Shown here piece by piece: positions 1 to 64,000 of a DNA stretch of 64,000 nucleotides. Position 1 is the stretch's first letter. Every line of letters begins with the position of its first letter. This stretch comes from an uncultured Elioraea sp. (lineage in GTDB: Bacteria > Pseudomonadota > Alphaproteobacteria > Acetobacterales > Acetobacteraceae). Location of the stretch: positions 62,001 through 126,000 of the forward strand of contig CALLUO010000015.1 in NCBI GenBank assembly GCA_938010425.1, read 5' to 3'. The translations under genes and the position numbers were made by a program. The notes beneath the pieces were generated by a model. The model saw only the letters and a list, made by a program, of their open reading frames with translations. It was not told where the DNA came from and searched no databases.

Positions 1-2102
1 CCGTCGATGTGGGAGCGAGACGGCACGTGCGGGCGACGGACGCGGCTGCTCAGTGTCGGTCCGAGATGGTATGCGTCCTCGCTTTTCAACGCCTAAGGAG
101 GCGGGTCTCAGCGAGCTCGCCGCTGATGGCTGCCGCGGATGACGCTTCGACGCGGGTTTCCACACAGCAGAACACGACGAGGGCGCTGGCCTGCCCTCGC
201 CGAGGGTGTCACCTTGCGACGTTGCGCGCCCTATTCAGATTTCAGCGATCGTTTGCAGCAGGCGGTTTTCGCGCAAGGGATTGTTACCGGTCGCCTAAAC
301 CAAAGGCCGCTCCTCTCATGCAGGTCTCTGATGTGATGAAGGCTGTCGTGGCTGTGCCTTTCAGCTTGGGGATGGAGTAGCCCCTGCCTGGCCGCGCGAC
401 GTGCTCCTGTAGCCCGACCTGGGCATGGATCATCTTTGTTCTGTCACCGCGATAGTTTGCCACGCGCCGAGACGGTTTCCGCGCGGGCCGGCTGCCTTGC
501 ACGTCTCCCTAGCTCCGCCGTTCCCCCGTGCTGAGGACCATGGATCGTTCGAAGAAGGTTTTCCGCTTGCGTGTTGCAGCGGTCGAAGCGTGCGTTTGCA
601 GATGCAGATGCCTTGGCCTTTCCTAGCAGGTCCAGAAATGCACTGAGTTCCTCTGGCGGGGATGCTGCGTGCGCAGATCGAAGACATTCTTTTGCTCCCG
701 CAGGCAAAAGCGGGTTTGATCACCAGCGAAGGAAGACTATTGCGGCTTGACCTGCGTGGCGTTTTGTAAGCGAAACACGTTGCCCGCAGGGGAGACAGCC
801 GCGCTGCTGCTTAAAACCCAAGGAACGCAGTATCGAAACGCAGTATGGTGCAATGTTTTCAGCTGAGCCCCCGTGCGGCGGAGCGGCCATGGTCTCAAGC
901 GCACCATCAGGAGGCGGATCCACGCGCGGGAGCCAGACTGCAAGTAACAGGGGGAACTCTGCTCTTATGTCGACCTGATGTCTCGTCGCGCAACGCACCT
1001 GAGAGGCGGAAGCCGCGGCAGCATACACCGAACCTCGTGGGTGCGCTGGTGCGTTCGCGATCGAATCCGACACCGTCGGCACTGGGCCAAACATGCAACT
1101 GCGGGTCGAGAAAGGCGCAACGCCGCCAGGTGCGACGAACTCAATTCTCTGCCTTCGTCCTAGAGAAAGGCCTGCGGCGACGGGTTCAAATTGTCGGCCG
1201 GGCGTAGAGCGCCGCGGCGATCGATCACCGCGTTACGCGCGTGCACGCTAACGACATTCTTCATGTCCGGCTGCTACGCTAGACGCGAGTGATCATCTCC
1301 CCGGATCGCGCGCTTGTGGCGTGCCGTGCCCTCTCTGCTTTCGCATCAGCGAATGCTTTGGCTGGTGGTTGAGGCTGGTCAGGCGGTTCGGCCAAATGAA
1401 GCGGAAGCCACTCATTCAGAGACGTTCCGGTCGCTTGCGTCTTGCACCTTCGCGTTTCGGGGTGGGCTGTCTGGTCGTCCTCGGCCTCCTGGCAGCCGAG
1501 CCAGCGACTCTCTGCACGCGTTTCATCAAATACTGCTCTCTCCGCAACTAAGTGTTCTGAGACTGGCCGAAGAGTGCGGCCGTAAGGGTGCACGCGAAAG
1601 TTTTTCTTTAGAAAGCCGCTGGCGGCACAGCATGAACTGCAGCTTGACGCTACGCGCAGCGGAAGGGGGCGGCCGCTATGTTTGCGACCAAGGGCGGCAG
1701 GGCGCAGGACAGACGATTCCCTGTCGACAGAGGATGAAGAACCGTGCCTTCACGTCACCGCTCGCGTTAGGCGCGCGCACCGTCTTTATCAGTCAATTCA
1801 GCTGGGCATATCTGTCATCGTCCTGTCGGAGCGGATTGCCCGAAATTCTCTTTGCAGTGTTGCGCGAAGCTGAGCAAGTCGCGCCGACTGGGACGGGCGT
1901 TCAACGGCCCGACTTTGCGTTTGCGTTATCGGTTCGTGTCCGGTCCTCGTGGCGCATGACAGGGAGTGTCATCACGCCACAGCCGCGTCCCCTTGCCGCC
2001 TTGCGGGGGGCGGGCCAAGATTCCGTCGCGCGCAGCGTTATCACGCTTGCGCAGAGGGAACGAAGCGTTCAGGAAAGAGAAGCGTTCGGGAAAGGATCGT
2101 CT
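1..2102. other. gene-poor stretch, no supported gene
   Basis: Open frames occur on both strands, but none shows a recognisable family, a good ribosome binding site or a consistent third-position GC bias. The longest forward frame here is only an upstream extension of the dehydrogenase that starts at 2103, and that extension does not resemble any known domain. No tRNA cloverleaf, transposase or repeat array was recognised. The only structured element seen is the short tandem repeat at 2062-2095. The stretch may be decayed sequence or carry unrecognised regulatory or small RNA content. Confidence 0.6.
2062..2095. repeat. 17-bp imperfect tandem duplication before the dehydrogenase start
   Basis: Two adjacent 17-bp units, 2062-2078 and 2079-2095, differ at two positions (both a/g). 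They share the core GAAGCGTTC followed by A/G and GGAAAG. The second copy ends in the AAAGGA that serves as ribosome binding site for the GTG at 2103. It could be simple slippage or a pair of protein-binding half sites. Confidence 0.75.
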
Positions 2103-3146
2103 GTGGCCCGGTTCATCGTGCTTACCCCCGCCGCCGCTTCCTTCACCACTAAGGGCGGGGGCTACGAGGAAGAGATGGAGGCGCTGCGTGACCTCGATGT
2201 TGCCATCGTTGAGGTCGAACCCACCGAGGAAGCCTTCATCGCGCGCGCCGCGGAGGCCGATGCCGTCTACGCCAAAGGCATGCGCTTCACCCGCCGCGTG
2301 ATCGAGGCGCTGACGAAGTGCAGGATCATCGCTCTTGCGTCGGTCGGGGTCGATCAGGTCGACGTCGCGGCGGCGACAGAGAGGGGCATCCCCGTCACCA
2401 ACTGCCCCGATACCTTCATCGAGGAGGTGGCCGACCATGCGATGATGTTGCTGCTCGCCACTCATCGTCGCTGCATCGAGCAAGACCGCATGGTGCGCGA
2501 GGGCCGTTGGGCGGAGGGCAGGCCAGCTCTGCTCAAGGTCCCACGCCTGATGGGTCTCACCTTGGGTTTTATCGCTTTTGGTCGCGTCGCACGCCAAGTG
2601 GCAAAGCGTGCTGCTCCCTTCGGCCTGCGTATGATGGCCTACGATCCGTTTGTGGAGGAGCTCGTGATGTCGGCTTACGGCGTGTTGCCGGCCACGCTTG
2701 AGGAGGTGCTCTCGCAATCAGACTTTGTCTCCATGCACGCGCCTGACACGCCGTACACGCGCAAGATGCTGACAGACCGGCATTTTGGCCTGATGAAGCC
2801 CTCCGCCATCTTCCTCAACACAGGCCGTGGCACCACGGTTGACGAGGCGGCGCTGATCCGTGCGCTGGCGGAAGGCCGCATCGCCGGTGCAGGTCTCGAT
2901 GTGCTGGAGGTGGAGCCGCCACGGCCTGATAACCCGCTTCTGCAGATGACCAATGTCATCCTTTCGCCGCACAACGCGTCCGCCTCTTCGCGCTTCGACC
3001 CCGCGCGCAAGCGCCGTGTGGGGCAGGAGATCGCGCTCGTGCTGACGGGGCGCTGGCCGATGTCCTGCGTCAACCCAAGCGTGCTTGCAGCCTCTGGGCT
3101 GAAGCGGTGGCAACCTTTTGCGATGGACCGCGGGCCGAACAGCTGA
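2103..3146 (+). CDS. D-2-hydroxyacid dehydrogenase, CtBP/phosphoglycerate-dehydrogenase-like
   Basis: NAD-dependent oxidoreductase of the D-isomer-specific 2-hydroxyacid dehydrogenase family, 347 residues and cytosolic. The GTG start at 2103 is chosen because AAAGGA lies six bases upstream and family homology begins there; the open frame extends far upstream without recognisable content. The catalytic domain is split around the nucleotide fold. The Rossmann loop reads GFIAFGRVA at about 155-163, so the usual middle glycine is alanine. Catalytic Arg242 (NTGRG), a Glu in LEVEPP (about 269-271) and His290 (SPHNA) are all present, so activity is likely. The substrate cannot be read from sequence; a serine-pathway role and a general 2-hydroxyacid reductase are both possible. 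The PAS gene starts one base after its stop. Confidence 0.85.
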   Translation: MARFIVLTPAAASFTTKGGGYEEEMEALRDLDVAIVEVEPTEEAFIARAAEADAVYAKGMRFTRRVIEALTKCRIIALASVGVDQVDVAAATERGIPVTNCPDTFIEEVADHAMMLLLATHRRCIEQDRMVREGRWAEGRPALLKVPRLMGLTLGFIAFGRVARQVAKRAAPFGLRMMAYDPFVEELVMSAYGVLPATLEEVLSQSDFVSMHAPDTPYTRKMLTDRHFGLMKPSAIFLNTGRGTTVDEAALIRALAEGRIAGAGLDVLEVEPPRPDNPLLQMTNVILSPHNASASSRFDPARKRRVGQEIALVLTGRWPMSCVNPSVLAASGLKRWQPFAMDRGPNS

Positions 3147-4301
3147 GTGAGCCCGGTTGCAGTCGGTGACAGGAGGAAACGGGTTATTAACGCAGAGCCG
3201 AAGAACATAGCGCGTTGGGAGGATCGTTTCGCTGTGCTTCGCCCCCTCCTACGCGCTCTCGAGCGTGCGCGTCTCGCTCTTGTCGTCCTGCGCTGCGGTG
3301 ACGGGAGGGTGGTGTTCGCCAATGCCGTCTTCGCCGCATGTGCGGGGCGTGACCGCGCAAGCCTTACCGGATCGCGCCTCTCTAACCTGATCGCGGCCGA
3401 AACCCCGGTGCCAACGCGCGATGCCCTGTTCGCCGCCGTCAGCACCGGCAGCGACTGGCACGGCACTGTATCGCTCGCGCAGCCAAGCGGGGGCAGTGTC
3501 GCGCTTGCCCTCTCCGTCGTACCGCTCGGCGACGAGTTCGGCGGCCCATCCGTCCTACTCCTCGGCCGCGATGTGACAGAAGTGGAGCGCCGGGCGCGGG
3601 AGGAGACACGACTCAACCGCGTGCTGGCTGAAGTGTTCCGCCGGCTTGATGTCGCCGCCGCCGTGGTCGGCCCCGACGACCGCATCATCGTTGCGAACCG
3701 CGCCTACGCCGCGCTCACCGGCTACAGCCTGGCCGAACTCGCCGGGCTTGCCGTCGATCGCTTGACGGCGCCGGAAAATCGTGAGGAGGCCGCCATCCGC
3801 CGCGCTGCCCAGCGCTCGACTGGGGAGGCCTACGCGATGCCGCTGACACTCCTGCGTCGCGACGGCACGCGGCTTCCGGTCCTGCTCCGCTCGGTCGCTA
3901 TCGAGGACGAAGGCATGCGGCTTCGTCTCGTCACTCTGCGCGAGGACCATGCCGTGCACAGCCCAGCCCTGCCGCCCGAGTTGGCTTTCGGCGACGTGCG
4001 CTTCCTCCGCCTTGACGCGCTGCGTCGCGCCCTTGGCCCCGCTTGGCCCGAGCATGCGCCCCGTTTGCTCCTGCATGCCGAGGGAGTGCTCAAACGCCGC
4101 CTTTCCGCGCACGACGTGTATGCCCGCACGGCAGAAGGCGACTTCGCGATTTGGTTCGAAAGCGGGGACGCGCTTGCTAATGCGGAAAGGCTGGCCCGCA
4201 TTGCCCGCGAGGTTAGGGTGGAACTTACCGGCGAACTCGACCCTGCTTGCGCCGACCCTGGCAGGGTCGAGACCGTTCCGCTCGCCGCCCCCGACTCCTG
4301 A
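3147..4301 (+). CDS. two-PAS-domain sensory protein with a C-terminal GGDEF-like remnant
   Basis: 384 residues, GTG start immediately after the TGA of the dehydrogenase, so probably co-transcribed. PAS 1 covers about 38-140 and PAS 2 about 165-275; the second contains the typical NRAYAALTGYS core. The C-terminal block (about 285-384, with YARTAEGDFAIWFESGD) resembles the fold of a degenerate nucleotide-cyclase (GGDEF) domain, but I see no GGDEF signature and no histidine-kinase box, so an output activity is not evident. No membrane segment or signal peptide is seen, so it is probably a cytosolic sensor or partner-binding protein. The ligand is unknown. Confidence 0.7.
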   Translation: MSPVAVGDRRKRVINAEPKNIARWEDRFAVLRPLLRALERARLALVVLRCGDGRVVFANAVFAACAGRDRASLTGSRLSNLIAAETPVPTRDALFAAVSTGSDWHGTVSLAQPSGGSVALALSVVPLGDEFGGPSVLLLGRDVTEVERRAREETRLNRVLAEVFRRLDVAAAVVGPDDRIIVANRAYAALTGYSLAELAGLAVDRLTAPENREEAAIRRAAQRSTGEAYAMPLTLLRRDGTRLPVLLRSVAIEDEGMRLRLVTLREDHAVHSPALPPELAFGDVRFLRLDALRRALGPAWPEHAPRLLLHAEGVLKRRLSAHDVYARTAEGDFAIWFESGDALANAERLARIAREVRVELTGELDPACADPGRVETVPLAAPDS

Positions 4302-4354
4302 GATCCACTTGTCTATGGCCTGACCATCGCGCGGGGGCAGGGTATCATTCACCC

Positions 4355-5815
4355 ATGCGATGCTTTCGCCCCTTTCTCTTCGCTGCTCTTGCTGCTTGCG
4401 CGCCTGGCGCCACCATCTCGCAGCCGGCTGAATCACCGCCTGCCCCTGCTGCCATGTTGGCCCAGGCCGCCACGGCGCCCGCCCGCACCGCCCCTGCCAC
4501 ACAAGTCGCGCTCGTCGCTTCCTATGCCGAGGTGGTGCGCCGCGCCGCGCCTGCTGTGGTCAATATTTATACCCGCCGCACGGTACGCACCGCTCCGCCA
4601 TTGCTCGCCGACCCTTTCTTCCGCCGCTTTTTCGGCCTCGATGATGGGCCCTTCGCGCCGCGCGAACAGGTGCAGACCTCGCTTGGCTCCGGCGTCATCG
4701 TCGACCCCGCCGGTGTCATCGTCACCAACGATCACGTCATCGGCGAAGCGGACGAGATCACGGTAGTGCTTGCCGACCGACGCGAGTTTCCTGCCCGCAT
4801 CCTCGGGCGCGATCCGCGCACCGATCTTGCCGTGCTGCGCATCGATGCTCTTGGAGAACGACTGCCCGCGCTTGCCTTCCGCGATTCGGATGAGGTCGAG
4901 GTCGGCGATGTCGTGCTGGCGATCGGCAACCCTTTCGGAGTCGGCCAGACCGTGACTCAGGGCATCGTCTCTGCCCTGGCGCGCACGGGGGTTGGTGTGA
5001 CCGACTATAAGTTCTTCATACAGACCGATGCTGCCATCAATCCAGGCAATTCGGGTGGCGCTCTCATCACCACCGACGGGCGACTGATCGGCATCAACAC
5101 CGCGATCTTCTCGCGCACGGGTGGCTCCATCGGCATCGGCTTCGCTATCCCGTCTAACATGGTTCGCCGCGTGGTCGCAGGCTTCACTGGGGCGGGGCTC
5201 GCGCGGCCCTGGATCGGGGCGCGAATGGAGAGTGTGACGGCGGAGATCGCGCAGGCGGTGGGGCTTCCACGCCCGCTTGGGGCCATCGTGTCCGAGGTCG
5301 CGCCGAATTCGCCGGGAGCGCGGGCAGGGCTTCGCCGCGGCGACGTCATCGTCTCCTTTGACGGCCGGCCGGTGGAAGATGTCGAGGCCTTGCGCTTCCG
5401 CCTCGCCACGCGGGAACCGCGTGGTTCGGTGCGGCTTGGCGTGTTCCGCCAAGGGCGAGAGGTCGTGCTCACCTTGCCTCTCGAACCCCCACCCGAAACG
5501 CCGCCGCGCAACGCCACCCTGATTCGCGGCAATCATGCGCTCGCTGGCGCGGTGGTCGGCAACCTCTCGCCGGCTTTGGCCGACGAGTTGGGCCTCGGTC
5601 TGCTCGACACCGGGGTGGTGGTAATCGAGGTGCGCGAGGGCTCGCCGGCTGCACGCGTTGGTCTGCGCCCGGGCGACATCATTCTGCGCGTGGCAGGTCG
5701 CGAGGTGCGCGACGTTTCCTCCCTGTCCGCCGCCCTGCAGAACCGGCCGCCTGGTCCGATGCGGGTCGCGATCCGCCGCGAGGGGCGGGTGATGGAGGCG
5801 ACCCTTGCCGGCTGA
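4355..5815 (+). CDS. HtrA/DegP-type serine endoprotease, probable lipoprotein
   Basis: 486 residues from the ATG at 4355. Envelope quality-control protease of family S1C. The N-terminus has a short hydrophobic stretch ending in LAAC at residues 12-15, which fits a lipobox, so the protein is probably lipid-anchored rather than soluble. The trypsin-like domain carries His127 (TNDHV), Asp157 (RTDLAVL) and Ser233 (NPGNSGGAL), a complete triad. Two PDZ domains follow at about 290-375 and 395-485, the normal DegP/DegQ layout. The start was chosen because signal and homology begin here; longer upstream frames add no signal. The stop lies inside the start region of rarA (11-bp overlap), so the two genes are translationally close. 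Confidence 0.9.
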   Translation: MRCFRPFLFAALAACAPGATISQPAESPPAPAAMLAQAATAPARTAPATQVALVASYAEVVRRAAPAVVNIYTRRTVRTAPPLLADPFFRRFFGLDDGPFAPREQVQTSLGSGVIVDPAGVIVTNDHVIGEADEITVVLADRREFPARILGRDPRTDLAVLRIDALGERLPALAFRDSDEVEVGDVVLAIGNPFGVGQTVTQGIVSALARTGVGVTDYKFFIQTDAAINPGNSGGALITTDGRLIGINTAIFSRTGGSIGIGFAIPSNMVRRVVAGFTGAGLARPWIGARMESVTAEIAQAVGLPRPLGAIVSEVAPNSPGARAGLRRGDVIVSFDGRPVEDVEALRFRLATREPRGSVRLGVFRQGREVVLTLPLEPPPETPPRNATLIRGNHALAGAVVGNLSPALADELGLGLLDTGVVVIEVREGSPAARVGLRPGDIILRVAGREVRDVSSLSAALQNRPPGPMRVAIRREGRVMEATLAG

Positions 5816-7133
5816 GGCCGACCTGTTCGGCCCACCCGCCACCGCCCCCGCGCGCACGGGCCGCGCGCCACCCGCCCCGCTCGCTGAACGGTTGCGCCCG
5901 ACCACCCTCGCCGAGGTGGTTGGACAGGACCACCTCGTCGGGCCCGAGGGCGCACTCACCCACATGCTTGCCCACGGCGTGCTAGCCTCACTCATCCTGT
6001 GGGGGCCGCCCGGGTCGGGCAAGACCACCATCGCCCGCCTGCTCGCCGACACCTCGGGCATGGCCTTTGTTACCCTCTCCGCGGTGTTCTCCGGGGTCGC
6101 CGACCTCAAGCGCGCCTTCGAGGAAGCTCGCCGACGACGATCAGCAGGCTGGCGCACGCTCCTCTTTGTCGACGAGATCCATCGTTTTAACCGCGCCCAG
6201 CAGGATGGGCTTCTGCCCGTGGTTGAAGACGGCACAGTGACCCTGATCGGTGCCACGACCGAGAACCCCTCCTTCGCGCTCAACGCGGCTCTGCTGTCCC
6301 GCTGCCGCGTCCTCGTGCTGAATCGCCTGGACGATGCCGCACTGGAGACGGTGCTCGCGCGCGCCGAAGCGACGCTCGGTCGCACCCTGCCGCTGGACGC
6401 TGAGGCGCGCGCTGCCCTGCGCGCGATGGCGGATGGGGATGCGCGGGCGCTGCTTAACCTCGCTGAACAGATCTTCGCCCTGCCCGCGGCCGCGCCGGCG
6501 CTCGATCCAGTCGCGCTCGCGCACCTGCTCGAGCGCCGCGCCCCCCTCTACGACCGCGAGGAGCATTTCAACCTCATCTCCGCCCTACATAAGGCGATGC
6601 GCGGTTCTGACCCAGACGCAGCGCTCTATTGGCTCGCGCGTATGATCGTGAGCGGAGAGGACCCGCGCTACATCGCCCGCCGAATCGTGCGCTTCGCCAC
6701 GGAGGATGTGGGCCTCGCCGACCCCACTGCCCTTCCGGCCGCGCTTGCCGCCTGGGAAGCCTATGAGCGGCTTGGTTCTCCGGAAGGGGAGCTTGCGCTT
6801 GCCCAAGCCGTGCTCCACTGCGCCACCGCGCCAAAATCGAATGCCACGTACCGCGCTTGGGGGGCAGCGCTGCGGGCCGCCCGGGAGACTGGGTCGCTGC
6901 CTCCGCCGCTCCACATCCGCAACGCGCCGACGCGGCTCATGGCGGAACTCGGCTATGGCGCGGGCTACGACTATGACCATAACGCGCCGGAGGCTTTTTC
7001 GGGCCAGGACTATTGGCCGGAGGGGATGGAGCCGCACCATCTTTATCAGCCGTCGGAGCGTGGTGCCGAGGGAGACATCGCCGCCCGTCTAGCGCGCTGG
7101 CGGGCGCTGAGGCAGAAGCGTTCCGCACCATGA
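5805..7133 (+). CDS. rarA: replication-associated recombination protein A (MgsA/RarA AAA+ ATPase)
   Basis: 442 residues, the usual RarA length. AAA+ ATPase of the clamp-loader superfamily that acts at stalled replication forks. Walker A GPPGSGKT is at about 67-74 and Walker B LLFVDEIHRFN at 119-129, followed by the sensor-1 stretch TLIGATTENPSF. The C-terminal MgsA tetramerisation region includes the conserved ARRIVRFATEDVG and the GY-rich tail with YDYDHNAPEAF. The TTG at 5805 is the only start that keeps the family N-terminus; it overlaps the protease gene by 11 bp. crcB follows 16 bp downstream, so this is part of one transcription unit. Confidence 0.95.
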   Translation: MPAEADLFGPPATAPARTGRAPPAPLAERLRPTTLAEVVGQDHLVGPEGALTHMLAHGVLASLILWGPPGSGKTTIARLLADTSGMAFVTLSAVFSGVADLKRAFEEARRRRSAGWRTLLFVDEIHRFNRAQQDGLLPVVEDGTVTLIGATTENPSFALNAALLSRCRVLVLNRLDDAALETVLARAEATLGRTLPLDAEARAALRAMADGDARALLNLAEQIFALPAAAPALDPVALAHLLERRAPLYDREEHFNLISALHKAMRGSDPDAALYWLARMIVSGEDPRYIARRIVRFATEDVGLADPTALPAALAAWEAYERLGSPEGELALAQAVLHCATAPKSNATYRAWGAALRAARETGSLPPPLHIRNAPTRLMAELGYGAGYDYDHNAPEAFSGQDYWPEGMEPHHLYQPSERGAEGDIAARLARWRALRQKRSAP

Positions 7134-7149
7134 TTTTCGCACCAAGATA

Positions 7150-7533
7150 ATGCCTGTCTCGGCCTCTGCCCTCGCCGCCGTCGCTGCTGGAGGCGCGGTC
7201 GGTTCCCTTGCCCGCTTCCTCACCGGCCTTGCCGTTACTTCCTGGCTTGGCCTGCACATCGCCTGGGCCACGCTGGGTGTGAACGTGGTGGGAGGTTTCC
7301 TGATCGGCTTGAGCGCCGAACTCCTCGCCCGCAGCGGGTTGGACGGGCTTCTCCGCCCCCTCCTTATCACCGGTTTCCTCGGCGGCTTCACCACGTTCTC
7401 CGCCTTTTCGCTCGAGGTTGTCACCCTCTCGCGCGCTGAACCCCTGATCGCGCTCGGCTATGCGCTCGTCTCCGTTCTCGCCTGCGTGTTCGCCTGCGCG
7501 GGCGGCATGGCGCTTGTGCGTTCCCTGGCATGA
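7150..7533 (+). CDS. crcB: fluoride exporter CrcB/Fluc
   Basis: 127 residues with four hydrophobic segments, a dual-topology fluoride channel that works as a dimer in the inner membrane and relieves cytoplasmic F- toxicity. Family signatures seen are GGAVGSLARF near the N-terminus, NVVGGFLIG in the second helix and GFLGGFTTFSAFS (the phenylalanine/threonine-rich pore stretch). It sits in a run with rarA and the pseudouridine synthase, overlapping the latter by ATGA. No fluoride riboswitch was recognised upstream; only 16 bp separate it from rarA, so fluoride control would have to act on the whole operon or not at all. Confidence 0.95.
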   Translation: MPVSASALAAVAAGGAVGSLARFLTGLAVTSWLGLHIAWATLGVNVVGGFLIGLSAELLARSGLDGLLRPLLITGFLGGFTTFSAFSLEVVTLSRAEPLIALGYALVSVLACVFACAGGMALVRSLA

Positions 7534-8519
7534 GTGGTGTCACCGCCCGAACTGTCGCCCCTGACGAGGCCAATCTCCGCCTCGATCGCTGGTTTCGGCG
7601 CCACTTCCCGCACCTTCCGCACGCGGCCGTCGCTAAGCTCTTGCGCACAGGCCAGATCAGGGTGGATGGCAAGCGGGCGGAGACATGCACCCGGCTTGTG
7701 CCGGGTCAGACCATTCGCATCCCGCCCCTGCCGGCGCCGGAGACCAGGCCGCCGAAGCCGCCCCTACCGATCGACGAGCGAGAGGCGAAGGAGCTGCAGG
7801 CGCGCGTTCTTTATAGCGATGCGAGCGTGCTTGTGCTCGACAAGCCCTTCGGCTTGCCGGTTCAGGGGGGGCCGGGGATTGGCCGCAGCGTCGATCACCT
7901 GCTCGACGTCCTTCGTTTCGGAGCAGAGGAGCGTCCGCGCCTTGTCCATCGCCTTGATCGTGACACCACCGGAGTGCTCGTCCTCGCTCGCTCGGTCGCA
8001 GCCGCCTCGCGGCTCGCGGCTGCCTTCCGCGCACGCGATGCAGAGAAGACCTACTGGGCGGTGACGGTCGGGGTTCCCACGCCGCGCGAGGGCAGGGTGG
8101 ATGCGCCCCTCGCCAAGCGCCTCGGGCCGCGCGGGGAGCGTGTGGCGGTGGTGGACGAGGGGAGCGAGGAGGAAGGCAAGGTTGCGCGCGCCGTCACCGA
8201 CTACCGGGTGATCGATCACGCCAGCAAGAGGGCGGCCTGGGTCGAGCTCTCCCCGCTGACGGGGCGCACGCATCAACTCCGCGTCCATTGCGTCGCCCTG
8301 GGCTGCCCGATCCTGGGCGATGCGAAGTACGGGGGCGCGGCGGCGATGCTGGCGGGGTGTGCCGAGATGCTGCATCTGCATGCGCGGCGTCTGGCCATCG
8401 CGCACCCCGAGGGCGGGCGGCTGGTGGTGGAAGCGCCGCTGCCGCAACACATGAAGGAAACTTTCAGGCTCCTCGGGTTCGAGGCACGGCGGCCGATCAA
8501 ACCGGCGCGTGTGCCATGA
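7530..8519 (+). CDS. RluC/RluD-family ribosomal large-subunit pseudouridine synthase
   Basis: 329 residues. It isomerises specific uridines of 23S rRNA to pseudouridine. An S4 RNA-binding domain occupies about 13-75 (LRLDRWFRRHFP, LLRTGQIRVDGKRA), followed by the RsuA/RluA catalytic domain with VHRLDRDTTGVLVLAR holding the catalytic Asp, and the LTGRTHQLRVH motif. Length and layout match RluC (sites 955/2504/2580) better than the shorter RluA, but the exact target cannot be read from sequence. Its ATG overlaps the crcB stop (ATGA). Confidence 0.9.
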   Translation: MSGVTARTVAPDEANLRLDRWFRRHFPHLPHAAVAKLLRTGQIRVDGKRAETCTRLVPGQTIRIPPLPAPETRPPKPPLPIDEREAKELQARVLYSDASVLVLDKPFGLPVQGGPGIGRSVDHLLDVLRFGAEERPRLVHRLDRDTTGVLVLARSVAAASRLAAAFRARDAEKTYWAVTVGVPTPREGRVDAPLAKRLGPRGERVAVVDEGSEEEGKVARAVTDYRVIDHASKRAAWVELSPLTGRTHQLRVHCVALGCPILGDAKYGGAAAMLAGCAEMLHLHARRLAIAHPEGGRLVVEAPLPQHMKETFRLLGFEARRPIKPARVP

Positions 8520-8570
8520 CTGACCGGCCCAGAGCGGGCTAGGGTACGGCGCGTCACGGGAGTGCACCCG

Positions 8571-11183
8571 ATGAAGATCCTCCGCTGGCTGCTATTGGGC
8601 CTTGCTGCCTTAGTGCTGATCGCGGCTGCGGGGCTTGCCCTTGTCATCGCCACCCTTGATATCGAGGCTCAAAAGCCCCGGATCGCGCAAGCGGTCCGGG
8701 ATGCTACGGGGAGGGACGTCGCGCTGCGCGGGCCCATCCGCCTGACACCCTCGCTGCAGCCCACGGTGGTCGCCGAGGATGTCGGCTTCGCCAACGCGCC
8801 CTGGGGCACGCGGCCAGACATGGCGCGGTTCGCGTCACTTGAGGTGAAGCTTGCCCTCCTGCCGCTTGTGCGCGGCGAGGTGGCAATCGAGCGGATTGTG
8901 CTGATCGAGCCCGACATCTTGCTCGAGACCGACCGCGCAGGGCAGGCCAACTGGGTGCTTCGGCCTACGCGTACCCCGGAAGCTTCTCCCCCACGGCGGG
9001 GAAGGGACGAGCCGGACCAGGGGCCTGCCGTGATGCCTGCCGTCGCTGTCGAGACGCTGCGCATCGAGCGAGGCACCATCACTTTCCGCGATGGCACGAC
9101 GGGGCAGACGACCACGCTCACCATCCCCCGCCTCGAGGCGTCGCTGCCGGTGGATCGACCAAGCCGGCTTGATTTGCAGGCGGCCTTTGACGGAGTGGCC
9201 ATCAGCCTGGTCGGCAGCACCGGGCCCCTTGCGCAACTCCTCGCCCCCGACGCCGGCAGCCCGTTTCCCGTCGACGTCACCCTTCGGGTCGCGGAGGCTC
9301 AGCTCAGCCTGAAGGGAGCCATCGCCGAGCCACAGGCGGGCAGCGGCTACGACCTCGCCGTTAGGGCGAGTGTGCCCGACTTAGCGAGGCTTTCCGCCGC
9401 CGTGCCCGCGCTCCCCGACCTTCCTCCTGTGCGCTCTCTTGAGGTGTTGCTGCAGGCTCGCGACGGCGGGCGGGGCCTGCCGGAGGTCGGCAGCGTGAGC
9501 GTGAAGGCCGGGGCGTCTGATCTTTCCGCCGTCGTGCCTGGGCTCGCGCTTCGCGCGTTCGAGGTTTCCGCACCCGACCCGGGCTCGCCTCTTCGGCTCG
9601 CTGCCGAGATGGTGCGTGGCGGGGTGGCGGCTTTTGTTTCTGGCGAATTAGGCCCGCTCGCTGCCTTGTTTCCTGGGGCAGAGCCGAAGCCATGGCCGGT
9701 TTCCCTACGCCTCGCCGCCGCAGGGGCAAACCTTGCCGTGACCGGAGTCCTGCACGATGTCACAGCCGCTCTTCGCATGGACCTGCGGCTGGAGGCGCGC
9801 GCGCCCGATCTCGCCGCACTCTCCCCCCTTGTCGGCGCTGCCTTGCCCGCGATCAAGGAGGCAAGCCTCGCCGCCTCTATCGCCGGGCCGGACCGAGCCA
9901 AGCGCGTGGCGGTGCGCGACCTGACGCTCCGTCTTGGCGAAAGCGATCTCACGGGGTCGCTGTCGGTGCAGGTCGAGGGCAGGCCCGCTGTCTCAGGCTC
10001 GCTTGCCAGCCGTCTCTTCAACCTCGATGCCCTGCTCGCCGCCTTGCCGGAGGATCGGGCGGAGGCTTCGGGCCGCGCGTCCGCCCCTGCCCTGCGGCCC
10101 GCCTCCCCCGCGCAGCGATCTACCCGGCTGATTCCCGACGACCCCCTGCCGCTGGACGCGCTGCGCGCGGCGGATGCCGACCTTCGCCTCGCCTTCGCCG
10201 AGCTTCGTCTCGCTGGCAGCGCTTATCGCGACGTGTCCGGCACGATCCGTCTTCGGCATGGGGATTTCGCGGTCGAGCCTGTGCGCGCGACGCTACCGGG
10301 CGGGCCAGTGACGGCGCGGCTGATCGTCGGCGCCTCGCGGCCCGAGCCCGAGGTCGCGCTCCGACTCTCGGGGCCCTCGCTGGCGCTGCGCGACCTGCTT
10401 GCCGCCTATGCGCGCACCTACCGGATCGGCGGCGACATCGAGCTTGACATCGATGTGCGCGGTCGCGGCGCAACACTGCATCGAATCGCGTCTACGCTTG
10501 ACGGCCATGTCGGCCTCGCGGGCGTGAACCTCGACATCGACAACCGGCTAATCGACCTGCTGGCGGGGGAACTCTGGCGCGCCCTGGTGCCGAACGCACC
10601 GCGCGAGGGAGTGTCCAACATTCGCTGTGTTGCGCTTCGCTTCGAAGCATCCTCCGGCACCGCCGAGGCGCGCGCCTTGCTGGTCGATTCCAACGTGGTA
10701 CGGGTTTCCGGCGCGGGGTCGGTCGCGCTTGGGCCGGAGACGCTGGCGCTTCGCCTCTCTCCCACGCTAAAGGTTGCGGGCGGAGGAATAGGGGTGCCGG
10801 TGAACGTCGGCGGAACATTCCTTAACCCGATCGTTCGCGTCGATCCGCGTGGTGCGATTGGGGCCTTGGGCCAAATTGGCGCCGGGGCGGCAGCCGGAGC
10901 CACGACTGGGGCAGCGGCGGGCCCGCTCGGTGCTATCATCGGCGGCGTGGTGGGGGCGGCGCGCGGCGGCGCGATCGGCGCAGGCGTGGCCGAGGACTGT
11001 GCGAGTGAGCTCGCCCTAGCGCGCGGGGGGAGGGCGGGGCCGGTGCCAGCGGCGGATGCCGTTCCGGCTGAGGCAACGCCGGCGCAACGACCGTCCGAGG
11101 CGCCGGCTCTACCCCCTCAGCGCTTGCTTGAGGAGCGGCTGCCGGCACCCCTGCAGCAGCTCCTGCCAAGGCTTGGCCGATGA
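8571..11183 (+). CDS. AsmA-family envelope protein
   Basis: 870 residues from the ATG at 8571, preceded by GGGAG eight bases upstream; a GTG nine bases earlier is possible. An N-terminal membrane helix (about 5-30) is followed by a long repetitive beta-rich region and the conserved AsmA C-terminal block (LDGHVGLAGVNLDIDNRLID). AsmA-family proteins are inner-membrane anchored periplasmic proteins implicated in phospholipid transport and outer-membrane assembly, in the same superfamily as TamB and YhdP. Near the C-terminus (about residues 766-805) there is an unusually Gly/Ala-rich stretch resembling a glycine zipper, followed by a proline-rich tail. It overlaps the next gene by ATGA. Confidence 0.9.
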   Translation: MKILRWLLLGLAALVLIAAAGLALVIATLDIEAQKPRIAQAVRDATGRDVALRGPIRLTPSLQPTVVAEDVGFANAPWGTRPDMARFASLEVKLALLPLVRGEVAIERIVLIEPDILLETDRAGQANWVLRPTRTPEASPPRRGRDEPDQGPAVMPAVAVETLRIERGTITFRDGTTGQTTTLTIPRLEASLPVDRPSRLDLQAAFDGVAISLVGSTGPLAQLLAPDAGSPFPVDVTLRVAEAQLSLKGAIAEPQAGSGYDLAVRASVPDLARLSAAVPALPDLPPVRSLEVLLQARDGGRGLPEVGSVSVKAGASDLSAVVPGLALRAFEVSAPDPGSPLRLAAEMVRGGVAAFVSGELGPLAALFPGAEPKPWPVSLRLAAAGANLAVTGVLHDVTAALRMDLRLEARAPDLAALSPLVGAALPAIKEASLAASIAGPDRAKRVAVRDLTLRLGESDLTGSLSVQVEGRPAVSGSLASRLFNLDALLAALPEDRAEASGRASAPALRPASPAQRSTRLIPDDPLPLDALRAADADLRLAFAELRLAGSAYRDVSGTIRLRHGDFAVEPVRATLPGGPVTARLIVGASRPEPEVALRLSGPSLALRDLLAAYARTYRIGGDIELDIDVRGRGATLHRIASTLDGHVGLAGVNLDIDNRLIDLLAGELWRALVPNAPREGVSNIRCVALRFEASSGTAEARALLVDSNVVRVSGAGSVALGPETLALRLSPTLKVAGGGIGVPVNVGGTFLNPIVRVDPRGAIGALGQIGAGAAAGATTGAAAGPLGAIIGGVVGAARGGAIGAGVAEDCASELALARGGRAGPVPAADAVPAEATPAQRPSEAPALPPQRLLEERLPAPLQQLLPRLGR

Positions 11184-11896
11184 GGCGGGTCTGGACTCAG
11201 ACCGCTATAGCCGAGGATCAGGGCGGCTGGGTGGTGCTGCTTGATGGGCGGCCGATGCGCACGCCCGATGGCGCGCCCTTCCGCGTGCCCGTCCGCGCAG
11301 TGGCGGAGGCCGTTGCTCAGGAATGGGCGTCTGCCGGCGAGGTCGGGGCAGAGATCCGTCTTGCCGACCTCCTGCTCACCCGCATGGTGGCAACCGCGAT
11401 CGACCGAGTCGCGCCTGACCCAAGCCCGATGATCGATGCGCTAGCGAAATATGGTGAGACCGACCTCCTTTGCTACCGCACCGCGGAGCCGCCCGAACTC
11501 TCCGCCCGCCAGGCCCGCGCCTGGCAGCCTTTGCTCGATTGGGCCGCTTATGCGCTCGATGCCCCGCTCGCTGTCACCTCGGGGCTGATACATGTGGCGC
11601 AAAGCGCTTCCACGCTTGCCGCCCTGCGCGGAGTGCTTGCGCGGGAGAATGCCTTGTCGTTGGCCGCCCTCGGCGTGGCGGTGCCCGCGCTCGGGTCACT
11701 GGTGCTCGGCCTAGCATTAGCGCACGGCCGGCTCGGGCCTGAGGAGGCGCACGAAATTGCCTTCCTCGAGGAAGCGTGGCAGGCGGAGCGGTGGGGCAAG
11801 GATGCCGAGGCCGAGGCACGGCTTGCCGGCATCGCGGCCGAAGTTGCGACCGCGCACCGACTGATGGTGCTTGCCCGTGCTGAGGCTCTCGCGTGA
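11180..11896 (+). CDS. ATP12-family chaperone for F1-ATPase assembly
   Basis: 238 residues. ATP12 chaperones bind the F1 alpha subunit during ATP synthase assembly; in bacteria the family is typical of Alphaproteobacteria. Seen here are the conserved GWVVLLDGRPMRTP N-terminus, the KYGETDLLCYR core and the acidic FLEEAWQAERWGKD region near the C-terminus. The start overlaps the AsmA-family stop (ATGA) and its stop overlaps the acylphosphatase GTG, so the three genes form a tight translationally coupled group. Confidence 0.92.
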   Translation: MRRVWTQTAIAEDQGGWVVLLDGRPMRTPDGAPFRVPVRAVAEAVAQEWASAGEVGAEIRLADLLLTRMVATAIDRVAPDPSPMIDALAKYGETDLLCYRTAEPPELSARQARAWQPLLDWAAYALDAPLAVTSGLIHVAQSASTLAALRGVLARENALSLAALGVAVPALGSLVLGLALAHGRLGPEEAHEIAFLEEAWQAERWGKDAEAEARLAGIAAEVATAHRLMVLARAEALA

Positions 11897-12162
11897 AGAC
11901 GGTGCGCATCCTCGTCTCAGGCCGCGTGCAGGGTGTGGGGTTCCGCGCCTTCGCGGTGCGCGAGGCGAGAGAGCTCGGCTTGGATGGCTGGGTTCGCAAC
12001 CTTCCGGACGGACGGGTTGAGGCAGTGGCGCGGGGGGAAGACGACGCGATCGAGGTTTTTGCGGCGGCGCTTCGGCGTGGGCCACTCACCGCCCGTGTGG
12101 ACGAGGTCACAGTCGCAGAAACCGAGGAGACTGTGCCAGCCGGGTTCATGCAGCGCGGCTGA
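11893..12162 (+). CDS. acyP: acylphosphatase
   Basis: 89 residues, the normal size. It hydrolyses carboxyl-phosphate bonds such as acetyl phosphate or carbamoyl phosphate in the cytosol. The signature SGRVQGVGFRAF supplies the phosphate-binding loop and its catalytic Arg, and GWVRNLPDGRVE supplies the catalytic Asn. The GTG start at 11893 overlaps the preceding TGA. Confidence 0.95.
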   Translation: MKTVRILVSGRVQGVGFRAFAVREARELGLDGWVRNLPDGRVEAVARGEDDAIEVFAAALRRGPLTARVDEVTVAETEETVPAGFMQRG

Positions 12163-12227
12163 TCCGTGGGAAGGGCTGGCCTCCGACGGTCGCGGCGGGT
12201 ACCACTTCGCGCCCAAAGAGGCAAAAC

Positions 12228-12785
12228 ATGACCACCTTGCTCAACAGACTGATCCTGGCCAGCCGCTGGGTGCTCGTCGTCTTCTACGTCGGGCTCGCCG
12301 TCGCGCTCTGCTTCTATGCGGTGCGCTTCCTGTGGAAGCTGAAAAAGTATTTCGAGGGCCTGCTCGTGATGAGCGACGGCGAGACCCTGCTCGGCCTGCT
12401 CTATCTGCTTGACTCCGCCCTGGTCGCTGGGCTTGTGGTGATGGTTCTGATTGCCTCTTACGACAGCCTAGTTTCGCCCCTCTCTGGCAAAGACGACGCG
12501 GCGAGCCTCGAGTGGGTAGGCGCGGTCGATCCCTCCAACCTAAAGATTAAGCTGGCGGTCGCGATCGTCGCCATTTCCTCCATCCATCTCCTGCAGATCT
12601 TCCTCGACGTCGACAGCTACACCAACCGTCAGATTACTTGGATGATGGCGATTCACGGCCTGTTCCTTGCCGGCATTATCGCCATGGCGGTGATGGACCG
12701 GCTTGAGGGCTACGGGAAGAAGGAGAAAACCAAGACTGCCGCCACTGCAACGGCGAAGCCACCTGCGACCGCACCGGACAGCTGA
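12228..12785 (+). CDS. UPF0114/YqhA-family inner-membrane protein
   Basis: 185 residues with about four transmembrane segments (roughly 12-32, 55-78, 108-128, 138-158) and a Lys/Thr/Ala-rich cytosolic tail. It matches the UPF0114 (TIGR00645) family, whose function is not established; the family core with ISSIHLLQIFLDV and a charged loop is present. The ATG at 12228 has an AAAGAGG-like site just upstream. It converges on the aapP gene, with about 100 bp between the stops and no clear terminator. Confidence 0.88.
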   Translation: MTTLLNRLILASRWVLVVFYVGLAVALCFYAVRFLWKLKKYFEGLLVMSDGETLLGLLYLLDSALVAGLVVMVLIASYDSLVSPLSGKDDAASLEWVGAVDPSNLKIKLAVAIVAISSIHLLQIFLDVDSYTNRQITWMMAIHGLFLAGIIAMAVMDRLEGYGKKEKTKTAATATAKPPATAPDS

Positions 12786-12889
12786 CGACTTCAGGTCCAT
12801 GTCCGGCCGCAGCCGCTCTGTGCCGAACCTTCAGCTCTGTGCGTGGCGTGAGCCCCGTATGGCGATGTCGCGGACCGGCCCCTCGCTCC

Positions 12890-13684
12890 TCAGTGGCCGA
12901 GGATCTGGCTGAGGAAGGTGCGCAACCGATCGCTGCGGGGGTTGCCGAAGAAGTCCTTCGGCGGTCCCACCTCCACCACTTCGCCGCGATCCATGAACAC
13001 CACGCGGTCGGCGACCGTGCGCGCAAAGCCCATCTCGTGCGTGACCACCACCATGGTCATACCCGATTCGGCGAGCTCGACCATGACGTCGAGCACCTCC
13101 TTAATCATTTCGGGGTCGAGTGCGGAGGTGGGCTCGTCGAACAGCATGATCTTTGGGCGCATGCAAAGAGCGCGTGCGATCGCCACCCTCTGCTGCTGAC
13201 CCCCCGAGAGCTGGCCCGGATATTTCTTCGCCTGTTCGGGGATGCGCACGCGGGTGAGGAACTCCATGGCGAGCTCCTCCGCCTCCTTCTTCGGCATTTT
13301 GCGCACCCAGATCGGCGCTAGTGTGCAATTCTCCAGGATCGTGAGGTGGGGGAACAGGTTGAACGACTGGAACACCATCCCGACCTCGCGGCGGATGGCG
13401 TCGATGTTTCGCAAATCGTCGGTCAGCTTGATCCCATCGACGATGATCTCGCCCTCTTGGTGAGTCTCGAGCCGGTTGATGCAGCGGATCATCGTCGACT
13501 TGCCGGAACCCGAGGGACCGCAGACGACGACGCGCTCGCGTTCGCGCACGGTGAGCGAGACGTCCCGCAGCACGTGCAGCGCGCCGAACCACTTATTCAC
13601 CTTGCGCAGCTCAATCATCGGCTGAGCGTCGGGCTGAACCGCGCTTCGCACTTGCACCTTGCCGAGCTCGACCACCTCAGCCAT
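12890..13684 (-). CDS. aapP: general L-amino-acid ABC transporter, ATP-binding subunit
   Basis: 264 residues. This is the ATPase of a polar/general amino-acid importer, peripheral on the inner membrane. Walker [11 protein letters not shown]-loop [10 protein letters not shown], signature LSGGQQQR, Walker [15 protein letters not shown] and H-loop VTHEMGF are all intact. It is the last gene of a minus-strand operon aapJ(relic)-aapQ-aapM-aapP, 29 bp after aapM. The AapP assignment rests on the two long partner permeases, a feature of the Aap system; the ATPase alone could not be told from GlnQ/HisP. Confidence 0.93.
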
Positions 13685-13713
13685 CGCTCACCCTTCCCCC
13701 GCCTCGTCCCCTC

Positions 13714-14862
13714 TCACCGCTTGCGCCCTTTGTCGAGCTCGCGCTCCAGGTCCTGGCTGTACTTCGACATCGCGAAGCAGAACACGAAGTAAATTGCGGC
13801 GACGAAGAGGTAAGCCTCCACCCCGAACCCCTGCCAGGCGGGTTCGATGACCGAGGTCTTCGCCGTGTTGAGCAGGTCGAAGATGCCGATGATCAGCACG
13901 AGTGAGGTGTCCTTAAACATACCGATGAAGGTATTGACCAGCGGCGGGATGGAGATCTTGAGCGCCTGCGGCAGAATAATCAGCCCTGTCTTCTGCCAGT
14001 AGGTGAGGCCCAAGGCGTCAGCGGCCTCATATTGGCCCTTCGGGATCGCCTGCAGCCCGCCGCGCACCACCTCCGCGAGATAGGCGCCGGCAAACAGAAT
14101 GATCGCGATTTGCGCGCGCAGAAGCTTGTCGATGTTCATGCCTTCGGGAAGGAAAAGCGGGAACATCACCGAGGCCATGAACAGAAGCGAAATGAGGGGC
14201 ACGCCGCGGATGAGCTCAATGTAGACGACGCAGAGCGCCTTCACCGCAGGCATCGAGGTCTGCCGCCGCCCCAGTGCGACGAGGATGGAGAGTGGGAAGG
14301 CGAACGCGATGCCAAAGGTGGCGAGGATGAGGGTGATGACGAGCCCGCCCCAACGCTCCTGTTCAACAGCGGGAAGGCCGAACACGCCACCCCACATCAG
14401 CACGCCAATCACACTCAACGCGACCAGCCAGATCAGCGCGAGCTCCTTGCGCCAGAAGCGGCGCATCGCGGAGATGACATAGAGTGCGACGAAGATGACG
14501 ACGACAAGTGCAGGCCGCCATTGCTCGTCGAACGGATAAAGCCCGAACAAGATGAAGCGATACTTCTCGCCGATCAAAGCCCAGCACGCGCCTTCGCCGC
14601 GTGCAGCACGGCAGGCTGAGGTATCGACCTGCTGGCCTGTTCCCGGCACGTCCCAAATCGCGTTCACCACCGCCCAGTTGACGAAAGAAAGCGTCCAGGA
14701 AACCAGGACGTAGGCGAGCGCGAGCGTGACCGCTGTGGAGAGCCAGGAGGAGAACAGGTTGGCGCGCAGCCAGGCGATGGGGCCGATGGCAAAGCTTGGC
14801 CGCCGCCGGTCGATGGCGGATGCAGAGCCCAAGGTGGCAGCTTCGGCCGAGGGCGGCGTCAT
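13714..14862 (-). CDS. aapM: general L-amino-acid ABC transporter, permease AapM
   Basis: 382 residues, which is AapM length and much longer than common His/Gln permeases. It has an extended N-terminal part with a periplasmic loop containing CRAARGEGACWALIGEKYRF, typical of AapM/BztC, then the BPD_transp_1 core with the EAA loop GQYEAADALGLTYWQ. It pairs with AapQ in the inner membrane. It lies 28 bp downstream of aapQ and 29 bp upstream of aapP in the same operon. Confidence 0.93.
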   Translation of the reverse strand: MTPPSAEAATLGSASAIDRRRPSFAIGPIAWLRANLFSSWLSTAVTLALAYVLVSWTLSFVNWAVVNAIWDVPGTGQQVDTSACRAARGEGACWALIGEKYRFILFGLYPFDEQWRPALVVVIFVALYVISAMRRFWRKELALIWLVALSVIGVLMWGGVFGLPAVEQERWGGLVITLILATFGIAFAFPLSILVALGRRQTSMPAVKALCVVYIELIRGVPLISLLFMASVMFPLFLPEGMNIDKLLRAQIAIILFAGAYLAEVVRGGLQAIPKGQYEAADALGLTYWQKTGLIILPQALKISIPPLVNTFIGMFKDTSLVLIIGIFDLLNTAKTSVIEPAWQGFGVEAYLFVAAIYFVFCFAMSKYSQDLERELDKGRKR

Positions 14863-14890
14863 CTTTTCGATCCCATCACGAGCTGTGGCA

Positions 14891-16096
14891 TCACCGTTCT
14901 TTCAGCGCCATGCGCGCATTGTACCAATTCATGAACAGGCTGATGGTGAGCGAGATTGTCAGGTACACCATCATGATGATGGCGATGCCCTCGATCGCCT
15001 GACCGGTCTGGTTGATCGTCGTGTTCGCGATCGAGACGATGTCTTGGTAGCCGATGGCGACGGCGAGCGAGGAGTTCTTGGTGATGTTCAGATACTGGCT
15101 CGTCATCGGCGGAATGATGACGCGCAGGGCCTGGGGCAGGATAACGAGGCGGAGTTGCTGGCCGCGGGTAAGGCCGAGGGCGGCGGCTGCTTCCCACTGC
15201 CCCTGATGCACGGCAAGGATCCCCGCGCGCACGATTTCGGCGATGAAAGCCGCAGTATAAAGGACAAGCCCGAACAGAAGGGCGGCAAATTCGGGCGTAA
15301 TGGTGCCACCGCCACGGAAGTTGAAGCCCCTGAGAACGGGGCGATTGATCGCAAACGGCGCGCCCATCGCCCACCAAGCGCCGACGGGCAGCCCCACCAG
15401 CAGCACAATGGCCCAGGGCCAGAGGCGTGGCCGAACCCCGGTCGCCATCTGCCGGGCGGTGAACAGGCGCGACAAGCCCCAGGTGGCGACCGCACCAACA
15501 CTGAGGGCAAGCAGCGCTGCGCTGTGCGCGTCCTGCCACTCGATCCAAGGGAAGTTGATGCCGCGGTTGGAGAGATAGACCGATCCGAAGAGGTTGAGTG
15601 CTTGGCGCGGCCCGGGCAAACCCTGCAGCAGCGCGTACCAGAACAGGAGCTGCAGAAGCAGCGGCAAATCGCGTAGCACTTCGACATAGACGGCGGCGCA
15701 TTTCGCCACCAACCAATTCTTTGACAGCCGCGCGATGCCGACGATGGTTCCGAGGATCGTGGCGAGCACAGCACCGATGATTGCCACACGAAGAGTGTTC
15801 AGGACACCGACGGTCAGGGCTCGAAAGTAGGTGTCGGCCGGCGAATAGGGGATCAGGCTCTCGCCGATAGGCAGCCCCGCTTCGCGCTGGAGAAAGCCGA
15901 AGCCGGTGGCGATCTTGCGCACCTCAAGGTTGCGCATGGTGTTTTCGACCAGCCACCACGCGCCGAGCCCAACGAGGCCCAAAATGACCACCTGCCAGAA
16001 GATCGCGCGCAAAGTCGGGTCGCGCCAGGAAAGCGCCAAACCGCGTCGCGGCGGGGCGCGGAGGAAGCGGGGATCAGAGGTGGTTGGTGTTTGCAT
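14891..16096 (-). CDS. aapQ: general L-amino-acid ABC transporter, permease AapQ
   Basis: 401 residues, the usual AapQ length. The N-terminal helix (about 33-53) is followed by the family hallmark FGFLQREAGLPIGESL and the transport core with GQWEAAAALGLTRGQ as EAA loop. AapQ and AapM form the channel heterodimer. Unlike in intact aapJQMP operons, the gene upstream encodes only a broken binding protein, so the transporter has no obvious local substrate-binding subunit. Confidence 0.93.
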   Translation of the reverse strand: MQTPTTSDPRFLRAPPRRGLALSWRDPTLRAIFWQVVILGLVGLGAWWLVENTMRNLEVRKIATGFGFLQREAGLPIGESLIPYSPADTYFRALTVGVLNTLRVAIIGAVLATILGTIVGIARLSKNWLVAKCAAVYVEVLRDLPLLLQLLFWYALLQGLPGPRQALNLFGSVYLSNRGINFPWIEWQDAHSAALLALSVGAVATWGLSRLFTARQMATGVRPRLWPWAIVLLVGLPVGAWWAMGAPFAINRPVLRGFNFRGGGTITPEFAALLFGLVLYTAAFIAEIVRAGILAVHQGQWEAAAALGLTRGQQLRLVILPQALRVIIPPMTSQYLNITKNSSLAVAIGYQDIVSIANTTINQTGQAIEGIAIIMMVYLTISLTISLFMNWYNARMALKER

Positions 16097-16162
16097 CGGC
16101 GTCGGTCGCGGATCGGAGCGGGCGGGAAGCGTTCGCGCGCCATCCGCCCGGCCCCTGCCTCC

Positions 16163-16840
16163 TCAGCGGATTGGCGGTGCGTCCATCAGCCCGCCTTTCG
16201 TCCACAGCGCGGTGCTTCCCTGCGGCACGCCCAGCAGAGTGATGGTGTATTCCCACATGTCTGCGACGTTCCCAACCAGCTTGATGATGTTGGAGGCCAA
16301 GCGGTTGTCGAGCCCCATCATCTGCCCAATGCCGTCCGACAGCCCGTGCAGGCGCTGGATGTCGGGCACCTTATTCGTCAGCATCTGATCGACGTTCTGC
16401 TAGCCACACCGCGCTTCTCCGCCGTGATTTGCGCGAAGAGCGCGTCGCACACGATGTCGAAGAAGCGCTGATTTGCCTTGCGCACGACGGGGCCGAGCGG
16501 CTCTTTCGAGATGATCTCGAGCAGCATCACGGACTGCTCGGCTTTCAGCTTCTCAGGAAAGCGGAAGGAGGCGAGCGAGGACGCATTGTTGGTGGCGACG
16601 TCGGACCGGCCCGAGGTAAAGGCGGCGCGCGTCTCCTTCAAGCTCTCGCTCACCACCGGGCGGAAGTTTATCCGGTTGGTGCAGAAATCCTTGGCGAGGG
16701 CGCGCTCCCTTGCGGTGCTCGACTGCACGCAGGCAGTCGCGCCATCGCGCTCTTTGGCCGAACTGACACCGGGCGAGCGTCTCACCCTCAAGGTGTGGCC
16801 GTCGTAGACCTTGATCCCGGCGCACCGGAACCGGAGCGAG
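16163..16840 (-). pseudogene. aapJ: remnant of the AapJ amino-acid-binding protein gene
   Basis: The minus strand encodes AapJ-like sequence in two frames. One frame, read downward from about 16818, gives IKVYDGHTLRVRR, VCVQ-like CVQSSTA and LEIISKEPLGPVVR, and ends at a TGA at 16378-16380. The other frame gives NVDQMLTNKVPDIQRL and ends with ALWTKGGLMDAPPIR, the standard AapJ C-terminus. A one-base shift near 16399-16400 joins them (AGC-AG-AACGTC where a CAG codon would be expected). Roughly the first 130 residues, including the signal peptide, are not recognisable. proA begins at 17091, leaving too little room for a full 5' end. Many core positions are also diverged, so this is an old, non-functional copy. 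Confidence 0.85.
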
Positions 16841-17090
16841 GCTTCGCACGCGATCGCCTTTGCTGCGGGCAAGGCGACGGCCAGTGCAAGGGCATCGGAG
16901 CATAGAGCCGTGTGTATGGAACCCTCGTCCGCAGGTCGTTCGTGCCGCACTGGCGTGTGCTGGGCTTCCGGTTGCGCTCTCTCGCCAGCCATTGCCATAC
17001 CGTTAAGCAGATTTGCGTGTCGATCAATGGTCGTGGCCCTAGGTCGGGAGGACCGTTCCGACGCTGGCGACGCTGCGGTAAAGTTGCAGG

Positions 17091-18389
17091 ATGCCTGCTC
17101 TGGTTAACTCCGCTTCCGACGTCCGGCCGCAAGCTGATGCCAAGAGCGAGTTTTCGGCCCTTGCCGCGGCGGCCAGAGAGGCTGCGCGCATCGTCTGTCG
17201 CTTGCCGGCAGAAACACGGGCCATCGCGCTGCGGGCGGCGGCCTGCGCACTCCGTCGTGCCGCGCCCACCATCCTTGCGGCGAACTTGGCCGATGTCGCG
17301 GCGGCGCGTGAGGCCGGGCAAGGCAGCGCCTTCCTCGACCGCCTTGCGCTCAATGACGACCGGATCGAGGCGATGGCGGCCGGGGTAGAGGCGGTCGCTG
17401 CTCTCCCCGACCCTGTCGGGCGTGTGTTGGCCGAATGGACGCGCCCTAACGGGTTGCGCATCCGCCGCGTCGCGCAACCGCTCGGTGTGATCGGGATGAT
17501 CTTCGAAAGCCGCCCCAACGTGGCAGCGGACGCGGCGGCCATCGCGCTGAAATCCGGCAACGCCATCATCTTGCGCGGCGGGTCGGAAAGCCTGGGCACC
17601 GTTCGCGCTATCCACGCCGCCTTCGTCGCCGGGCTTGCAGAGGCCGGGGTGGCGGAGGCCGCCGTACAGGTCGCACCGACGGCGGACAGGGGTTTCGTCG
17701 CCGCCATGCTCGGCGCATCAGGCCTCATCGACGTGATCATTCCCCGTGGCGGCAAGTCGCTCGTCGCACGCGTGCAGGCTGAAGCGCGCGTGCCGGTGCT
17801 CGCCCATGCCGAGGGGCTTTGCCACACCTTTGTGCATGCCTCAGCCGATCTCTCCCGCGCCCGCGCAATCGTCGTGAACGCGAAGATGCGACGCCCCGGC
17901 ATCTGTGGCGCGACCGAAACACTGCTCGTCGATGCCGCTTGCGCCGCTACGCACCTCAACCCCATTCTCGACGATCTCGCCGCCCTCGGCTGCGCCTTCC
18001 GCGCCTGCGCGCGTGCGCGCATGTTGCGCCCTGACCTTCCGGCGGCGACAGACCAGGACTTCGCCACGGAGTGGCTGGATGCTATCCTCAACGTTGCAAT
18101 CGTCGACGGGGTGGAGGGGGCGATTGCGCATATTCGCCGCTTCGGCTCCGAACATACGGACGCCATTATCGCTGAGGACCATAAGGCGGTCGAAACGTTC
18201 CTGAATGGCATCGACAGCGCGATCGCCATCGCCAACGCCTCAACCCAGTTCGCCGATGGGGGCGAGTTCGGTTTCGGTGCCGAGATCGGCATCGCCACGG
18301 GCCGCATTCATGCCCGCGGGCCGATCGGCCCCGACCAGCTTGTCACCTTCCGCTATCACGTGATTGGGACGGGCCAGGTTCGCGCATGA
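17091..18389 (+). CDS. proA: gamma-glutamyl phosphate reductase
   Basis: 432 residues. Second enzyme of proline synthesis: NADPH-dependent reduction of gamma-glutamyl phosphate to glutamate semialdehyde. It has an aldehyde-dehydrogenase-like fold with the FESRPNV motif, the [12 protein letters not shown] cofactor region, and the catalytic Cys in [15 protein letters not shown]. proB is not adjacent; upstream lies the aapJ relic instead, which suggests a rearrangement at this junction. The stop overlaps the ATG of the nadD-rsfS gene. Confidence 0.95.
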
Positions 18390-19444
18390 GCGTGACGCGC
18401 CGCGGCCGCTCGCGCCGGCCCGCTTTGCCCGCCAAGCCGGGAGCACCGGGGAAGTGGGGCGACGGGCGGCGCGTGCGCATCGGCCTCCTCGGTGGTTCCT
18501 TTAACCCTGCGCATCAGGGGCATCGCGCGATCGCCGAGATGGCGCTGAAACGTCTCGGTCTCGACTCAGTCTGGCTGGTCGTCTCCCCGGGCAATCCGCT
18601 CAAGCCGGCGCGCGGCATGGCGCGGTTCGACCGTCGGCTTGCCTCGGCGTGCGAGGTCGCCGCGGGCAATTCGCGCATTCTTGCCACCGATCTCGAGCTC
18701 CGTCTCGGCACCCGCTACACGTTCGACACGATCCGCCAGCTGCAGGCGCGTTTTCCCCGCGCCTGGTTCGTGTGGCTGATGGGAGCGGACAACTTGATCC
18801 AGATCCCGCGGTGGCAGTGTTGGCGCCGTATCTTCCGCCTCGTTCCCGTCTGCGTCTTTCCGCGCCCGGGCTTCACGCGGGCTGCCCTTGTGTCGCGCGC
18901 AGCGCGCCTGTTCCGGTCGCGCTTCGTTCCGCCTGCGCGCGCAGGCGCCCTCCGCTTCGCCCCGGCCCCTGCCTGGACGCTCTTGCCCATGCGCGAGCAC
19001 CCTATTTCGGCCACCGCTATCCGCCAAGGCCGGGCAGCGGTGTCGCGATCCCGGAGCCGTCGTGCAGCCACCCTGCCGCAGGCAGCGCTCGACGCCCTGG
19101 TCAAGCGCATCGTCGCCCGCCTCGAGGACGACAAGGCGGAAGACGTCGTCGTGCTCGACATTGTCGGCAAGGCCGCCTTCGCCGACCGGATGGTGATTGC
19201 CTCTGGGCTATCGGGGCGGCAGTTGAAAGCGATGGCCGAGCATCTGCTTGATTTGCTTGAGGCGGAGGGGCATCGGGTGCGGGCTGAGGGCTTGGCCAGT
19301 TCAGATTGGGTGCTGCTGGATGCGGGCGACGTCGTGATCCACCTCTTTCGCCCCGAGACACGCGCCCACTACGCGCTCGAGAAGATGTGGGGGATGAGCC
19401 TGCCTGGAGACGAGATCCGGCCGGGCGACGTGCGCAGGGCGTGA
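18386..19444 (+). CDS. nadD-rsfS: NadD-RsfS fusion: nicotinate-nucleotide adenylyltransferase with ribosomal silencing factor
   Basis: A single 352-residue frame joins two normally separate proteins. Residues about 29-220 are NadD, which makes deamido-NAD from NaMN and [14 protein letters not shown] at 36-46 and the ISATAIR motif near its end. Residues about 230-352 are a complete RsfS, the ribosome-binding factor that blocks subunit joining in stationary phase: [38 protein letters not shown] and YALEKMW. The linker is short and Arg/Ser-rich (SRSRSRRAA). No stop separates the parts. An in-frame GTG at 19040 could in principle start a separate RsfS, so internal initiation is not excluded. ATGA overlap with proA and GTGA overlap with rlmH. 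Confidence 0.88.
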
Positions 19445-19908
19445 TTCCGCCTGTCGTCGTGCTCGCAGTGGGGCGGGGAAGGGGCAGTGCGGAACAGGCG
19501 CTGTTCGACCGGTACGCCGCCCGGCTCAGGCCCGCCCCGCGCCTGGTTGAGATTGCGCAGGCCCGCGGCAGCCCAGCCGAGACTCGCCGCCGCGAGGCTG
19601 AGGCGATGCTGCGCGCTCTTCCCGCTGGGGCAGAGCTGATTGCGCTCGATCTTGACGGCGAGGATCTCGCTACTGAGGCTCTCGCCGCACGCCTTGCCGG
19701 CTTGGCCGAGGCGGGGCGGACCGCGGCTTTCGCCATCGGCGGCGCCGAGGGGCTTGATCGCGCCGTGCTGGACCGCGCGGCTTGGGGGCTCGCTTTCGGC
19801 CGCGCCACTTGGCCGCATCTCCTCGTGCGCGCTATGCTCGCTGAACAGCTCTACCGCGCGGCGAGCCTCCTCGCCGGCCACCCCTACCACCGCGCCGGCC
19901 GGCCCTGA
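19441..19908 (+). CDS. rlmH: 23S rRNA pseudouridine-1915 N3-methyltransferase
   Basis: 155 residues from the GTG at 19441, the standard RlmH size; the GTG overlaps the preceding TGA. It is a SPOUT methyltransferase that acts on assembled 70S ribosomes. The SAM-binding trefoil-knot motif reads AFAIGGAEGL and the C-terminal substrate region reads LLVRAMLAEQLYRAASLLAG followed by HPYHR, both diagnostic. RsfS next to RlmH is a widely conserved order, so only the fusion to NadD is unusual. Confidence 0.95.
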   Translation: MIPPVVVLAVGRGRGSAEQALFDRYAARLRPAPRLVEIAQARGSPAETRRREAEAMLRALPAGAELIALDLDGEDLATEALAARLAGLAEAGRTAAFAIGGAEGLDRAVLDRAAWGLAFGRATWPHLLVRAMLAEQLYRAASLLAGHPYHRAGRP

Positions 19909-19985
19909 GCTGCCCCTCCTTCCTTTCGCCGCAGCCCTGGGCCATCTCCCGCCCCGATCCGTCATTCGAGCTTTGGGGTCGTCAC

Positions 19986-20858
19986 ATGCAGGAAGTCCTC
20001 ACCGCGGAGGACGAAAGCGGTTCGTCTCTTCGCGCTGCCGCCGCCCGGTTCATCCTTCGCCCCGCCGTGCAGAGCGCGATCATGGCGCTTATCGTGCTCA
20101 ACGCCGTGGTCTTGGGGCTGGAAACCGCGCCCTCGATCATGAGCCGCTGGGGGGAGTGGCTCGTTGGCCTCGACTTCGCGCTACTTTGCGTCTTCACGGC
20201 GGAAATCGCGGTCCGAATCTACGCCTTCCGAACCCGTTTCTTCCGCGACCCTTGGGGCGTGTTCGACTTCCTCGTGGTCGCTATCGCCTGGATGCCGGCG
20301 ACCGGCCCTCTCGCCGTGCTGCGGGCGCTGCGCGTGCTGCGCGTGCTGAGACTGATCTCGATGATGCCCCGGCTGCGCATCGTGGTGGAGGCGATGCTGC
20401 ACGCGATCCCCGGCATCAGCGCGATCGCGATGCTGCTGCTGATCCTTTACTACGTGGCCGCTGTGATCGCGACCAAGCTCTACAGCGAGACGCACCCCGA
20501 GCTATTCGGCACCATCGGGGAGAGCATGTTCACACTCTTTCAGGTCATGACGCTCGAATCCTGGTCCACCGGGGTCGCGCGGCCAGTGATGGAAGAGCAC
20601 CCGCAGGCCTGGGCTTTCTTTGTACCTTTCGTGCTGGTGGCGACCTTCGTCGTGCTCAACCTTTTCATCGGCATCATCGTCGAAAGCATCCAGACGCTGC
20701 GCAAGGCGCGCGAGCAGGACAATAAGCCGCGGCTCGAGACCCAAACCGAGCGGCGCGCTGCGCTGCACGGCGACGCGCTCACCCTTCTCGAAGAAGTGCG
20801 AGCCCTGCGCGAGGAAGTTGCGTCCTTGCGCGTCGCTCTCGCCCAGTCGCGTCGCTGA
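19986..20858 (+). CDS. bacterial voltage-gated sodium channel (BacNav/NaChBac type)
   Basis: 290 residues, one six-helix subunit of a homotetrameric channel. S1-S3 lie at about 28-104. S4 carries four arginines at every third position (R113, R116, R119, R122), the voltage sensor. The pore filter TLESWS at 189-194 is the Na+-selective sequence of NaChBac/NavAb, not the GYG of potassium channels. S6 (about 210-233, with VVLNLFIGII) is followed by a charged linker and a C-terminal heptad-like stretch (LLEEVRALREEVASLRVAL), the expected coiled-coil tetramerisation tail. It is inserted between rlmH and gpmI and transcribed in the same direction. Its role (motility, pH or osmotic signalling) cannot be read from sequence. 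Confidence 0.9.
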   Translation: MQEVLTAEDESGSSLRAAAARFILRPAVQSAIMALIVLNAVVLGLETAPSIMSRWGEWLVGLDFALLCVFTAEIAVRIYAFRTRFFRDPWGVFDFLVVAIAWMPATGPLAVLRALRVLRVLRLISMMPRLRIVVEAMLHAIPGISAIAMLLLILYYVAAVIATKLYSETHPELFGTIGESMFTLFQVMTLESWSTGVARPVMEEHPQAWAFFVPFVLVATFVVLNLFIGIIVESIQTLRKAREQDNKPRLETQTERRAALHGDALTLLEEVRALREEVASLRVALAQSRR

Positions 20859-20922
20859 GCAGCCCGCGGCATGTGACTGCGCAGGCTTGCCCTTGCCCTT
20901 CGGGCGGGCTAGGCCGCACGGC

Positions 20923-22440
20923 ATGAACCGCCGCCCCGTCATGCTGGTCGTGCTCGACGGCTGGGGCTGGCGCGAGGAGGAGGAGGCGAATGCCGTCCGT
21001 CTCGCGCGCACGCCAAGCTTCGATCGGCTGTGGCAGACTTGCCCACACGCTCTTCTGCGCACCTCCGGAGCGGATGTCGGCTTGCCCGAGGGGCAAATGG
21101 GAAACTCCGAGGTCGGCCACCTGAACCTCGGCGCAGGGCGCGTGGTGCTGCAGGATCTGCCGCGCATTGACGCTGCGGTGGCGGATGGCTCGATCGCCCA
21201 GCGGCCGGCCTTGCGGGACCTCATCGCGCGCGTGCGTGCGACGCGCGGGGTGGTGCATCTGGTGGGGCTCGTCTCGCGCGGAGGGGTGCACAGCCACCAG
21301 GACCATGCCCTAGCCCTGGCGCGCGTGCTGGCGGGGGAGGGGGTCGCGGTCGCGGTGCATGCCTGGACGGACGGGCGGGATACACCGCCGCGGTCGGCGG
21401 AGGCGTTCCTCGCCCAATTCGAGAGCGCTCTTCCCCCAGGCGTGCCCATCGCCACCCTATCGGGGCGCTATTATGCGATGGACCGTGACCGCCGCTGGGA
21501 TCGGGTCGAGCGTGCCTGGGCGGCGATGGTGCTGGCCGAGGGCGAGCGGGCGGGGAGCGCGGCGGCGGCCATCCGGGCGGCCTATGCGCGCGACATCTCT
21601 GACGAGTTCATTCCCCCCACGGTGATCGGTGAGTACGCTGGGATGCGCGATGGCGATGCCATCCTCTCCTTTAACTTCCGCGCCGACCGCGTGCGGCAGC
21701 TCCTCGCTGCCATGCTCGACCCTGGGTTCGAGGCCTTTCCGCGCCCGCGCGTGCCGCGCTTTACCGCGGCGGTAGGGATGACTCCCTATTCAGAAGCGCT
21801 CGATCGCTCCATGGCAGCGCTGTTTCCGCCCGAACCGCTGGTCCATGTGCTGGGCGAGGTGGTGGCCGACGCCGGACTCACCCAACTTCGCCTCGCTGAG
21901 ACCGAGAAATATCCGCATGTCACCTACTTCTTTAACGGCGGGCGGGAGGCCGTGTTCCCGGGCGAGGAGAGGGTCCTCATCCCTTCGCCGAAGGTGCCAA
22001 CCTATGATCTGGCACCGCAGATGAGTGCGCCAGAGGTGACGGAGGCCGCGGTGGCGGCGATCCGGTCCGGCCGGTTCGACCTGATTGTGCTGAACTATGC
22101 CAACCCCGATATGGTGGGGCATACGGGGGATCTGCGGGCGGCGATCGCGGCCTGCGAGGCGGTGGATCGCGGGTTGGGTGAGATCGTTGCCGCAATCGAG
22201 GAAGCGGGGGGCGTGCTTTTGGTGACGGCGGATCACGGCAACGCTGAGCTGATGCGTGACCCCGAAACGGGTGGGCCGCACACAGCGCACACGACCAACC
22301 CTGTTCCGGTCATTCTGGTCAACGGGCCTGCAGGCGCCCGGTTGTGCGACGGCCGGCTGGCCGATGTCGCGCCCACGCTCTTGGGGCTGATGGGCCTTGC
22401 CCGGCCAGCGGAGATGACAGGGCGCAATCTCTTGGAATAG
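20923..22440 (+). CDS. gpmI: 2,3-bisphosphoglycerate-independent phosphoglycerate mutase
   Basis: 505 residues from the ATG at 20923. Glycolytic enzyme interconverting 3- and 2-phosphoglycerate, with two catalytic metal ions. The alkaline-phosphatase-like metal site is intact: VVLDGWGW at the N-terminus, the phosphorylated Ser in MGNSEVGHLNLG, NPDMVGHTG, TADHGNAE and PHTAHTTNPVP. A longer open frame upstream has no homology and overlaps the channel gene, so it was rejected. Confidence 0.95.
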   Translation: MNRRPVMLVVLDGWGWREEEEANAVRLARTPSFDRLWQTCPHALLRTSGADVGLPEGQMGNSEVGHLNLGAGRVVLQDLPRIDAAVADGSIAQRPALRDLIARVRATRGVVHLVGLVSRGGVHSHQDHALALARVLAGEGVAVAVHAWTDGRDTPPRSAEAFLAQFESALPPGVPIATLSGRYYAMDRDRRWDRVERAWAAMVLAEGERAGSAAAAIRAAYARDISDEFIPPTVIGEYAGMRDGDAILSFNFRADRVRQLLAAMLDPGFEAFPRPRVPRFTAAVGMTPYSEALDRSMAALFPPEPLVHVLGEVVADAGLTQLRLAETEKYPHVTYFFNGGREAVFPGEERVLIPSPKVPTYDLAPQMSAPEVTEAAVAAIRSGRFDLIVLNYANPDMVGHTGDLRAAIAACEAVDRGLGEIVAAIEEAGGVLLVTADHGNAELMRDPETGGPHTAHTTNPVPVILVNGPAGARLCDGRLADVAPTLLGLMGLARPAEMTGRNLLE

Positions 22441-22625
22441 GGGGCAGGCGAAAGGGCGTTGGCCCCATCTCGCCAGCGGCATGGGATCCCGACCTTGGCC
22501 CTGTCGTGGTCTGTCTGCGTTTTCTCTAGGTCAACGGGCGGTGTGCGGTCGTTCAGCGTGCACAGCTCGTTGCCGTGCCAAGACTACGTGTGTAGGCTTA
22601 AACGCATAAAAACAGGGAGGAGGCG

Positions 22626-23030
22626 ATGGCTGCGGCCGGGTTCCGCTTTGTGGTACGCGCTAACACGCTTGAGGCCTATCAGCCAGGCAACCATGCGGGA
22701 ACCCGAAACCGACGGCTGATTGGTCCGGAAACGGTTGGCGCCCAGAAGCTTGAGGTGGTGCTCGGTGAGCTCGAGCCCGGTGGCGAGGCCCATCGGCACG
22801 CCCATCCGGGCATCGAGCAAGTGTGTTTCGTGCTGGAGGGACAGGCGCGGGTCGAGTGCGCCGGGCGCGAGGAGGAGATCGGTCCTGGCGACGCCTGTTT
22901 TTTTCCGCCTGACACGCCGCATCGCTTCACGGCGATCGGCGATCGACCGGTGAAGGTGCTTGTCATCTACGCGCCTCCCTATGGCGAAGATGCCAGACGT
23001 GTCCGACTGGTGGCGGAGGCGGCGTCGTGA
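22626..23030 (+). CDS. small cupin-domain protein
   Basis: 134 residues, a single cupin barrel with the two motifs (GGEAHRHAHPGIEQVCFVLE and GDACFFPPDTPHRF). His and Glu residues in the usual metal positions suggest a mononuclear metal site, but the reaction is unknown; such proteins include dioxygenases, isomerases and sensors. A strong AGGAGG-like site precedes the ATG. Its stop overlaps the GTG of the Bug protein, so the two probably form a unit and the cupin may act on the ligand the Bug protein binds. Confidence 0.82.
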   Translation: MAAAGFRFVVRANTLEAYQPGNHAGTRNRRLIGPETVGAQKLEVVLGELEPGGEAHRHAHPGIEQVCFVLEGQARVECAGREEEIGPGDACFFPPDTPHRFTAIGDRPVKVLVIYAPPYGEDARRVRLVAEAAS

Positions 23031-24004
23031 CAGGGACATGCGTATCGCGCCGGTTCGCTACCGCCGGCCTCGCGGCTCTTCCGTTTGCTTCGCTCGCAGT
23101 CGCGCAGGGGTGGTCGCCGTCTCGGCCGGTCCAGGTGGTGGTGCCATTCGCCGCCGGTTCTGGCACTGACCAGGTGGCGAGGGTGCTGCAGAAGGCGATG
23201 GAGCCGATTTGGCCGCAGCGCCTCGTCATTGAGAACCGTCCGGGAGCGAACGGCGCTCCAGCCGCAGCGGCGGTTGCCCGCGCGCAGCCGGATGGGCACA
23301 CGCTGATGGTCACGACAAACACGCCGCACGCAGCAAACAAGGCATTGATGAAACGCCTCGATTACGACCCTGTCAGCGATTTCACGCCTATTCTGCGACT
23401 TGGAAACTATGTGTTTTGGCTAGTGGTCGGATCGCATTTCCCCGCGCGGAGCTTCGCCGAATTCGTACAGGAGGTTCGCCGACGCCCGGGCCAAGTGACG
23501 TACGCCTCCGGCAACTCCACTGGGATCGTCGGGGGTGCGACCATAGCGCGCATGCTCGGCGTCGAGATGACACACGTTCCCTATCGATCGACGCCCCCTG
23601 CCATCCTTGACGTTGCGGGCGGACGAGTCGATGCGATGGTGGTTGACGTCGCCGCCTCGCGTGCGCAGGTCGAAGCGGGACGCCTGATACCCCTCGGCGT
23701 GACCAGCCGTGAGAGAAGTCGGCTCTTGCCCCATATGCCGAGCCTGCATGAGCAGGGGCTCGAAGGCTTCGACTTCGTGGCCTGGGCCGGGGTGGTGGCG
23801 CCGGCCGGTCTGGCTGGGCCGGTTCGCGACTCGATCCATGCTGCGTTCGCCCAAGCGTGGGAGACCGAGACGGTTCGGGCGCAGTGCGCCGGCTTCGGGT
23901 TCGAGAGTTTTACCTCAACGCCCGCCGCGTTCGGCGCCTTCATCATCGCCGAGATTGCGAAATGGACCACCCTTGCGCGCATGGCCGGCATCGAGCCAGA
24001 GTGA
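23027..24004 (+). CDS. Bug/TctC-family periplasmic solute-binding protein
   Basis: 325 residues. The N-terminus SRRFATAGLAALPFASLAVA is an export signal with twin arginines. The mature protein follows the Bug family throughout: PVQVVVPFAAGSGTDQVARV, IENRPGANG, YDPVSDFTPI, HVPYRST and WAGVVAPAG. Bug proteins bind carboxylates and other small organic ligands for tripartite tricarboxylate transporters or as orphan receptors. No tctA/tctB membrane genes are nearby, so this is an orphan copy; the ligand is unknown. The GTG start overlaps the cupin stop (GTGA). Confidence 0.9.
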   Translation: MTGTCVSRRFATAGLAALPFASLAVAQGWSPSRPVQVVVPFAAGSGTDQVARVLQKAMEPIWPQRLVIENRPGANGAPAAAAVARAQPDGHTLMVTTNTPHAANKALMKRLDYDPVSDFTPILRLGNYVFWLVVGSHFPARSFAEFVQEVRRRPGQVTYASGNSTGIVGGATIARMLGVEMTHVPYRSTPPAILDVAGGRVDAMVVDVAASRAQVEAGRLIPLGVTSRERSRLLPHMPSLHEQGLEGFDFVAWAGVVAPAGLAGPVRDSIHAAFAQAWETETVRAQCAGFGFESFTSTPAAFGAFIIAEIAKWTTLARMAGIEPE

Positions 24005-24301
24005 CCCAACGCCGGCAGCTTTGCGCAGGATACACGCAAGAGAAAACCGTCGGGAAAAGGATGATCGGAAGGGTCGAGCGCGCGATGGGACCAACCTCCC
24101 TTGTCCCAGCCGCCCGCCGTTCCGCGAGACAAACCCCCCTCATATCCCCAAGCTCGGCTTCGCTGCTCAGCCTCCGTCTGCCGCATTCGTGTTGCCGCCA
24201 CCGGACCGCGCGCCTTGATTGACAACGCCACCGGACGATACCTTGCTCAACTGCACGATGGGTGCACGCGGTAAGTCCGCGCCACGAGGAACCGGACCGG
24301 C

Positions 24302-25702
24302 ATGAAGGTCACCTTGCGCAGCGCTTTTCTCGCCGCCGCCCTGGCTTTCGGGGCAGGGGCCGCCCTGAACGGGCCCATGGGAGCTTGGCTTGGCGACCGC
24401 CTTGGCCTAGGCGCGCAGGCGCAAGAAGGCTCGCGCGCTGAGACCTATCGCCTTCTGTCTTTGTTTGGCGACGTGTTCGAGCGGATCCGGGCCGAATACG
24501 TCGAGCCGGTCAACGACCGCGAGGTGATCGAGGCCGCGATTAACGGCATGCTGCAAAGCCTCGATCCGCACTCCGGCTACATGAACGCGCGCACCTTCCG
24601 CGACATGCAGGTGCAAACGCGCGGCGAGTTCGGCGGCCTCGGCATCGAGGTCACGCAGGAGAACGGCTTTGTGAAAGTGATCTCGCCTATCGATGAAACT
24701 CCCGCGGCACGCGCTGGGGTGAAGCCGGGCGACCTGATCACCCATATCGACGGGCGGACGGTGCAGGGCCTGACCCTGAACGAAGCGGTGGAACGGATGC
24801 GCGGGCCGCCGCGCACCGAAATTCGCCTCACCATCCGGCGCGAAGGTGTGCCTCAACCTATTCAAATGACCATCGTGCGCGACGTGATCCGCATCCAGTC
24901 CGTGCGATCGCGCTTGATTGACGACGACGTCGGCTATATTCGCATCACGTCGTTTAATGAGCAGACCGATCAGGGCCTGAGGCGCGCGGTGCAGCAGCTC
25001 CGTTCCCAGGCCGGCACGCGCCTGCGCGGCCTGGTGCTGGATCTGCGCAACAACCCGGGCGGCCTGCTCGACCAAGCAGTGGCGGTGTCGGACGATTTCC
25101 TCGAGCAAGGTGAAATCGTCTCTACCCGCGCCCGTCGGGTGGAGGACGCCCAGCGCTACAACGCAAGGCCGGGCGACATCGCGGCGGGGCTGCCCATCGT
25201 GGTGCTGATCAATGGCGGCTCGGCTTCCGCCTCGGAGATCGTCGCCGGTGCGCTGCAGGACCATCGCCGTGCGGTGGTGATCGGCACACGCAGCTTCGGC
25301 AAGGGCAGCGTTCAGACGGTGATTCCGCTTCCCGGTAACGGCGCCATTCGGTTGACGACGGCACGGTATTACACGCCCTCAGGCCGCTCGATCCAGGCAA
25401 CGGGAATTGAGCCGGATGTGCTGGTTGAGCTGTTCGAGGGCGAAGCGCGGGCTGAGGCGCGGGACCGCGAGGCAAACTTGAACCGGGCCCTGCGCAATGA
25501 TCAGGCCCAGGCCGCGCGGCCAGGCTCTCTGCCGCCGCCTATTCTGCCCCCGGGCTTCGTCGAGGCCTCCTCCAACCCCCCACCGCGGCCGAGCGACGGC
25601 CAGCCGCCGATCCAGCTCGGTGACCTTGCGCGGGATTACCAGTTGCAGCGCGCCGTGGAACTGGTGCGCGGGCTCGCTGTGCTGCGCCGGGCCTCGAACT
25701 AA
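24302..25702 (+). CDS. ctpA: carboxyl-terminal processing protease, family S41
   Basis: 466 residues with an N-terminal signal/anchor (about 1-25); the mature part acts in the periplasm. A PDZ domain covers about 105-190 (GEFGGLGIEVTQENG) and the peptidase core follows. The catalytic Ser lies in NGGSASASEIVAGAL and the general-base Lys in RSFGKGSVQTV, so the Ser/Lys dyad is intact. The tail is proline-rich. Ctp proteases typically trim peptidoglycan hydrolases or lipoproteins. Together with the next two genes it forms a run conserved in alphaproteobacteria, but the M23-type hydrolase often found just upstream is absent here. Confidence 0.93.
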   Translation: MKVTLRSAFLAAALAFGAGAALNGPMGAWLGDRLGLGAQAQEGSRAETYRLLSLFGDVFERIRAEYVEPVNDREVIEAAINGMLQSLDPHSGYMNARTFRDMQVQTRGEFGGLGIEVTQENGFVKVISPIDETPAARAGVKPGDLITHIDGRTVQGLTLNEAVERMRGPPRTEIRLTIRREGVPQPIQMTIVRDVIRIQSVRSRLIDDDVGYIRITSFNEQTDQGLRRAVQQLRSQAGTRLRGLVLDLRNNPGGLLDQAVAVSDDFLEQGEIVSTRARRVEDAQRYNARPGDIAAGLPIVVLINGGSASASEIVAGALQDHRRAVVIGTRSFGKGSVQTVIPLPGNGAIRLTTARYYTPSGRSIQATGIEPDVLVELFEGEARAEARDREANLNRALRNDQAQAARPGSLPPPILPPGFVEASSNPPPRPSDGQPPIQLGDLARDYQLQRAVELVRGLAVLRRASN

Positions 25703-25749
25703 CGAGGGTCGAAAGCCCAAAGGCTGACAGCAATCGGACGGGCCGCGCG

Positions 25750-26757
25750 GTGGCCAAACGTCGGAAAGGCAAGGGCGGCTGGCTGGCCCTGTTGGCGTTT
25801 TGGGGGCTGGTGCTCACAGCGGTGGCGGGGCTTGCCCTTTGGGCTGAGTTTGGCGCCGGCCCGCCAGGCTCCCAAGAGCCGAGGCCCGCAGTCGCCGATC
25901 AGGCTGGATCTCGCGCAAGTTTACGCCCGGAACACTCGATCGAATCGAGGCGGGGTCTGCCCGTCGAGGCCAAGCCTCAAGGCGATCCCGAAGAAGCTGC
26001 GACCGGCGCGGCAGCGGCGGCGGCGGTGCCGGCGTGGCGTGCCTTCGCTCGCGCTTTCGACGAGGCCGACCGCAGGCCACGTCTTGCCGTGCTCGTCATT
26101 GGTCTAGGCATGAGCGAAACGACCACCCGCATGGCCATCGAACAGCTCCCTGGGCCAATCAGCCTCGCCTTCTCGCCTTATGGGCCTAACCTGGAAAGCC
26201 AGATGGCGGCGGCCCGTGCGGCAGGGCACGAAGTGTTGCTTGGCCTGCCGATGGAGCCGGCGAACTTTCCTCTCAACGACCCGGGGCCGCGGGCGTTGAT
26301 GACCGGCAATCCACTGCCGGAGAACATGGCGCGGCTGCAGTGGGTACTGGGGCGTGGCACGGGCTATGTTGGCGTGACCAATGCCGCCTCTGCCGTGCTG
26401 CGCGGCGAGCGGTTCATGGCCTCGAGCGAGGCCATGCGCCCCGTCTACGAGGTGCTCAGGGAGCGGGGGTTGCTGTTCATCGAGGCAAGGCCCGGCGAGC
26501 GCGTAACGACGGCGGTGCCCGCGCGGGCAGCCGATCTGGTGGTCGATGAACGGATGTCGCGGCCCGAGATCGAGGCGCGCCTGGTCGAACTCGAACGTCT
26601 GGCTCGGGAGCGCGGTGTGGCGCTCGGCATCGCAGGCCCCTCGCAGGTGACGCTCGAGCGCCTCGCCTCTTGGGTCCAAGGTGTTGAGTTTCGGGGCGTG
26701 GTGCTGGCTCCAGTCAGCGCGGTGGTCGTGCGGCCGATGGCAGAGGCGCGCCCCTGA
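25750..26757 (+). CDS. divergent polysaccharide deacetylase family protein
   Basis: 335 residues, GTG start at 25750. One N-terminal membrane helix (about 10-30) and a low-complexity linker precede the deacetylase-like domain (about 110-330) with LAVLVIGLGMSETTTRMAIE, LAFSPYGPNLESQMAAAR, HEVLLGLPMEPANFP and a TGYVGVTN stretch. It belongs to the YibQ-like branch, in which the canonical NodB metal motifs are altered, so enzymatic activity is uncertain. Its position between ctpA and rppH fits a cell-envelope role. Confidence 0.87.
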   Translation: MAKRRKGKGGWLALLAFWGLVLTAVAGLALWAEFGAGPPGSQEPRPAVADQAGSRASLRPEHSIESRRGLPVEAKPQGDPEEAATGAAAAAAVPAWRAFARAFDEADRRPRLAVLVIGLGMSETTTRMAIEQLPGPISLAFSPYGPNLESQMAAARAAGHEVLLGLPMEPANFPLNDPGPRALMTGNPLPENMARLQWVLGRGTGYVGVTNAASAVLRGERFMASSEAMRPVYEVLRERGLLFIEARPGERVTTAVPARAADLVVDERMSRPEIEARLVELERLARERGVALGIAGPSQVTLERLASWVQGVEFRGVVLAPVSAVVVRPMAEARP

Positions 26758-26776
26758 ACATCGCTGAGCTTTGCCG

Positions 26777-27271
26777 ATGGATGCCCGCTCGCTCCCGTAT
26801 CGCCTGAATGTTGGCGCGGTGCTGTTCGGGCCGGACGGCCGAGTGCTCGTCTGTCGCCGGGCCGATTTGCCGAATGCGGAAGGGGCGGCAGGGGGCTGGC
26901 AACTGCCGCAAGGAGGAATGGATGAGGGAGAAGACCCACGCGTCGCGGTGCTGCGCGAACTCGCCGAGGAGATCGGCACCGATCGGGCAGCCATCCTCGC
27001 CGAACACCCAGACTGGCTGACCTACGACTTGCCGCCTGAGCTGGTGGGGAAAGCGCTCGGTGGCCGGTATCGCGGGCAGAGGCAGAAATGGTTTGCTCTC
27101 CGCTTCCTTGGCACCGACGCTGACATCCGCCTCGATGCCGACCCCCATCCGGAATTCGATGCCTGGCGGTGGGCCGAGCTTGCGGAGCTGCCAACCCTCG
27201 CGGTCTCCTTCAAACGCGCGATCTATGAGGAGCTCGTGCGATCCTTTGCCCGCTTTGCCCGGCCGTCGTAG
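26777..27271 (+). CDS. rppH: RNA pyrophosphohydrolase
   Basis: 164 residues from the ATG at 26777; a TTG two codons earlier is less likely. NUDIX enzyme that removes pyrophosphate from mRNA 5' ends and triggers decay. The NUDIX box runs from GGMDEGE through RELAEEIG, preceded by GGWQLPQ, and the RppH-specific YRGQRQKWF and FDAWRWAEL are present. Length matches RppH rather than other NUDIX enzymes. Confidence 0.93.
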   Translation: MDARSLPYRLNVGAVLFGPDGRVLVCRRADLPNAEGAAGGWQLPQGGMDEGEDPRVAVLRELAEEIGTDRAAILAEHPDWLTYDLPPELVGKALGGRYRGQRQKWFALRFLGTDADIRLDADPHPEFDAWRWAELAELPTLAVSFKRAIYEELVRSFARFARPS

Positions 27272-27425
27272 TGGCGGGATATCGGGCGGTCGGCAGCTCA
27301 GCGCCACCGGTCGAGTTTGACCACGGGGAAGCCTGTTACGATCCCCGACCGGGCCTGACGGCGGATCACGAGGGCGAGAGAGGTGAAGCAGGAGAAAGCG
27401 AGCAGGGAAAACGAGACGCGGCGCG

Positions 27426-28400
27426 TCAGTCTCGCCTGAGACGAGGATCGAGCAGAAGCGCCAGCGCATCGACGATGAGATTCGCCAGCCCAACGATCAA
27501 CGCGGCGGTGACGACGCAGCCCACGACGACGGGGTGATCGCGGGCGAAGGCGGCGCTCACCGCAAAACAGCCGGGCCTTGGCAGGGCGAAGGCGATCTCG
27601 ATCGTCACCGCCCCGCCCACCAGCGCAGCAACTCGCGCCGCCCTGAGGGTGGCGACCGGGAAAGTTGCGTTCGGGGCCGCGTGCAGCCACAGCGCTCGCC
27701 GTCGGCCGCAACCGCAGGCCATCGCCGCCAGCACGTAGCGACGCCGCAGCTCCTGCCCAACGAGAGCGCGCACGAGGAGAGCGATCCAGCAGAGTTGGTG
27801 CGGCGTGAGTGCCGTCAGCGGCAGCGCGAAATGACGCAGCCTTTCAATGACGATGGGCCAGAACCCGACAGCGGGCGCGCGCGCATTGGCGATCCCCGAG
27901 ACGGGAAGTGGATCGCATGTCAAACTGAACACGATGGCCAGCGCATGATCGATGAGATAGGTCGGCACGGCATGCAGGGCTGACAAAGCAGCGACAGGCC
28001 ACCGTCGGCCGCTTGCAGACAGCGCAACCCCAAGCGCACGTCCCGACAGCTGGGCGAGCAGGGCGGCGGAACCGGAGAGGAACGCCGTCAGTGCCAGGCA
28101 ATCGAGGAACAGCGTCGCCACGGGTGCCTGGGAACAGCCTCGCCACGGGTGCCTGTTCACGCCGGGAGGTTCCGAGGTCGTCGAAAACGAGGCGGGCCGT
28201 TGAGGAGAGCCACATCTCGCGTGGTCGGCGGTCGAGGCCGAGGTGGGCCGCACCTTCTTGCACCTAGCCCTCTACTACCGACTCGCCGAGGAGCGCGCTG
28301 CAGGCCCGCCCGGCGCATCCCAAGCGAGCGCGAAGGTGATCGTCGCCGAGGCGGAGATCGCAACCACGCCAGACAGGATCCGTCTAACCCTAATGCGATC
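27426..28400 (-). pseudogene. broken NikB/DppB-type ABC permease gene
   Basis: The minus strand encodes one oligopeptide/nickel-type permease split over three frame segments. The N-terminus (VRRILSGVVAISASATITF, then DAPGGP) lies at about 28300-28394 and runs into stops at 28272-28277. The middle (HLGLDRRP then LVFDDLGTSRREQAPVA) is in a second frame. The remainder from ATLFLDCLALTAF to the end LLLDPRLRRD is in a third, including a good EAA loop (YVLAAMACGCGRRRALWLHA) and GGAVTIEIAFALP. The switch between segments two and three is explained by the 25-bp tandem duplication at 28106-28155: removing one copy restores a continuous frame. At least one further lesion near 28265 is needed. NikR next door suggests a former NikB, but DppB-family proteins are alike. 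Confidence 0.85.
28106..28155. repeat. 25-bp tandem duplication inside the broken permease
   Basis: Units 28106-28130 and 28131-28155 are identical except for one base (g/c at the ninth position). Because 25 is not a multiple of three, the extra copy shifts the reading frame. Translating the minus strand with one unit removed gives an uninterrupted REQAPVATLFLDCLALTA, which fits the permease family. Confidence 0.9.
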
Positions 28401-28793
28401 ACAAAACGGCTGCGGTCGGCTGCGCCGCCGGGCCGCCGCCCCTGGGCCATTCCATGACGCACAGGTGGCGAGCCCGCCCCGCCGGCCGGCGAGGACGGTC
28501 GGTGTTGAGGGCCGGGGGTTGCCGGTTTCGGCAGACACCAACTCCCCGCCGTGGGTGAGGGCGGGCGCCGAGACGGCTGGGCAACTAACAGCGATCAGGT
28601 GCGTTGCGCCGCGCTCTGTCTTCGGCCCTTGCTTCAACGTCCCCTGCTTTCCGCCAGCACGCGCCGTATGCAGAGGTCGCCAGAGGCTCAACACAAAGAG
28701 GACGTGCTTTTCAAGCGGCAGGGCACCTGCAAGCGCGGCTTCGCAAGCGACCGGCGTTGTCCCAGCCTCGCGCCACCCAAGCGGGGGGGTGCG
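28401..28793. other. intergenic, no gene recognised
   Basis: This lies between the 5' end of the broken permease (minus) and nikR (plus). In nickel-uptake loci a binding-protein gene (nikA) could be expected around here, but nothing like a periplasmic binding protein can be read in any frame, so it is probably deleted. No GTATGA-type NikR operator, terminator or riboswitch was recognised. Confidence 0.5.
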
Positions 28794-29222
28794 ATGCCGC
28801 GCTTGACGATTTCGCTCGACGATGAAACGGTTCGTCAGCTGGACCAATTCATGCAGGCACAGAGGTATTCGAACAGGTCAGAGGCGATGCGTGACCTGAT
28901 CCACGCCGCGTTGCGCGATCATGACGCGGCGCCGGGAGAGGAGCGTCATTGCCTTGCCGTGGTGTCGTCCGTCTTCAATCACCACGAGTGCGATCTTGGA
29001 AAACGGCTCCTCGTGACGCAACATGCCTATCACGATCTCGGTGTGGCGACCTTGCACGCGAATCTCGATCCTCTGTCGGGTCTCGAGGTCGCCGTGCTGC
29101 GTGGCAACGCTAGCGAGGTGCGGGCCCAGGCCGACCGATTGATGCGCGAACGCGGCATTCGCTTCGCCGACATGAACCCTCTGCCCACCCTCGAAGAGGG
29201 GGCGACGCATCACTCTGAGTGA
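28794..29222 (+). CDS. nikR: NikR-family nickel-responsive regulator with altered metal site
   Basis: 142 residues from the ATG at 28794, preceded by a G-rich site. The N-terminal ribbon-helix-helix (2-42: RLTISLDDETVRQLDQFM, YSNRSEAMRDLI) matches NikR closely. The ACT-like metal/tetramerisation domain follows at about 52-131. Aligned without gaps to E. coli NikR, His76 and His87 are kept (His77 in TQH, His88 in ATLH), but His89 is Asn90 and Cys95 is Gly96, so two of four square-planar Ni(II) ligands are missing. The protein may bind another metal, bind nickel differently, or be on the way to decay. It is divergent from a broken NikB-type permease. Confidence 0.9.
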   Translation: MPRLTISLDDETVRQLDQFMQAQRYSNRSEAMRDLIHAALRDHDAAPGEERHCLAVVSSVFNHHECDLGKRLLVTQHAYHDLGVATLHANLDPLSGLEVAVLRGNASEVRAQADRLMRERGIRFADMNPLPTLEEGATHHSE

Positions 29223-29671
29223 AGGGGATTGGCGGCCGTTGGCTGTTTGGCAAGTGCGCCGGTTCTGTCGCGGGGGTTCGGTTGATCTCATCGTTCGATG
29301 GCGCGGGAAGGTTCTGCGTCATCAGACGGCAAACGCAGGAGCGGCGAAACCCCCCGTCAGCAAAGGGGCGAGCGTATGTCCGCCAATCGCAGAGCCAAGG
29401 ATTGTCTCGTGGCGGATATCTTTCGATATCAAATCGTGCTTCCCTTCAGGGGCGCTGAATGTCATCGCGACAATGGTGTAAGCGCGGCAGAGCGCGCCGC
29501 CCGATGGTGGTCCACTGACCTTCATCAAGCCAACCCGTAATCGATAAGAATGGTGTCAGCCCGTAGCTTGGTACCCTCCGTTCTGTTGTGGAGACGACCA
29601 CGCCAGAGACAGCCCGCCTCATGCACGCGTGGCCGTGGCATGACCCATGCGAGATGAAAAATCCGGCAGCC
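29223..29671. other. intergenic, no gene supported
   Basis: About 450 bp between nikR and the end of lpxB. A minus-strand frame at 29322-29528 reads like a protein fragment (SKDIRHETILGSAIGGHTL, then TGGFAAPAFA) but I could not place it in a family, and it lacks a plausible full-length context. No terminator for lpxB was identified. Confidence 0.5.
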
Positions 29672-30823
29672 TTAGCAAGGCCTCTCCCGCAACAATTCAG
29701 CGCAGATCACTTCAGCGGCTGCTTGCGATGGGCTGAGACCACCTGGGGGCCGAAGTTTGGCGACAACATCTTTGAAGGCGGAACGTTGCGCTGCCCTCAT
29801 CGGGTCCTGCTTGAGCAAAGACCACAGGGCATCGGCCAGTGCCGACGCCACGCAACGTTCCTGCAGCAGTTCGGGAACCACCTCGGCTTGGGCAAGCAGG
29901 TTCACTAGGCTTGCGTGCCGCACCCTGATGAGCCGTCGCACGATGGCCGCTGTCGCTGGATTGGCACGGTAGGCGACGATGTGCGGAACTCCGGCGACCG
30001 CAAGTTCGAGCGACGTCGTGCCGGACTTTGCAAGCGCTGCGGTCGCGGCCGCCCAGCCATCGTGCTTCGTCTGCAAGTCTGCTGCGATGATCGGTGGCAC
30101 AGGCCAGGGCGCTCTGCGCACAATCGCTTCGAGATGCGGCAAAGTCGGCACGAACAGGGCGAGGTCTGGGCAGCGTTCGCGCAGGAGCGCGCAAGCTTGG
30201 ACGAAGATGGGCAGGTGGCGCGCGAGTTCACCCCGCCGGCTGCCCGGCATCACCGCAAGCACTGGACGGTTCACGTTAAGTCCGAAGCGAAGCCGGAATG
30301 ACATCGCATCGCCGCGATCCGCTCCCGCCTCTATCACGGGATGGCCTACGAAATCGGTCGCGATTCCGGCGGCACGGAAGAAATCGGGCTCGAACGGAAG
30401 GAGCGCGAGCAGCCGGTCGATCTTGCGGGCGATCTTGCGCACCCGTCCGGGCCGCCAGGCCCACACTTGCGGCGCGACATAGTGGATGGTGCGCACGCCC
30501 TTCGTGTGCACGCGGTATGCCAGCCGAAGCGTGAAGGACGGAGCATCGATGGTGATCAGCGCATCGGGGCGTTTCGCCAGCACATCGGCCTCAGCCTCAG
30601 CAAGGCGGCGCATTAGCCGCGGCAGCTTGGGCACCACCTCAGCAAGGCCCATCAGCGACAGTTCTTCCATCGGAAAGAGCGAGACGAGCCCCTGTTCCGC
30701 CATGCGCGCGCCGCCAATGCCGGCAAAGGCGAGATCGGGACGGCGCGCGCGAAGGGCCTGTATGAGCCGGGCCCCAAGCACGTCGCCCGATGCCTCGCCG
30801 GCGACAAGGTAGAGAAGGCTCAT
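29672..30823 (-). CDS. lpxB: lipid-A-disaccharide synthase
   Basis: 383 residues. A GT19 glycosyltransferase that joins UDP-2,3-diacylglucosamine to lipid X in lipid A synthesis, peripheral on the inner membrane; it implies an LPS-bearing outer membrane. Diagnostic stretches are YLVAGEASGDVLGARL at the N-terminus, SLMGLAEVVPKLPRL, IHYVAPQVWAWRPGR, VMPGSRRGE and AKSGTTSLELAVAGVP. Its ATG overlaps the stop of the upstream hydrolase gene. The usual lpxD/fabZ/lpxA neighbours are not in this window. Confidence 0.95.
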   Translation of the reverse strand: MSLLYLVAGEASGDVLGARLIQALRARRPDLAFAGIGGARMAEQGLVSLFPMEELSLMGLAEVVPKLPRLMRRLAEAEADVLAKRPDALITIDAPSFTLRLAYRVHTKGVRTIHYVAPQVWAWRPGRVRKIARKIDRLLALLPFEPDFFRAAGIATDFVGHPVIEAGADRGDAMSFRLRFGLNVNRPVLAVMPGSRRGELARHLPIFVQACALLRERCPDLALFVPTLPHLEAIVRRAPWPVPPIIAADLQTKHDGWAAATAALAKSGTTSLELAVAGVPHIVAYRANPATAAIVRRLIRVRHASLVNLLAQAEVVPELLQERCVASALADALWSLLKQDPMRAAQRSAFKDVVAKLRPPGGLSPSQAAAEVICAELLRERPC

Positions 30824-31689
30824 CCGGGCGAGACAATGATAGCGCGGAGATCACCGCGCGGCCAATCGGCGTGGTTGCGCACCGCACCGTCGCGGCGCAC
30901 GCGCGCGATCGCCTCGGGGTCGAGATCTGCGACAACGAGCCCGGGCGTATCGAGAGGGCCTTCAGCGATCACGCCGTCGGAAGGAAACCCGCGATCAGCC
31001 GGTCCGTAGATGCCAGCGCGGCCGTGGTTGCGATCGAGACTTTCGCACCAGGGTGCGGCACCAACAGTCGGTGCGACAGCGACAAACACTTGGTTTTCGA
31101 TCGCGCGTGCGCGGGCGGAGACGGTGACGCGAGTCGCACCGGTGGGCGTGTCGGTGCACGCGGGAACGACGATGAGCCAGGCGCCGGCCTCAACCAGCGC
31201 ACGGACGAAGGGGGGAAATTCGCAATCGTAACAGATGGCGATACCAAAGCGGCCCCAAGGCGTGTCGATGGCGAACAGGTCATCGGCACCGCGGATGCCC
31301 CAACGTTCAGTCTCGAAACGCGTCATCGCGCGTTTGCGCTGCACAGCCCGCCGTCCGTCGGGCGTAAAGAGCGTGGCGCGATTAACCAGGTGCTGCGCCT
31401 CCCGCACCGGCAGCGATCCGCCAACGAGCCAGAGACCGTGACGCGCGGCTGCGGATGCCATCGCGGCCTCGATCGCTTCCGCCCGCGCCACTGTCTCCGC
31501 CAGTTCCGCTGCTACGCCGCGCCCGGCTGCAACTGTTGCTCCAACCTCAACCGCTGCATATTCCGGGAGCAAGACGACATCGGCACCCGCCGCACGGGCG
31601 TCGCCAAGCCACCTGTCGACGCGGCTGGCAAAAGCCTCAACCGAGGCAGAACGCTCAACTTTCCAGGCGAGGGCTGCAACCCGCGGCAT
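30820..31689 (-). CDS. carbon-nitrogen hydrolase (nitrilase superfamily)
   Basis: 289 residues. The Glu-Lys-Cys triad is visible: Glu43 in LLPEYAAVE, Lys119 in VQRKRAMTRFE and Cys153 in GIAICYDCEFP. The family hydrolyses amides or nitriles, and the substrate is not readable. It lies directly downstream of a GNAT gene, overlapping its stop by one base, and overlaps lpxB by ATGA. The paired GNAT and hydrolase also occur in some genomes as one bifunctional protein, so the two products probably act together on one substrate. Confidence 0.88.
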   Translation of the reverse strand: MPRVAALAWKVERSASVEAFASRVDRWLGDARAAGADVVLLPEYAAVEVGATVAAGRGVAAELAETVARAEAIEAAMASAAARHGLWLVGGSLPVREAQHLVNRATLFTPDGRRAVQRKRAMTRFETERWGIRGADDLFAIDTPWGRFGIAICYDCEFPPFVRALVEAGAWLIVVPACTDTPTGATRVTVSARARAIENQVFVAVAPTVGAAPWCESLDRNHGRAGIYGPADRGFPSDGVIAEGPLDTPGLVVADLDPEAIARVRRDGAVRNHADWPRGDLRAIIVSPG

Positions 31690-32300
31690 TAGAGGGTCTC
31701 GCGCAACCGCTTCAGCCAGAAGGTAAGACGGTGCGGGACCTCCTCCGTCCCATCAACCTCACGCCACGCGATCGTGCAGGCGAGATCAGGGCTCTTCTCG
31801 TAGCCGCGCTTGCGCCAGAAAGAGTCGAGCGGCCGGTAGCTCGCAGGTCGGCGCGGGTCGGCCGGATCGCGTTCGACAGCGCAGAAGGTCGACCAGACGA
31901 TGCGCGGAAAGCGCAGAGCCCATGCCTCGCGCTCGGCGAAAAAAGCAACGCCGATGCCACGCCCGCGATATGGCGGAAGCAGCACCGACTCTCCGAAGTA
32001 GAACACCGTCTCAATGTCCCACTGCGCCTGGCGGAACGGGGCGCTGATCTCTTCCTCCTCTTCGGCAAGCGGCAGGCACGTCGAGGCGCCGACGACGCGG
32101 CCATCATCGAGCGCGAGCACCACCGCCGCGCCGCGCGCGTTCGCATAGCGGGCAAGGTAGCGCCGCTCGTAGGCCTCGTCGCCATCGTAAAGATAGGGCC
32201 ACTCGCGAAAGACAGTAATGCGCAGGCGTGCTAGGTCGTCGAGAGAAGAGCGCAGCGCGTCGCCGGAGACCGTGCGCAGAGTGATAGCGGTGGACGGCAT
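31689..32300 (-). CDS. GNAT-family N-acetyltransferase
   Basis: 203 residues from the ATG at 32300; a longer frame to 32438 would overlap the oppositely oriented SemiSWEET gene and adds no homology. The acetyl-CoA loop is LLPPYRGRGIGVAFF. The N-terminal part FREWPYLYDGDEAYERRYLARY and the C-terminal YRPLDSFWRKRGY typify the GNAT branch that travels with nitrilase-family hydrolases. First gene of the GNAT-hydrolase-lpxB unit. The substrate is unknown. Confidence 0.85.
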   Translation of the reverse strand: MPSTAITLRTVSGDALRSSLDDLARLRITVFREWPYLYDGDEAYERRYLARYANARGAAVVLALDDGRVVGASTCLPLAEEEEEISAPFRQAQWDIETVFYFGESVLLPPYRGRGIGVAFFAEREAWALRFPRIVWSTFCAVERDPADPRRPASYRPLDSFWRKRGYEKSPDLACTIAWREVDGTEEVPHRLTFWLKRLRETL

Positions 32301-32352
32301 CACGCTGTGGTTTAGGGTGCAGCGCAAGACCGGGCAACGGGAGAAAGCGATC

Positions 32353-32610
32353 GTGGACGCGGTGGAGCTGGTCGGGGTGGCGGCCGGAACCTTAACGACG
32401 GCGGCCTTCGTGCCGCAGGCGGTGAAAACGATGCGCACTCGTTCGGCCGGCGACTTCGCGCTGCCGATGCTTCTGCTGTTTAATCTCGGGCTTGCGCTCT
32501 GGCTCGCCTACGGCGTGCTGCGCGCGGCACCGGGACTTATCTTCGCCAATGGCATCACGTTGGCCCTCGCCCTCGCCATCCTTTGGGTGAAGCTTTCCGC
32601 CCGGCGCTAA
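32353..32610 (+). CDS. SemiSWEET sugar transporter
   Basis: 85 residues with three hydrophobic helices, the size of a bacterial SemiSWEET that dimerises into a six-helix facilitator. The PQ motif sits in helix 1 (AAFVPQAVKTMRTRS, PQ at 21-22). Trp50 and Asn66 fall at the positions of the sugar-contacting Trp/Asn pair known from the family. The GTG at 32353 is preceded by GGGAG eleven bases upstream. It diverges from the GNAT gene (52 bp) and converges on the COG0523 GTPase with only 12 bp between the stops. The ligand is unknown; a sugar is expected from the family. Confidence 0.87.
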   Translation: MDAVELVGVAAGTLTTAAFVPQAVKTMRTRSAGDFALPMLLLFNLGLALWLAYGVLRAAPGLIFANGITLALALAILWVKLSARR

Positions 32611-32622
32611 CGACCGGTTCGG

Positions 32623-33705
32623 TCACCCCGCTCGTAGGGCCGCGGCACCATCCGCCGCGGCGAGGAAGGCATTCAGCCCCTCCTCGATCACGGCACGGTC
32701 GAGGTCGCGCACAATGAAGACGAGCTGCGACCGCCGCGGCGCTCCCTCCGGCCAGTCAGGCAGCGCTGTTGGAGGGTGGAACACATGCTGGACGCCGTGG
32801 ATGACGACCGGACGGTCGTGGCCGACGAGGTCGACCACGCCCTTGATGCGCAGAAGTGACTCGCCGCGCACCGTCACCAGCATTTGAAGCCAGGTCGCGA
32901 GTCCCTGCCAGGGGAGGGGTCGGTCAAAGGTGAGGCAGAAGGCACGGATCCTGTCGTCGTGGCGGTTCGGGTCGTGGTGATGGTGGTCAGGATGGTGGTG
33001 AACCTCGTCGCTGTCGTGGCCGTGGCCGGAAGCTTGCGCCGCGTAGGCCTCGGCCCGCAGCCAGCCGGCGACGTCAGGAGACTTGCGGGACGGGTCGAAC
33101 AAGCCAGCATTCAGGATTAAGGCCGGGTCGACCGCGCCGTGCTGCACGTCGAGAATCGGCGCGGCAGGATTGAGCGCAGCGAGGCGGGCGGAAAGCCGTG
33201 CTACTGTTTCGGTTGGTGCGAGATCGGTCTTGCTGAGCACCAGCCGATCCGCCACCGCCGCCTGCTTTACCGCCTCGGGCTGGGCGTCCAACGTCGCCCA
33301 GCCGTGTACGGCATCGACCACGGTAACGATGCCGTCGAGGCGATAGGCGGCCAGCACCGAAGGCTCTCCCATCAGCGTGTGCAAGATCGGTGCAGGGTCG
33401 GCAAGCCCCGTCGTTTCGATGATCACCCGCTCGAAGCTGAGCTCACCAGCAGCGCGCCGGGCGGCCAAGCGGCCGAGGGCTGCGATGAGATCGCCACGCA
33501 CCGTGCAGCAGAGGCAGCCCGAGGCGAGCAGGACGAGATCATCGGCAACGTGCTCAACGAGCAGGTGATCGAGCCCGACTTCGCCGAATTCATTGATCAG
33601 CACCGCGATGCGCGCGGCCTCACTTCGCCTGAGCAGGCCGCGCAGCAGCGTGGTTTTGCCGGCACCGAGGAAGCCCGTCAGCACGGTGACGGGAACGCTG
33701 TCCAT
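32623..33705 (-). CDS. COG0523/CobW-family metal-chaperone GTPase, histidine-rich
   Basis: 360 residues from the ATG at 33705, which overlaps the hisI stop (ATGA). G3E GTPase with Walker A GFLGAGKTTLL, the metal-binding CLCC motif at 64-67 (GCLCCTVRGD), an ETTGLADP switch region, and SKTDLAP as base-specificity motif. The central linker holds a histidine cluster (DEVHHHPDHHHHDPNRHDDR), which suggests zinc binding, and a CobW C-terminal domain follows. Co-transcription with hisI behind a Zur-like operator points to a zinc-starvation role (ZagA/ZigA-like metal delivery), possibly to HisI, a zinc enzyme. The client is inferred, not shown. Confidence 0.9.
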   Translation of the reverse strand: MDSVPVTVLTGFLGAGKTTLLRGLLRRSEAARIAVLINEFGEVGLDHLLVEHVADDLVLLASGCLCCTVRGDLIAALGRLAARRAAGELSFERVIIETTGLADPAPILHTLMGEPSVLAAYRLDGIVTVVDAVHGWATLDAQPEAVKQAAVADRLVLSKTDLAPTETVARLSARLAALNPAAPILDVQHGAVDPALILNAGLFDPSRKSPDVAGWLRAEAYAAQASGHGHDSDEVHHHPDHHHHDPNRHDDRIRAFCLTFDRPLPWQGLATWLQMLVTVRGESLLRIKGVVDLVGHDRPVVIHGVQHVFHPPTALPDWPEGAPRRSQLVFIVRDLDRAVIEEGLNAFLAAADGAAALRAG

Positions 33706-34130
33706 CAATGCGCTGTCCCGTAGAGTTCAGCCGGGTCGATGATCGGTTGCGAAATTTCCTTCAGCTGATCGTTGCGGATGGCATTGAAGAAGCAGGACCG
33801 TCGCCCGGTATGGCAAGCGGGCCCAGTCTGTTCGACTAGGAGCAGGACGGTATCGCCATCACAGTCGAGCCGAAGATCGACGAGGCGCTGCACCTGGCCG
33901 GAGGTTTCGCCTTTGCGCCACAGCCTGGACCGCGAGCGCGACCAGTAGCAGACACGTCCCGTTGCCAGCGTCTCTGCCAGTGCCTCGCGGGTCATCCAGG
34001 CCAGCATCAGCACCTCGCCGCTCGCATAGTCCTGCGCGATCGCCGGCACCAGGCCATGGGCATCGAAGCGGACCGCGGCGATGAGCGCCTCGCAGGCCGT
34101 CGTGCTCGGGGGGACGTAGTCGGGCGGCAT
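33705..34130 (-). CDS. hisI: phosphoribosyl-AMP cyclohydrolase
   Basis: 141 residues, a stand-alone HisI without the HisE domain. Third step of histidine synthesis. The catalytic stretch VCYWSRSRSRLWRKGETSGQ is intact. The three zinc-binding Cys positions known in the family are all kept (Cys90 in LDCDGD, Cys106 in ACHTG, Cys113 in SCFF), so this is not a Cys-less zinc-independent paralogue. GAGGAG precedes the ATG. Its position directly behind a Zur-like palindrome, with a COG0523 GTPase downstream, suggests zinc-dependent expression. Whether a second hisI exists elsewhere cannot be seen. Confidence 0.93.
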   Translation of the reverse strand: MPPDYVPPSTTACEALIAAVRFDAHGLVPAIAQDYASGEVLMLAWMTREALAETLATGRVCYWSRSRSRLWRKGETSGQVQRLVDLRLDCDGDTVLLLVEQTGPACHTGRRSCFFNAIRNDQLKEISQPIIDPAELYGTAH

Positions 34131-34151
34131 CAGTGATTCTCCTCACTCGCT

Positions 34152-34170
34152 CATGTTATAAGATAACATG
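34152..34170. promoter_or_regulatory. probable Zur operator between hisI and zur
   Basis: The 19-bp element CATGTTATAAGATAACATG has perfect 8-bp arms around AAG. It resembles Zur boxes of proteobacteria (GTTATA-centred palindromes) and stands out as AT-rich in a GC-rich genome. It ends 22 bp upstream of the hisI ATG and lies at the very start of zur, so it could control both directions, including zur autoregulation. Confidence 0.8.
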
Positions 34171-34191
34171 TCCGGAGCTAGCCGTGGTAGG

Positions 34192-34677
34192 ATGGCGGTG
34201 AGCGAACAGGGGTTGACGTTTTCTCCAGAGATCGAAGCACGGCTTGAGAAGGCGGCTCGGCTTTGTTCGGAGCAGGGAACAACGCTGACGCCTCTGCGGC
34301 GGGAGGTGTTGGGGCTCGTCCTCTCCTCCGACCAGCCCATCGGCGCGTACGCCCTTCTCGACCATCTGCGGCGCACGCGCGCTGGCGCGGCACCTCCGAC
34401 AGTCTATCGCGCGCTCGACTTCCTGCGCGAGCGCGGCTTCGTGCACAAGGTCGAGCGGCTGAACGCATTCGTCGGCTGCCCAAGCGCGGCGGACCATGTT
34501 GGGCACGACCACGGTCACGCGGTTCAATTCCTGATCTGCACCCGCTGCGGGCGGGTGACGGAGACGGAAGACGAAGCGATCATCGCTGCCGTTGCGCAGG
34601 CGGCGGAACGCCACGGATTCCGCCAGATGCGGGCGACTGTGGAAATCGAAGGACTCTGTCGTGCCTGTGCTGGGTGA
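34192..34677 (+). CDS. zur: zinc uptake regulator, Fur family
   Basis: 161 residues from the ATG at 34192. An in-frame ATG at 34168 overlaps the operator, and a GTG at 34198 has the better AGGA spacing, so the start is uncertain by a few codons. Winged-helix DNA-binding domain with LTPLRREVLGLVL and the Zur-typical PPTVYRALDFLRERGFVHKV, then ERLNAFVGC. The C-terminal dimerisation domain has two Cys pairs (ICTRCG and LCRACAG) for structural zinc. It closely follows E. coli Zur rather than Fur. It is divergent from the hisI-COG0523 operon across the palindrome and convergent with metC (8 bp between the stops). Confidence 0.92.
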   Translation: MAVSEQGLTFSPEIEARLEKAARLCSEQGTTLTPLRREVLGLVLSSDQPIGAYALLDHLRRTRAGAAPPTVYRALDFLRERGFVHKVERLNAFVGCPSAADHVGHDHGHAVQFLICTRCGRVTETEDEAIIAAVAQAAERHGFRQMRATVEIEGLCRACAG

Positions 34678-34685
34678 GGGGGGCT

Positions 34686-35897
34686 TTAATCGCGGTGGGC
34701 GCGAAGCGCGGCAAGGCCGCGTTCGAGATCGGCGATCAGGTCAGCGACATCCTCAAGGCCGATGTGCAGCCGCACCGCTGGCCCGCCCAGATTTGCGCTC
34801 GTGACCGTGCGCGTGATAAAGCCTGTGGTTGGTAGGGCGAGGCTTTCATAGCCGCCCCAAGAGGCGCCGATGCCAAACAGCTCCAGCGCATCGACGAAAG
34901 CCTGGCTTGCAGAGACTGAAAACTCGGGGCGGAACACAACCCCAAACAACGAGCAGGCGCCGGTGTAGTCGCGTCGCCAAAGGTCGTGCCCGGGCGCCCC
35001 GGGCAAGGCAGGATGCAAAACGCGCAGCACTTCCGGCCGCGCAGCAAGCCAACGCGCCACCCTCAGCCCGCTCGCCTCCTGCGCCGCCAGCCGAACCGCG
35101 AGGGTGCGCGCACCGCGCAGCGCGAGCCAGCAATCGTCTGGCGAAGCGTACTGGCCAAGCTGCAGCGCGGCCGAACGCACGCGCTTCCAGTCGTGCTCAG
35201 AGGCCACAGTGATCGCGCCGAGCAGCACGTCTGAGTGGCCAACGACATATTTGGTGAGCGCCTGGATCGAGACGTCGACACCATGACGGAAGGGCTGGAA
35301 GTGATACAGACCCCAGGTGTTGTCCATCATCACCGTCAGCCCCCGCGCGTGCGCGGCGCGGGACAGAGCCGGCACGTCTTGCACCTCGAAGGTGTGGCTG
35401 CCAGGGCTTTCTAGATAGAGCACGCGGGTGTTCGGTTGAATCAAAGCCGCTAAGCCCGTTTCGTCAACGCAAGGGTCATAATAGGTGGTCTGCACCCCCA
35501 TGCGGGTGAGAAAGTGATCGGCAAAGCCACGCGTTGGGCCATAAACGCTGTCTGGCAGCAGAAGATGGTCGCCCAACTTCAGATAGGCCAGCAAAGCGGT
35601 TGTGACAGCCGCAAGCCCAGAAGAGACGATTTGGCAGCGCGTGCCTCCTTCGATATCCGCCACGATGTTCTCAAGCGCGTGGTGGTTGGGCCCGCCGAGT
35701 ACGCCATAAACCAGCGCCTGTTCGTACCGTCTCTTGCCCGCCTCGGCCCGGTCGGCGCAGGTCGGGTAAAGTACGGTCGAGCCCCGGGCGACGGGCAGGT
35801 TGACGAAACTATGCACTTTCGTGCCCGGCCTTCCGAGATGGGACAGCCGGGTGCGCAGGCCAAGGCGCCGATGTGCGGGTCGGGTGTCGTCGGGCAC
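34686..35897 (-). CDS. metC: cystathionine beta-lyase
   Basis: 403 residues from the GTG at 35897, with AAGGAG seven bases upstream; a longer frame to 36041 has no homology. PLP enzyme of the Cys/Met metabolism family that cleaves cystathionine to homocysteine, pyruvate and ammonia. The PLP-binding Lys216 sits in QALTKYVVGHSD. SSGLAAVTTALLAYLK, YLESPGSHTFEVQD and MMDNTW are typical of MetC rather than MetB. Last gene of the NUDIX-alaX-sseA-metC operon, 11 bp after sseA. Confidence 0.92.
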   Translation of the reverse strand: MPDDTRPAHRRLGLRTRLSHLGRPGTKVHSFVNLPVARGSTVLYPTCADRAEAGKRRYEQALVYGVLGGPNHHALENIVADIEGGTRCQIVSSGLAAVTTALLAYLKLGDHLLLPDSVYGPTRGFADHFLTRMGVQTTYYDPCVDETGLAALIQPNTRVLYLESPGSHTFEVQDVPALSRAAHARGLTVMMDNTWGLYHFQPFRHGVDVSIQALTKYVVGHSDVLLGAITVASEHDWKRVRSAALQLGQYASPDDCWLALRGARTLAVRLAAQEASGLRVARWLAARPEVLRVLHPALPGAPGHDLWRRDYTGACSLFGVVFRPEFSVSASQAFVDALELFGIGASWGGYESLALPTTGFITRTVTSANLGGPAVRLHIGLEDVADLIADLERGLAALRAHRD

Positions 35898-35908
35898 GGC
35901 CGTTCTCC

Positions 35909-36772
35909 TTAACCGATCTCGACCGGTGTGTCGTCGCGTCCTCCCCATTCCGTCCACGATCCGTCGTAGACCGCGACATCGGGCAGACCGACGAGATGAG
36001 CCGCGAAGGCGATGACGCAGGCGGTAACGCCAGAACCGCACATAGCGATCGCTGGACGCGTGCCGTCGAGCCCAGCTTCAGCAAGGCGGGCGCGAAGCGC
36101 TGCCGCGGGGAGGAAGCGGAATGCCTCGTCGAGCAGCGTGACATGCGGCAGGTTGAGTGCGCCTGGCACGTGGCCGCTGCGGATGCCGGGCCGAGGTTCT
36201 GGCGCCTCGCCGCGGAAGCGCGCAGCCGGACGAGCATCCAGGAGCACGATGCTGCCTTCGATCAGGCCACTCTGCACCCGGGCAAGATCCGCAACGAGGC
36301 CGGCGCGAAAGCAGGGCGTGAAGCGGGCAGGCGGAGGGGGCGCAATTTCGCCGGTCTCGAGCGGGAGGCCTCTGTCCCGCCAAGCGGGCAGCCCGCCATC
36401 CAGCAGCGCCACGCGGTCATGGCCGAAGACGCGCATCATCCACCATCCGCGGGCGGCGGAACTCATGCCTTTCTGGTCGTAGAAGACGACATGCGTGTCG
36501 TTGCCGATGCCGAAAGCGCCGATCATGCGCGCGAATTCCGCTGGCGCTGGCAACATATGCGGCAGAGGGCTCGTGCGGTCAGCGATCTCGTCGATATCGA
36601 GAAACACGGCACCCGGAATATGCCCCTCGCGCCAGGCAGCGCGATCGTCGCGGTTCTCGTTGGGCAGCGACTTGGTGATGTCGATCACCACGAGGTCGCG
36701 CGCGCCGAGCTTCGCTGCAAGCGTGGTGGCATCGATCAGCGCCTCCGGGCGGGCGAAGCCGCGCGCTGTCAT
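35909..36772 (-). CDS. sseA: 3-mercaptopyruvate/thiosulfate sulfurtransferase
   Basis: 287 residues with two rhodanese domains (about 12-135 and 160-285). The active-site loop in the second domain is MCGSGVTAC with Cys245; the CGSGVT form is typical of 3-mercaptopyruvate sulfurtransferases, while classic rhodaneses have CRxGx(R/T). It transfers sulfane sulfur to cyanide or thiols in the cytosol. It lies between alaX (ATGA overlap) and metC, so a sulfur-amino-acid context is clear. Confidence 0.92.
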   Translation of the reverse strand: MTARGFARPEALIDATTLAAKLGARDLVVIDITKSLPNENRDDRAAWREGHIPGAVFLDIDEIADRTSPLPHMLPAPAEFARMIGAFGIGNDTHVVFYDQKGMSSAARGWWMMRVFGHDRVALLDGGLPAWRDRGLPLETGEIAPPPPARFTPCFRAGLVADLARVQSGLIEGSIVLLDARPAARFRGEAPEPRPGIRSGHVPGALNLPHVTLLDEAFRFLPAAALRARLAEAGLDGTRPAIAMCGSGVTACVIAFAAHLVGLPDVAVYDGSWTEWGGRDDTPVEIG

Positions 36773-37488
36773 GCCTCGAGCACCAGGGCGATGCGGCGAT
36801 TTTGCCGCCCCTTGTTCTCCACCTTAGCGATCGCGATGCGGCCGATCTCAGCGGTTGAGCGGACATGGGTGCCGCCGCAGGGCTGCAGATCGACGGGCGG
36901 GTCGCCTGCGCCGATGCGGATGAGGCGCACGTGCCCCGAACCGCGCGGCGGCTTCACCGACAGCGTGCGCACGAGCTGGGGGTTGGCGTCGAGTTCCTCT
37001 TCGGTGATCCAGCCTTCTCTCACCGGATGGTTCTCGGCAATCAGCCGTGCGAGCCCTTCCTCCAGCGCCGCGCGATCAGGGGCTGCGGGAAGGTCGAAGT
37101 CGAGCCTGCCCTTACCGTCTCCGATCGCGCCGCCCGTTACCGCCGCACCGGGGATGAGGGCACAGAGCAGATGGAGGGCGGTGTGCATACGCATCAGGCG
37201 GTATCGGCGCGGCCAGTCGATTGCTGCCACCACTGCCTCGCCAGGCTCCGGCAGACTCGATCCATCGACGAGACGATGCAGCACCGCACCGTTCTCGCCC
37301 TTCACTGTGTCGATGACGCGAGCCGCTGTCCCGTCGGCACGGCGAAGCACACCTGTGTCGCCCGGTTGGCCGCCGCCGGCGGCGTAGAACACCGTGCGGT
37401 CAAGCACGACGCCCGCAGGTGTCACGGCCACAACGCGCGCAGTGGCTTCAGCGAGATAGGCGTCGCTGCGGAACAGGAGGTCGGTCAT
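36769..37488 (-). CDS. AlaX-type alanyl-tRNA editing protein
   Basis: 239 residues, a free-standing editing domain related to the AlaRS C-terminal half. It deacylates Ser- or Gly-mischarged tRNA-Ala. The zinc motif is present as HTALH (in MRMHTALHLL) and CGGTH (in LQPCGGTHVRSTAEIG). The medium length fits AlaX-M. Its ATG overlaps the NUDIX stop and its stop overlaps the sseA ATG, so expression of all four operon genes is probably coupled. Confidence 0.92.
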   Translation of the reverse strand: MTDLLFRSDAYLAEATARVVAVTPAGVVLDRTVFYAAGGGQPGDTGVLRRADGTAARVIDTVKGENGAVLHRLVDGSSLPEPGEAVVAAIDWPRRYRLMRMHTALHLLCALIPGAAVTGGAIGDGKGRLDFDLPAAPDRAALEEGLARLIAENHPVREGWITEEELDANPQLVRTLSVKPPRGSGHVRLIRIGAGDPPVDLQPCGGTHVRSTAEIGRIAIAKVENKGRQNRRIALVLEA

Positions 37489-38114
37489 CCTCCGCTCTTC
37501 TCACGCAAGCGTCGGATGCGCAGGGCTTGCAGTGCGATCACAGTCGTGGCGTTGACAATGCGCCCGGCATCCAGCCAAGCAAAGGCGTCGTCCTCGGCGA
37601 CGGCGAGCACGCGGATGTGCTCATGCTCATGCGCCATGCCCGTCAGGCGCAAAGTGCCGTCAGCCGGGGGGGCGGGAATGTCGGTCTCGGCCAGGAAAAT
37701 GGCGATGGTCTCGTCGGCAATGCCAGGGGTGAGGATGAACCGCCCGACCGGTTCCAGCCGACTCACCGCCAGCCCTGTCTCCTCGAGCGTCTCTCGCTGC
37801 GCGGCGGTTTGTTCGTCCTCCTCGCCGTCGACCAAGCCGGCGGCCGCTTCGATCAGCATCGGATCGATCCCGGCGGCAAGAGCCGGCAAGCGGAACTGTT
37901 CGATCAGCACCACCCGCCGGGTTCGCGGGTCATGCGGCAGAACCGCGACAGCGCGGCCCCGCCGCACCACTTCCCAGGTGGCTGGGCCCACACGTCGGCC
38001 GTCGAAGCCCCTCACACTGTAGCGCACGCGTTGCACGGCGGCCCGTCCGTGCCAGACGGTCTCGACGGCTTCGATGGTGACAGCGGGATGCGACGGGAAG
38101 GAAAGGTCTGCCAT
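37485..38114 (-). CDS. NUDIX hydrolase, ADP-ribose pyrophosphatase-like
   Basis: 209 residues from the ATG at 38114; an extension to 38228 overlaps the divergent EamA gene and lacks homology. It resembles ADP-ribose pyrophosphatases: VLIEQFRLPA before the NUDIX box, then a box covering AAGLVDGEE through RETLEETGL. The GFILTPG-like FILTPGIADE and FLAETD follow as in the NudF group. First gene of the operon with alaX, sseA and metC, and its promoter must lie in the gap towards 38192. Confidence 0.85.
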   Translation of the reverse strand: MADLSFPSHPAVTIEAVETVWHGRAAVQRVRYSVRGFDGRRVGPATWEVVRRGRAVAVLPHDPRTRRVVLIEQFRLPALAAGIDPMLIEAAAGLVDGEEDEQTAAQRETLEETGLAVSRLEPVGRFILTPGIADETIAIFLAETDIPAPPADGTLRLTGMAHEHEHIRVLAVAEDDAFAWLDAGRIVNATTVIALQALRIRRLREKSGG

Positions 38115-38191
38115 GCGAGAGTGGACCGTAGCCCTATCCAGCTGGCGCTGCCAGAGGGGCGCGCTTAGGCTCGCGCGGAACGGGGGAGCAG

Positions 38192-39112
38192 GTGCGGCAA
38201 GCGGAGGACGAGGCCGAAGCGGCAGCAAAGGATGGCGAAACGCGCCGACGCCGGGCCCGCGCTATCGCTGCCGTCGTTGGCGCCTCGGCGACATTCGCCG
38301 TCGCTGCCGCGATGGTGAAAACGGTCTCTGAGCGGATCCCAACGATCGAGATCGTCTTTTTCCGCTCAGTCGTCGCGATGGTCGCACTTTGGCCGATGAT
38401 GGCGCGCCAGGGCGGGCTGCGCACCCTCGCCACGCGCCGGCCCTTCTGGCACGTCGTGCGCGTCGCCGCGGGCGTGGTCGGCATGGTCACTGCGTTCTAC
38501 GGCTATGCAGTGCTGCCCATCGCCACTGTCACCGCGCTTGGCTTCACCATGCCGCTCTTTCTCACCGCGCTTTCCATTCCGCTGTTGCGCGAGAAGGTTG
38601 GCATCCGACGCTGGAGTGCGGTGATTGTCGGTTTTGGCGGCGTGCTCCTGATCCTCCGCCCTGGTGGAGGAGAAATTGCGCTGATCCCGGCGCTCATTGT
38701 CGTCTTCGGCGCCTTTTGCTGGGCTTTGGCGATGGCAGCAATTCGCCGCATGGGCGAGTTGGGGGAGAGCAACGTCACCATCATCGCCTGGTTCTCGGTC
38801 GGTGGCGCTGTGGTGGCGGGGGTCGCGATGATTCCCGTGTGGGTCACGCCGGATTGGCGCGATGGGGTGCTGCTCTTGTTGATCGGCGTGATCAGCACCG
38901 GGGCGCAACTTTTGATGACGGAGGCCTATCGCCGTTCAGAGGCGTCCATCGTCGCCCCGTTCGAATATGTCGGGATTCTGTGGACGGGTCTGCTGGGCTT
39001 CGTCATCTGGGACGAGCGGCTCTCGCTCTGGACGGTCGCTGGGGTTGCTGTGCTCGTCTCCTCAGGCCTTTACATTTTGCACCGTGAAGTGGTGCGGCGT
39101 CGGGCGAGGTGA
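38192..39112 (+). CDS. EamA/DMT-family transporter
   Basis: 306 residues with about ten transmembrane helices in two EamA repeats (about 25-150 and 165-300), an inner-membrane metabolite exporter or drug/metabolite transporter. It starts at the GTG 38192 after GGGGAG. The N-terminus is charged (Glu/Ala/Arg-rich) before helix 1. Conserved family features include FRSVVAMVALWP and FYGYAVLPIATVTALGF in repeat 1 and AFEYxxxLW-like APFEYVGILWTGLLGF in repeat 2. The substrate is unknown. Confidence 0.87.
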   Translation: MRQAEDEAEAAAKDGETRRRRARAIAAVVGASATFAVAAAMVKTVSERIPTIEIVFFRSVVAMVALWPMMARQGGLRTLATRRPFWHVVRVAAGVVGMVTAFYGYAVLPIATVTALGFTMPLFLTALSIPLLREKVGIRRWSAVIVGFGGVLLILRPGGGEIALIPALIVVFGAFCWALAMAAIRRMGELGESNVTIIAWFSVGGAVVAGVAMIPVWVTPDWRDGVLLLLIGVISTGAQLLMTEAYRRSEASIVAPFEYVGILWTGLLGFVIWDERLSLWTVAGVAVLVSSGLYILHREVVRRRAR

Positions 39113-39120
39113 GAGGGGCA

Positions 39121-39471
39121 TCAGAGTCGGCGCAGCGAGAGGATAAAGCCGATCAGATCATCTCCCTCGCGGCGGCTGATGTGCAGATCGGGCATCTGGC
39201 CGTGCGGTGTTTGCCAAAACGCGCGCAAGGAGAGCGGTGTCGTGGACGGCCGATCTGCGATGGATTGGAAGGGCTTTGCCCCGTCCCCAACCGGGCCGAC
39301 GGGCAGGGGCGAGACAAGATGGCAGGAGGCACACCAGCGTTCGGCGAGCTGGCGACCGACGAGGGGATTGCCCGGCAGGGTTTGTACGTTGGCGAACCAT
39401 GGGGCAAGAGCGACACACAGCCCAACGAGGAAACGCAGGGGCAGAGGCGCCTGCTGGGGTGAAGAGCGCAC
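39121..39471 (-). CDS. small periplasmic c-type cytochrome
   Basis: 116 residues, GTG start at 39471. Signal sequence at about 10-28, one heme-c motif CASCH, and a distal Met ligand candidate in HGQMPDLHIS, the layout of a class I monoheme cytochrome c. The C-terminal ISRREGDDLIGFILSL corresponds to the final helix. It lies 3 bp downstream of the CopD-like gene and probably works with it in membrane electron transfer or heme/copper handling; the partner oxidase is not in the window. Confidence 0.85.
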   Translation of the reverse strand: MRSSPQQAPLPLRFLVGLCVALAPWFANVQTLPGNPLVGRQLAERWCASCHLVSPLPVGPVGDGAKPFQSIADRPSTTPLSLRAFWQTPHGQMPDLHISRREGDDLIGFILSLRRL

Positions 39472-39474
39472 CGA

Positions 39475-39933
39475 TTATACTCCGAACCGCCCGAGCCCGG
39501 CGATCGCGCTGGTGAACAGGCCAAGCCCAAGATTCAGCATGATCAATCGCCGGATCCGGCCCAGGGCTTGAGCCGCCTCCGCCAGCTGGCCGCCGGCAAG
39601 GGCACCACGGAAGGTCTGATAGGGCCCGCTCCATAGCACGACGAAAACTGCGCCCATGACGAGACCGGTCAGATTCATCAGGTGCACGGTCCAGTGCGCG
39701 CTCGCAAAGCCACCATGAAACACGAACAGCATGGCCCAGCCGGAGACGAGTGTGATGGGCATCGCGTGCCAGACGATTAGAAAGAAACGGCGGAACACTT
39801 CGCGATGCACAGCGAGCCGTTGCGGTGGCTCAAGCACGATGAGCGAGGGGCGAAGAACGAGGATAGCGAACGCCATGCCGCCCACCCAGACGATGGCGCC
39901 GAGCAGATGAAGGACGAAAAGCAGAATGTGCAT
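39475..39933 (-). CDS. CopD-like four-helix membrane protein
   Basis: 152 residues with four hydrophobic helices (about 3-25, 50-72, 80-102, 128-148). Conserved His residues sit in helix 1 (LLFVLHLLGAIVWVGGM), in the loop region (FLIVWHAMP) and at HWTVHLMN, as in CopD/DUF-type heme or copper membrane proteins. Function is inferred only from family and from the cytochrome c gene 3 bp downstream. It overlaps the ParA-like gene by one base (TGATG). Confidence 0.78.
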   Translation of the reverse strand: MHILLFVLHLLGAIVWVGGMAFAILVLRPSLIVLEPPQRLAVHREVFRRFFLIVWHAMPITLVSGWAMLFVFHGGFASAHWTVHLMNLTGLVMGAVFVVLWSGPYQTFRGALAGGQLAEAAQALGRIRRLIMLNLGLGLFTSAIAGLGRFGV

Positions 39934-40571
39934 CAGGGCCTACCCAACCAGTCCGCCAGCTCGGCGATCAGGGCGCGCACCTCCTCGGCGGCCAGCCCTC
40001 TCGGCGCGCTCTCCGTCACGCCGAGCCCCCTTTGCATGGAGGTCGCGTAGGCGCTGCGGTTGCCGAGCGCGGCAGCGAGCACGGGCGCTTGCGACCGCGC
40101 CAGCTCCTCTCGTGTTGAGTCCAGAAGCCGCCCGCGGGCTGGTGCGCGGTTCAACACCACCCGGACAGGGCGGCTCTCGGCTTCCGCCAGGGCGAGGGTC
40201 GGTCCGGTTGCCCACAGGTCGAGCGGGGTCGGCTGCAGGGGAACGAGCACGAGATCGGCCGCGCGCACGGCAAGCCGCGCCTCTGTCTCGGCATGCGGCG
40301 GACTGTCGATGAAAACGATGTCGTGATCCCGCGACAGGCGCGAGATTTCCGTCCCGACCCGCCAGCCCGCGCACTCCGCCACGGTGAGGCCTGCTCCAGC
40401 CGCCTGAAGCGCTGCCTTGCGGGCAGCCTGCCAACGCATCAGGCTGGCCTGCGGGTCGACGTCGAGGGCGGCCACCCGCCGGGTCGGAGCGAGTGCGGCA
40501 GCAAGCTGGGCAACGAGCGTTGTCTTTCCCGCCCCGCCCTTTTGCTGCGCCACCGTGACGACGATCGCCAT
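39933..40571 (-). CDS. ParA-family ATPase (orphan)
   Basis: 212 residues. Deviant Walker A KGGAGKTT (in VAQQKGGAGKTTLVAQLA), a DVDPQASLMRW switch I and an FIDSPPHAE Walker B region mark a ParA/Soj-type ATPase. No parB, parS-like repeat or replication gene lies beside it, so it is not obviously a chromosome or plasmid partition module; such orphans often position proteins or cellular machines. The adjacent CopD-like gene starts at its stop. Confidence 0.87.
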   Translation of the reverse strand: MAIVVTVAQQKGGAGKTTLVAQLAAALAPTRRVAALDVDPQASLMRWQAARKAALQAAGAGLTVAECAGWRVGTEISRLSRDHDIVFIDSPPHAETEARLAVRAADLVLVPLQPTPLDLWATGPTLALAEAESRPVRVVLNRAPARGRLLDSTREELARSQAPVLAAALGNRSAYATSMQRGLGVTESAPRGLAAEEVRALIAELADWLGRP

Positions 40572-40622
40572 GAGGCTGAGGGTTAGCGCGGCGACTCGCG
40601 GTCCTCCAAGCGCTGAGCCCTG

Positions 40623-41873
40623 TCAGAAGCGGGAGGGGCTGAAGGGGGTCGGATCGATCGGAGGGGAGGAGTTGGTTATCAGGCTCGCGAGCAGAAGCGC
40701 CGAGCCGCAAGCGAGGGTCCAGCCGAGTGGGCCGTGCCCAGTATCCAGCCACAAGCCGCGAATGGGCGTGGCGCCGATGAGCGGCCGTCCGTCCGGCGTC
40801 ATCGGCCTCAACCCTGTCCAGTGCTCAGCGCGCGCGAAGTCGCCGCCATCGGGGAAGAGCGCGCGCAGGCGCTCCAGCGTGGCAGAGGCGCGTCTGGGCG
40901 AGGGGGTTGGGTCGAAGCCCGCGAGTTCCAGCGTGCCGGCGATGCGCAGGCGCTGACCAAAGCGCGCGATGTAGATCTTCTGCGCCTCGTCGATCACCCC
41001 ATGGCGCGGGGCACCATTTCGCCCGGCGATTGGTACTGTGACGGAATAGCCTTTGCCGGGATAGATCGGCAGCCTCAGGCCCAGCGCTGCAACGAGCCGA
41101 ACCGACCACGGCCCGGCGGCGAGCACGACAGCATCTGCTGCCACCCGCTCTCCACCCTCGAGCACGACACCGAGGGTTCGCCCCCGCTCGACGAGGAGTT
41201 TGGCCACGCGGGTGCGGTAGCGGAAAAGGACACCGCGCTGCGCCGCTGCGGCAGCGAGGCCAAGGGTGAAGGCACGGCAGTCTGCCGTGTGGCCATCGGC
41301 GGCGAACAGGGCTCCAGCATAGCGATGGACGGCAGAGGCGAGGGCAGGTTCGCGCGCGACTAAGGCGGCGGGATCGAGCACCTCGGCCGCGATGCCGTGC
41401 GCGATGAGGCGATCGCGTTTCTTCTCCGCTGCCGCGAGATCCCACGGATTATGGTAGAGCGTGAGGACGCCCTCGCCACTCGCATCATCGGAGATAGAGA
41501 GTTCCTCGCGTAGACGGACAGTTTCGGTGCATGAAAGCTGTGCGAGGCTGCCGATCGCACGCGCATTCTCCTCGTAGGCTGAGGCTGTGCAGTTGGCCAG
41601 GAATTTGAGGCCCCAGCGCCAGAGCGCAGGATCCCAACGCAGGCGAACCAGCAAGGGCGCATCCTCTCGCCCAAGCCAGCGCAGGAGCTTGCCCGGCACG
41701 TCGGGCGCTGCCCAAGGGCCGCTCGCCATCGCTAAGTGCCCGCCATTGGCGAAGGAGGTTTCGAGGGCAGGACCTTCCCGGGCTTCAGCGACGATGATGT
41801 CCGCACCTGTATGTCTCAGCGCCCAAGCCGCTGCCACGCCGACCACACCGGCACCAATGATCACGATGCGCAT
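40623..41873 (-). CDS. dadA: D-amino-acid dehydrogenase (FAD-dependent)
   Basis: 416 residues. FAD-binding GAGVVGVAAAW at the N-terminus, ETSFANGGHLA, an FAD-contacting VLAAGPWSV, and near the end the GLRPMTPDGRPLIG and LDTGHGPLGWTLACGSA stretches of DadA. It oxidises D-amino acids (typically D-Ala) to keto acids and passes electrons to the membrane quinone pool. No racemase or Lrp regulator is adjacent. A small inverted repeat CCACAC-CTCA-GTGTGG lies at 41895-41910 just before the ATG. Confidence 0.9.
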   Translation of the reverse strand: MRIVIIGAGVVGVAAAWALRHTGADIIVAEAREGPALETSFANGGHLAMASGPWAAPDVPGKLLRWLGREDAPLLVRLRWDPALWRWGLKFLANCTASAYEENARAIGSLAQLSCTETVRLREELSISDDASGEGVLTLYHNPWDLAAAEKKRDRLIAHGIAAEVLDPAALVAREPALASAVHRYAGALFAADGHTADCRAFTLGLAAAAAQRGVLFRYRTRVAKLLVERGRTLGVVLEGGERVAADAVVLAAGPWSVRLVAALGLRLPIYPGKGYSVTVPIAGRNGAPRHGVIDEAQKIYIARFGQRLRIAGTLELAGFDPTPSPRRASATLERLRALFPDGGDFARAEHWTGLRPMTPDGRPLIGATPIRGLWLDTGHGPLGWTLACGSALLLASLITNSSPPIDPTPFSPSRF

Positions 41874-43478
41874 GGGGCGAGCCCTGCACCCTCACCACAC
41901 CTCAGTGTGGGGTTCCCAGATGTTGGGGCCGAGGGTGCTCGGTGGGTTCGTGACGGCGCGCCGGCAGCGCGAGTGCCGAGCCGCGGCTGGCCATCTCCGT
42001 CTCTTTCCGCCGTTCCACGCTTGCTGGCTGCGCTGAGACAGGCGGCGTAGCGTAAGACGCGGGGAGGGGTCCGCCACCCGTTCCCGCGCAGGTGTACGGG
42101 ATGATCGCCCTGCTGTCCGGCGCCGCGACCACCCGGTCCCGACTGAGACGGGCCTGGGCAAATCGCAGCGAACAACCCTTAGAAGGCATCGGAAGCCTAC
42201 TTGATATTGGATACCGTCTGTGTCGCGAAAGACCGCTTGCCCACGCTCAGTCCCTTGCTCTGCCGCATCGGCTCATCTCCTTCGAGCGTCAAGATGTCAC
42301 ATTAAAGTGTGTCCATCGACTGAGGCCACAGATGGAGCGTGGAGAGGTTGAGGACGCCGAGGACGATAGCGGCAGTTCCGTCGCATCGGGTGGCAGGGGG
42401 GCAGCGGTTGTTTTGGCGGATCATGACGTGCTCGCGGCGCAAGCACAGCGCCGCAGGAGCCTCGCTAACGCTTTCCTAGATGCCAGGAGCTGCCAGCTGC
42501 ACAGGGCGGGCCATGGGGCGTGCTCGCGCGCGCAACTTGCGTGCGGCCAAGACCCTTCCCATGGCCTTTCATTACATAGGCGGCGTGGGTTTGTTTGGCC
42601 GACTTGTCTCTTCCGTGGTTTGCTTAGGATTTCGCCTCGGGTTGCGGTGCTGCTACAGGCGCGGTCAGCGCTGAAGCCACTCTCCAAGCAGCATCCTGCA
42701 GGAAGAGCCAGAAGGAGAACCAGGGGCGCCTGGGTCGCCGTGTACCGTCCCCGGTGTGGATCGGGTCCGGATGGATGTCGTGTGCCAGGCTTTTGAAGGT
42801 GGGCGCCCCCGGCTCGCCGCGGTTCTAGACCGGGTCCGGATGGATGTCGTGTGCCAGGCAGCGGCCGCTGGTCAATCGGCCTCCTCGGCGCCTTCGGCCC
42901 TTGACCCTGTCGCCATCGCGTAGCTGAGCGGAAAAGAGTTCTGGACCCTGCGCGCGGGCGGGACGCGGTTGGGCGGAAGGTGCAAGGGGCGCTCGCACAC
43001 AGCACGATGGCGCGGCGTTGGCGTTCTGTCGTTGCCGTTTCGATCTGATCCGGCGGTGGGTGTCATCGGTGGGGAGAGAGGCCGGGGCGCGGAGCCACTA
43101 GGAAGTGAGCACTCCCCGCCTGTATTGGATGGCCCACGCAAACGAACATGGAGAACTTCGCCCTAGCGCGCGAGCAACGGCAGCGCCACGAGGTCGCTTG
43201 GCACACGGCGTCGACAGCATCGACATGGCAAAGACCCTCCCCGCTTGTCGATGACTGTCTGATCACGCGCAAACCTCTCATCCCGGCACACCTCAACGAT
43301 GGGGAGCGGGGCGAAATACCGGCTAGGCACACGAGCTTTGGTGCGCGCGATACAGCCTCTCGCGCGACAAAAGTCAGATCCTGAGGGTCCTCAACCGCCG
43401 GCCCCGACACCCCTTGACTGCGGCTCTGCCGCAAAGACCGCCGACCAGACATCGGCCGACCCTGCACGGTGCCTCGGT
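41874..43478. other. 1.6-kb gene-poor stretch with a direct repeat
   Basis: Frames on both strands are frequent but none gives a recognisable protein, and codon bias is poor. No transposase, integrase or tRNA was seen. Structured elements are a 6-bp hairpin-like inverted repeat at 41895-41910 next to dadA and the 29-bp direct repeat starting at 42762. The stretch may be a decayed insertion. Confidence 0.55.
42762..42859. repeat. 29-bp perfect direct repeat, 69-bp period
   Basis: Copies at 42762-42790 and 42831-42859 are identical over 29 bp and share two further bases to the left after one mismatch. The 40 bp between them are unrelated. Both contain GGATGGATGTCGTGTGCCAG. It could be the footprint of a lost mobile element, a partial duplication or a protein-binding pair. 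No third copy was noticed in the window. Confidence 0.85.
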
Positions 43479-44270
43479 TCAGCGCAAGGACCGGTCGGGC
43501 GCGCCCCAGGTGGCGATCTCCTCAGCGACATCCCTTAACGATGCAGCGCCTGCGGTCGTTAGGGACGCAGCAACCCTCCCTGGGCCGGATCGGTCCGTCG
43601 CCTCGGCAAGCTCGATGATCTGGTCCCCCTCGAGGCGTTCGTTGAGGCGACCGACGAAGGCTGGACCGCGTGCGGCTGCGGCAGCGGCACGTTGGGTCGC
43701 GCGCTCGACTCGCTCTGGCAGGGGCTGGCGGTCAGCGATGACGCGACCGGAGGGGTCACGCGGATAAATGAAGCCCCACGCCTGGTAGGTTCGGCCGAAA
43801 TCGGAGCCGCGGCCGTGAATTTCGACCCGCACCGCCGTCCAGTCGTTGCTCGGTGAGACGTCGATCACCGAGACACCGCGCGCGATCCGCCCCTTAGGCA
43901 GGCCAGGGCCAGGCCAGTTGGCGTGATCGACCAGGATGTGGCGCGACGAGACGATGCCCGTCACCACCGAAACGTGGCCTAGGCGCATGCCGCCAGAAGG
44001 GCGGAAAACAAGGACGGCGCCGACCTCGGGCCAATTGCCACGCGCGTAGCGGCCCTCTGCCCGTGCCCACCAGGTGCGTGCATCACCCATGATGTCGATG
44101 CCCGAGAGGTACCGGGCGAAGGGTACACACTGCAGATAGGGTGTTGCCGCGGACGGTCGTGAGGGAGGAGAGGAAGAGGGGTTGGCGAAGAGTGGGGAGG
44201 CAGGAAACGATAGGGCGAGAACCATGGTGGTGGCCAAGGCGATTCGCGGGCCGCGACGATCAACGCGCAT
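43479..44270 (-). CDS. secreted CHAP-domain peptidoglycan hydrolase
   Basis: 263 residues with a signal peptide (about 8-30). The CHAP domain covers about 42-160, with the nucleophile Cys in YLQCVPFARYLSG and the general-base His in LGHVSVV, so it is a candidate NlpC/P60-like amidase or endopeptidase acting on cell wall. A GWGxIYPRD-like stretch (WGFIYPRDPSGR) and an Ala/Glu-rich C-terminal segment follow. AGGAG lies just upstream of the ATG. No partner gene is close. Confidence 0.87.
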   Translation of the reverse strand: MRVDRRGPRIALATTMVLALSFPASPLFANPSSSPPSRPSAATPYLQCVPFARYLSGIDIMGDARTWWARAEGRYARGNWPEVGAVLVFRPSGGMRLGHVSVVTGIVSSRHILVDHANWPGPGLPKGRIARGVSVIDVSPSNDWTAVRVEIHGRGSDFGRTYQAWGFIYPRDPSGRVIADRQPLPERVERATQRAAAAAARGPAFVGRLNERLEGDQIIELAEATDRSGPGRVAASLTTAGAASLRDVAEEIATWGAPDRSLR

Positions 44271-44475
44271 AGCTGCTCCTCTTCCCGTTCATGACCGCCG
44301 CGTCAGAAACCGCGTGCAGTGTGGGGAGGCAACCGCGAACCCTGCGTGCCATCGTATTGCCGCAAACTTCCCCGCGATCCGGATGTGTGCAGGCGCTGAT
44401 TTTAGGCCTCAAATCCTATAACGTTGGATTTCGTTGTGTTTCATTGGCTCTGTGACTGGAAGCGGAGTCGACACC

Positions 44476-44507
44476 AAAAAGCCCTGCCGCGGGGCAACGG
44501 CAGAGCT
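44476..44507 (-). terminator. intrinsic terminator after ridA
   Basis: On the minus strand a 10-bp stem AGCTCTGCCG/CGGCAGGGCT (one G-T pair) with an eight-base loop is followed by five T. It lies about 35 bp downstream of the ridA stop and is the clearest terminator on this side. Confidence 0.8.
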
Positions 44508-44540
44508 TGTGGCCGGGCACGGTCGTGGTCGGAAACCGCC

Positions 44541-44891
44541 CTATTTGCAAGCGATGACCATGATCTCGACCAAAATGTCAGGGGCAGCGAGCTTCGCCTC
44601 TACGCACGCTCTCGCTGGGGCGAGACCGGGGGGCACCCAGGCCGTCCAGATCTCGTTCATCGCGTCACGGTCCCTGATGTCCTTCAACCAGACTTGGGCT
44701 GACAGGAGCCTAGTCCTGTCGGTGCCGCGCTCTTCCAGCAGCGTGTCGATCTGCTCCAGGATGTCCCGGGTCTGCGCCCGAATGTCTCCCGCCGTGTCGC
44801 GCGCGGTGATCCCGCGCAGGAAGACAAAACCGTGGTAGTCCACAGCGTCGGAGTAGATCTTGCCCGGATTGACCCGGTCGATACGACCCAT
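44541..44891 (-). CDS. RidA/YjgF-family protein
   Basis: 116 residues from the ATG at 44891, with GGAG seven bases upstream. RidA-family enzymes deaminate reactive enamines/imines from PLP enzymes, protecting against 2-aminoacrylate. Family features here are KIYSDAVDYHGFVFLRG, DIRAQTRDILEQIDTLL, the Arg in PARACVEAKLA that binds the carboxylate, and VEIMVIA at the end. The sequence is closer to the broad RidA-like subfamilies than to canonical RidA, so the exact substrate is uncertain. A terminator follows the gene. Confidence 0.88.
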   Translation of the reverse strand: MGRIDRVNPGKIYSDAVDYHGFVFLRGITARDTAGDIRAQTRDILEQIDTLLEERGTDRTRLLSAQVWLKDIRDRDAMNEIWTAWVPPGLAPARACVEAKLAAPDILVEIMVIACK

Positions 44892-44974
44892 CGCTCGCTC
44901 CTTTCCCGATCCGCCGGCCGCAAGCGCGCCGGCCCCGCCACCGGTAACCCAGGCGCAGTAGGACGGCAAACCAC

Positions 44975-45250
44975 TCAGGAGGTGGACGGGGACGGCACAA
45001 CGAGGCGGCAGCCGCAATACGGGCAGCTCGCCAACCGTCGAAGGGCGTCCTCAAGGTCGGCGGTCAGCAGGCGCCCCTCGAGCAGCGCATCAAGCTCCGC
45101 TCTGAGCGAGTCGTGGAGCGAGGAACGCTCGCACGCCGAGGTGAGGTCGACCGCCGTCTCTGCATCCGCCTCCTCAAGGCGAAAGGCCGTCGTAGGGCTG
45201 ACGGCCACACAGGCGAAGACGGCGGCGAGGCCAAAACGACGAGTGAGCAT
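44975..45250 (-). CDS. small secreted protein with a CPYCGC motif, function unknown
   Basis: 91 residues. A probable signal peptide (LTRRFGLAAVFACVAVS) precedes an acidic helical middle (LRAELDALLEGRLLTADLED) and a C-terminal SCPYCGCRLVVP, two close Cys pairs that could bind metal or a thiol partner. Third-position GC is consistent with a real gene. I recognise no family. It lies between the MFS gene and ridA on the same strand. It may be a false positive; the signal peptide and codon use are the only support. Confidence 0.5.
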   Translation of the reverse strand: MLTRRFGLAAVFACVAVSPTTAFRLEEADAETAVDLTSACERSSLHDSLRAELDALLEGRLLTADLEDALRRLASCPYCGCRLVVPSPSTS

Positions 45251-45303
45251 AGGCTCAGACTAAGTTGCTTTCCCATCCCCGTCAGGTCACGCGGGCGGGA
45301 GGC

Positions 45304-46590
45304 TCAACCAGGTGCCGGGCCATCAGCACCTCGCTTCGGCCCCAGCCCGCGCTCCATGACCGCTGCGATGCGCCGGCTTTTCCGCTGGCCCCACCACCAG
45401 ACAGGCAAACAGGCAAGAGAGGCAACGCTTACGGCCCCGCGCAGCCCGACAAACTCGGCGAGCGCGCCAAGCCCCAATGCGCCAACGGCGGGGCAGGCGC
45501 GGATGATCAACCCCCAGAGGGCCAGCACGCGCCCGCGCATCGCGCCTTCGGCCGCGCCCTGAACGAGGGTCTGGATCGACACCCCGTGCACAATTTGGGC
45601 CGCCGCCGCCCCCGTTGCGCCGATCACGCCAACCGCGAAGAGGTCTGTGGCGACAAACACCAGGCCGCCCAACGCCATGGCGAGGCCCGCCCCGATGCCA
45701 ATCCTGGTCAAGCCTCGCACGCTGCCGCGCGCGGCGAGCACGAGCCCGGAGACCAGGGCTCCGGCCCCCGTGGCGGAGGCGAGCACGGCAAGCCCCGCCG
45801 CCCCGCGGCCGAACACCGAATCGGCGAAGGCGGGCAGAAGCTCAAGGAAAGGCCTCGCGAATACGCCCATCAGCGCAGCGAACAGCAGGATCGGTCCAAT
45901 CCCCGGATGGGCGGCGGCGTAGCGGAACCCCTCCACAGTCTCCGATCGCAACGAGCGCGTGGGCGCATGGCCGATCCGCTCCTCCGGCGCGATCCGCAAC
46001 AGGGGCAAGGAGGCGGCGGCCAAAAGGTAGGCCACAGCGTTCAGCAGGATCGGCGGCACCACCCCCGCCCAGACGATCAGCCCACCCGCGATCGCAGGAC
46101 CGGCGAAACGGGCCACGTTGAAGGTGAGCGCGTTCAGCGCGACCGCCCCCGGCAGGTCTTCCCGTGGCACGATGGCGGGGATCAACGTCTGTCGCGCAGG
46201 CTGGGTAAAGGCATTCGCCACCCCGACCACGATCTCGAGCAGGATGAGGAGCGGCAGAGAGATCGCGCCCCCGACCACGAGGGCGGCAAGGATCAAGGCC
46301 TGCAGGGCCGAAACGGTCTGGCTCGCAACTGTCAGCCATACCCGATCGCTTCGGTCAGCGACCGCGCCGGCAATAGGCGCGACCAGGATTGAGGGGAAGA
46401 GGTCGGCGAAGACAACGACCGAAAGCCAGAAGGGAGAGCCTGCGAGCTCCCACGCGAGCCATCCCACCGCTACGCGCTGCGCCCACAGCCCCGTCCAGGC
46501 GACGAGCGAGCCCGCGTAGAAGATGCGGCCGTTTCGGCTGCGCAGGGTGCGGGCGAGGGAGGTGAGGCCGGAGGCCCGGCGCGGAGGCAT
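45304..46590 (-). CDS. MFS exporter, EntS-like
   Basis: 428 residues from the ATG at 46590; a longer frame to 46665 is not supported by homology. About 12 transmembrane helices in the MFS_3 (enterobactin exporter EntS-like) pattern, with the RDRSDR-like loop GAVADRSDRVWL between helices 2 and 3 and PARQTLIPAIVPREDLPGAVA after helix 4. It is likely a proton-driven exporter of a small molecule. No siderophore genes are nearby. It is divergent from parC with 159 bp between the starts. Confidence 0.88.
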   Translation of the reverse strand: MPPRRASGLTSLARTLRSRNGRIFYAGSLVAWTGLWAQRVAVGWLAWELAGSPFWLSVVVFADLFPSILVAPIAGAVADRSDRVWLTVASQTVSALQALILAALVVGGAISLPLLILLEIVVGVANAFTQPARQTLIPAIVPREDLPGAVALNALTFNVARFAGPAIAGGLIVWAGVVPPILLNAVAYLLAAASLPLLRIAPEERIGHAPTRSLRSETVEGFRYAAAHPGIGPILLFAALMGVFARPFLELLPAFADSVFGRGAAGLAVLASATGAGALVSGLVLAARGSVRGLTRIGIGAGLAMALGGLVFVATDLFAVGVIGATGAAAAQIVHGVSIQTLVQGAAEGAMRGRVLALWGLIIRACPAVGALGLGALAEFVGLRGAVSVASLACLPVWWWGQRKSRRIAAVMERGLGPKRGADGPAPG

Positions 46591-46749
46591 GGGGCGAGAT
46601 GGTTCCGCCCCGCGACGCCAGGCGCAACCCAAGCGCAAGCAAATCCTGCCGTGAGCGGACTGCAACCATCACCTTGCCGCCGGCTTGGTTTGCCGAACGC
46701 CCCACCCGGCCTTAGACCAGCCTCGTTAGACATCCTGCGAGTCGCCCCG

Positions 46750-48981
46750 ATGCCGAACGAGCTCTCCGACATCCGCGACATCCCGCTCGCTGACGCCTTG
46801 TCCGAGCGCTACCTCGCCTATGCCCTCTCCACCATCATGAGCCGGTCCCTGCCCGATGTGCGAGATGGGCTGAAGCCCGTGCACCGGCGGCTTCTGTGGG
46901 CAATGCACCAGCTCCGCCTCGACCCGGCTGCGGGCTTTAAGAAATGCGCCCGCGTTGTGGGCGACGTCATCGGCAAGTTCCATCCCCACGGAGACGCCGC
47001 CGTGTACGAGGCGCTCGTTCGCCTCGCCCAAGACTTCTGCCAGCGCTACCCGTTGATCGAGGGGCAAGGCAATTTCGGCAACATCGATGGCGATAACGCC
47101 GCCGCTATGCGCTACACCGAAGCACGCCTGACCGCCATCGGTGCTGCACTGCTCGCAGGGATCGAGGAGGACGCAGTCGATTTCCGCCCCACCTACGATG
47201 GGGAGGAGAGCGAACCGATGGTGCTGCCGGGGGCCTTCCCCAACCTGCTCGCCAATGGCGCGCAGGGAATTGCGGTGGGGATGGCGACCGCAATCCCTCC
47301 CCACAATGCGGGCGAAGTGTGCGCAGCGGCGATCCACCTCATCGCCAACCCTGATGCCACCACGGCCGACCTTCTCCGCTTCATTCAGGGCCCGGACTTT
47401 CCGACGGGCGGCGTCATCGTTGAAACGCCTGAGGCGATCGCCGCCGCCTACGAGACGGGGCGCGGCGGCTTTCGCCTGCGCGCTGCCTGGGAGGTCGAGC
47501 AAGGTAAATACGGCACCTGGCGCATCGTCGTCACCGAAATCCCCTGGCTTGTGCAGAAGGCGAAACTGATCGCCGATATCGCCGAGGCGCTGGAGCAGAA
47601 GAAGCTCCCCTTGCTTGGCGATCTGCGCGACGAGAGCACGGAGACCGTGCGGATCGTTCTCGAGCCGAAATCGAAGACGGTCGATCCCGCGCTCCTCATG
47701 GAGAGCCTATTTCGCGCCACCGCCCTCGAGACGCGCATCCCCCTCAACATGAACGTACTGGATGCCGAGCGCACCCCGCGCGTGATGTCGCTCAAGGAGG
47801 TACTGCGCGCCTTCCTCGACCACCGTCACGAGGTTTTGGTCCGCCGCACACGCCACCGTCTTGCCGCCGCCGAACGGCGGCTTGAAGTTCTGGAAGGTTA
47901 CCTCGCTGTCTTCCTCAATCTCGATGAGGTGATCCGGATCCTGCGCAGCGAGGATGACCCGAAACCTGCGCTTATGCGCGCCTTTTCGCTCACCGACGCG
48001 CAGGCTGAGGCGATCCTCAACATGCGGCTGCGCAGCCTGCGCAAGCTCGAGGAGCTGGAGATCCGACGCGAGCACAAGCGGGTGGCAACGGAGCGCCAGC
48101 GGCTTAAAGCGCTGCTCGAGTCGGAACCGGAGCGCTGGCGCGCGATTGCGGAGGAACTGGCCGACATCAAGGCCCGGTTCGGCTCAGGCCCCTTGGGCGA
48201 TCGTCGCACCCGCTTCGCCCAAGCCCCCGCCGCGCGGGCGGAGGTGGTGGTCGAAGCGCTTGCGGTGCGCGAACCCGTCACGGTCATTGTTAGCGACAAG
48301 GGCTGGGCACGCGCTCTGAAAGGCCACGCGGTCGAGCCCGCCTCCCTGCGCTTCAAGGAAGGCGACCGGCTGCGCTTTCTCGTCCCGGCCGAGACAACGG
48401 ATCGCCTACTCGCCTTCGCCACCAACGGCCGCTGCTACACCATTCCCGTCGAGAAACTGCCGGGCGGGCGCGGCGATGGCACGCCCATTCGCCTCTTGAT
48501 CGACCTGCCGAACGAGGCGGAGCTCGTCTCGCTCGCCGTCTTCCGCGAGGGCGAAGCGTGGCTCCTTGCCTCTGCAGCAGGGCGTGGATTCGTCGTTTCA
48601 GCCGCCGATACCTTGGCCGCGACACGATCGGGAAAGCAGGTTTTGGTGTTAGACGAGGGCGAGGAGTTGGCAGTCGCGACCCCGATTCCCGACGGAGCCG
48701 ACCACATCGCCAGCGTGGGCGAGAATCGCAAGCTGCTGATTTTCCCGCTCGACCAGGTGCCGCGACTGGCCAAAGGGCGCGGCGTGACCTTGCAGAAGTT
48801 CAAGGACGGAGGGCTTGCCGATGCGAAGGCGTTTCGCCTCGCCGAAGGGCTCTCCATTCGCCTCGGCGAGAACCGCACGACCGTCAAGGGGGCAGCAGAA
48901 CTGCGCGATTGGTTGGGCACGCGCGCTCAGGCGGGGCGCCTTGTTTGGCGCGGCTTCCCCTCCTCGGGCCGCTTCGGCTGA
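46750..48981 (+). CDS. parC: DNA topoisomerase IV subunit A
   Basis: 743 residues from the ATG at 46750, ParC rather than the longer GyrA. It contains the winged-helix and tower regions with ERYLAYALSTIMSRSLPDVR and LKPVHRRLLWAM, the catalytic Tyr in AAMRYTEARLT, the quinolone-determining region HPHGDAAVYEALVRLAQ, and a short C-terminal beta-pinwheel. It decatenates chromosomes together with ParE (not in the window). bpt follows convergently. Confidence 0.95.
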   Translation: MPNELSDIRDIPLADALSERYLAYALSTIMSRSLPDVRDGLKPVHRRLLWAMHQLRLDPAAGFKKCARVVGDVIGKFHPHGDAAVYEALVRLAQDFCQRYPLIEGQGNFGNIDGDNAAAMRYTEARLTAIGAALLAGIEEDAVDFRPTYDGEESEPMVLPGAFPNLLANGAQGIAVGMATAIPPHNAGEVCAAAIHLIANPDATTADLLRFIQGPDFPTGGVIVETPEAIAAAYETGRGGFRLRAAWEVEQGKYGTWRIVVTEIPWLVQKAKLIADIAEALEQKKLPLLGDLRDESTETVRIVLEPKSKTVDPALLMESLFRATALETRIPLNMNVLDAERTPRVMSLKEVLRAFLDHRHEVLVRRTRHRLAAAERRLEVLEGYLAVFLNLDEVIRILRSEDDPKPALMRAFSLTDAQAEAILNMRLRSLRKLEELEIRREHKRVATERQRLKALLESEPERWRAIAEELADIKARFGSGPLGDRRTRFAQAPAARAEVVVEALAVREPVTVIVSDKGWARALKGHAVEPASLRFKEGDRLRFLVPAETTDRLLAFATNGRCYTIPVEKLPGGRGDGTPIRLLIDLPNEAELVSLAVFREGEAWLLASAAGRGFVVSAADTLAATRSGKQVLVLDEGEELAVATPIPDGADHIASVGENRKLLIFPLDQVPRLAKGRGVTLQKFKDGGLADAKAFRLAEGLSIRLGENRTTVKGAAELRDWLGTRAQAGRLVWRGFPSSGRFG

Positions 48982-49005
48982 CGCGCCCTTTTATCCTGCT
49001 TCGGC

Positions 49006-49785
49006 TCAGCCAGTGCTGACGGTCACGCGCGGCGTGACAGGTCGCAAGCCCTTCTCTGCCTCCTCCCGCGTCAGTTCTCGCCATACCCCGCCCCAAAGGA
49101 TCTCGGAGGGGCGAAACCGCGCCTTGTAAGACATTTTGCGGCTCTCCGGCACCCAGTAGCCGAGATAAACATAGGGCAGACCGAGCGCGACGGCGCGGCG
49201 CACCAGCCAGAGGATCATCCAGGTGCCGAGCGAGCGCTTGGCAAGAGTCGGCTCGAAAAAAGAATAGACGGCCGATAGCCCATCGGAGACGCGGTCGGTC
49301 AGGCAGGCGGCGACCAGAGCATCGGCCGGGTCGCGCACTTCGACGATCAGGGTCTCGATCGGCGTGTCCTCGACCATCGCCCGATAGTCGTAGAAGCCCA
49401 TCGCCGCCATGTCGCCATCCCCGTGGCGGGCGGCCTGGTAGCGCTGGAAGAGGGCGAATTGTTCGGCAGTCGCGCGCGGCGGCACCTCGAACCCCTCGAG
49501 ATCGGCATTCAGCGCGAGGATGCGACGCTGCGTGCGCGTGGGGCGAAACGCTTGAGCATCGATGCGAATGGGAATGCAAGCGCGGCAGCCAGGGCATACA
49601 GGCGCATAGGCGATGTTGTGACTGCGCCGGAAGCCCGCGCGCGAAAGGCGATCATGCAGCGATTCGGCGTCCGCACCCGTCAGTTCGGTGACGATCTTCC
49701 GCTCGCTCCGTCCCGGCAGGTAGGGGCAGGGGAGGGTAGCGGTGGTGTAGTAGAACTGCGGCCGGCGAAAGGATTTCTGCAGCAT
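49006..49785 (-). CDS. bpt: aspartate/glutamate leucyltransferase
   Basis: 259 residues. Transfers Leu to N-terminal Asp/Glu residues and so feeds proteins to the N-degron pathway (ClpAP). Conserved features are the Cys cluster PCPYLPGR, YAPVCPGCRACIPIR, GFYDYRAMVED, YSFFEPTLAKRSLGTWMILW and LGYWVPESRKMSYKARF, all typical of Bpt. It is convergent with parC (24 bp between the stops); parC and bpt are often neighbours in Alphaproteobacteria. Confidence 0.95.
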   Translation of the reverse strand: MLQKSFRRPQFYYTTATLPCPYLPGRSERKIVTELTGADAESLHDRLSRAGFRRSHNIAYAPVCPGCRACIPIRIDAQAFRPTRTQRRILALNADLEGFEVPPRATAEQFALFQRYQAARHGDGDMAAMGFYDYRAMVEDTPIETLIVEVRDPADALVAACLTDRVSDGLSAVYSFFEPTLAKRSLGTWMILWLVRRAVALGLPYVYLGYWVPESRKMSYKARFRPSEILWGGVWRELTREEAEKGLRPVTPRVTVSTG

Positions 49786-49836
49786 CGCGCTTCGGCTCCC
49801 AACGCCCAGCAGTGAAGCGGAAGGGGATGGCGGCGG

Positions 49837-52230
49837 TCAATCGAGAGCCTGCGGTCTCCGACTGCCGGACTCAGGCACGAGGAGCAGACGCCCGGCCACG
49901 GCAGAGGGCTCACGGGGGATGCTGAGCATGCCACCCGCGAGCCAAAGCGGGGCGAGGTCGCGGAAATGAGGGCTTGCCGGATGGCCCGACTGGCCGGGGG
50001 CAACGATGAACAAGGACGCGTCGAGATCGGCGAGGTCGTAGACCGCGCGGAAGGAGGCGCCGTGGATGTTCTCGAACGCTGCCCGCCCAGCGCCCCTGAA
50101 GCCCGCGCGCAGCACAGTTTCGCCATCGCCTGGGGTTTCCATGCGCGCCCCAAAGCGCGGGCCGAGGCCCGGCACGAAGCGTAGCAAGGGGTGGCCGAAA
50201 CCGGCCACATGCGCCTCGCCCCACCGCCACTCCGCCAGGGGGCGTGGGCTGAACCGTTTGCGCAGCAACTCGATCGCCTCCTCAAGAGCTTGCGTGAGCA
50301 AAGGGCGGCAGGGATCCTCCCCCGCCCCGCACCAGTGCGCGCCGCCTCGCAGGACAAAAAGCTGAAACTCGGCCGAGGTCTCGCGGAAGGCCTCCGCCTC
50401 CGCGCCCAAGGTACGTTCCGCCACCAGCCTGCCGAAAGCTGCCCGCCAAGCGTGATAGAGGAGTGGTTCGGGACGGTCAGCCCGCATCGCCCCGTCCCAG
50501 GACGAAAGAAGCGCATGCGCCTCCCGCGCAAGGGAGGAGCGCGGCTCGGCGTGCAGCATCAGGGGCAACAGCTCGCGCGCTGCGGCCGAGACGATATCGA
50601 GCTGAATCGCCGCCATCGCCGCTCTATCCAGAGGGCCAGGCTGCGCATCAAGACGTTCGACGATCCGGCGAAAGCGGAAATCGCCCCACCAGTCGCGCGT
50701 CAGCCAGACCGGGAAGTCGTCCGGCACCACGCGGTTGTTGGCGTTGACGAGACGCCCAGAGGGCGGGTCGACGAAGCGCGGCAAGGCCTTGTAGGGCACG
50801 AAGCCTATCCAGTCGTGGCTGCCGTCCCAGCCAGGGACAGGGAAAGAGCCATCGCCTGCCCGGCGGAGGGGAACCTTAGCGGGAAGAAACATGCCGATCC
50901 GCCCCGCCCGGTCGGCGACCACGATGTTCTGCTGTGGGGCCGCGATTTGGCTGAGGGCTGCCTCTGCCTCCTCGAGGTCGCGCGCGACGTTGAGCTGATG
51001 GATCGCGGTTGCAGAGGAATCGCCAGGCTCAAGCAGGGCCATGCGCACAGAGAGCACGTGGCCCTCTGCGAGGCCTGGGTTGGGGTCGAGATCCGAAATC
51101 ACCGGCCCGTTGCGCGTCTCGCGCACACGTAGGATCACGTCTTCGCCGAACCGCACGCGGATCCGTTCCTCACGAACCTGGAAAGGGCGCGGCCCATCGG
51201 GCGCGAGATAGTGGCCGTCATCGACAAGCCGTTCGATGAAGACGTCCTGGGTATCGGAGTGGGTGGTGGTGAAGCCCCAGGCGATGTGCCCGTTATGGCC
51301 GAGGAGGAGGAACGGCACGCCGGGCGCGAAGCCCCCCACAAGGCTGAGCCCGGGCGCCTCGACGCGAGCGAGGTGGAACGGACCCGGTGCGATCAAGGCG
51401 AGGTGAGGGTCGTTGGCGAGCAGCGGCTTGCCGGTGGCAGTGTGTTGTCCGCTCACCGCCCAAATGTTGGAAGCGGAGGGCGGGTGCGGCGCGTCTTCGC
51501 CAAACACTGGAAGGGCTGCCAGCACGCGGGCGGCGTGGTCGGGGTCGATGGCGGGGATGGGTGCGGCGGCGACCGGAGAGCCAGGCGTGGTGTCGCGCGG
51601 CCAAAGCTCGTCGATGCGGTCGCGCGGCAGGCGGGCGGAGAGGGCGAGCCGCGCGAGCTCCGTACGCATGTTTCCCGTCAACAACAATCCCATCACCTTG
51701 CCCCAGAGGAGTGAATCCGTTTCGCGCCAAGGTTCCGGGCGAAAGCCCAAGAGAAGAAACTCCGGCGCGGCAGCGACCCCGCGCTCGGCAATCCAGGCAT
51801 TCACCCCGCGTGCATAGGCCGCGAGCGCGCTCCGCGTGTGCTCTGGCAGGGCGGCGAGATCGGCCTGGGCTTTGGCCTCGAGGCCAAGGAGGCGGGAGAA
51901 GCGATCGAGCCGCAGACCCATCGGACCGACCACTTCAGCAAGCCGCCCCGCGCCGCCGCGGCGCATCAGCTCCATCTGGAACAGTCGATCGCGCGCATGC
52001 AGGTAGCCCAGCGCGGCGTAGGCATCCTCCACCGACCCGGCGCGAATCCACGGAACACCGTTTGGGTCGAGCGTGACCTCAACCGGCGCGGAGAGGCCCG
52101 AAATCGCGACCTCGTTGCGCTCGGGCGGGAGGGTGAGACGGAAGGTGGCGACGAGGCCGGCGGCGAGGACGACGACGAGGCCGACAAGGCCGACAAGAAG
52201 CCGGCGGCTCCAGCAGGCAAGGGCGCGCAT
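49837..52230 (-). CDS. penicillin acylase family (Ntn) hydrolase
   Basis: 797 residues from the ATG at 52230. An N-terminal hydrophobic segment (about 11-30) serves as signal or anchor. The alpha part contains YAALGYLHARDRLFQMELMR. The probable autocatalytic nucleophile is Ser254 in ASNIWAVSG, followed by LANDPHL and GHNGHIAWGFTTTHSDTQD, the hallmark stretches of the family. Members act on acyl-amide bonds (beta-lactams, acyl-homoserine lactones or others) in the periplasm. The substrate here is unknown, and quorum quenching is one possibility. Confidence 0.9.
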   Translation of the reverse strand: MRALACWSRRLLVGLVGLVVVLAAGLVATFRLTLPPERNEVAISGLSAPVEVTLDPNGVPWIRAGSVEDAYAALGYLHARDRLFQMELMRRGGAGRLAEVVGPMGLRLDRFSRLLGLEAKAQADLAALPEHTRSALAAYARGVNAWIAERGVAAAPEFLLLGFRPEPWRETDSLLWGKVMGLLLTGNMRTELARLALSARLPRDRIDELWPRDTTPGSPVAAAPIPAIDPDHAARVLAALPVFGEDAPHPPSASNIWAVSGQHTATGKPLLANDPHLALIAPGPFHLARVEAPGLSLVGGFAPGVPFLLLGHNGHIAWGFTTTHSDTQDVFIERLVDDGHYLAPDGPRPFQVREERIRVRFGEDVILRVRETRNGPVISDLDPNPGLAEGHVLSVRMALLEPGDSSATAIHQLNVARDLEEAEAALSQIAAPQQNIVVADRAGRIGMFLPAKVPLRRAGDGSFPVPGWDGSHDWIGFVPYKALPRFVDPPSGRLVNANNRVVPDDFPVWLTRDWWGDFRFRRIVERLDAQPGPLDRAAMAAIQLDIVSAAARELLPLMLHAEPRSSLAREAHALLSSWDGAMRADRPEPLLYHAWRAAFGRLVAERTLGAEAEAFRETSAEFQLFVLRGGAHWCGAGEDPCRPLLTQALEEAIELLRKRFSPRPLAEWRWGEAHVAGFGHPLLRFVPGLGPRFGARMETPGDGETVLRAGFRGAGRAAFENIHGASFRAVYDLADLDASLFIVAPGQSGHPASPHFRDLAPLWLAGGMLSIPREPSAVAGRLLLVPESGSRRPQALD

Positions 52231-52558
52231 ACGCAACAGATGGCACGGCGTGCCGCGCCGCACAGCCCGGGCCCTTCACCTGGTCACGGCGATGTCACGG
52301 ACTGTGCGCTGGATCACCCACGATGGGCCCTGACTTCGCCACGATCGCCCGCGAAGCTTTGGCCATGCAAGGGCGGCGGATGACCTCTTTGTGAGCAGCG
52401 ATGCTGGGGGCCTGGCTGGCCGCTGGCCCTGCAGGCGCGGCAGAGCCGCAGGGTGCGCCGGCAGAACGGGACGTTCAGGCTTCGCCTTCGCCCCATACCG
52501 CGGCCGAAACCGACGCCACCCCCTTGCCGAAACCCCGTCGCCGCGCACCTCCCGTGGC
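52231..52558. other. intergenic, no gene recognised
   Basis: 328 bp between the acylase start and the DUF1489 gene. It probably holds the promoters for both. No terminator, repeat or small gene is seen. Confidence 0.5.
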
Positions 52559-52987
52559 ATGCTCCACCTGATCAAGCTCGCTGTCGGCGTGACAACGGTC
52601 GCGGAGCTTGCCGCACGGCAGAGGAGGCGCGCGCAAAACGATCCCCCCCTGCGGCATCAGACGCGCGTCACGCCCAGGAGGGCCGCGGAGATCGCCTCGG
52701 GAGGGTCGATCTACTGGGTGATCGCCGGTTTCGTTCAGGTGCGCCAGCGCATTCTCGCCATACGCCCCGATGTTAGGGACGACGGCTCGGCCTGTTGCGC
52801 GCTCGAACTCGACCCGCAGCATGTGCCAGTGGAACCCCGCGCGGTAAAACCGTTCCAGGGCTGGCGCTACCTCGAGGCCGCCGACGCCCCGCGCGACCGT
52901 CCGCGCGGTTTTGCCGAGCCGCAGGCCGGGTTTGCCACAATGCCCGCCGAGATGCGGCGAGAGCTTGCCGCGCTTGGGCTTCTTTAG
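52559..52987 (+). CDS. DUF1489-family protein
   Basis: 142 residues from the ATG at 52559. It matches the uncharacterised DUF1489 family, conserved in Alphaproteobacteria: MLHLIKLAVGV at the start, SIYWVIAGFVQVRQRIL, LELDPQHVPVEPRAVKPFQG then WRYL, and the ending MRRELAALGL. It is a small soluble protein of unknown function. The frame can be extended upstream but homology begins here. It overlaps the convergent thioesterase by four bases at the 3' end. Confidence 0.87.
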   Translation: MLHLIKLAVGVTTVAELAARQRRRAQNDPPLRHQTRVTPRRAAEIASGGSIYWVIAGFVQVRQRILAIRPDVRDDGSACCALELDPQHVPVEPRAVKPFQGWRYLEAADAPRDRPRGFAEPQAGFATMPAEMRRELAALGLL

Positions 52988-53424
52988 GCAAAGTCGGCGA
53001 GATAGCGCGCGAGCACGGCGCGCATCGCTTCCGGCACCGGGGTTGGGCGGTTCGTCGCCTTCGTCACATAGGCGTGGATGAAGTGGCCTTCGGCAGCGGC
53101 GCGCTCGTCCTGATCGCGGAAGATGCCGATGTCGTAACGGACGGAGGAGTTGCCGATTCGCGCCACACGCAGCCCGGCCGTGACGGTCTCGGGGAAGGCG
53201 ATGGGGGAGAAGTAGCGGCACTGCGTCTCTACCACATAGCCGACGATCTCGGAGGCGAGCGGTTGGAGCGCTCCCGTATCCATCAGGAAGCGCGCGACTG
53301 TGGTGTCGAACCAAGAGTAGTAAATCACGTTGTTGACGTGGCCGAACGCGTCATTGTCCATCCAGCGGGTGGGAATGGTGAGGAACCACCGATACTCGGC
53401 GCGGCTGCCGATCCGCTTCGTCAT
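52984..53424 (-). CDS. hot-dog acyl-CoA thioesterase (4HBT/YbgC-like)
   Basis: 146 residues from the ATG at 53424. Single hot-dog domain with TRWMDNDAFGHVNNVIYYSWFD, the Asp/His-bearing active-site helix of the 4-hydroxybenzoyl-CoA thioesterase family, and a C-terminal YVTKATNRPTPVP. It probably hydrolyses short or medium acyl-CoA. Its start codon lies only 12 bp from the divergent kinase-like gene. Confidence 0.88.
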   Translation of the reverse strand: MTKRIGSRAEYRWFLTIPTRWMDNDAFGHVNNVIYYSWFDTTVARFLMDTGALQPLASEIVGYVVETQCRYFSPIAFPETVTAGLRVARIGNSSVRYDIGIFRDQDERAAAEGHFIHAYVTKATNRPTPVPEAMRAVLARYLADFA

Positions 53425-53436
53425 GACGAGGCCTCC

Positions 53437-54315
53437 ATGAAACCGCTGGAGCCTCCACGCTCGCGACCCGGCCCGCAAGGGTGGAGGGTGGCATTGCCCG
53501 CGCGGGCTGAAGCGATCGCGCGCGACTGGGGGCTCGCGCTAGGCCAGGCCTTGGGCGGGTCGACCCAGGGGCTGGTGTGCGAGGTGCGGCGCGTGGATGG
53601 CACGCCAGCCGTGCTGAAACTGGAGAAGCCGGGGCAAGGGGCGGCGGCGCAGGCAGCTGCTCTGGCAGCGTGGGAGGGGCGCGGTGCCGTGCGGCTGCTG
53701 CGCGCCGACCCCGACCGCGGCGCTCTGCTGCTCGAATACCTTGTACCCGGTACGCCGCTCGCCGCCCTCTGCACAGACGGGCGCGATGACGAGGCGATGG
53801 TGGCACTGGCTGAGGTTTCGCTCGCGCTGCGTTGCCCTCCTCCGCAAGGCGCGTTGCTCGCTGACGCGCAGGGTTGGTGGCGGGCGATCGCCGCCTGCCG
53901 CGACCGGCGGCTTGACCCCGCCCTGCGCGATCGGGCGCTCGGGCTGTGGCGCGACCTTATTGTGTCGTCATCCGCCCCCTGCCTGCTGCATGGGGATCTC
54001 CACCATGGCAATATCTTGGCCGATGGTGAGGGTTGGCGGGCGATTGACCCGATTGGGGCGACGGGGGATGCGCTGTTCGACCCCGCCTCCGCCGTGTCTG
54101 AGCCTGTCTCGTTCCTTGCGGGTTTCGCACACTCCAGCCGCCTGGTCGACCATCGCTTAGGCGTTCTCGTCGAACGCCTCTCTGCCGACCGCGCGCGGCT
54201 TGCGGCGTGGGCGTTCGCGATCGCGGTGCTGAAGACCGTTTGGGCGATTGAGGACGGGCGCGAGGCGCGCGGCTACGCCGCAATCGCCGACTTGCTCTCC
54301 GCGAGCACGTCCTGA
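53437..54315 (+). CDS. aminoglycoside 6-phosphotransferase/hydroxyurea kinase-like protein
   Basis: 292 residues from the ATG at 53437. Kinase-like fold of the APH(6)/hydroxyurea group: GLVCEVRRVDGTPAVLKLEK carries the ATP-binding Lys, LLHGDLHHGNIL the catalytic Asp, and AIDPIGATGDALFD the metal-binding Asp. The family includes streptomycin kinases but also many metabolic kinases, so resistance is not implied. It overlaps the convergent YheT-type hydrolase by 43 bp at the 3' ends, and its promoter must lie inside the divergent thioesterase gene. Confidence 0.83.
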   Translation: MKPLEPPRSRPGPQGWRVALPARAEAIARDWGLALGQALGGSTQGLVCEVRRVDGTPAVLKLEKPGQGAAAQAAALAAWEGRGAVRLLRADPDRGALLLEYLVPGTPLAALCTDGRDDEAMVALAEVSLALRCPPPQGALLADAQGWWRAIAACRDRRLDPALRDRALGLWRDLIVSSSAPCLLHGDLHHGNILADGEGWRAIDPIGATGDALFDPASAVSEPVSFLAGFAHSSRLVDHRLGVLVERLSADRARLAAWAFAIAVLKTVWAIEDGREARGYAAIADLLSASTS

Positions 54316-55265
54316 AGCCAGGCGGAGATCGCACGATCAGCCCAGGTGCCATCGCGCGAAGCATCGTGGAAGCCGACATGGCCGCCTCCCGGCGCGATCA
54401 GTGGGCAAAGGCGAGGATTGCTGTTCCAGGCGATGGCACGATAGGTCTCAGCCGGCACCCACGGGTCGTCCTCAGCGGTTAGGCAGAGGGTGGGGGTGGC
54501 GATGGCGGGAAGCCGTGGCGGCAGGCCGCAGCGTTCGTAGTAGTCGTCCGCGCTGGCGAAGCCCGCCATCGGCGCGACATAACCATCGTCGAAGGCGTAA
54601 ACGGTGCGCGCGGCACGAGCGGCGGCGAGCAAGCCAGGCGGGATGTGTGGGGCAAGCGCCTCCGCCTCCCGTTTCATCAGAGCAAGAAGCCAGACGTGGT
54701 AGAGCGCGTTGCGCCACGCCATCATCCGGCGCGCGACGGGAGCAAGCAGCACGGGCGAGCAGACCGTGGCGGCGGCGCGGAGGGGAAGGTCGCGCGCCTC
54801 GGGCCGGGCCAGAGCGTTGAGGAGCTGCGTGCCGCCAAGTGAAAACCCGATCGCGACGATACCGGAACGGACCACCTGCGCATTGAGCTGGCTGAGCGCG
54901 TGCAGGATGTCGTCTCCGGCCCCGGCGTGGTACTGCCGCCGCGACCGTGGCCGGGATGGAGACGACCCGCGCAGGTTGAGCCTTAACACGCCGTGGCCGC
55001 GGGCACGCCAAAACGCCGCTGATCGACGCACATATTGGCTGTCCTCGCAGCCGCACAGGCCGTGGATGAGCACGACAAGGAGGCGGTCCGCAGAGCCCTC
55101 GTGGAGTGCGGCGGCAAGCGCGTCTCCATCCGGCAGCTCGAGCCAGAGCCGCGCGTAGGGGCCGGGGTCTGGCGCGTCGCGACAGAGCGCGTTGCGCACC
55201 GTTTGCAAATCACCCGTCAGCCATGGTGGGCGCGCGCGGAAGGGCGGAAGGTTCGGAACATTCAT
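54273..55265 (-). CDS. alpha/beta hydrolase, YheT/COG0429 family
   Basis: 330 residues. The oxyanion stretch VLIHGLCGCEDSQYVR, nucleophile Ser in IGFSLGGTQLL, acid Asp in TAEDDPWVP and His in GGGHVGFHD form the triad, and the N-terminal LTGDLQTVRNAL is typical of this family. Substrate unknown. Its ATG overlaps the stop of the histidine-kinase gene (ATGA), so it belongs to the two-component operon and may be an envelope lipid or ester hydrolase. Confidence 0.88.
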   Translation of the reverse strand: MNVPNLPPFRARPPWLTGDLQTVRNALCRDAPDPGPYARLWLELPDGDALAAALHEGSADRLLVVLIHGLCGCEDSQYVRRSAAFWRARGHGVLRLNLRGSSPSRPRSRRQYHAGAGDDILHALSQLNAQVVRSGIVAIGFSLGGTQLLNALARPEARDLPLRAAATVCSPVLLAPVARRMMAWRNALYHVWLLALMKREAEALAPHIPPGLLAAARAARTVYAFDDGYVAPMAGFASADDYYERCGLPPRLPAIATPTLCLTAEDDPWVPAETYRAIAWNSNPRLCPLIAPGGGHVGFHDASRDGTWADRAISAWLQDVLAESKSAIAA

Positions 55266-56533
55266 GATGCGGCGGGCAGGTCGAGTTCGGCGGCGAGCCC
55301 GCCCGCTGGGCTGCGGCCGAGGCGGAGTTCCGCACCGTAGAGGGCGGCGATCTCGTCGACGATGGCAAGCCCGAGGCCGGACCCCGCATGCCTGCGGTCC
55401 AGGCTCACGCCCCGCGCCCGCGCCGCCTCGGCGTCCTGCAGCCCGGGTCCATCATCCTCGATCGCAATCTTCACCCGCGGCCCATCGGGAATGATGCGAA
55501 CACGCACCGACCACGCCGCCCACTTACCAGCATTGTCGAGCAAGGCGCCCATCATCTCCTCGAGATCGGCGGCCTCCACCGCGACGCGCGCCGCCGGCCC
55601 CTCCAGCGTGAAAGCCACACGCGGATGGATCCGCCGCATCACCGCGAGCAGATCCGCGACCACGGTGTGCAAAGCAGCCCGCTCTCCGTAGCTCGCGCCC
55701 GCGATTCGTGCCCGGGCAAGGTGGCGTTCGGTCAGACGCCGCATGCGCGCAACCTGGTCGGCGATCCTGCCTTCTGGGTCGGGCAGGGTCGCGAGCGCGG
55801 CGAGCGGGGTCTTCAGCGCGTGCGAAAGATCGGCCGCGGCGCTACGCGCGCGAGCAAGAGTTGCTTCGTGCGAGGCAAGCAGCGCATTCACAGCCTCGGC
55901 GAAAGGGGCAAGCTCGCGCTCAGGCGGGGCGGCAAGCCGCTTCACCTCGCCGCGGCGCACGGCGTCGAGCCCGCGCGCGAGCCTCTTCACCGGCACAAGT
56001 GCAGCCGAGACAAGCACGGCGGCGAGCAGGGACAGGAGAATGGCAAGCGGGCCGAGAGTGGCGATGACGACCGCGCGCGCCGCGGCCTTCTCTTCGGCCA
56101 GTGCCCGTTCCGGTGCGGCAACGCGGATGATGAGCGGGCTGCCGTCGTCGGGCGAGGGAACGTCCCGGCTGACGACCCGCAGCGCCTCGCCGCGCGCGTC
56201 GATCGGTGCAATTCGGCCACCCCACAGGCTTCGGCTCGCCGCGATCACCACGCCCTCCTCCTCCACCTCCCAGTACCAGCCGGAAAGGGCAGCCTCGAAG
56301 CGCGGATCGGGCAAGCGGTGCGCGACGACAAGGGCGCCGCTGTCATCGTCCACATCGAGGGCGGTGGCGAGCGCGATGAGAATGGTCTCGAGGCGGCGGT
56401 CGAAGGAGAGAGTCACCACCGAACCGAGCCGTTGGTCGAGCCACAGGCCACTCGCCCCGAGGACAGCAGCGACAGAGACGAAGGCGACAAGCGCGAGCCG
56501 TGCGCGCAGGCTCGAGCGAAAAAGCGTGATCAT
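55262..56533 (-). CDS. sensor histidine kinase, PhoQ-like
   Basis: 423 residues. Two membrane helices (about 12-32 and 158-180) flank a periplasmic domain of about 125 residues with SGWYWEVEEEGVVIAAS. HAMP-like region at about 180-225, HisKA domain with His238 in DLSHALKTPLAAL, then HATPase with MGALLDNAGKWA, EDDGPGL and a GSGLGLAIV box. Topology and WYWE-type sensor resemble PhoQ/QseC-like kinases that respond to cations, peptides or pH; the signal here is unknown. It overlaps the regulator gene by ATGA. Confidence 0.93.
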   Translation of the reverse strand: MITLFRSSLRARLALVAFVSVAAVLGASGLWLDQRLGSVVTLSFDRRLETILIALATALDVDDDSGALVVAHRLPDPRFEAALSGWYWEVEEEGVVIAASRSLWGGRIAPIDARGEALRVVSRDVPSPDDGSPLIIRVAAPERALAEEKAAARAVVIATLGPLAILLSLLAAVLVSAALVPVKRLARGLDAVRRGEVKRLAAPPERELAPFAEAVNALLASHEATLARARSAAADLSHALKTPLAALATLPDPEGRIADQVARMRRLTERHLARARIAGASYGERAALHTVVADLLAVMRRIHPRVAFTLEGPAARVAVEAADLEEMMGALLDNAGKWAAWSVRVRIIPDGPRVKIAIEDDGPGLQDAEAARARGVSLDRRHAGSGLGLAIVDEIAALYGAELRLGRSPAGGLAAELDLPAAS

Positions 56534-57186
56534 CGCCTGAGCCGGTAGCCGCGCCCGCGCTCGGTCTCGATCGTCTCCGGCCCGATTTTGCGGCGCAGGC
56601 GGCCGATGATGACTTCGAGCGCGTTGAAGTCGCGGTCAGTGTCGCCGTCGTAGACGTGCTCTGTAAGCTCGGTGCGGCTGACCACCCGGCCCGCGCGGTG
56701 GATCAAGTAGGCGAGCACGCGGTGCTCCATAGCGGTGAGCTTGAGCGGCATGCCGTCGAACGTGAAGGTGCCAAGTTGAGTGTCGTAGGCAAGGGAGCCC
56801 GCCGTGATGACGGCCTGAGCGTGGCCGGCGGCGCGGCGAACGAGGGCCTGCACGCGCAACACCACCTCCTCCAGCCGGAACGGTTTGATCACGTAATCGT
56901 CGGCCCCAGAGCGGAAGCCCGCGAGCTTGTCGGCCCAGCGGTCGCGCGCGGTGAGGATCAGCACCGGGAACGTCGCCCCTGCTTTCCGCCAAGCTTCGAG
57001 CACAGCGATGCCGTCGCGGCCCGGCAGACCAAGGTCGAGCACGGCAACGTCGTAGGGTTCGGTCGCGCCGAGATATTCCGCCTCTTCGCCGTCCGTGGCG
57101 CGCGCGACAACGAAACCCGCCTCGGCCAGCGCGCGAGCCACGCCGTCCGCGATGGTGGGGTCGTCTTCAACGACGAGTGCCCTCAT
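56530..57186 (-). CDS. OmpR/PhoP-family response regulator
   Basis: 218 residues. Receiver domain with the acidic pair in VVEDDP, the phospho-acceptor Asp51 in VAVLDLGLPGRDG, Thr in LILTARD and Lys in YVIKPF. The C-terminal winged helix contains LTAMEHRVLAYLIHRAGRVV and the recognition region ALEVIIGRLRRKIG. It probably binds direct repeats with 11-bp spacing; such repeats occur at 57495-57511. It overlaps both the PepSY gene and the kinase gene. Confidence 0.94.
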   Translation of the reverse strand: MRALVVEDDPTIADGVARALAEAGFVVARATDGEEAEYLGATEPYDVAVLDLGLPGRDGIAVLEAWRKAGATFPVLILTARDRWADKLAGFRSGADDYVIKPFRLEEVVLRVQALVRRAAGHAQAVITAGSLAYDTQLGTFTFDGMPLKLTAMEHRVLAYLIHRAGRVVSRTELTEHVYDGDTDRDFNALEVIIGRLRRKIGPETIETERGRGYRLRR

Positions 57187-57470
57187 CGCCGCAGCGCCTC
57201 CGTCTGGCCGCGCCCGGCGACCTCGAGAAAGGCCCCTGTTTCGGCATCGAGCCGGATCCGCAGGATGTCACCGCGGTCTGTCCGGAACGAAATCACGTAG
57301 ACGAAATCAGGCTCATGTTTGCGCCCACGCATGATCGTACCATCGAGGGCGCGCCCGCGGTAGCGCTCCTCGACAATGGCGAAAGCGCGAGCAAGCGGGA
57401 TGGTTTCCGCTTTGGCGCTGTGCGCAAGCAGGACAAACGGAACGGCGAGCAGGAGACGTCGCGGACGCAT
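57183..57470 (-). CDS. small periplasmic PepSY-like protein
   Basis: 95 residues with a signal peptide (RRLLLAVPFVLLAHSAKA) and a PepSY-type domain (IVEERYRGRALDG, VYVISFRTDRGDILRIRLDA, TGAFLEVAG). It is the first gene of the operon with the response regulator and kinase, overlapping by ATGA. Such PepSY proteins probably help sense or modulate envelope protease or peptide stress. It is short for a PepSY protein but looks complete. Confidence 0.85.
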   Translation of the reverse strand: MRPRRLLLAVPFVLLAHSAKAETIPLARAFAIVEERYRGRALDGTIMRGRKHEPDFVYVISFRTDRGDILRIRLDAETGAFLEVAGRGQTEALRR

Positions 57471-57494
57471 GCCTATAAAGTAAAGCGGAGGATC

Positions 57495-57534
57495 CTGAAC
57501 GGAAGCTGAACAGTTGCTACCACGGTCGGTTCAG
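57495..57534. promoter_or_regulatory. probable response-regulator binding repeats
   Basis: CTGAAC occurs at 57495-57500 and 57506-57511 (11-bp period, one helical turn, N5 spacer), and the inverted form GTTCAG at 57529-57534. This lies between the divergent starts of the PepSY/response-regulator operon (57470) and the OB-fold/PepSY gene (57587), the expected place for control by the OmpR-type regulator encoded here. Confidence 0.6.
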
Positions 57535-57586
57535 GCACCGGGCGCTAGAAGGAGCGCGTCATCACGACAAACAAGGAGGTCAAACG

Positions 57587-58168
57587 ATGACGACACGCAA
57601 GACGCTTCTCGCCGCGGTGGCTGCTGCGGTTCTCAGCGCAACACCATTGGCTGCACAGGTGCCGATCGGCTCTCTCACCGGACCAGGGACGACCGTCCAA
57701 GGCACTGTCGGTGAGGTGTTCGGCGACAAGTTCGTGCTGCGCGACAACTCGGGTGCGATCCTGGTCAAGCTTGGGCCAGACGCGGTGCGCCGCATTGAGG
57801 TTCAGTCGGGCGAGCGCCTGACCGTGATCGGCAAGCCAAAGGGAATGGGCAGCTTCGACGCCTTCACCTTGGTTCGCGAGAACGGCGAGCGCATCGAGGT
57901 TCGACCGGTGCCGGGGCCCATGCCGCGCTCAGAGCGGGAGCGGCGGGCCGAAACGCGCATGGCGCCGGCGCAGATCAGCGAACGAGAGCTCCGGGCGCGC
58001 CTCGCTGCGCTCGGCTACAGCGACGTCCGCGATATCGAGCGCAAGCCTCGCCATTTCGAGGTTACGGCACGCAATCCCCGCGGCGAGCGGGTGGAGCTTC
58101 ACGTCGACTACGAGGGCTCCGTGTACAAGGAGCTCTGGCTTGATGCGCGTCGCGGCGATCGTCGCTGA
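57587..58168 (+). CDS. secreted OB-fold plus PepSY-like protein
   Basis: 193 residues with a signal peptide (about 1-23, cleavage near PLAAQ). An OB-like domain follows (GTVGEVFGDKFVLRDNSG, GERLTVIGKP), then a PepSY-like C-terminal domain (LRARLAALGYSDVRDIERKP, HVDYEGSVYKELWLD). It is transcribed divergently from the two-component operon and has a strong AAGGAGG site. It probably belongs to the regulon as an envelope-stress effector; molecular function unknown. A 10-bp tandem duplication sits at its 3' end and supplies the stop codon. Confidence 0.83.
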   Translation: MTTRKTLLAAVAAAVLSATPLAAQVPIGSLTGPGTTVQGTVGEVFGDKFVLRDNSGAILVKLGPDAVRRIEVQSGERLTVIGKPKGMGSFDAFTLVRENGERIEVRPVPGPMPRSERERRAETRMAPAQISERELRARLAALGYSDVRDIERKPRHFEVTARNPRGERVELHVDYEGSVYKELWLDARRGDRR

Positions 58169-58176
58169 TCGTCGCT
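58157..58176. repeat. 10-bp perfect tandem duplication at a gene end
   Basis: GATCGTCGCT occurs twice in a row (58157-58166 and 58167-58176). The TGA stop of the secreted protein arises at the junction of the copies. It may be recent slippage that changed the C-terminus. Confidence 0.85.
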
Positions 58177-58205
58177 GGGGGCGGGCGAGGCCCGCCCCCT
58201 TTTTT
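58177..58205 (+). terminator. strong intrinsic terminator after the OB-fold/PepSY gene
   Basis: A perfect 10-bp GC stem (GGGGGCGGGC/GCCCGCCCCC) with loop GAG is followed by six T, ending at the stop of the convergent dinB-family relic. Confidence 0.95.
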
Positions 58206-58742
58206 CAGCCGAAGCCGAGTGCGGCGAGATCGAGGATGAACGGCAGGTCGGTGTCCTCGGGACGGATGCCGGCCGCCGTCAGCATTGCGTGCACCTGCCC
58301 GCGGTGATGCGTGCCATGGTTGAAGAGATGCGTGACGAGAATCCATTTCGGCCGACGCCACTCGCGCGCAGTAGCACCCGAGAACCAGACGAGCTCCTCT
58401 GCGAGCCAGGCCTCCGTCAGGCCCCCGGCCCAGGCCTCGATCCGCCGGTCCGCCTCCTCGCGCGCCGCGCGAAGGTCTTCGAAGGTATCGTAGAGCGAGG
58501 TGCTCGCGGCAATGCCGCCGCGCGGCCGCTCCCAGCCCTCGGCGAGGCGATGCATCCAGACCCGATCGCCCCACAGGAGAAGGTTCAACGTGGCGTGGAT
58601 GGAGCCGAAGAAGGCGCTGCGATCGCGCTTGCGCTTCGCATCGGTCAGTTCGCCGGTGGCACGGTAGAGGCGCCGGTTTATCTCCGTGGTTTATCTTCGT
58701 AGTGTTGGCGACCATTGGCTGGCACCAGTCGGCGCTGATCAT
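58205..58742 (-). pseudogene. frameshifted DinB-family protein gene
   Basis: The minus strand begins MISADWCQPMVANTTKIN from the ATG at 58742, then the frame breaks. The remainder (RRLYRATGELTDAKRKRDR, FFGSIHATLNLLLWGDRVWM, and HLFNHGTHHRGQVH with the DinB metal His residues) continues in another frame to 58205. The break is a 13-bp tandem duplication at 58675-58700; removing one unit gives one frame of 174 residues, normal for DinB. The ATG overlaps the upstream hydrolase stop (ATGA), supporting 58742 as the original start. DinB proteins are metal-dependent thiol transferases or hydrolases. A truncated product from an internal TTG at 58588 is possible but would lack helix 1. Confidence 0.88.
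58675..58700. repeat. 13-bp tandem duplication in the DinB-family gene
   Basis: Units 58675-58687 and 58688-58700 differ at one base (c/t at position 10). Each begins GGTTTATCT. The extra 13 bp shift the frame of the dinB-family gene, and deletion of one copy restores it. Confidence 0.9.
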
Positions 58743-59593
58743 GGTGCGTGTCCTTGATCAAGGAAGCGCGCGACAAGAGCGATTTCGCGTGTGTTCCACA
58801 AGGCTGGGGCGTGGCCGCAGCCCGCGATGGTGACGAGCCGCGCGTGCGGAGCCTCTGCCATGCGTGCGGCGACCTCGGCGGGCAGGACGTCAGAAGCCTC
58901 GCCGCGCAGGATCAGCGTCTCGACGCGCACAGCAGCCCAGAGGGCGGAGAGATCGACATCCTTCGCTTCCATGCTGGCGAAGGCCTGGGCGATCGCGGGA
59001 TCAAAGTGCGGCCGCAGCCCCTGTTCAGTCGCAACGAAGCTCGTCTCGGCAAGGTGCCGCCACACCTCAGCGGGCAGATCTCCGAACGGCGCGTAGAAGC
59101 GGCGGATCACGACCTCCGCCTCCGCAAGATCGGCAACCGAAGGGAACGCCTGGGCGTAGGCCGCGATGCGCGCGATCGCCACGGCCGGTATCGACGCGCC
59201 GATGTCGTTGAGCACGAGGCGTCGGATCGGTGTGTTCGGCTGCGCCGCCAGCATCATGCCGACGATGCCGCCCATCGAGGTGCCAACCCAGTCGACCGGC
59301 CCCTCGCCGAGATGGGCAAGAAGGTGGGCGCAGGCAGCGACGTAGATGTCGTTGCGATAAAGCGACGGATCCGGCAGCCGGTCGGAGGCGCCGCGTCCAG
59401 GCATGTCGGGGCAGAGCACGCGACGTCCGCGCGAAGCAAGCCCGGCCGCAAGCCCGTCGAAATCCCGCCCCGTGCGGAGCAGCCCGTGCACGCAGACGAT
59501 CGGCGGGTCGTCGCCGTGAGCCGAGCCCCATTCCGTCCAGGCGAGCCGGAAGAACCCCGCCGGCGAAAGCCAGCGCAGCGCGCCTTGCCTCAC
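58739..59593 (-). CDS. alpha/beta hydrolase
   Basis: 284 residues. IVCVHGLLRTGRDFDGLA carries the oxyanion site, WVGTSMGGIVGMM the nucleophile Ser, and IAGCGHAPALW the catalytic His. CPDMPGRGASDRL is typical of esterases/epoxide-hydrolase-like enzymes. Substrate unknown. It lies between a CoA transferase (ATGA overlap) and the broken dinB gene (ATGA overlap), so it probably acts in the same catabolic step as the CoA transferase. Confidence 0.87.
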   Translation of the reverse strand: MRQGALRWLSPAGFFRLAWTEWGSAHGDDPPIVCVHGLLRTGRDFDGLAAGLASRGRRVLCPDMPGRGASDRLPDPSLYRNDIYVAACAHLLAHLGEGPVDWVGTSMGGIVGMMLAAQPNTPIRRLVLNDIGASIPAVAIARIAAYAQAFPSVADLAEAEVVIRRFYAPFGDLPAEVWRHLAETSFVATEQGLRPHFDPAIAQAFASMEAKDVDLSALWAAVRVETLILRGEASDVLPAEVAARMAEAPHARLVTIAGCGHAPALWNTREIALVARFLDQGHAP

Positions 59594-60828
59594 ACCACGC
59601 CCTTGGCGCGAAGTTCAGCGATTGCGGCGTGGGAGAGGCCGAGAAGGTCGTGCAGCACGCGCTCCGTGTGTGCACCGAGGGAAGGAGGAGCGATGCGATA
59701 GTCAGGCGGGGTGGCGGAGAGCTTCACCGGGTTGGCGATAAGCGGGATTGGGCCGCCGACCCCCTCATGCTCCATGCTGATCACCATGCCGCGCGCTTTC
59801 ACGTGCGGGTCGGCGAAGACATCGGACAGACGGTTGATCGGCCCGCACGCGATGGAAAGGGCCTCAAGAGCGGCGATCCACTCGGCGGTGGTCTTCGACT
59901 TCAGCACAGGCGTCAGCGTGTCGGTGACGAGGGCGCGGTTCTCCACGCGTTTGGCATTGGTGGCGAACCGTTCATCGGCGACCAGGTGGTCAAGCCCAAA
60001 AGCGCGGCAGAACCGTTCGAAGGCCGGATCATTGCCAATGGCCAACATGATCGCCCCATCTGCGGTGGCGAACACCTGATAGGGCACGATGTTCGGATGC
60101 TGGTTGCCGAGCCGCGGTGGGTTCTCCCCCGTCGCGAGATAGTTCATGCCCTGGTTGGCAAGCCAGGCGACGTGCGTGTCAAGCATACTGATGTCGATGT
60201 GCTGGCCCTGGCCTGTGCGCTCGCGATGGCGCAGCGCGGCAAGAATGCCGATGGTGCCGTAGAGGCCGGCGAAAAGGTCAGCGATCGGGATGCCGACCTT
60301 CTGCGGCAGCCCGTCTGGCTCGCCGGTGAGGCTCATCACGCCTCCCATGGCCTGGATGAGCGCGTCGTAGCCGGGGCGCGGTGCGTAGGGCCCTGTCTGC
60401 CCGAAGCCGGTGATCGAGCAATAAATCAGCCCCGGATATGTCTCTTTCAGCGAGGGGTAGTCGAGCCCGTACTTGGCGAGCCCTCCTGGCTTGAAGTTTT
60501 CGACCAGGATGTCGCAGAGCGCGATCAGTTGCCGCGCGAGCGCCTGACCCTCGGGGCGGGCGATGTCGAGGGTGACGGAGAGCTTGTTGCGATTGACCCC
60601 GGCGAAGTAGGCGGACTCGGTGGACGGCTCGCCCGAGGGCTTGCGCAGGTAGGGAGGGGCAAAGCCGCGCGTGTCGTCGCCGCGTGTAGGGTGTTCGATC
60701 TTGATCACCTCAGCACCAAGATCGCCTAGCATTTGGGTCGCGGTGGGCCCTGCGAGCACGCGGGTCAGGTCGAATACGCGAAGTCCCGCGAGCGGGCCAG
60801 AGGGAGCAGCGTTGGGCGGTAGCGGCAT
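59590..60828 (-). CDS. CaiB/BaiF-family CoA transferase
   Basis: 412 residues. Family III CoA transferase with GLRVFDLTRVLAGPTATQML, GAEVIKIEHPTRGDDTRG, the active-site Asp in APRPGYDALIQAMGGVMS, and the LFAGLYGTIGILAALRHRE helix. Such enzymes move CoA between an acyl-CoA and a free carboxylate (formyl, succinyl, mesaconyl and others); the substrate is not readable. It is divergent from the aldehyde dehydrogenase by 93 bp, consistent with one catabolic module. Confidence 0.92.
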   Translation of the reverse strand: MPLPPNAAPSGPLAGLRVFDLTRVLAGPTATQMLGDLGAEVIKIEHPTRGDDTRGFAPPYLRKPSGEPSTESAYFAGVNRNKLSVTLDIARPEGQALARQLIALCDILVENFKPGGLAKYGLDYPSLKETYPGLIYCSITGFGQTGPYAPRPGYDALIQAMGGVMSLTGEPDGLPQKVGIPIADLFAGLYGTIGILAALRHRERTGQGQHIDISMLDTHVAWLANQGMNYLATGENPPRLGNQHPNIVPYQVFATADGAIMLAIGNDPAFERFCRAFGLDHLVADERFATNAKRVENRALVTDTLTPVLKSKTTAEWIAALEALSIACGPINRLSDVFADPHVKARGMVISMEHEGVGGPIPLIANPVKLSATPPDYRIAPPSLGAHTERVLHDLLGLSHAAIAELRAKGVV

Positions 60829-60921
60829 GGGCAGAGCAGATCCGGCTGGCTTGCCCGGGGCAAGGGCCCGGGTGCATCGTGCGCCCGCTTATGGGCCCCT
60901 CCCGGAGAGAGGACAAGTCTG

Positions 60922-62439
60922 ATGCCCGACACCGTCACGCCAGGCCGCACGCCCACCGCCCCCACGCTGAACGAGAAAGCGCTCGCCCGCGCGCTCTCCA
61001 ACCATCACTTCATCGGCGGCCGCTTCGTGCCCCCCAGTTCGGGCCGCACCTTCGCTGTCGTGAACCCAGCGACGGGCGAGGAGATTGGCCGCGCAGCAAA
61101 GGGCGATGCGGCGGATGTGGCGGCGGCAGTGGAGGCAGCGGCGACGTCGCAGAAAGAATGGGCAAAGGTGCCCGCCCGCAAGCGCGGCGCGATGGTGGCC
61201 GAGTGCGCCAGAGTGCTGGCAGACCATGTCGAAGAGCTCGCGCGGCTGATCGCGCTTGAGACCGGCAAGGCGCTGCGCACAGAAAGCCGGGTCGAGGCGA
61301 ACGTGGTCGCCGACATCTTCGCCTTCTATGGCGGCTTGGGCAGCGAACTGAAGGGCGAGACGGTGCCATTCCACCCTGACATGCTCGCATTCACTGTGCG
61401 CGAACCGCTCGGCGTGGTCGGTGCGATCATCCCGTGGAACGTGCCGATGCTGCTGATGGCTCTAAAGGTGGCACCGGCGCTGGTGGCGGGCAATGCCGTG
61501 GTGGTGAAATCGGCCGAGGAGGCGCCGCTCGCGGTGCTGCGCGTGTGCGAACTGCTCAACCGCGTGCTGCCGCCCGGCCTATTCAACATCCTCTCCGGCT
61601 ACGGGCCCGAGTGCGGGGCCCCGCTCGTCGAGCATCCGAAAGTGCGCAAGGTGACCTTCACCGGCTCGGTCGAGGTTGGGCGCATCGTAGCCGAAACATG
61701 TGGGCGGAAGATCATTCCGGTCACGCTCGAGCTTGGCGGGAAGTCCCCGATGATCGTGTTCGATGATTGCGACCTCGACACGGCCGTGACGGGCGCGATC
61801 ACCTCCATGCGGTTCACGCGCCAGGGGCAGAGCTGTACTGCGGCGTCGCGCATTTACGTGCACGAGCGGATTTTTGACGCCTTTGCGGAGGCGCTGGCAG
61901 CGAAGGTGGACGCGATGGTGATGGGCGACCCGCTGGACGAGCGGACCGACATCGGAACCATCATCAGCCCCGCCCAGTTCGACAAGGTTCGCGGCTACAT
62001 CGAGGAAGGAAAAGCCACACCGGGGGCAAGGGCGCGGGTGTGCTCTCGCCTGCCCGATGACCCAGCACTGCAGAAGGGCCTGTTCATCCAGCCGCATATT
62101 TTCACCGGGCTCACGCGCGACAGCCGCCTCGTGCGGGAGGAGATCTTCGGCCCAGTGACGTGCCTGTTTCCGTTCCGCGACTGGGAGACCGTGCTTGGGG
62201 AGGCGAACGCGTCTGAGTACGGGTTGTCGGCCTCCGTCTGGACCAACAATCTGCGGGTGGGCCTGAGGATGGCGCACGCGCTAGAGGCAGGGATCGTGCA
62301 GATCAACCAGAATCTGGTGGTTCAGGCAAACATCTCCTATGGCGGGGTGAAGAGTTCGGGCCTTGGTAAGGAAGCCTCGCTCGAGGCGATGCTCGAGCAC
62401 TTCATGCATAAGAAGACGATCATGGTGAACATCGCCTGA
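60922..62439 (+). CDS. NAD(P)+-dependent aldehyde dehydrogenase
   Basis: 505 residues. Class 3-like ALDH superfamily fold with PWNVPMLLMALKVAPAL, FTGSVEVGR (cofactor), the general-base Glu in LELGGKSP and the nucleophile Cys in RQGQSCTAASR, all intact. Substrate unknown. It may oxidise the aldehyde that feeds the divergent CoA transferase/hydrolase operon. GAGAGGAC lies 8-15 bp before the ATG. Confidence 0.93.
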   Translation: MPDTVTPGRTPTAPTLNEKALARALSNHHFIGGRFVPPSSGRTFAVVNPATGEEIGRAAKGDAADVAAAVEAAATSQKEWAKVPARKRGAMVAECARVLADHVEELARLIALETGKALRTESRVEANVVADIFAFYGGLGSELKGETVPFHPDMLAFTVREPLGVVGAIIPWNVPMLLMALKVAPALVAGNAVVVKSAEEAPLAVLRVCELLNRVLPPGLFNILSGYGPECGAPLVEHPKVRKVTFTGSVEVGRIVAETCGRKIIPVTLELGGKSPMIVFDDCDLDTAVTGAITSMRFTRQGQSCTAASRIYVHERIFDAFAEALAAKVDAMVMGDPLDERTDIGTIISPAQFDKVRGYIEEGKATPGARARVCSRLPDDPALQKGLFIQPHIFTGLTRDSRLVREEIFGPVTCLFPFRDWETVLGEANASEYGLSASVWTNNLRVGLRMAHALEAGIVQINQNLVVQANISYGGVKSSGLGKEASLEAMLEHFMHKKTIMVNIA

Positions 62440-63047
62440 CAGCGGTGCGAGCCACCGCCAGGCCGCATGGATGTGTGCGTGGCAACGCGGGCGGGTGTAG
62501 ATTCGACTGCGGGTGACGCGGCCGAATGTTCGTGCGGGCTAAGGCGCACGGCGCGGCTGAGGGCGCTCTTTCGGCTGACGGTGCGGCTGGCTTGCCGCAT
62601 CCCGCGAGGGAAGGATCAGCCGCTGGTGTGTGGCGAGATCTTCCTGGTTCGGGGCGGCTTGGGCGGGCGCACCGCACAGCAAGGCTGCGGGCCGCAAAGA
62701 CCTTCTCCAACCGCTTCGTCCGTTGACGGCTGAGAGGTCGGCCAAATGGACGCGGTCGCTGTCAGGCGCTGGCCGGCGCGCTGCCAATGGCGCGGCTGGC
62801 CAACCGGTCAAGGCCGAGTTTGCGCTCCCTCATGCCAGGGTCACGGACTGCGCCACGGGCCGTGCCGAGCGCACAGGCCCAGCTCCACACGCCCAAATCG
62901 CTGTGGGGCACCGAGACGGTCGGCCACGCCTATACCGACGCGCTGCCGAGAGCCCGTCACAGCCTGAGCTGACACATTCGTTTCGCCGTCACCGTCAATG
63001 CGCAGAAGGGCGGCGTACAAAAGGCCGGTTACCGCGCGCTCGAACCG
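62440..63047. other. gene-poor stretch, no gene recognised
   Basis: About 600 bp between the aldehyde dehydrogenase and the EAL protein gene. Frames exist on the plus strand, but no family or start signal was recognised. No terminator or repeat stands out. Confidence 0.55.
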
Positions 63048-64000
63048 TCAGCGACCGACTAGCCCCGGCAGGTGGCCAGGGCGGCCGAACAAGTTCCCCT
63101 GACCGTGCGTGGCGCCGAGCTCGCGCACGAGCTTGACCTCCTCCTCCGTCTCGATACGCTCCGCAATCACCGCTGCACCCGCCTGGCGGCACAGTTCAAT
63201 TGTCTGGGCAAGCACGTCGCGTTCGCGTTCGGCTCCGACAGCGGATCGGATCAACGCGCCGTCGATCTTGACAAAGTCGAAAGCGGCCGAGCGGAGACAA
63301 CGCAGGCTGGTGGCCGCCGATCCGACATCGTCGAGAACGATTTTGAAACCGCGGGCGCGCAGCGGCTGGACCCCCACTCGCAGAGTCTCGGCGTCGGCGA
63401 TCTCGGCAGGTTCGGCGATCTCGAACATCAGCCGATGTTGAAGTTCCGGGACCGCATCGAGCGTTGCCTGCAGCGAGGAGCGAAAGGAGGCATCGTTGAG
63501 CGAGAGCGCGGAGACATTGACCGCAACCAAGGACGCCCGCACTGCGGTAACGCTGTCGCGCGCCACGGCGGCCACGGCGAGGTCGAGTTCCGCCGACAGC
63601 CCCGCGGCCTCGACCAGCGTGACAAAGGTCTGCGCCCTCTCTGCCGCCGCCTCACCCGTCGCCACGGGGCGGATCAGCGCCTCGAAGTGATGGGTGCGCC
63701 GTGTGGCGAGTTCGACGACGGGCTGGAAGAGAAGGCGGAAACCGCGACGGCGAATGCGTGTGCGCAGCCCCTCGGCACGGTCGGAGAGTGTGCGCAGGAA
63801 AACCTCGAGCCCGGCGGCGAATCCAGCGGAGTCGAGAGCGCTTTTTCCTCCCGCCGCAAAGGCGTCGAGCGCGAGCCTGAGCGCCCGCACCTGCTGCGCA
63901 GTCGAGAAACCGGGTGCGGCCAGCACAAGATCGGAGCCGCGGACGCGGGGTGCGGCGGCAGCGGGCGCACGGTCGCGCACCACGCCTTCGACCACACGCG
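63048..64000 (-). CDS. EAL-domain c-di-GMP phosphodiesterase, probably cut by the window edge
   Basis: At least 315 residues, with a possible start near 63995, but the frame runs to the window edge and the N-terminus may continue beyond it. The EAL domain covers about 80-305. The EAL motif is HFEALIRP; the metal/catalytic residues appear as VNVSALS, FEIAEPAE, LDDVGSAATSL (DDFG in the consensus), FDFVKIDG, AERIETEEE and HGQGNLFGRP. Most essential residues are kept, so hydrolysis of c-di-GMP is plausible, though DDVG and AERIE are variants. The N-terminal 80 residues are alpha-helical and unrecognised. Confidence 0.82.
   Translation of the reverse strand, partial: RVVEGVVRDRAPAAAAPRVRGSDLVLAAPGFSTAQQVRALRLALDAFAAGGKSALDSAGFAAGLEVFLRTLSDRAEGLRTRIRRRGFRLLFQPVVELATRRTHHFEALIRPVATGEAAAERAQTFVTLVEAAGLSAELDLAVAAVARDSVTAVRASLVAVNVSALSLNDASFRSSLQATLDAVPELQHRLMFEIAEPAEIADAETLRVGVQPLRARGFKIVLDDVGSAATSLRCLRSAAFDFVKIDGALIRSAVGAERERDVLAQTIELCRQAGAAVIAERIETEEEVKLVRELGATHGQGNLFGRPGHLPGLVGR

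Follow-up and report, generated by a model that had tools for sequence, protein, structure and literature searches.

An aap-type amino-acid importer cluster of Elioraea with a decayed linked binding-protein gene and a probable unlinked partner

In the portions of the literature considered here, not every binding protein is tied to an importer encoded beside it. In Rhizobium leguminosarum, BraC3 is an orphan binding protein that interacts with the Bra complex, an amino-acid ABC importer (PMC2978685). Several binding proteins of Pseudomonas aeruginosa (DppA1-A5) go with a single importer, DppBCDF, and one of them, DppA5, is encoded away from the operon (PMC4206461). The AapJQMP system of Rhizobium, as far as the same source describes it, has the four parts of the system discussed below: binding protein AapJ, permeases AapQ and AapM and the ATPase AapP (PMC2978685). 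Our literature search gave no paper on the present locus among the matches listed.

The locus lies in a stretch of 64,000 nucleotides (henceforth the window) from contig CALLUO010000015.1 of an uncultured Elioraea sp. Its genome (G000) is a draft of 2.39 Mb in 101 contigs, 88.6% complete. The nearest named relatives of the window AapQ belong to Elioraea, family Acetobacteraceae, and we use "Elioraea" for the seven genomes (G000-G006, G001 being E. thermophila) that AapQ comparison grouped in one genus. The window aapQ is 91-94% identical to the copies of G001, G004 and G005 and 80-81% identical to those of G002, G003 and G006.

Intact importer genes beside a binding-protein pseudogene

The importer genes are all on the reverse strand and all open, as originally predicted, and match the permease and ATPase families: aapQ (permease, 14891..16096, PF00528 E 5.2e-13), aapM (permease, 13714..14862, PF00528 E 3.1e-19) and aapP (ATP-binding subunit, 12890..13684, PF00005 E 2e-38). 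The window thus has the two BPD_transp_1 permeases and the ABC ATPase of an AapJQMP system in an intact cluster; a functional binding-protein gene linked to them is missing, the adjoining aapJ1 being a pseudogene, and an AapJ-type protein is encoded elsewhere in the genome (AapJ2, see below). In three of the other genomes (G002, G003 and G006) there is also a second aap-type system, each with an adjoining binding-protein gene of its own (L182, L183 and G006:C290:9159-10169).

The linked gene, aapJ1 (16163..16917, reverse strand), is homologous along its length to the intact aapJ1 of E. thermophila (L034:4888-5907; L034 is the same contig as G001:C1, with an identical AapJ), the homology being spread over two reading frames (16378-16998 and 16163-16384). 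The change of frame, placed near 16400 in the original prediction, is a 1-bp frameshift between 16398 and 16397 (reverse strand), which appears as a 1-bp gap against E. thermophila in the alignments and as open reading frames in two frames. Further upstream in the gene there is an in-frame deletion of 264 bp in all, with its junction at 16848..16849 (reverse strand) and exact ends that are uncertain: positions 4957-5220 of L034 and the matching stretch of L035, from G004, have no counterpart in the window, and pairwise alignment leaves gaps of 259+5 bp with L034 and of 264 bp with L035. Finally, ATA replaces the ATG start (16915..16917, reverse strand); ATG is found in L034 and in G005 (L176), ATA also in L035. 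The region of the signal peptide is still there, at about 16917-16849, so that the gene has kept its 5' end and lost an internal segment, rather than the 5' third that had been thought missing. Neither of the two pieces was recognised alone in a Pfam scan, and the NCBIfam match to the longer one was weak (40 bits against a cut-off of 256.35).

Rates of substitution (dN/dS by Nei-Gojobori, all against E. thermophila) set this gene apart from its neighbours. The two pieces of the window aapJ1 gave 0.50 (172 codons) and 0.49 (73 codons), and the importer genes of the window 0.06 (aapQ), 0.06 (aapM) and 0.02 (aapP). Over three genomes aapQ ranged from 0.05 to 0.08 and aapJ2 from 0.06 to 0.07, and proA gave 0.13. 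In G000, then, linked aapJ1 has evolved under little constraint while the importer genes stayed constrained. With a frame disabled where the orthologue is intact, and with relaxed selection, aapJ1 of the window is a real pseudogene. Given a draft in 101 contigs, one might ascribe its lesions to errors of assembly. This is scarcely credible, since a dN/dS of about 0.5 reflects scattered non-synonymous changes beyond what a few errors would leave, and since aapJ1 is also broken, by other lesions, in the separate genome G004 (dN/dS of the pieces there 0.27 and 0.37). The G005 gene, at 0.14, stands at about twice the value of aapJ2, and may be mildly relaxed too.

Across the seven genomes, aapJ1 is intact in one (G001), open over its visible part in one (G005), broken in two (G000 and G004) and absent from three (G002, G003 and G006). 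Both visible pieces of the G005 gene are open; the gene is divided between two contigs, and 41 of its codons are not visible. The lesions of G000 and G004 differ, except for the common ATA; both trees described below place G000 with G005, which has ATG, so either this change occurred in parallel or the placement is wrong. Where aapJ1 is absent, proA and aapQ are 217 bp (G002), 214 bp (G003) and 199 bp (G006) apart, and no J1 was found elsewhere in these three genomes among the matches listed. Counted on the gene trees, on which the number depends, aapJ1 has been lost at least three times within the genus (in G000, in G004 and in the group of G002, G003 and G006), the displaced copy being kept.

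An unlinked AapJ and the tandem order of a neighbouring genus

A genome search for other aapJ-like genes, as the original prediction had proposed, did find one: an intact AapJ2 of 339 aa with a PF00497 match, on contig 20 (G000:C20:31142-32158). Its gene was found in six of the seven Elioraea at 87-100% identity and with no stops, the sole miss being G002, which is 75% complete. In all six it adjoins c9, a gene of the nucleoside 2-deoxyribosyltransferase family, beyond which c17 (no Pfam match) was detected in three. Intact, conserved and not beside importer permease genes, aapJ2 answers to the description of an orphan binding-protein gene. The closest sequence of solved structure to AapJ2 is 4z9n chain A, a periplasmic amino-acid-binding protein (E 1.6e-121 over residues 27-339). 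The PF00497 search of the G000 assembly listed just one gene besides aapJ2, a family-3 binding-protein gene (G000:C55:4484-5143, L001) that lies beside ATPase and permease genes and contains an in-frame TAA close to the end of its contig; aapJ2 may thus be the sole intact gene of this family in G000.

The origin of the two copies is indicated by the closest genus outside Elioraea in our sample. A comparison of AapQ over 150 genomes of the family placed genus g62 (G067 and G146) first after Elioraea (78-79%), followed by the next at 73%. The order in G067 is c17-c9-aapJ2-aapJ1-aapQ-aapM-aapP, and this order recurs in G146, where c9 and aapJ2 are about 2.5 kb apart. A third aapJ-like gene lies just beyond c17 in G146 (L206 16147-17112) and groups with Ferrovibrio copies in the 55-row tree. 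An aapJ tandem also precedes aapQ in G072 (L208), in the order J1-J2, opposite to that of G067.

We built trees from a collection of 114 distinct AapJ proteins, from which hits of <250 residues and frames with a stop had been excluded. One tree had 91 rows (the 114 minus 24 near-duplicates, mostly Achromobacter and Sinorhizobium/Ensifer, plus the G005 partial sequence) and the other 55 (38 of the 114, together with 15 further copies retrieved for it, the partial G005 sequence and the window remnant's 5' piece); in the latter one G146 row fell among the outgroup, so that its rooting is approximate. In the 55-row tree, the upstream tandem copies of G067 and G146 join the unlinked J2 of Elioraea (97/92) and the downstream tandem copies join the linked J1, window remnant included (99/97). 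The 5' piece of the remnant groups with Elioraea aapJ1 at 100/99, on a long branch and covering 44% of the columns. The 91-row tree contains two family-wide clades, J1 being firm (100/99) and J2 weaker (94/80); in the 55-row tree, too, J2 has weak support at its base (82/37). G009, G011, G017 and G022, four genomes from other genera, show the reverse of Elioraea in the 91-row tree: their linked gene belongs to the J2 kind, their unlinked one to the J1 kind.

Orthology of AapJ2 to a gene encoded within the cluster of G067 and G146, its conservation and the constraint on aapQMP together suggest that AapQMP most likely works with AapJ2. The original prediction left two options, a transporter that borrows another binding protein or one that is inactive. 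The first is borne out in so far as an intact AapJ2 exists on another contig, and its orthologue stands beside aapJ1 in G067 and G146. The second, in which aapQMP would themselves be becoming pseudogenes, draws on the dead linked gene and on the in-frame TAA of the contig-55 gene, but we consider it improbable: aapQ, aapM and aapP are open and, against the same relative, show a dN/dS of 0.02-0.06 where aapJ1 shows about 0.5, a strong purifying selection that argues against inactivity, and aapQ has been kept where aapJ1 is gone (G002, G003 and G006).

The proA junction and the rearrangement in Elioraea

Divergent from the aap cluster is proA (17091..18389, forward strand; NF001221 533.1 bits against a cut-off of 289), followed by a fused gene of 352 aa in which nadD and an rsfS-like part share a single frame (18386..19444, forward strand; NF000843 262.3 bits, cut-off 240, residues 24-223; TIGR00090 103.1 bits, cut-off 56.9, residues 239-335). 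The latter gene adjoins proA also in L034, L035 and L184, and because the L034 and L035 copies align over nearly their whole length the fusion seems common to the genus.

According to the original prediction, proA begins in place of the remainder of aapJ, which suggested a breakpoint between the two genes; on this view, as we read it, a recent break truncated aapJ. The broken gene does adjoin proA, and proB is not the neighbour of proA. In E. thermophila, however, an intact aapJ1 (364 aa, or 339 aa from an inner ATG) lies at the same junction between divergent proA and aapQ, and the starts of proA and aapJ lie nearly equally far apart (160 bp, against 173 bp in the window). The corresponding stretch is intergenic there, as 16918-17090 is in the window. 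An aapJ that looks functional, in this arrangement and in a relative, is a finding by which the original prediction was to be refuted; it rules out truncation of aapJ by proA, and the window gene, for its part, has its 5' end and an internal loss. A recent breakpoint is therefore very improbable. What remains of that claim is that the junction is a rearrangement point, but one that is genus-wide and older than the decay of aapJ.

The intergenic stretch contains a putative element in a promoter-like position (17003..17031, reverse strand), defined by a motif of 29 positions. All seven Elioraea have the motif in the spacer that separates proA from the aap cluster, at 65-78 bp from the end next to proA, with or without aapJ1; the pattern was built from these seven sequences, which fit it with 0-3 mismatches by construction, so that the observation is their common place. 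Among the loci searched, the only other match at <=5 mismatches was at L041 4737, upstream of a linked aapJ (from about 4841) in another member of the Acetobacteraceae. From its position, the element may serve proA, aapQMP or both. By eye, a loosely similar stretch can be seen in G067 between aapJ2 and aapJ1.

Separation of proA from proB, also noted in the original prediction, holds in so far as no proB scored above the family cut-off in the G000 assembly; at 88.6% completeness this absence may be a gap. In 8 of the 12 non-Elioraea genomes in which our searches found both genes they adjoin each other, and in the Elioraea with both they are on different contigs in 5/5 and neighbours in 0/5. 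Instead, proA is divergent from aapJ1 (G000, G001, G004 and G005) or from aapQ (G002, G003 and G006). In G006, aapJ2 is convergent with proB, 82 bp apart, and obg follows. In G001, G004 and G005, aapJ2 and proB occupy separate contigs and have other neighbours, and in G003 they are near the ends of two contigs. The G003 DNA after aapJ2 and before proB (L172 8780-10740 and L197 1-444) is unlike that of G006 and reaches the contig ends. On our own reading the two pieces may be parts of one transposase or other mobile DNA; a Pfam scan of them gave no match, and G003 consequently counts neither for nor against the aapJ2/proB junction.

That the aapJ2/aapJ1 pair was cut is well supported. The proA/aapJ1 and aapJ2/proB junctions are the two expected from a single two-break exchange, and it is likely, with one junction of the second kind seen directly (G006), that the cut was reciprocal with one between proB and proA. 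The competing account would have aapJ2 and aapJ1 split by transposition of c9-aapJ2 or in several steps. It gains from the tandem-order genus, where proB and proA are already apart (at 872 kb and 2247 kb in G067, on different contigs in G146) and proA has other neighbours than in Elioraea; the proB/proA split may thus predate the aapJ2/aapJ1 cut or be independent of it. Moreover, the gene order around these loci differs in large part from that of Elioraea. On the other side, four gene ends are reciprocally paired in Elioraea (proA/aapJ1 divergent, and aapJ2/proB convergent in G006), and obg-proB in G006 and proA-nadD in Elioraea have been kept as in the outgroups. We regard the competing account as a serious contender, if the less probable one. 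Contig joins are limited by the draft and metagenome assemblies. We rejected a simple inversion of the stretch of 70 kb that separates aap from proA in G067: apart from aap and its c9, from proA by itself and from isolated genes here and there, the compared stretches of G067 and Elioraea do not match. A repeat scan around the junction returned one imperfect two-copy repeat, which may be due to chance. The aapJ/proA junction, then, is genus-wide and was made between aapJ2/aapJ1 and, probably, proB/proA, before the window aapJ decayed.

A possible history and its parallels in described systems

Our preferred history, to which we give a probability of roughly three in four as a whole, is one of a tandem split by a two-break rearrangement, followed by loss of the redundant linked copy, with AapQMP served by AapJ2. 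The ancestor would have had c17-c9 and then the tandem aapJ2-aapJ1 before aapQ-aapM-aapP. On the stem of Elioraea, a two-break rearrangement would have cut aapJ2/aapJ1 and proB/proA, and rejoining would have left aapJ1QMP divergent from proA and c9-aapJ2 convergent with proB; we infer cut and rejoining as one event. Both binding proteins could then have served AapQMP, AapJ2 from its new place, which would have made the linked copy redundant, decaying in G000 and G004 and gone from G002, G003 and G006. In the window genome, the importer would remain active in amino-acid uptake, and AapJ2, encoded elsewhere, is presumed to dock on AapQMP as its periplasmic binding protein. One could go further and propose that separate control of aapJ2 led selection to remove the linked copy repeatedly, making the uncoupling advantageous rather than merely tolerated; we think this unlikely.

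Annotation by gene neighbourhood would call this importer dead or devoid of a binding protein. From the comparison one can see to what place the partner gene moved and which member of the tandem has persisted. The genus also forms a small series of natural stages, from two copies retained to a decaying and then a missing linked copy, in which one can study why such genes part from their importers.

Set against the described systems, within the parts of the two accounts considered here, the locus differs from Rhizobium AapJQMP in that its linked aapJ is dead and its intact AapJ comes from a gene on another contig (PMC2978685). AapJ2 resembles BraC3 as an orphan binding protein for an amino-acid ABC complex, a service that in Elioraea we infer (PMC2978685). 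Unlike BraC3, the unlinked gene of Elioraea is a displaced member of a tandem pair whose linked gene has decayed or been lost in five of the seven genomes. The Dpp system differs in being a peptide importer, and decay of a linked gene was not met in the part of the Dpp account considered (PMC4206461). With BraC3 and DppA5 as precedents, an unlinked binding protein serving an importer is of a known kind, of which Elioraea would be a new case.
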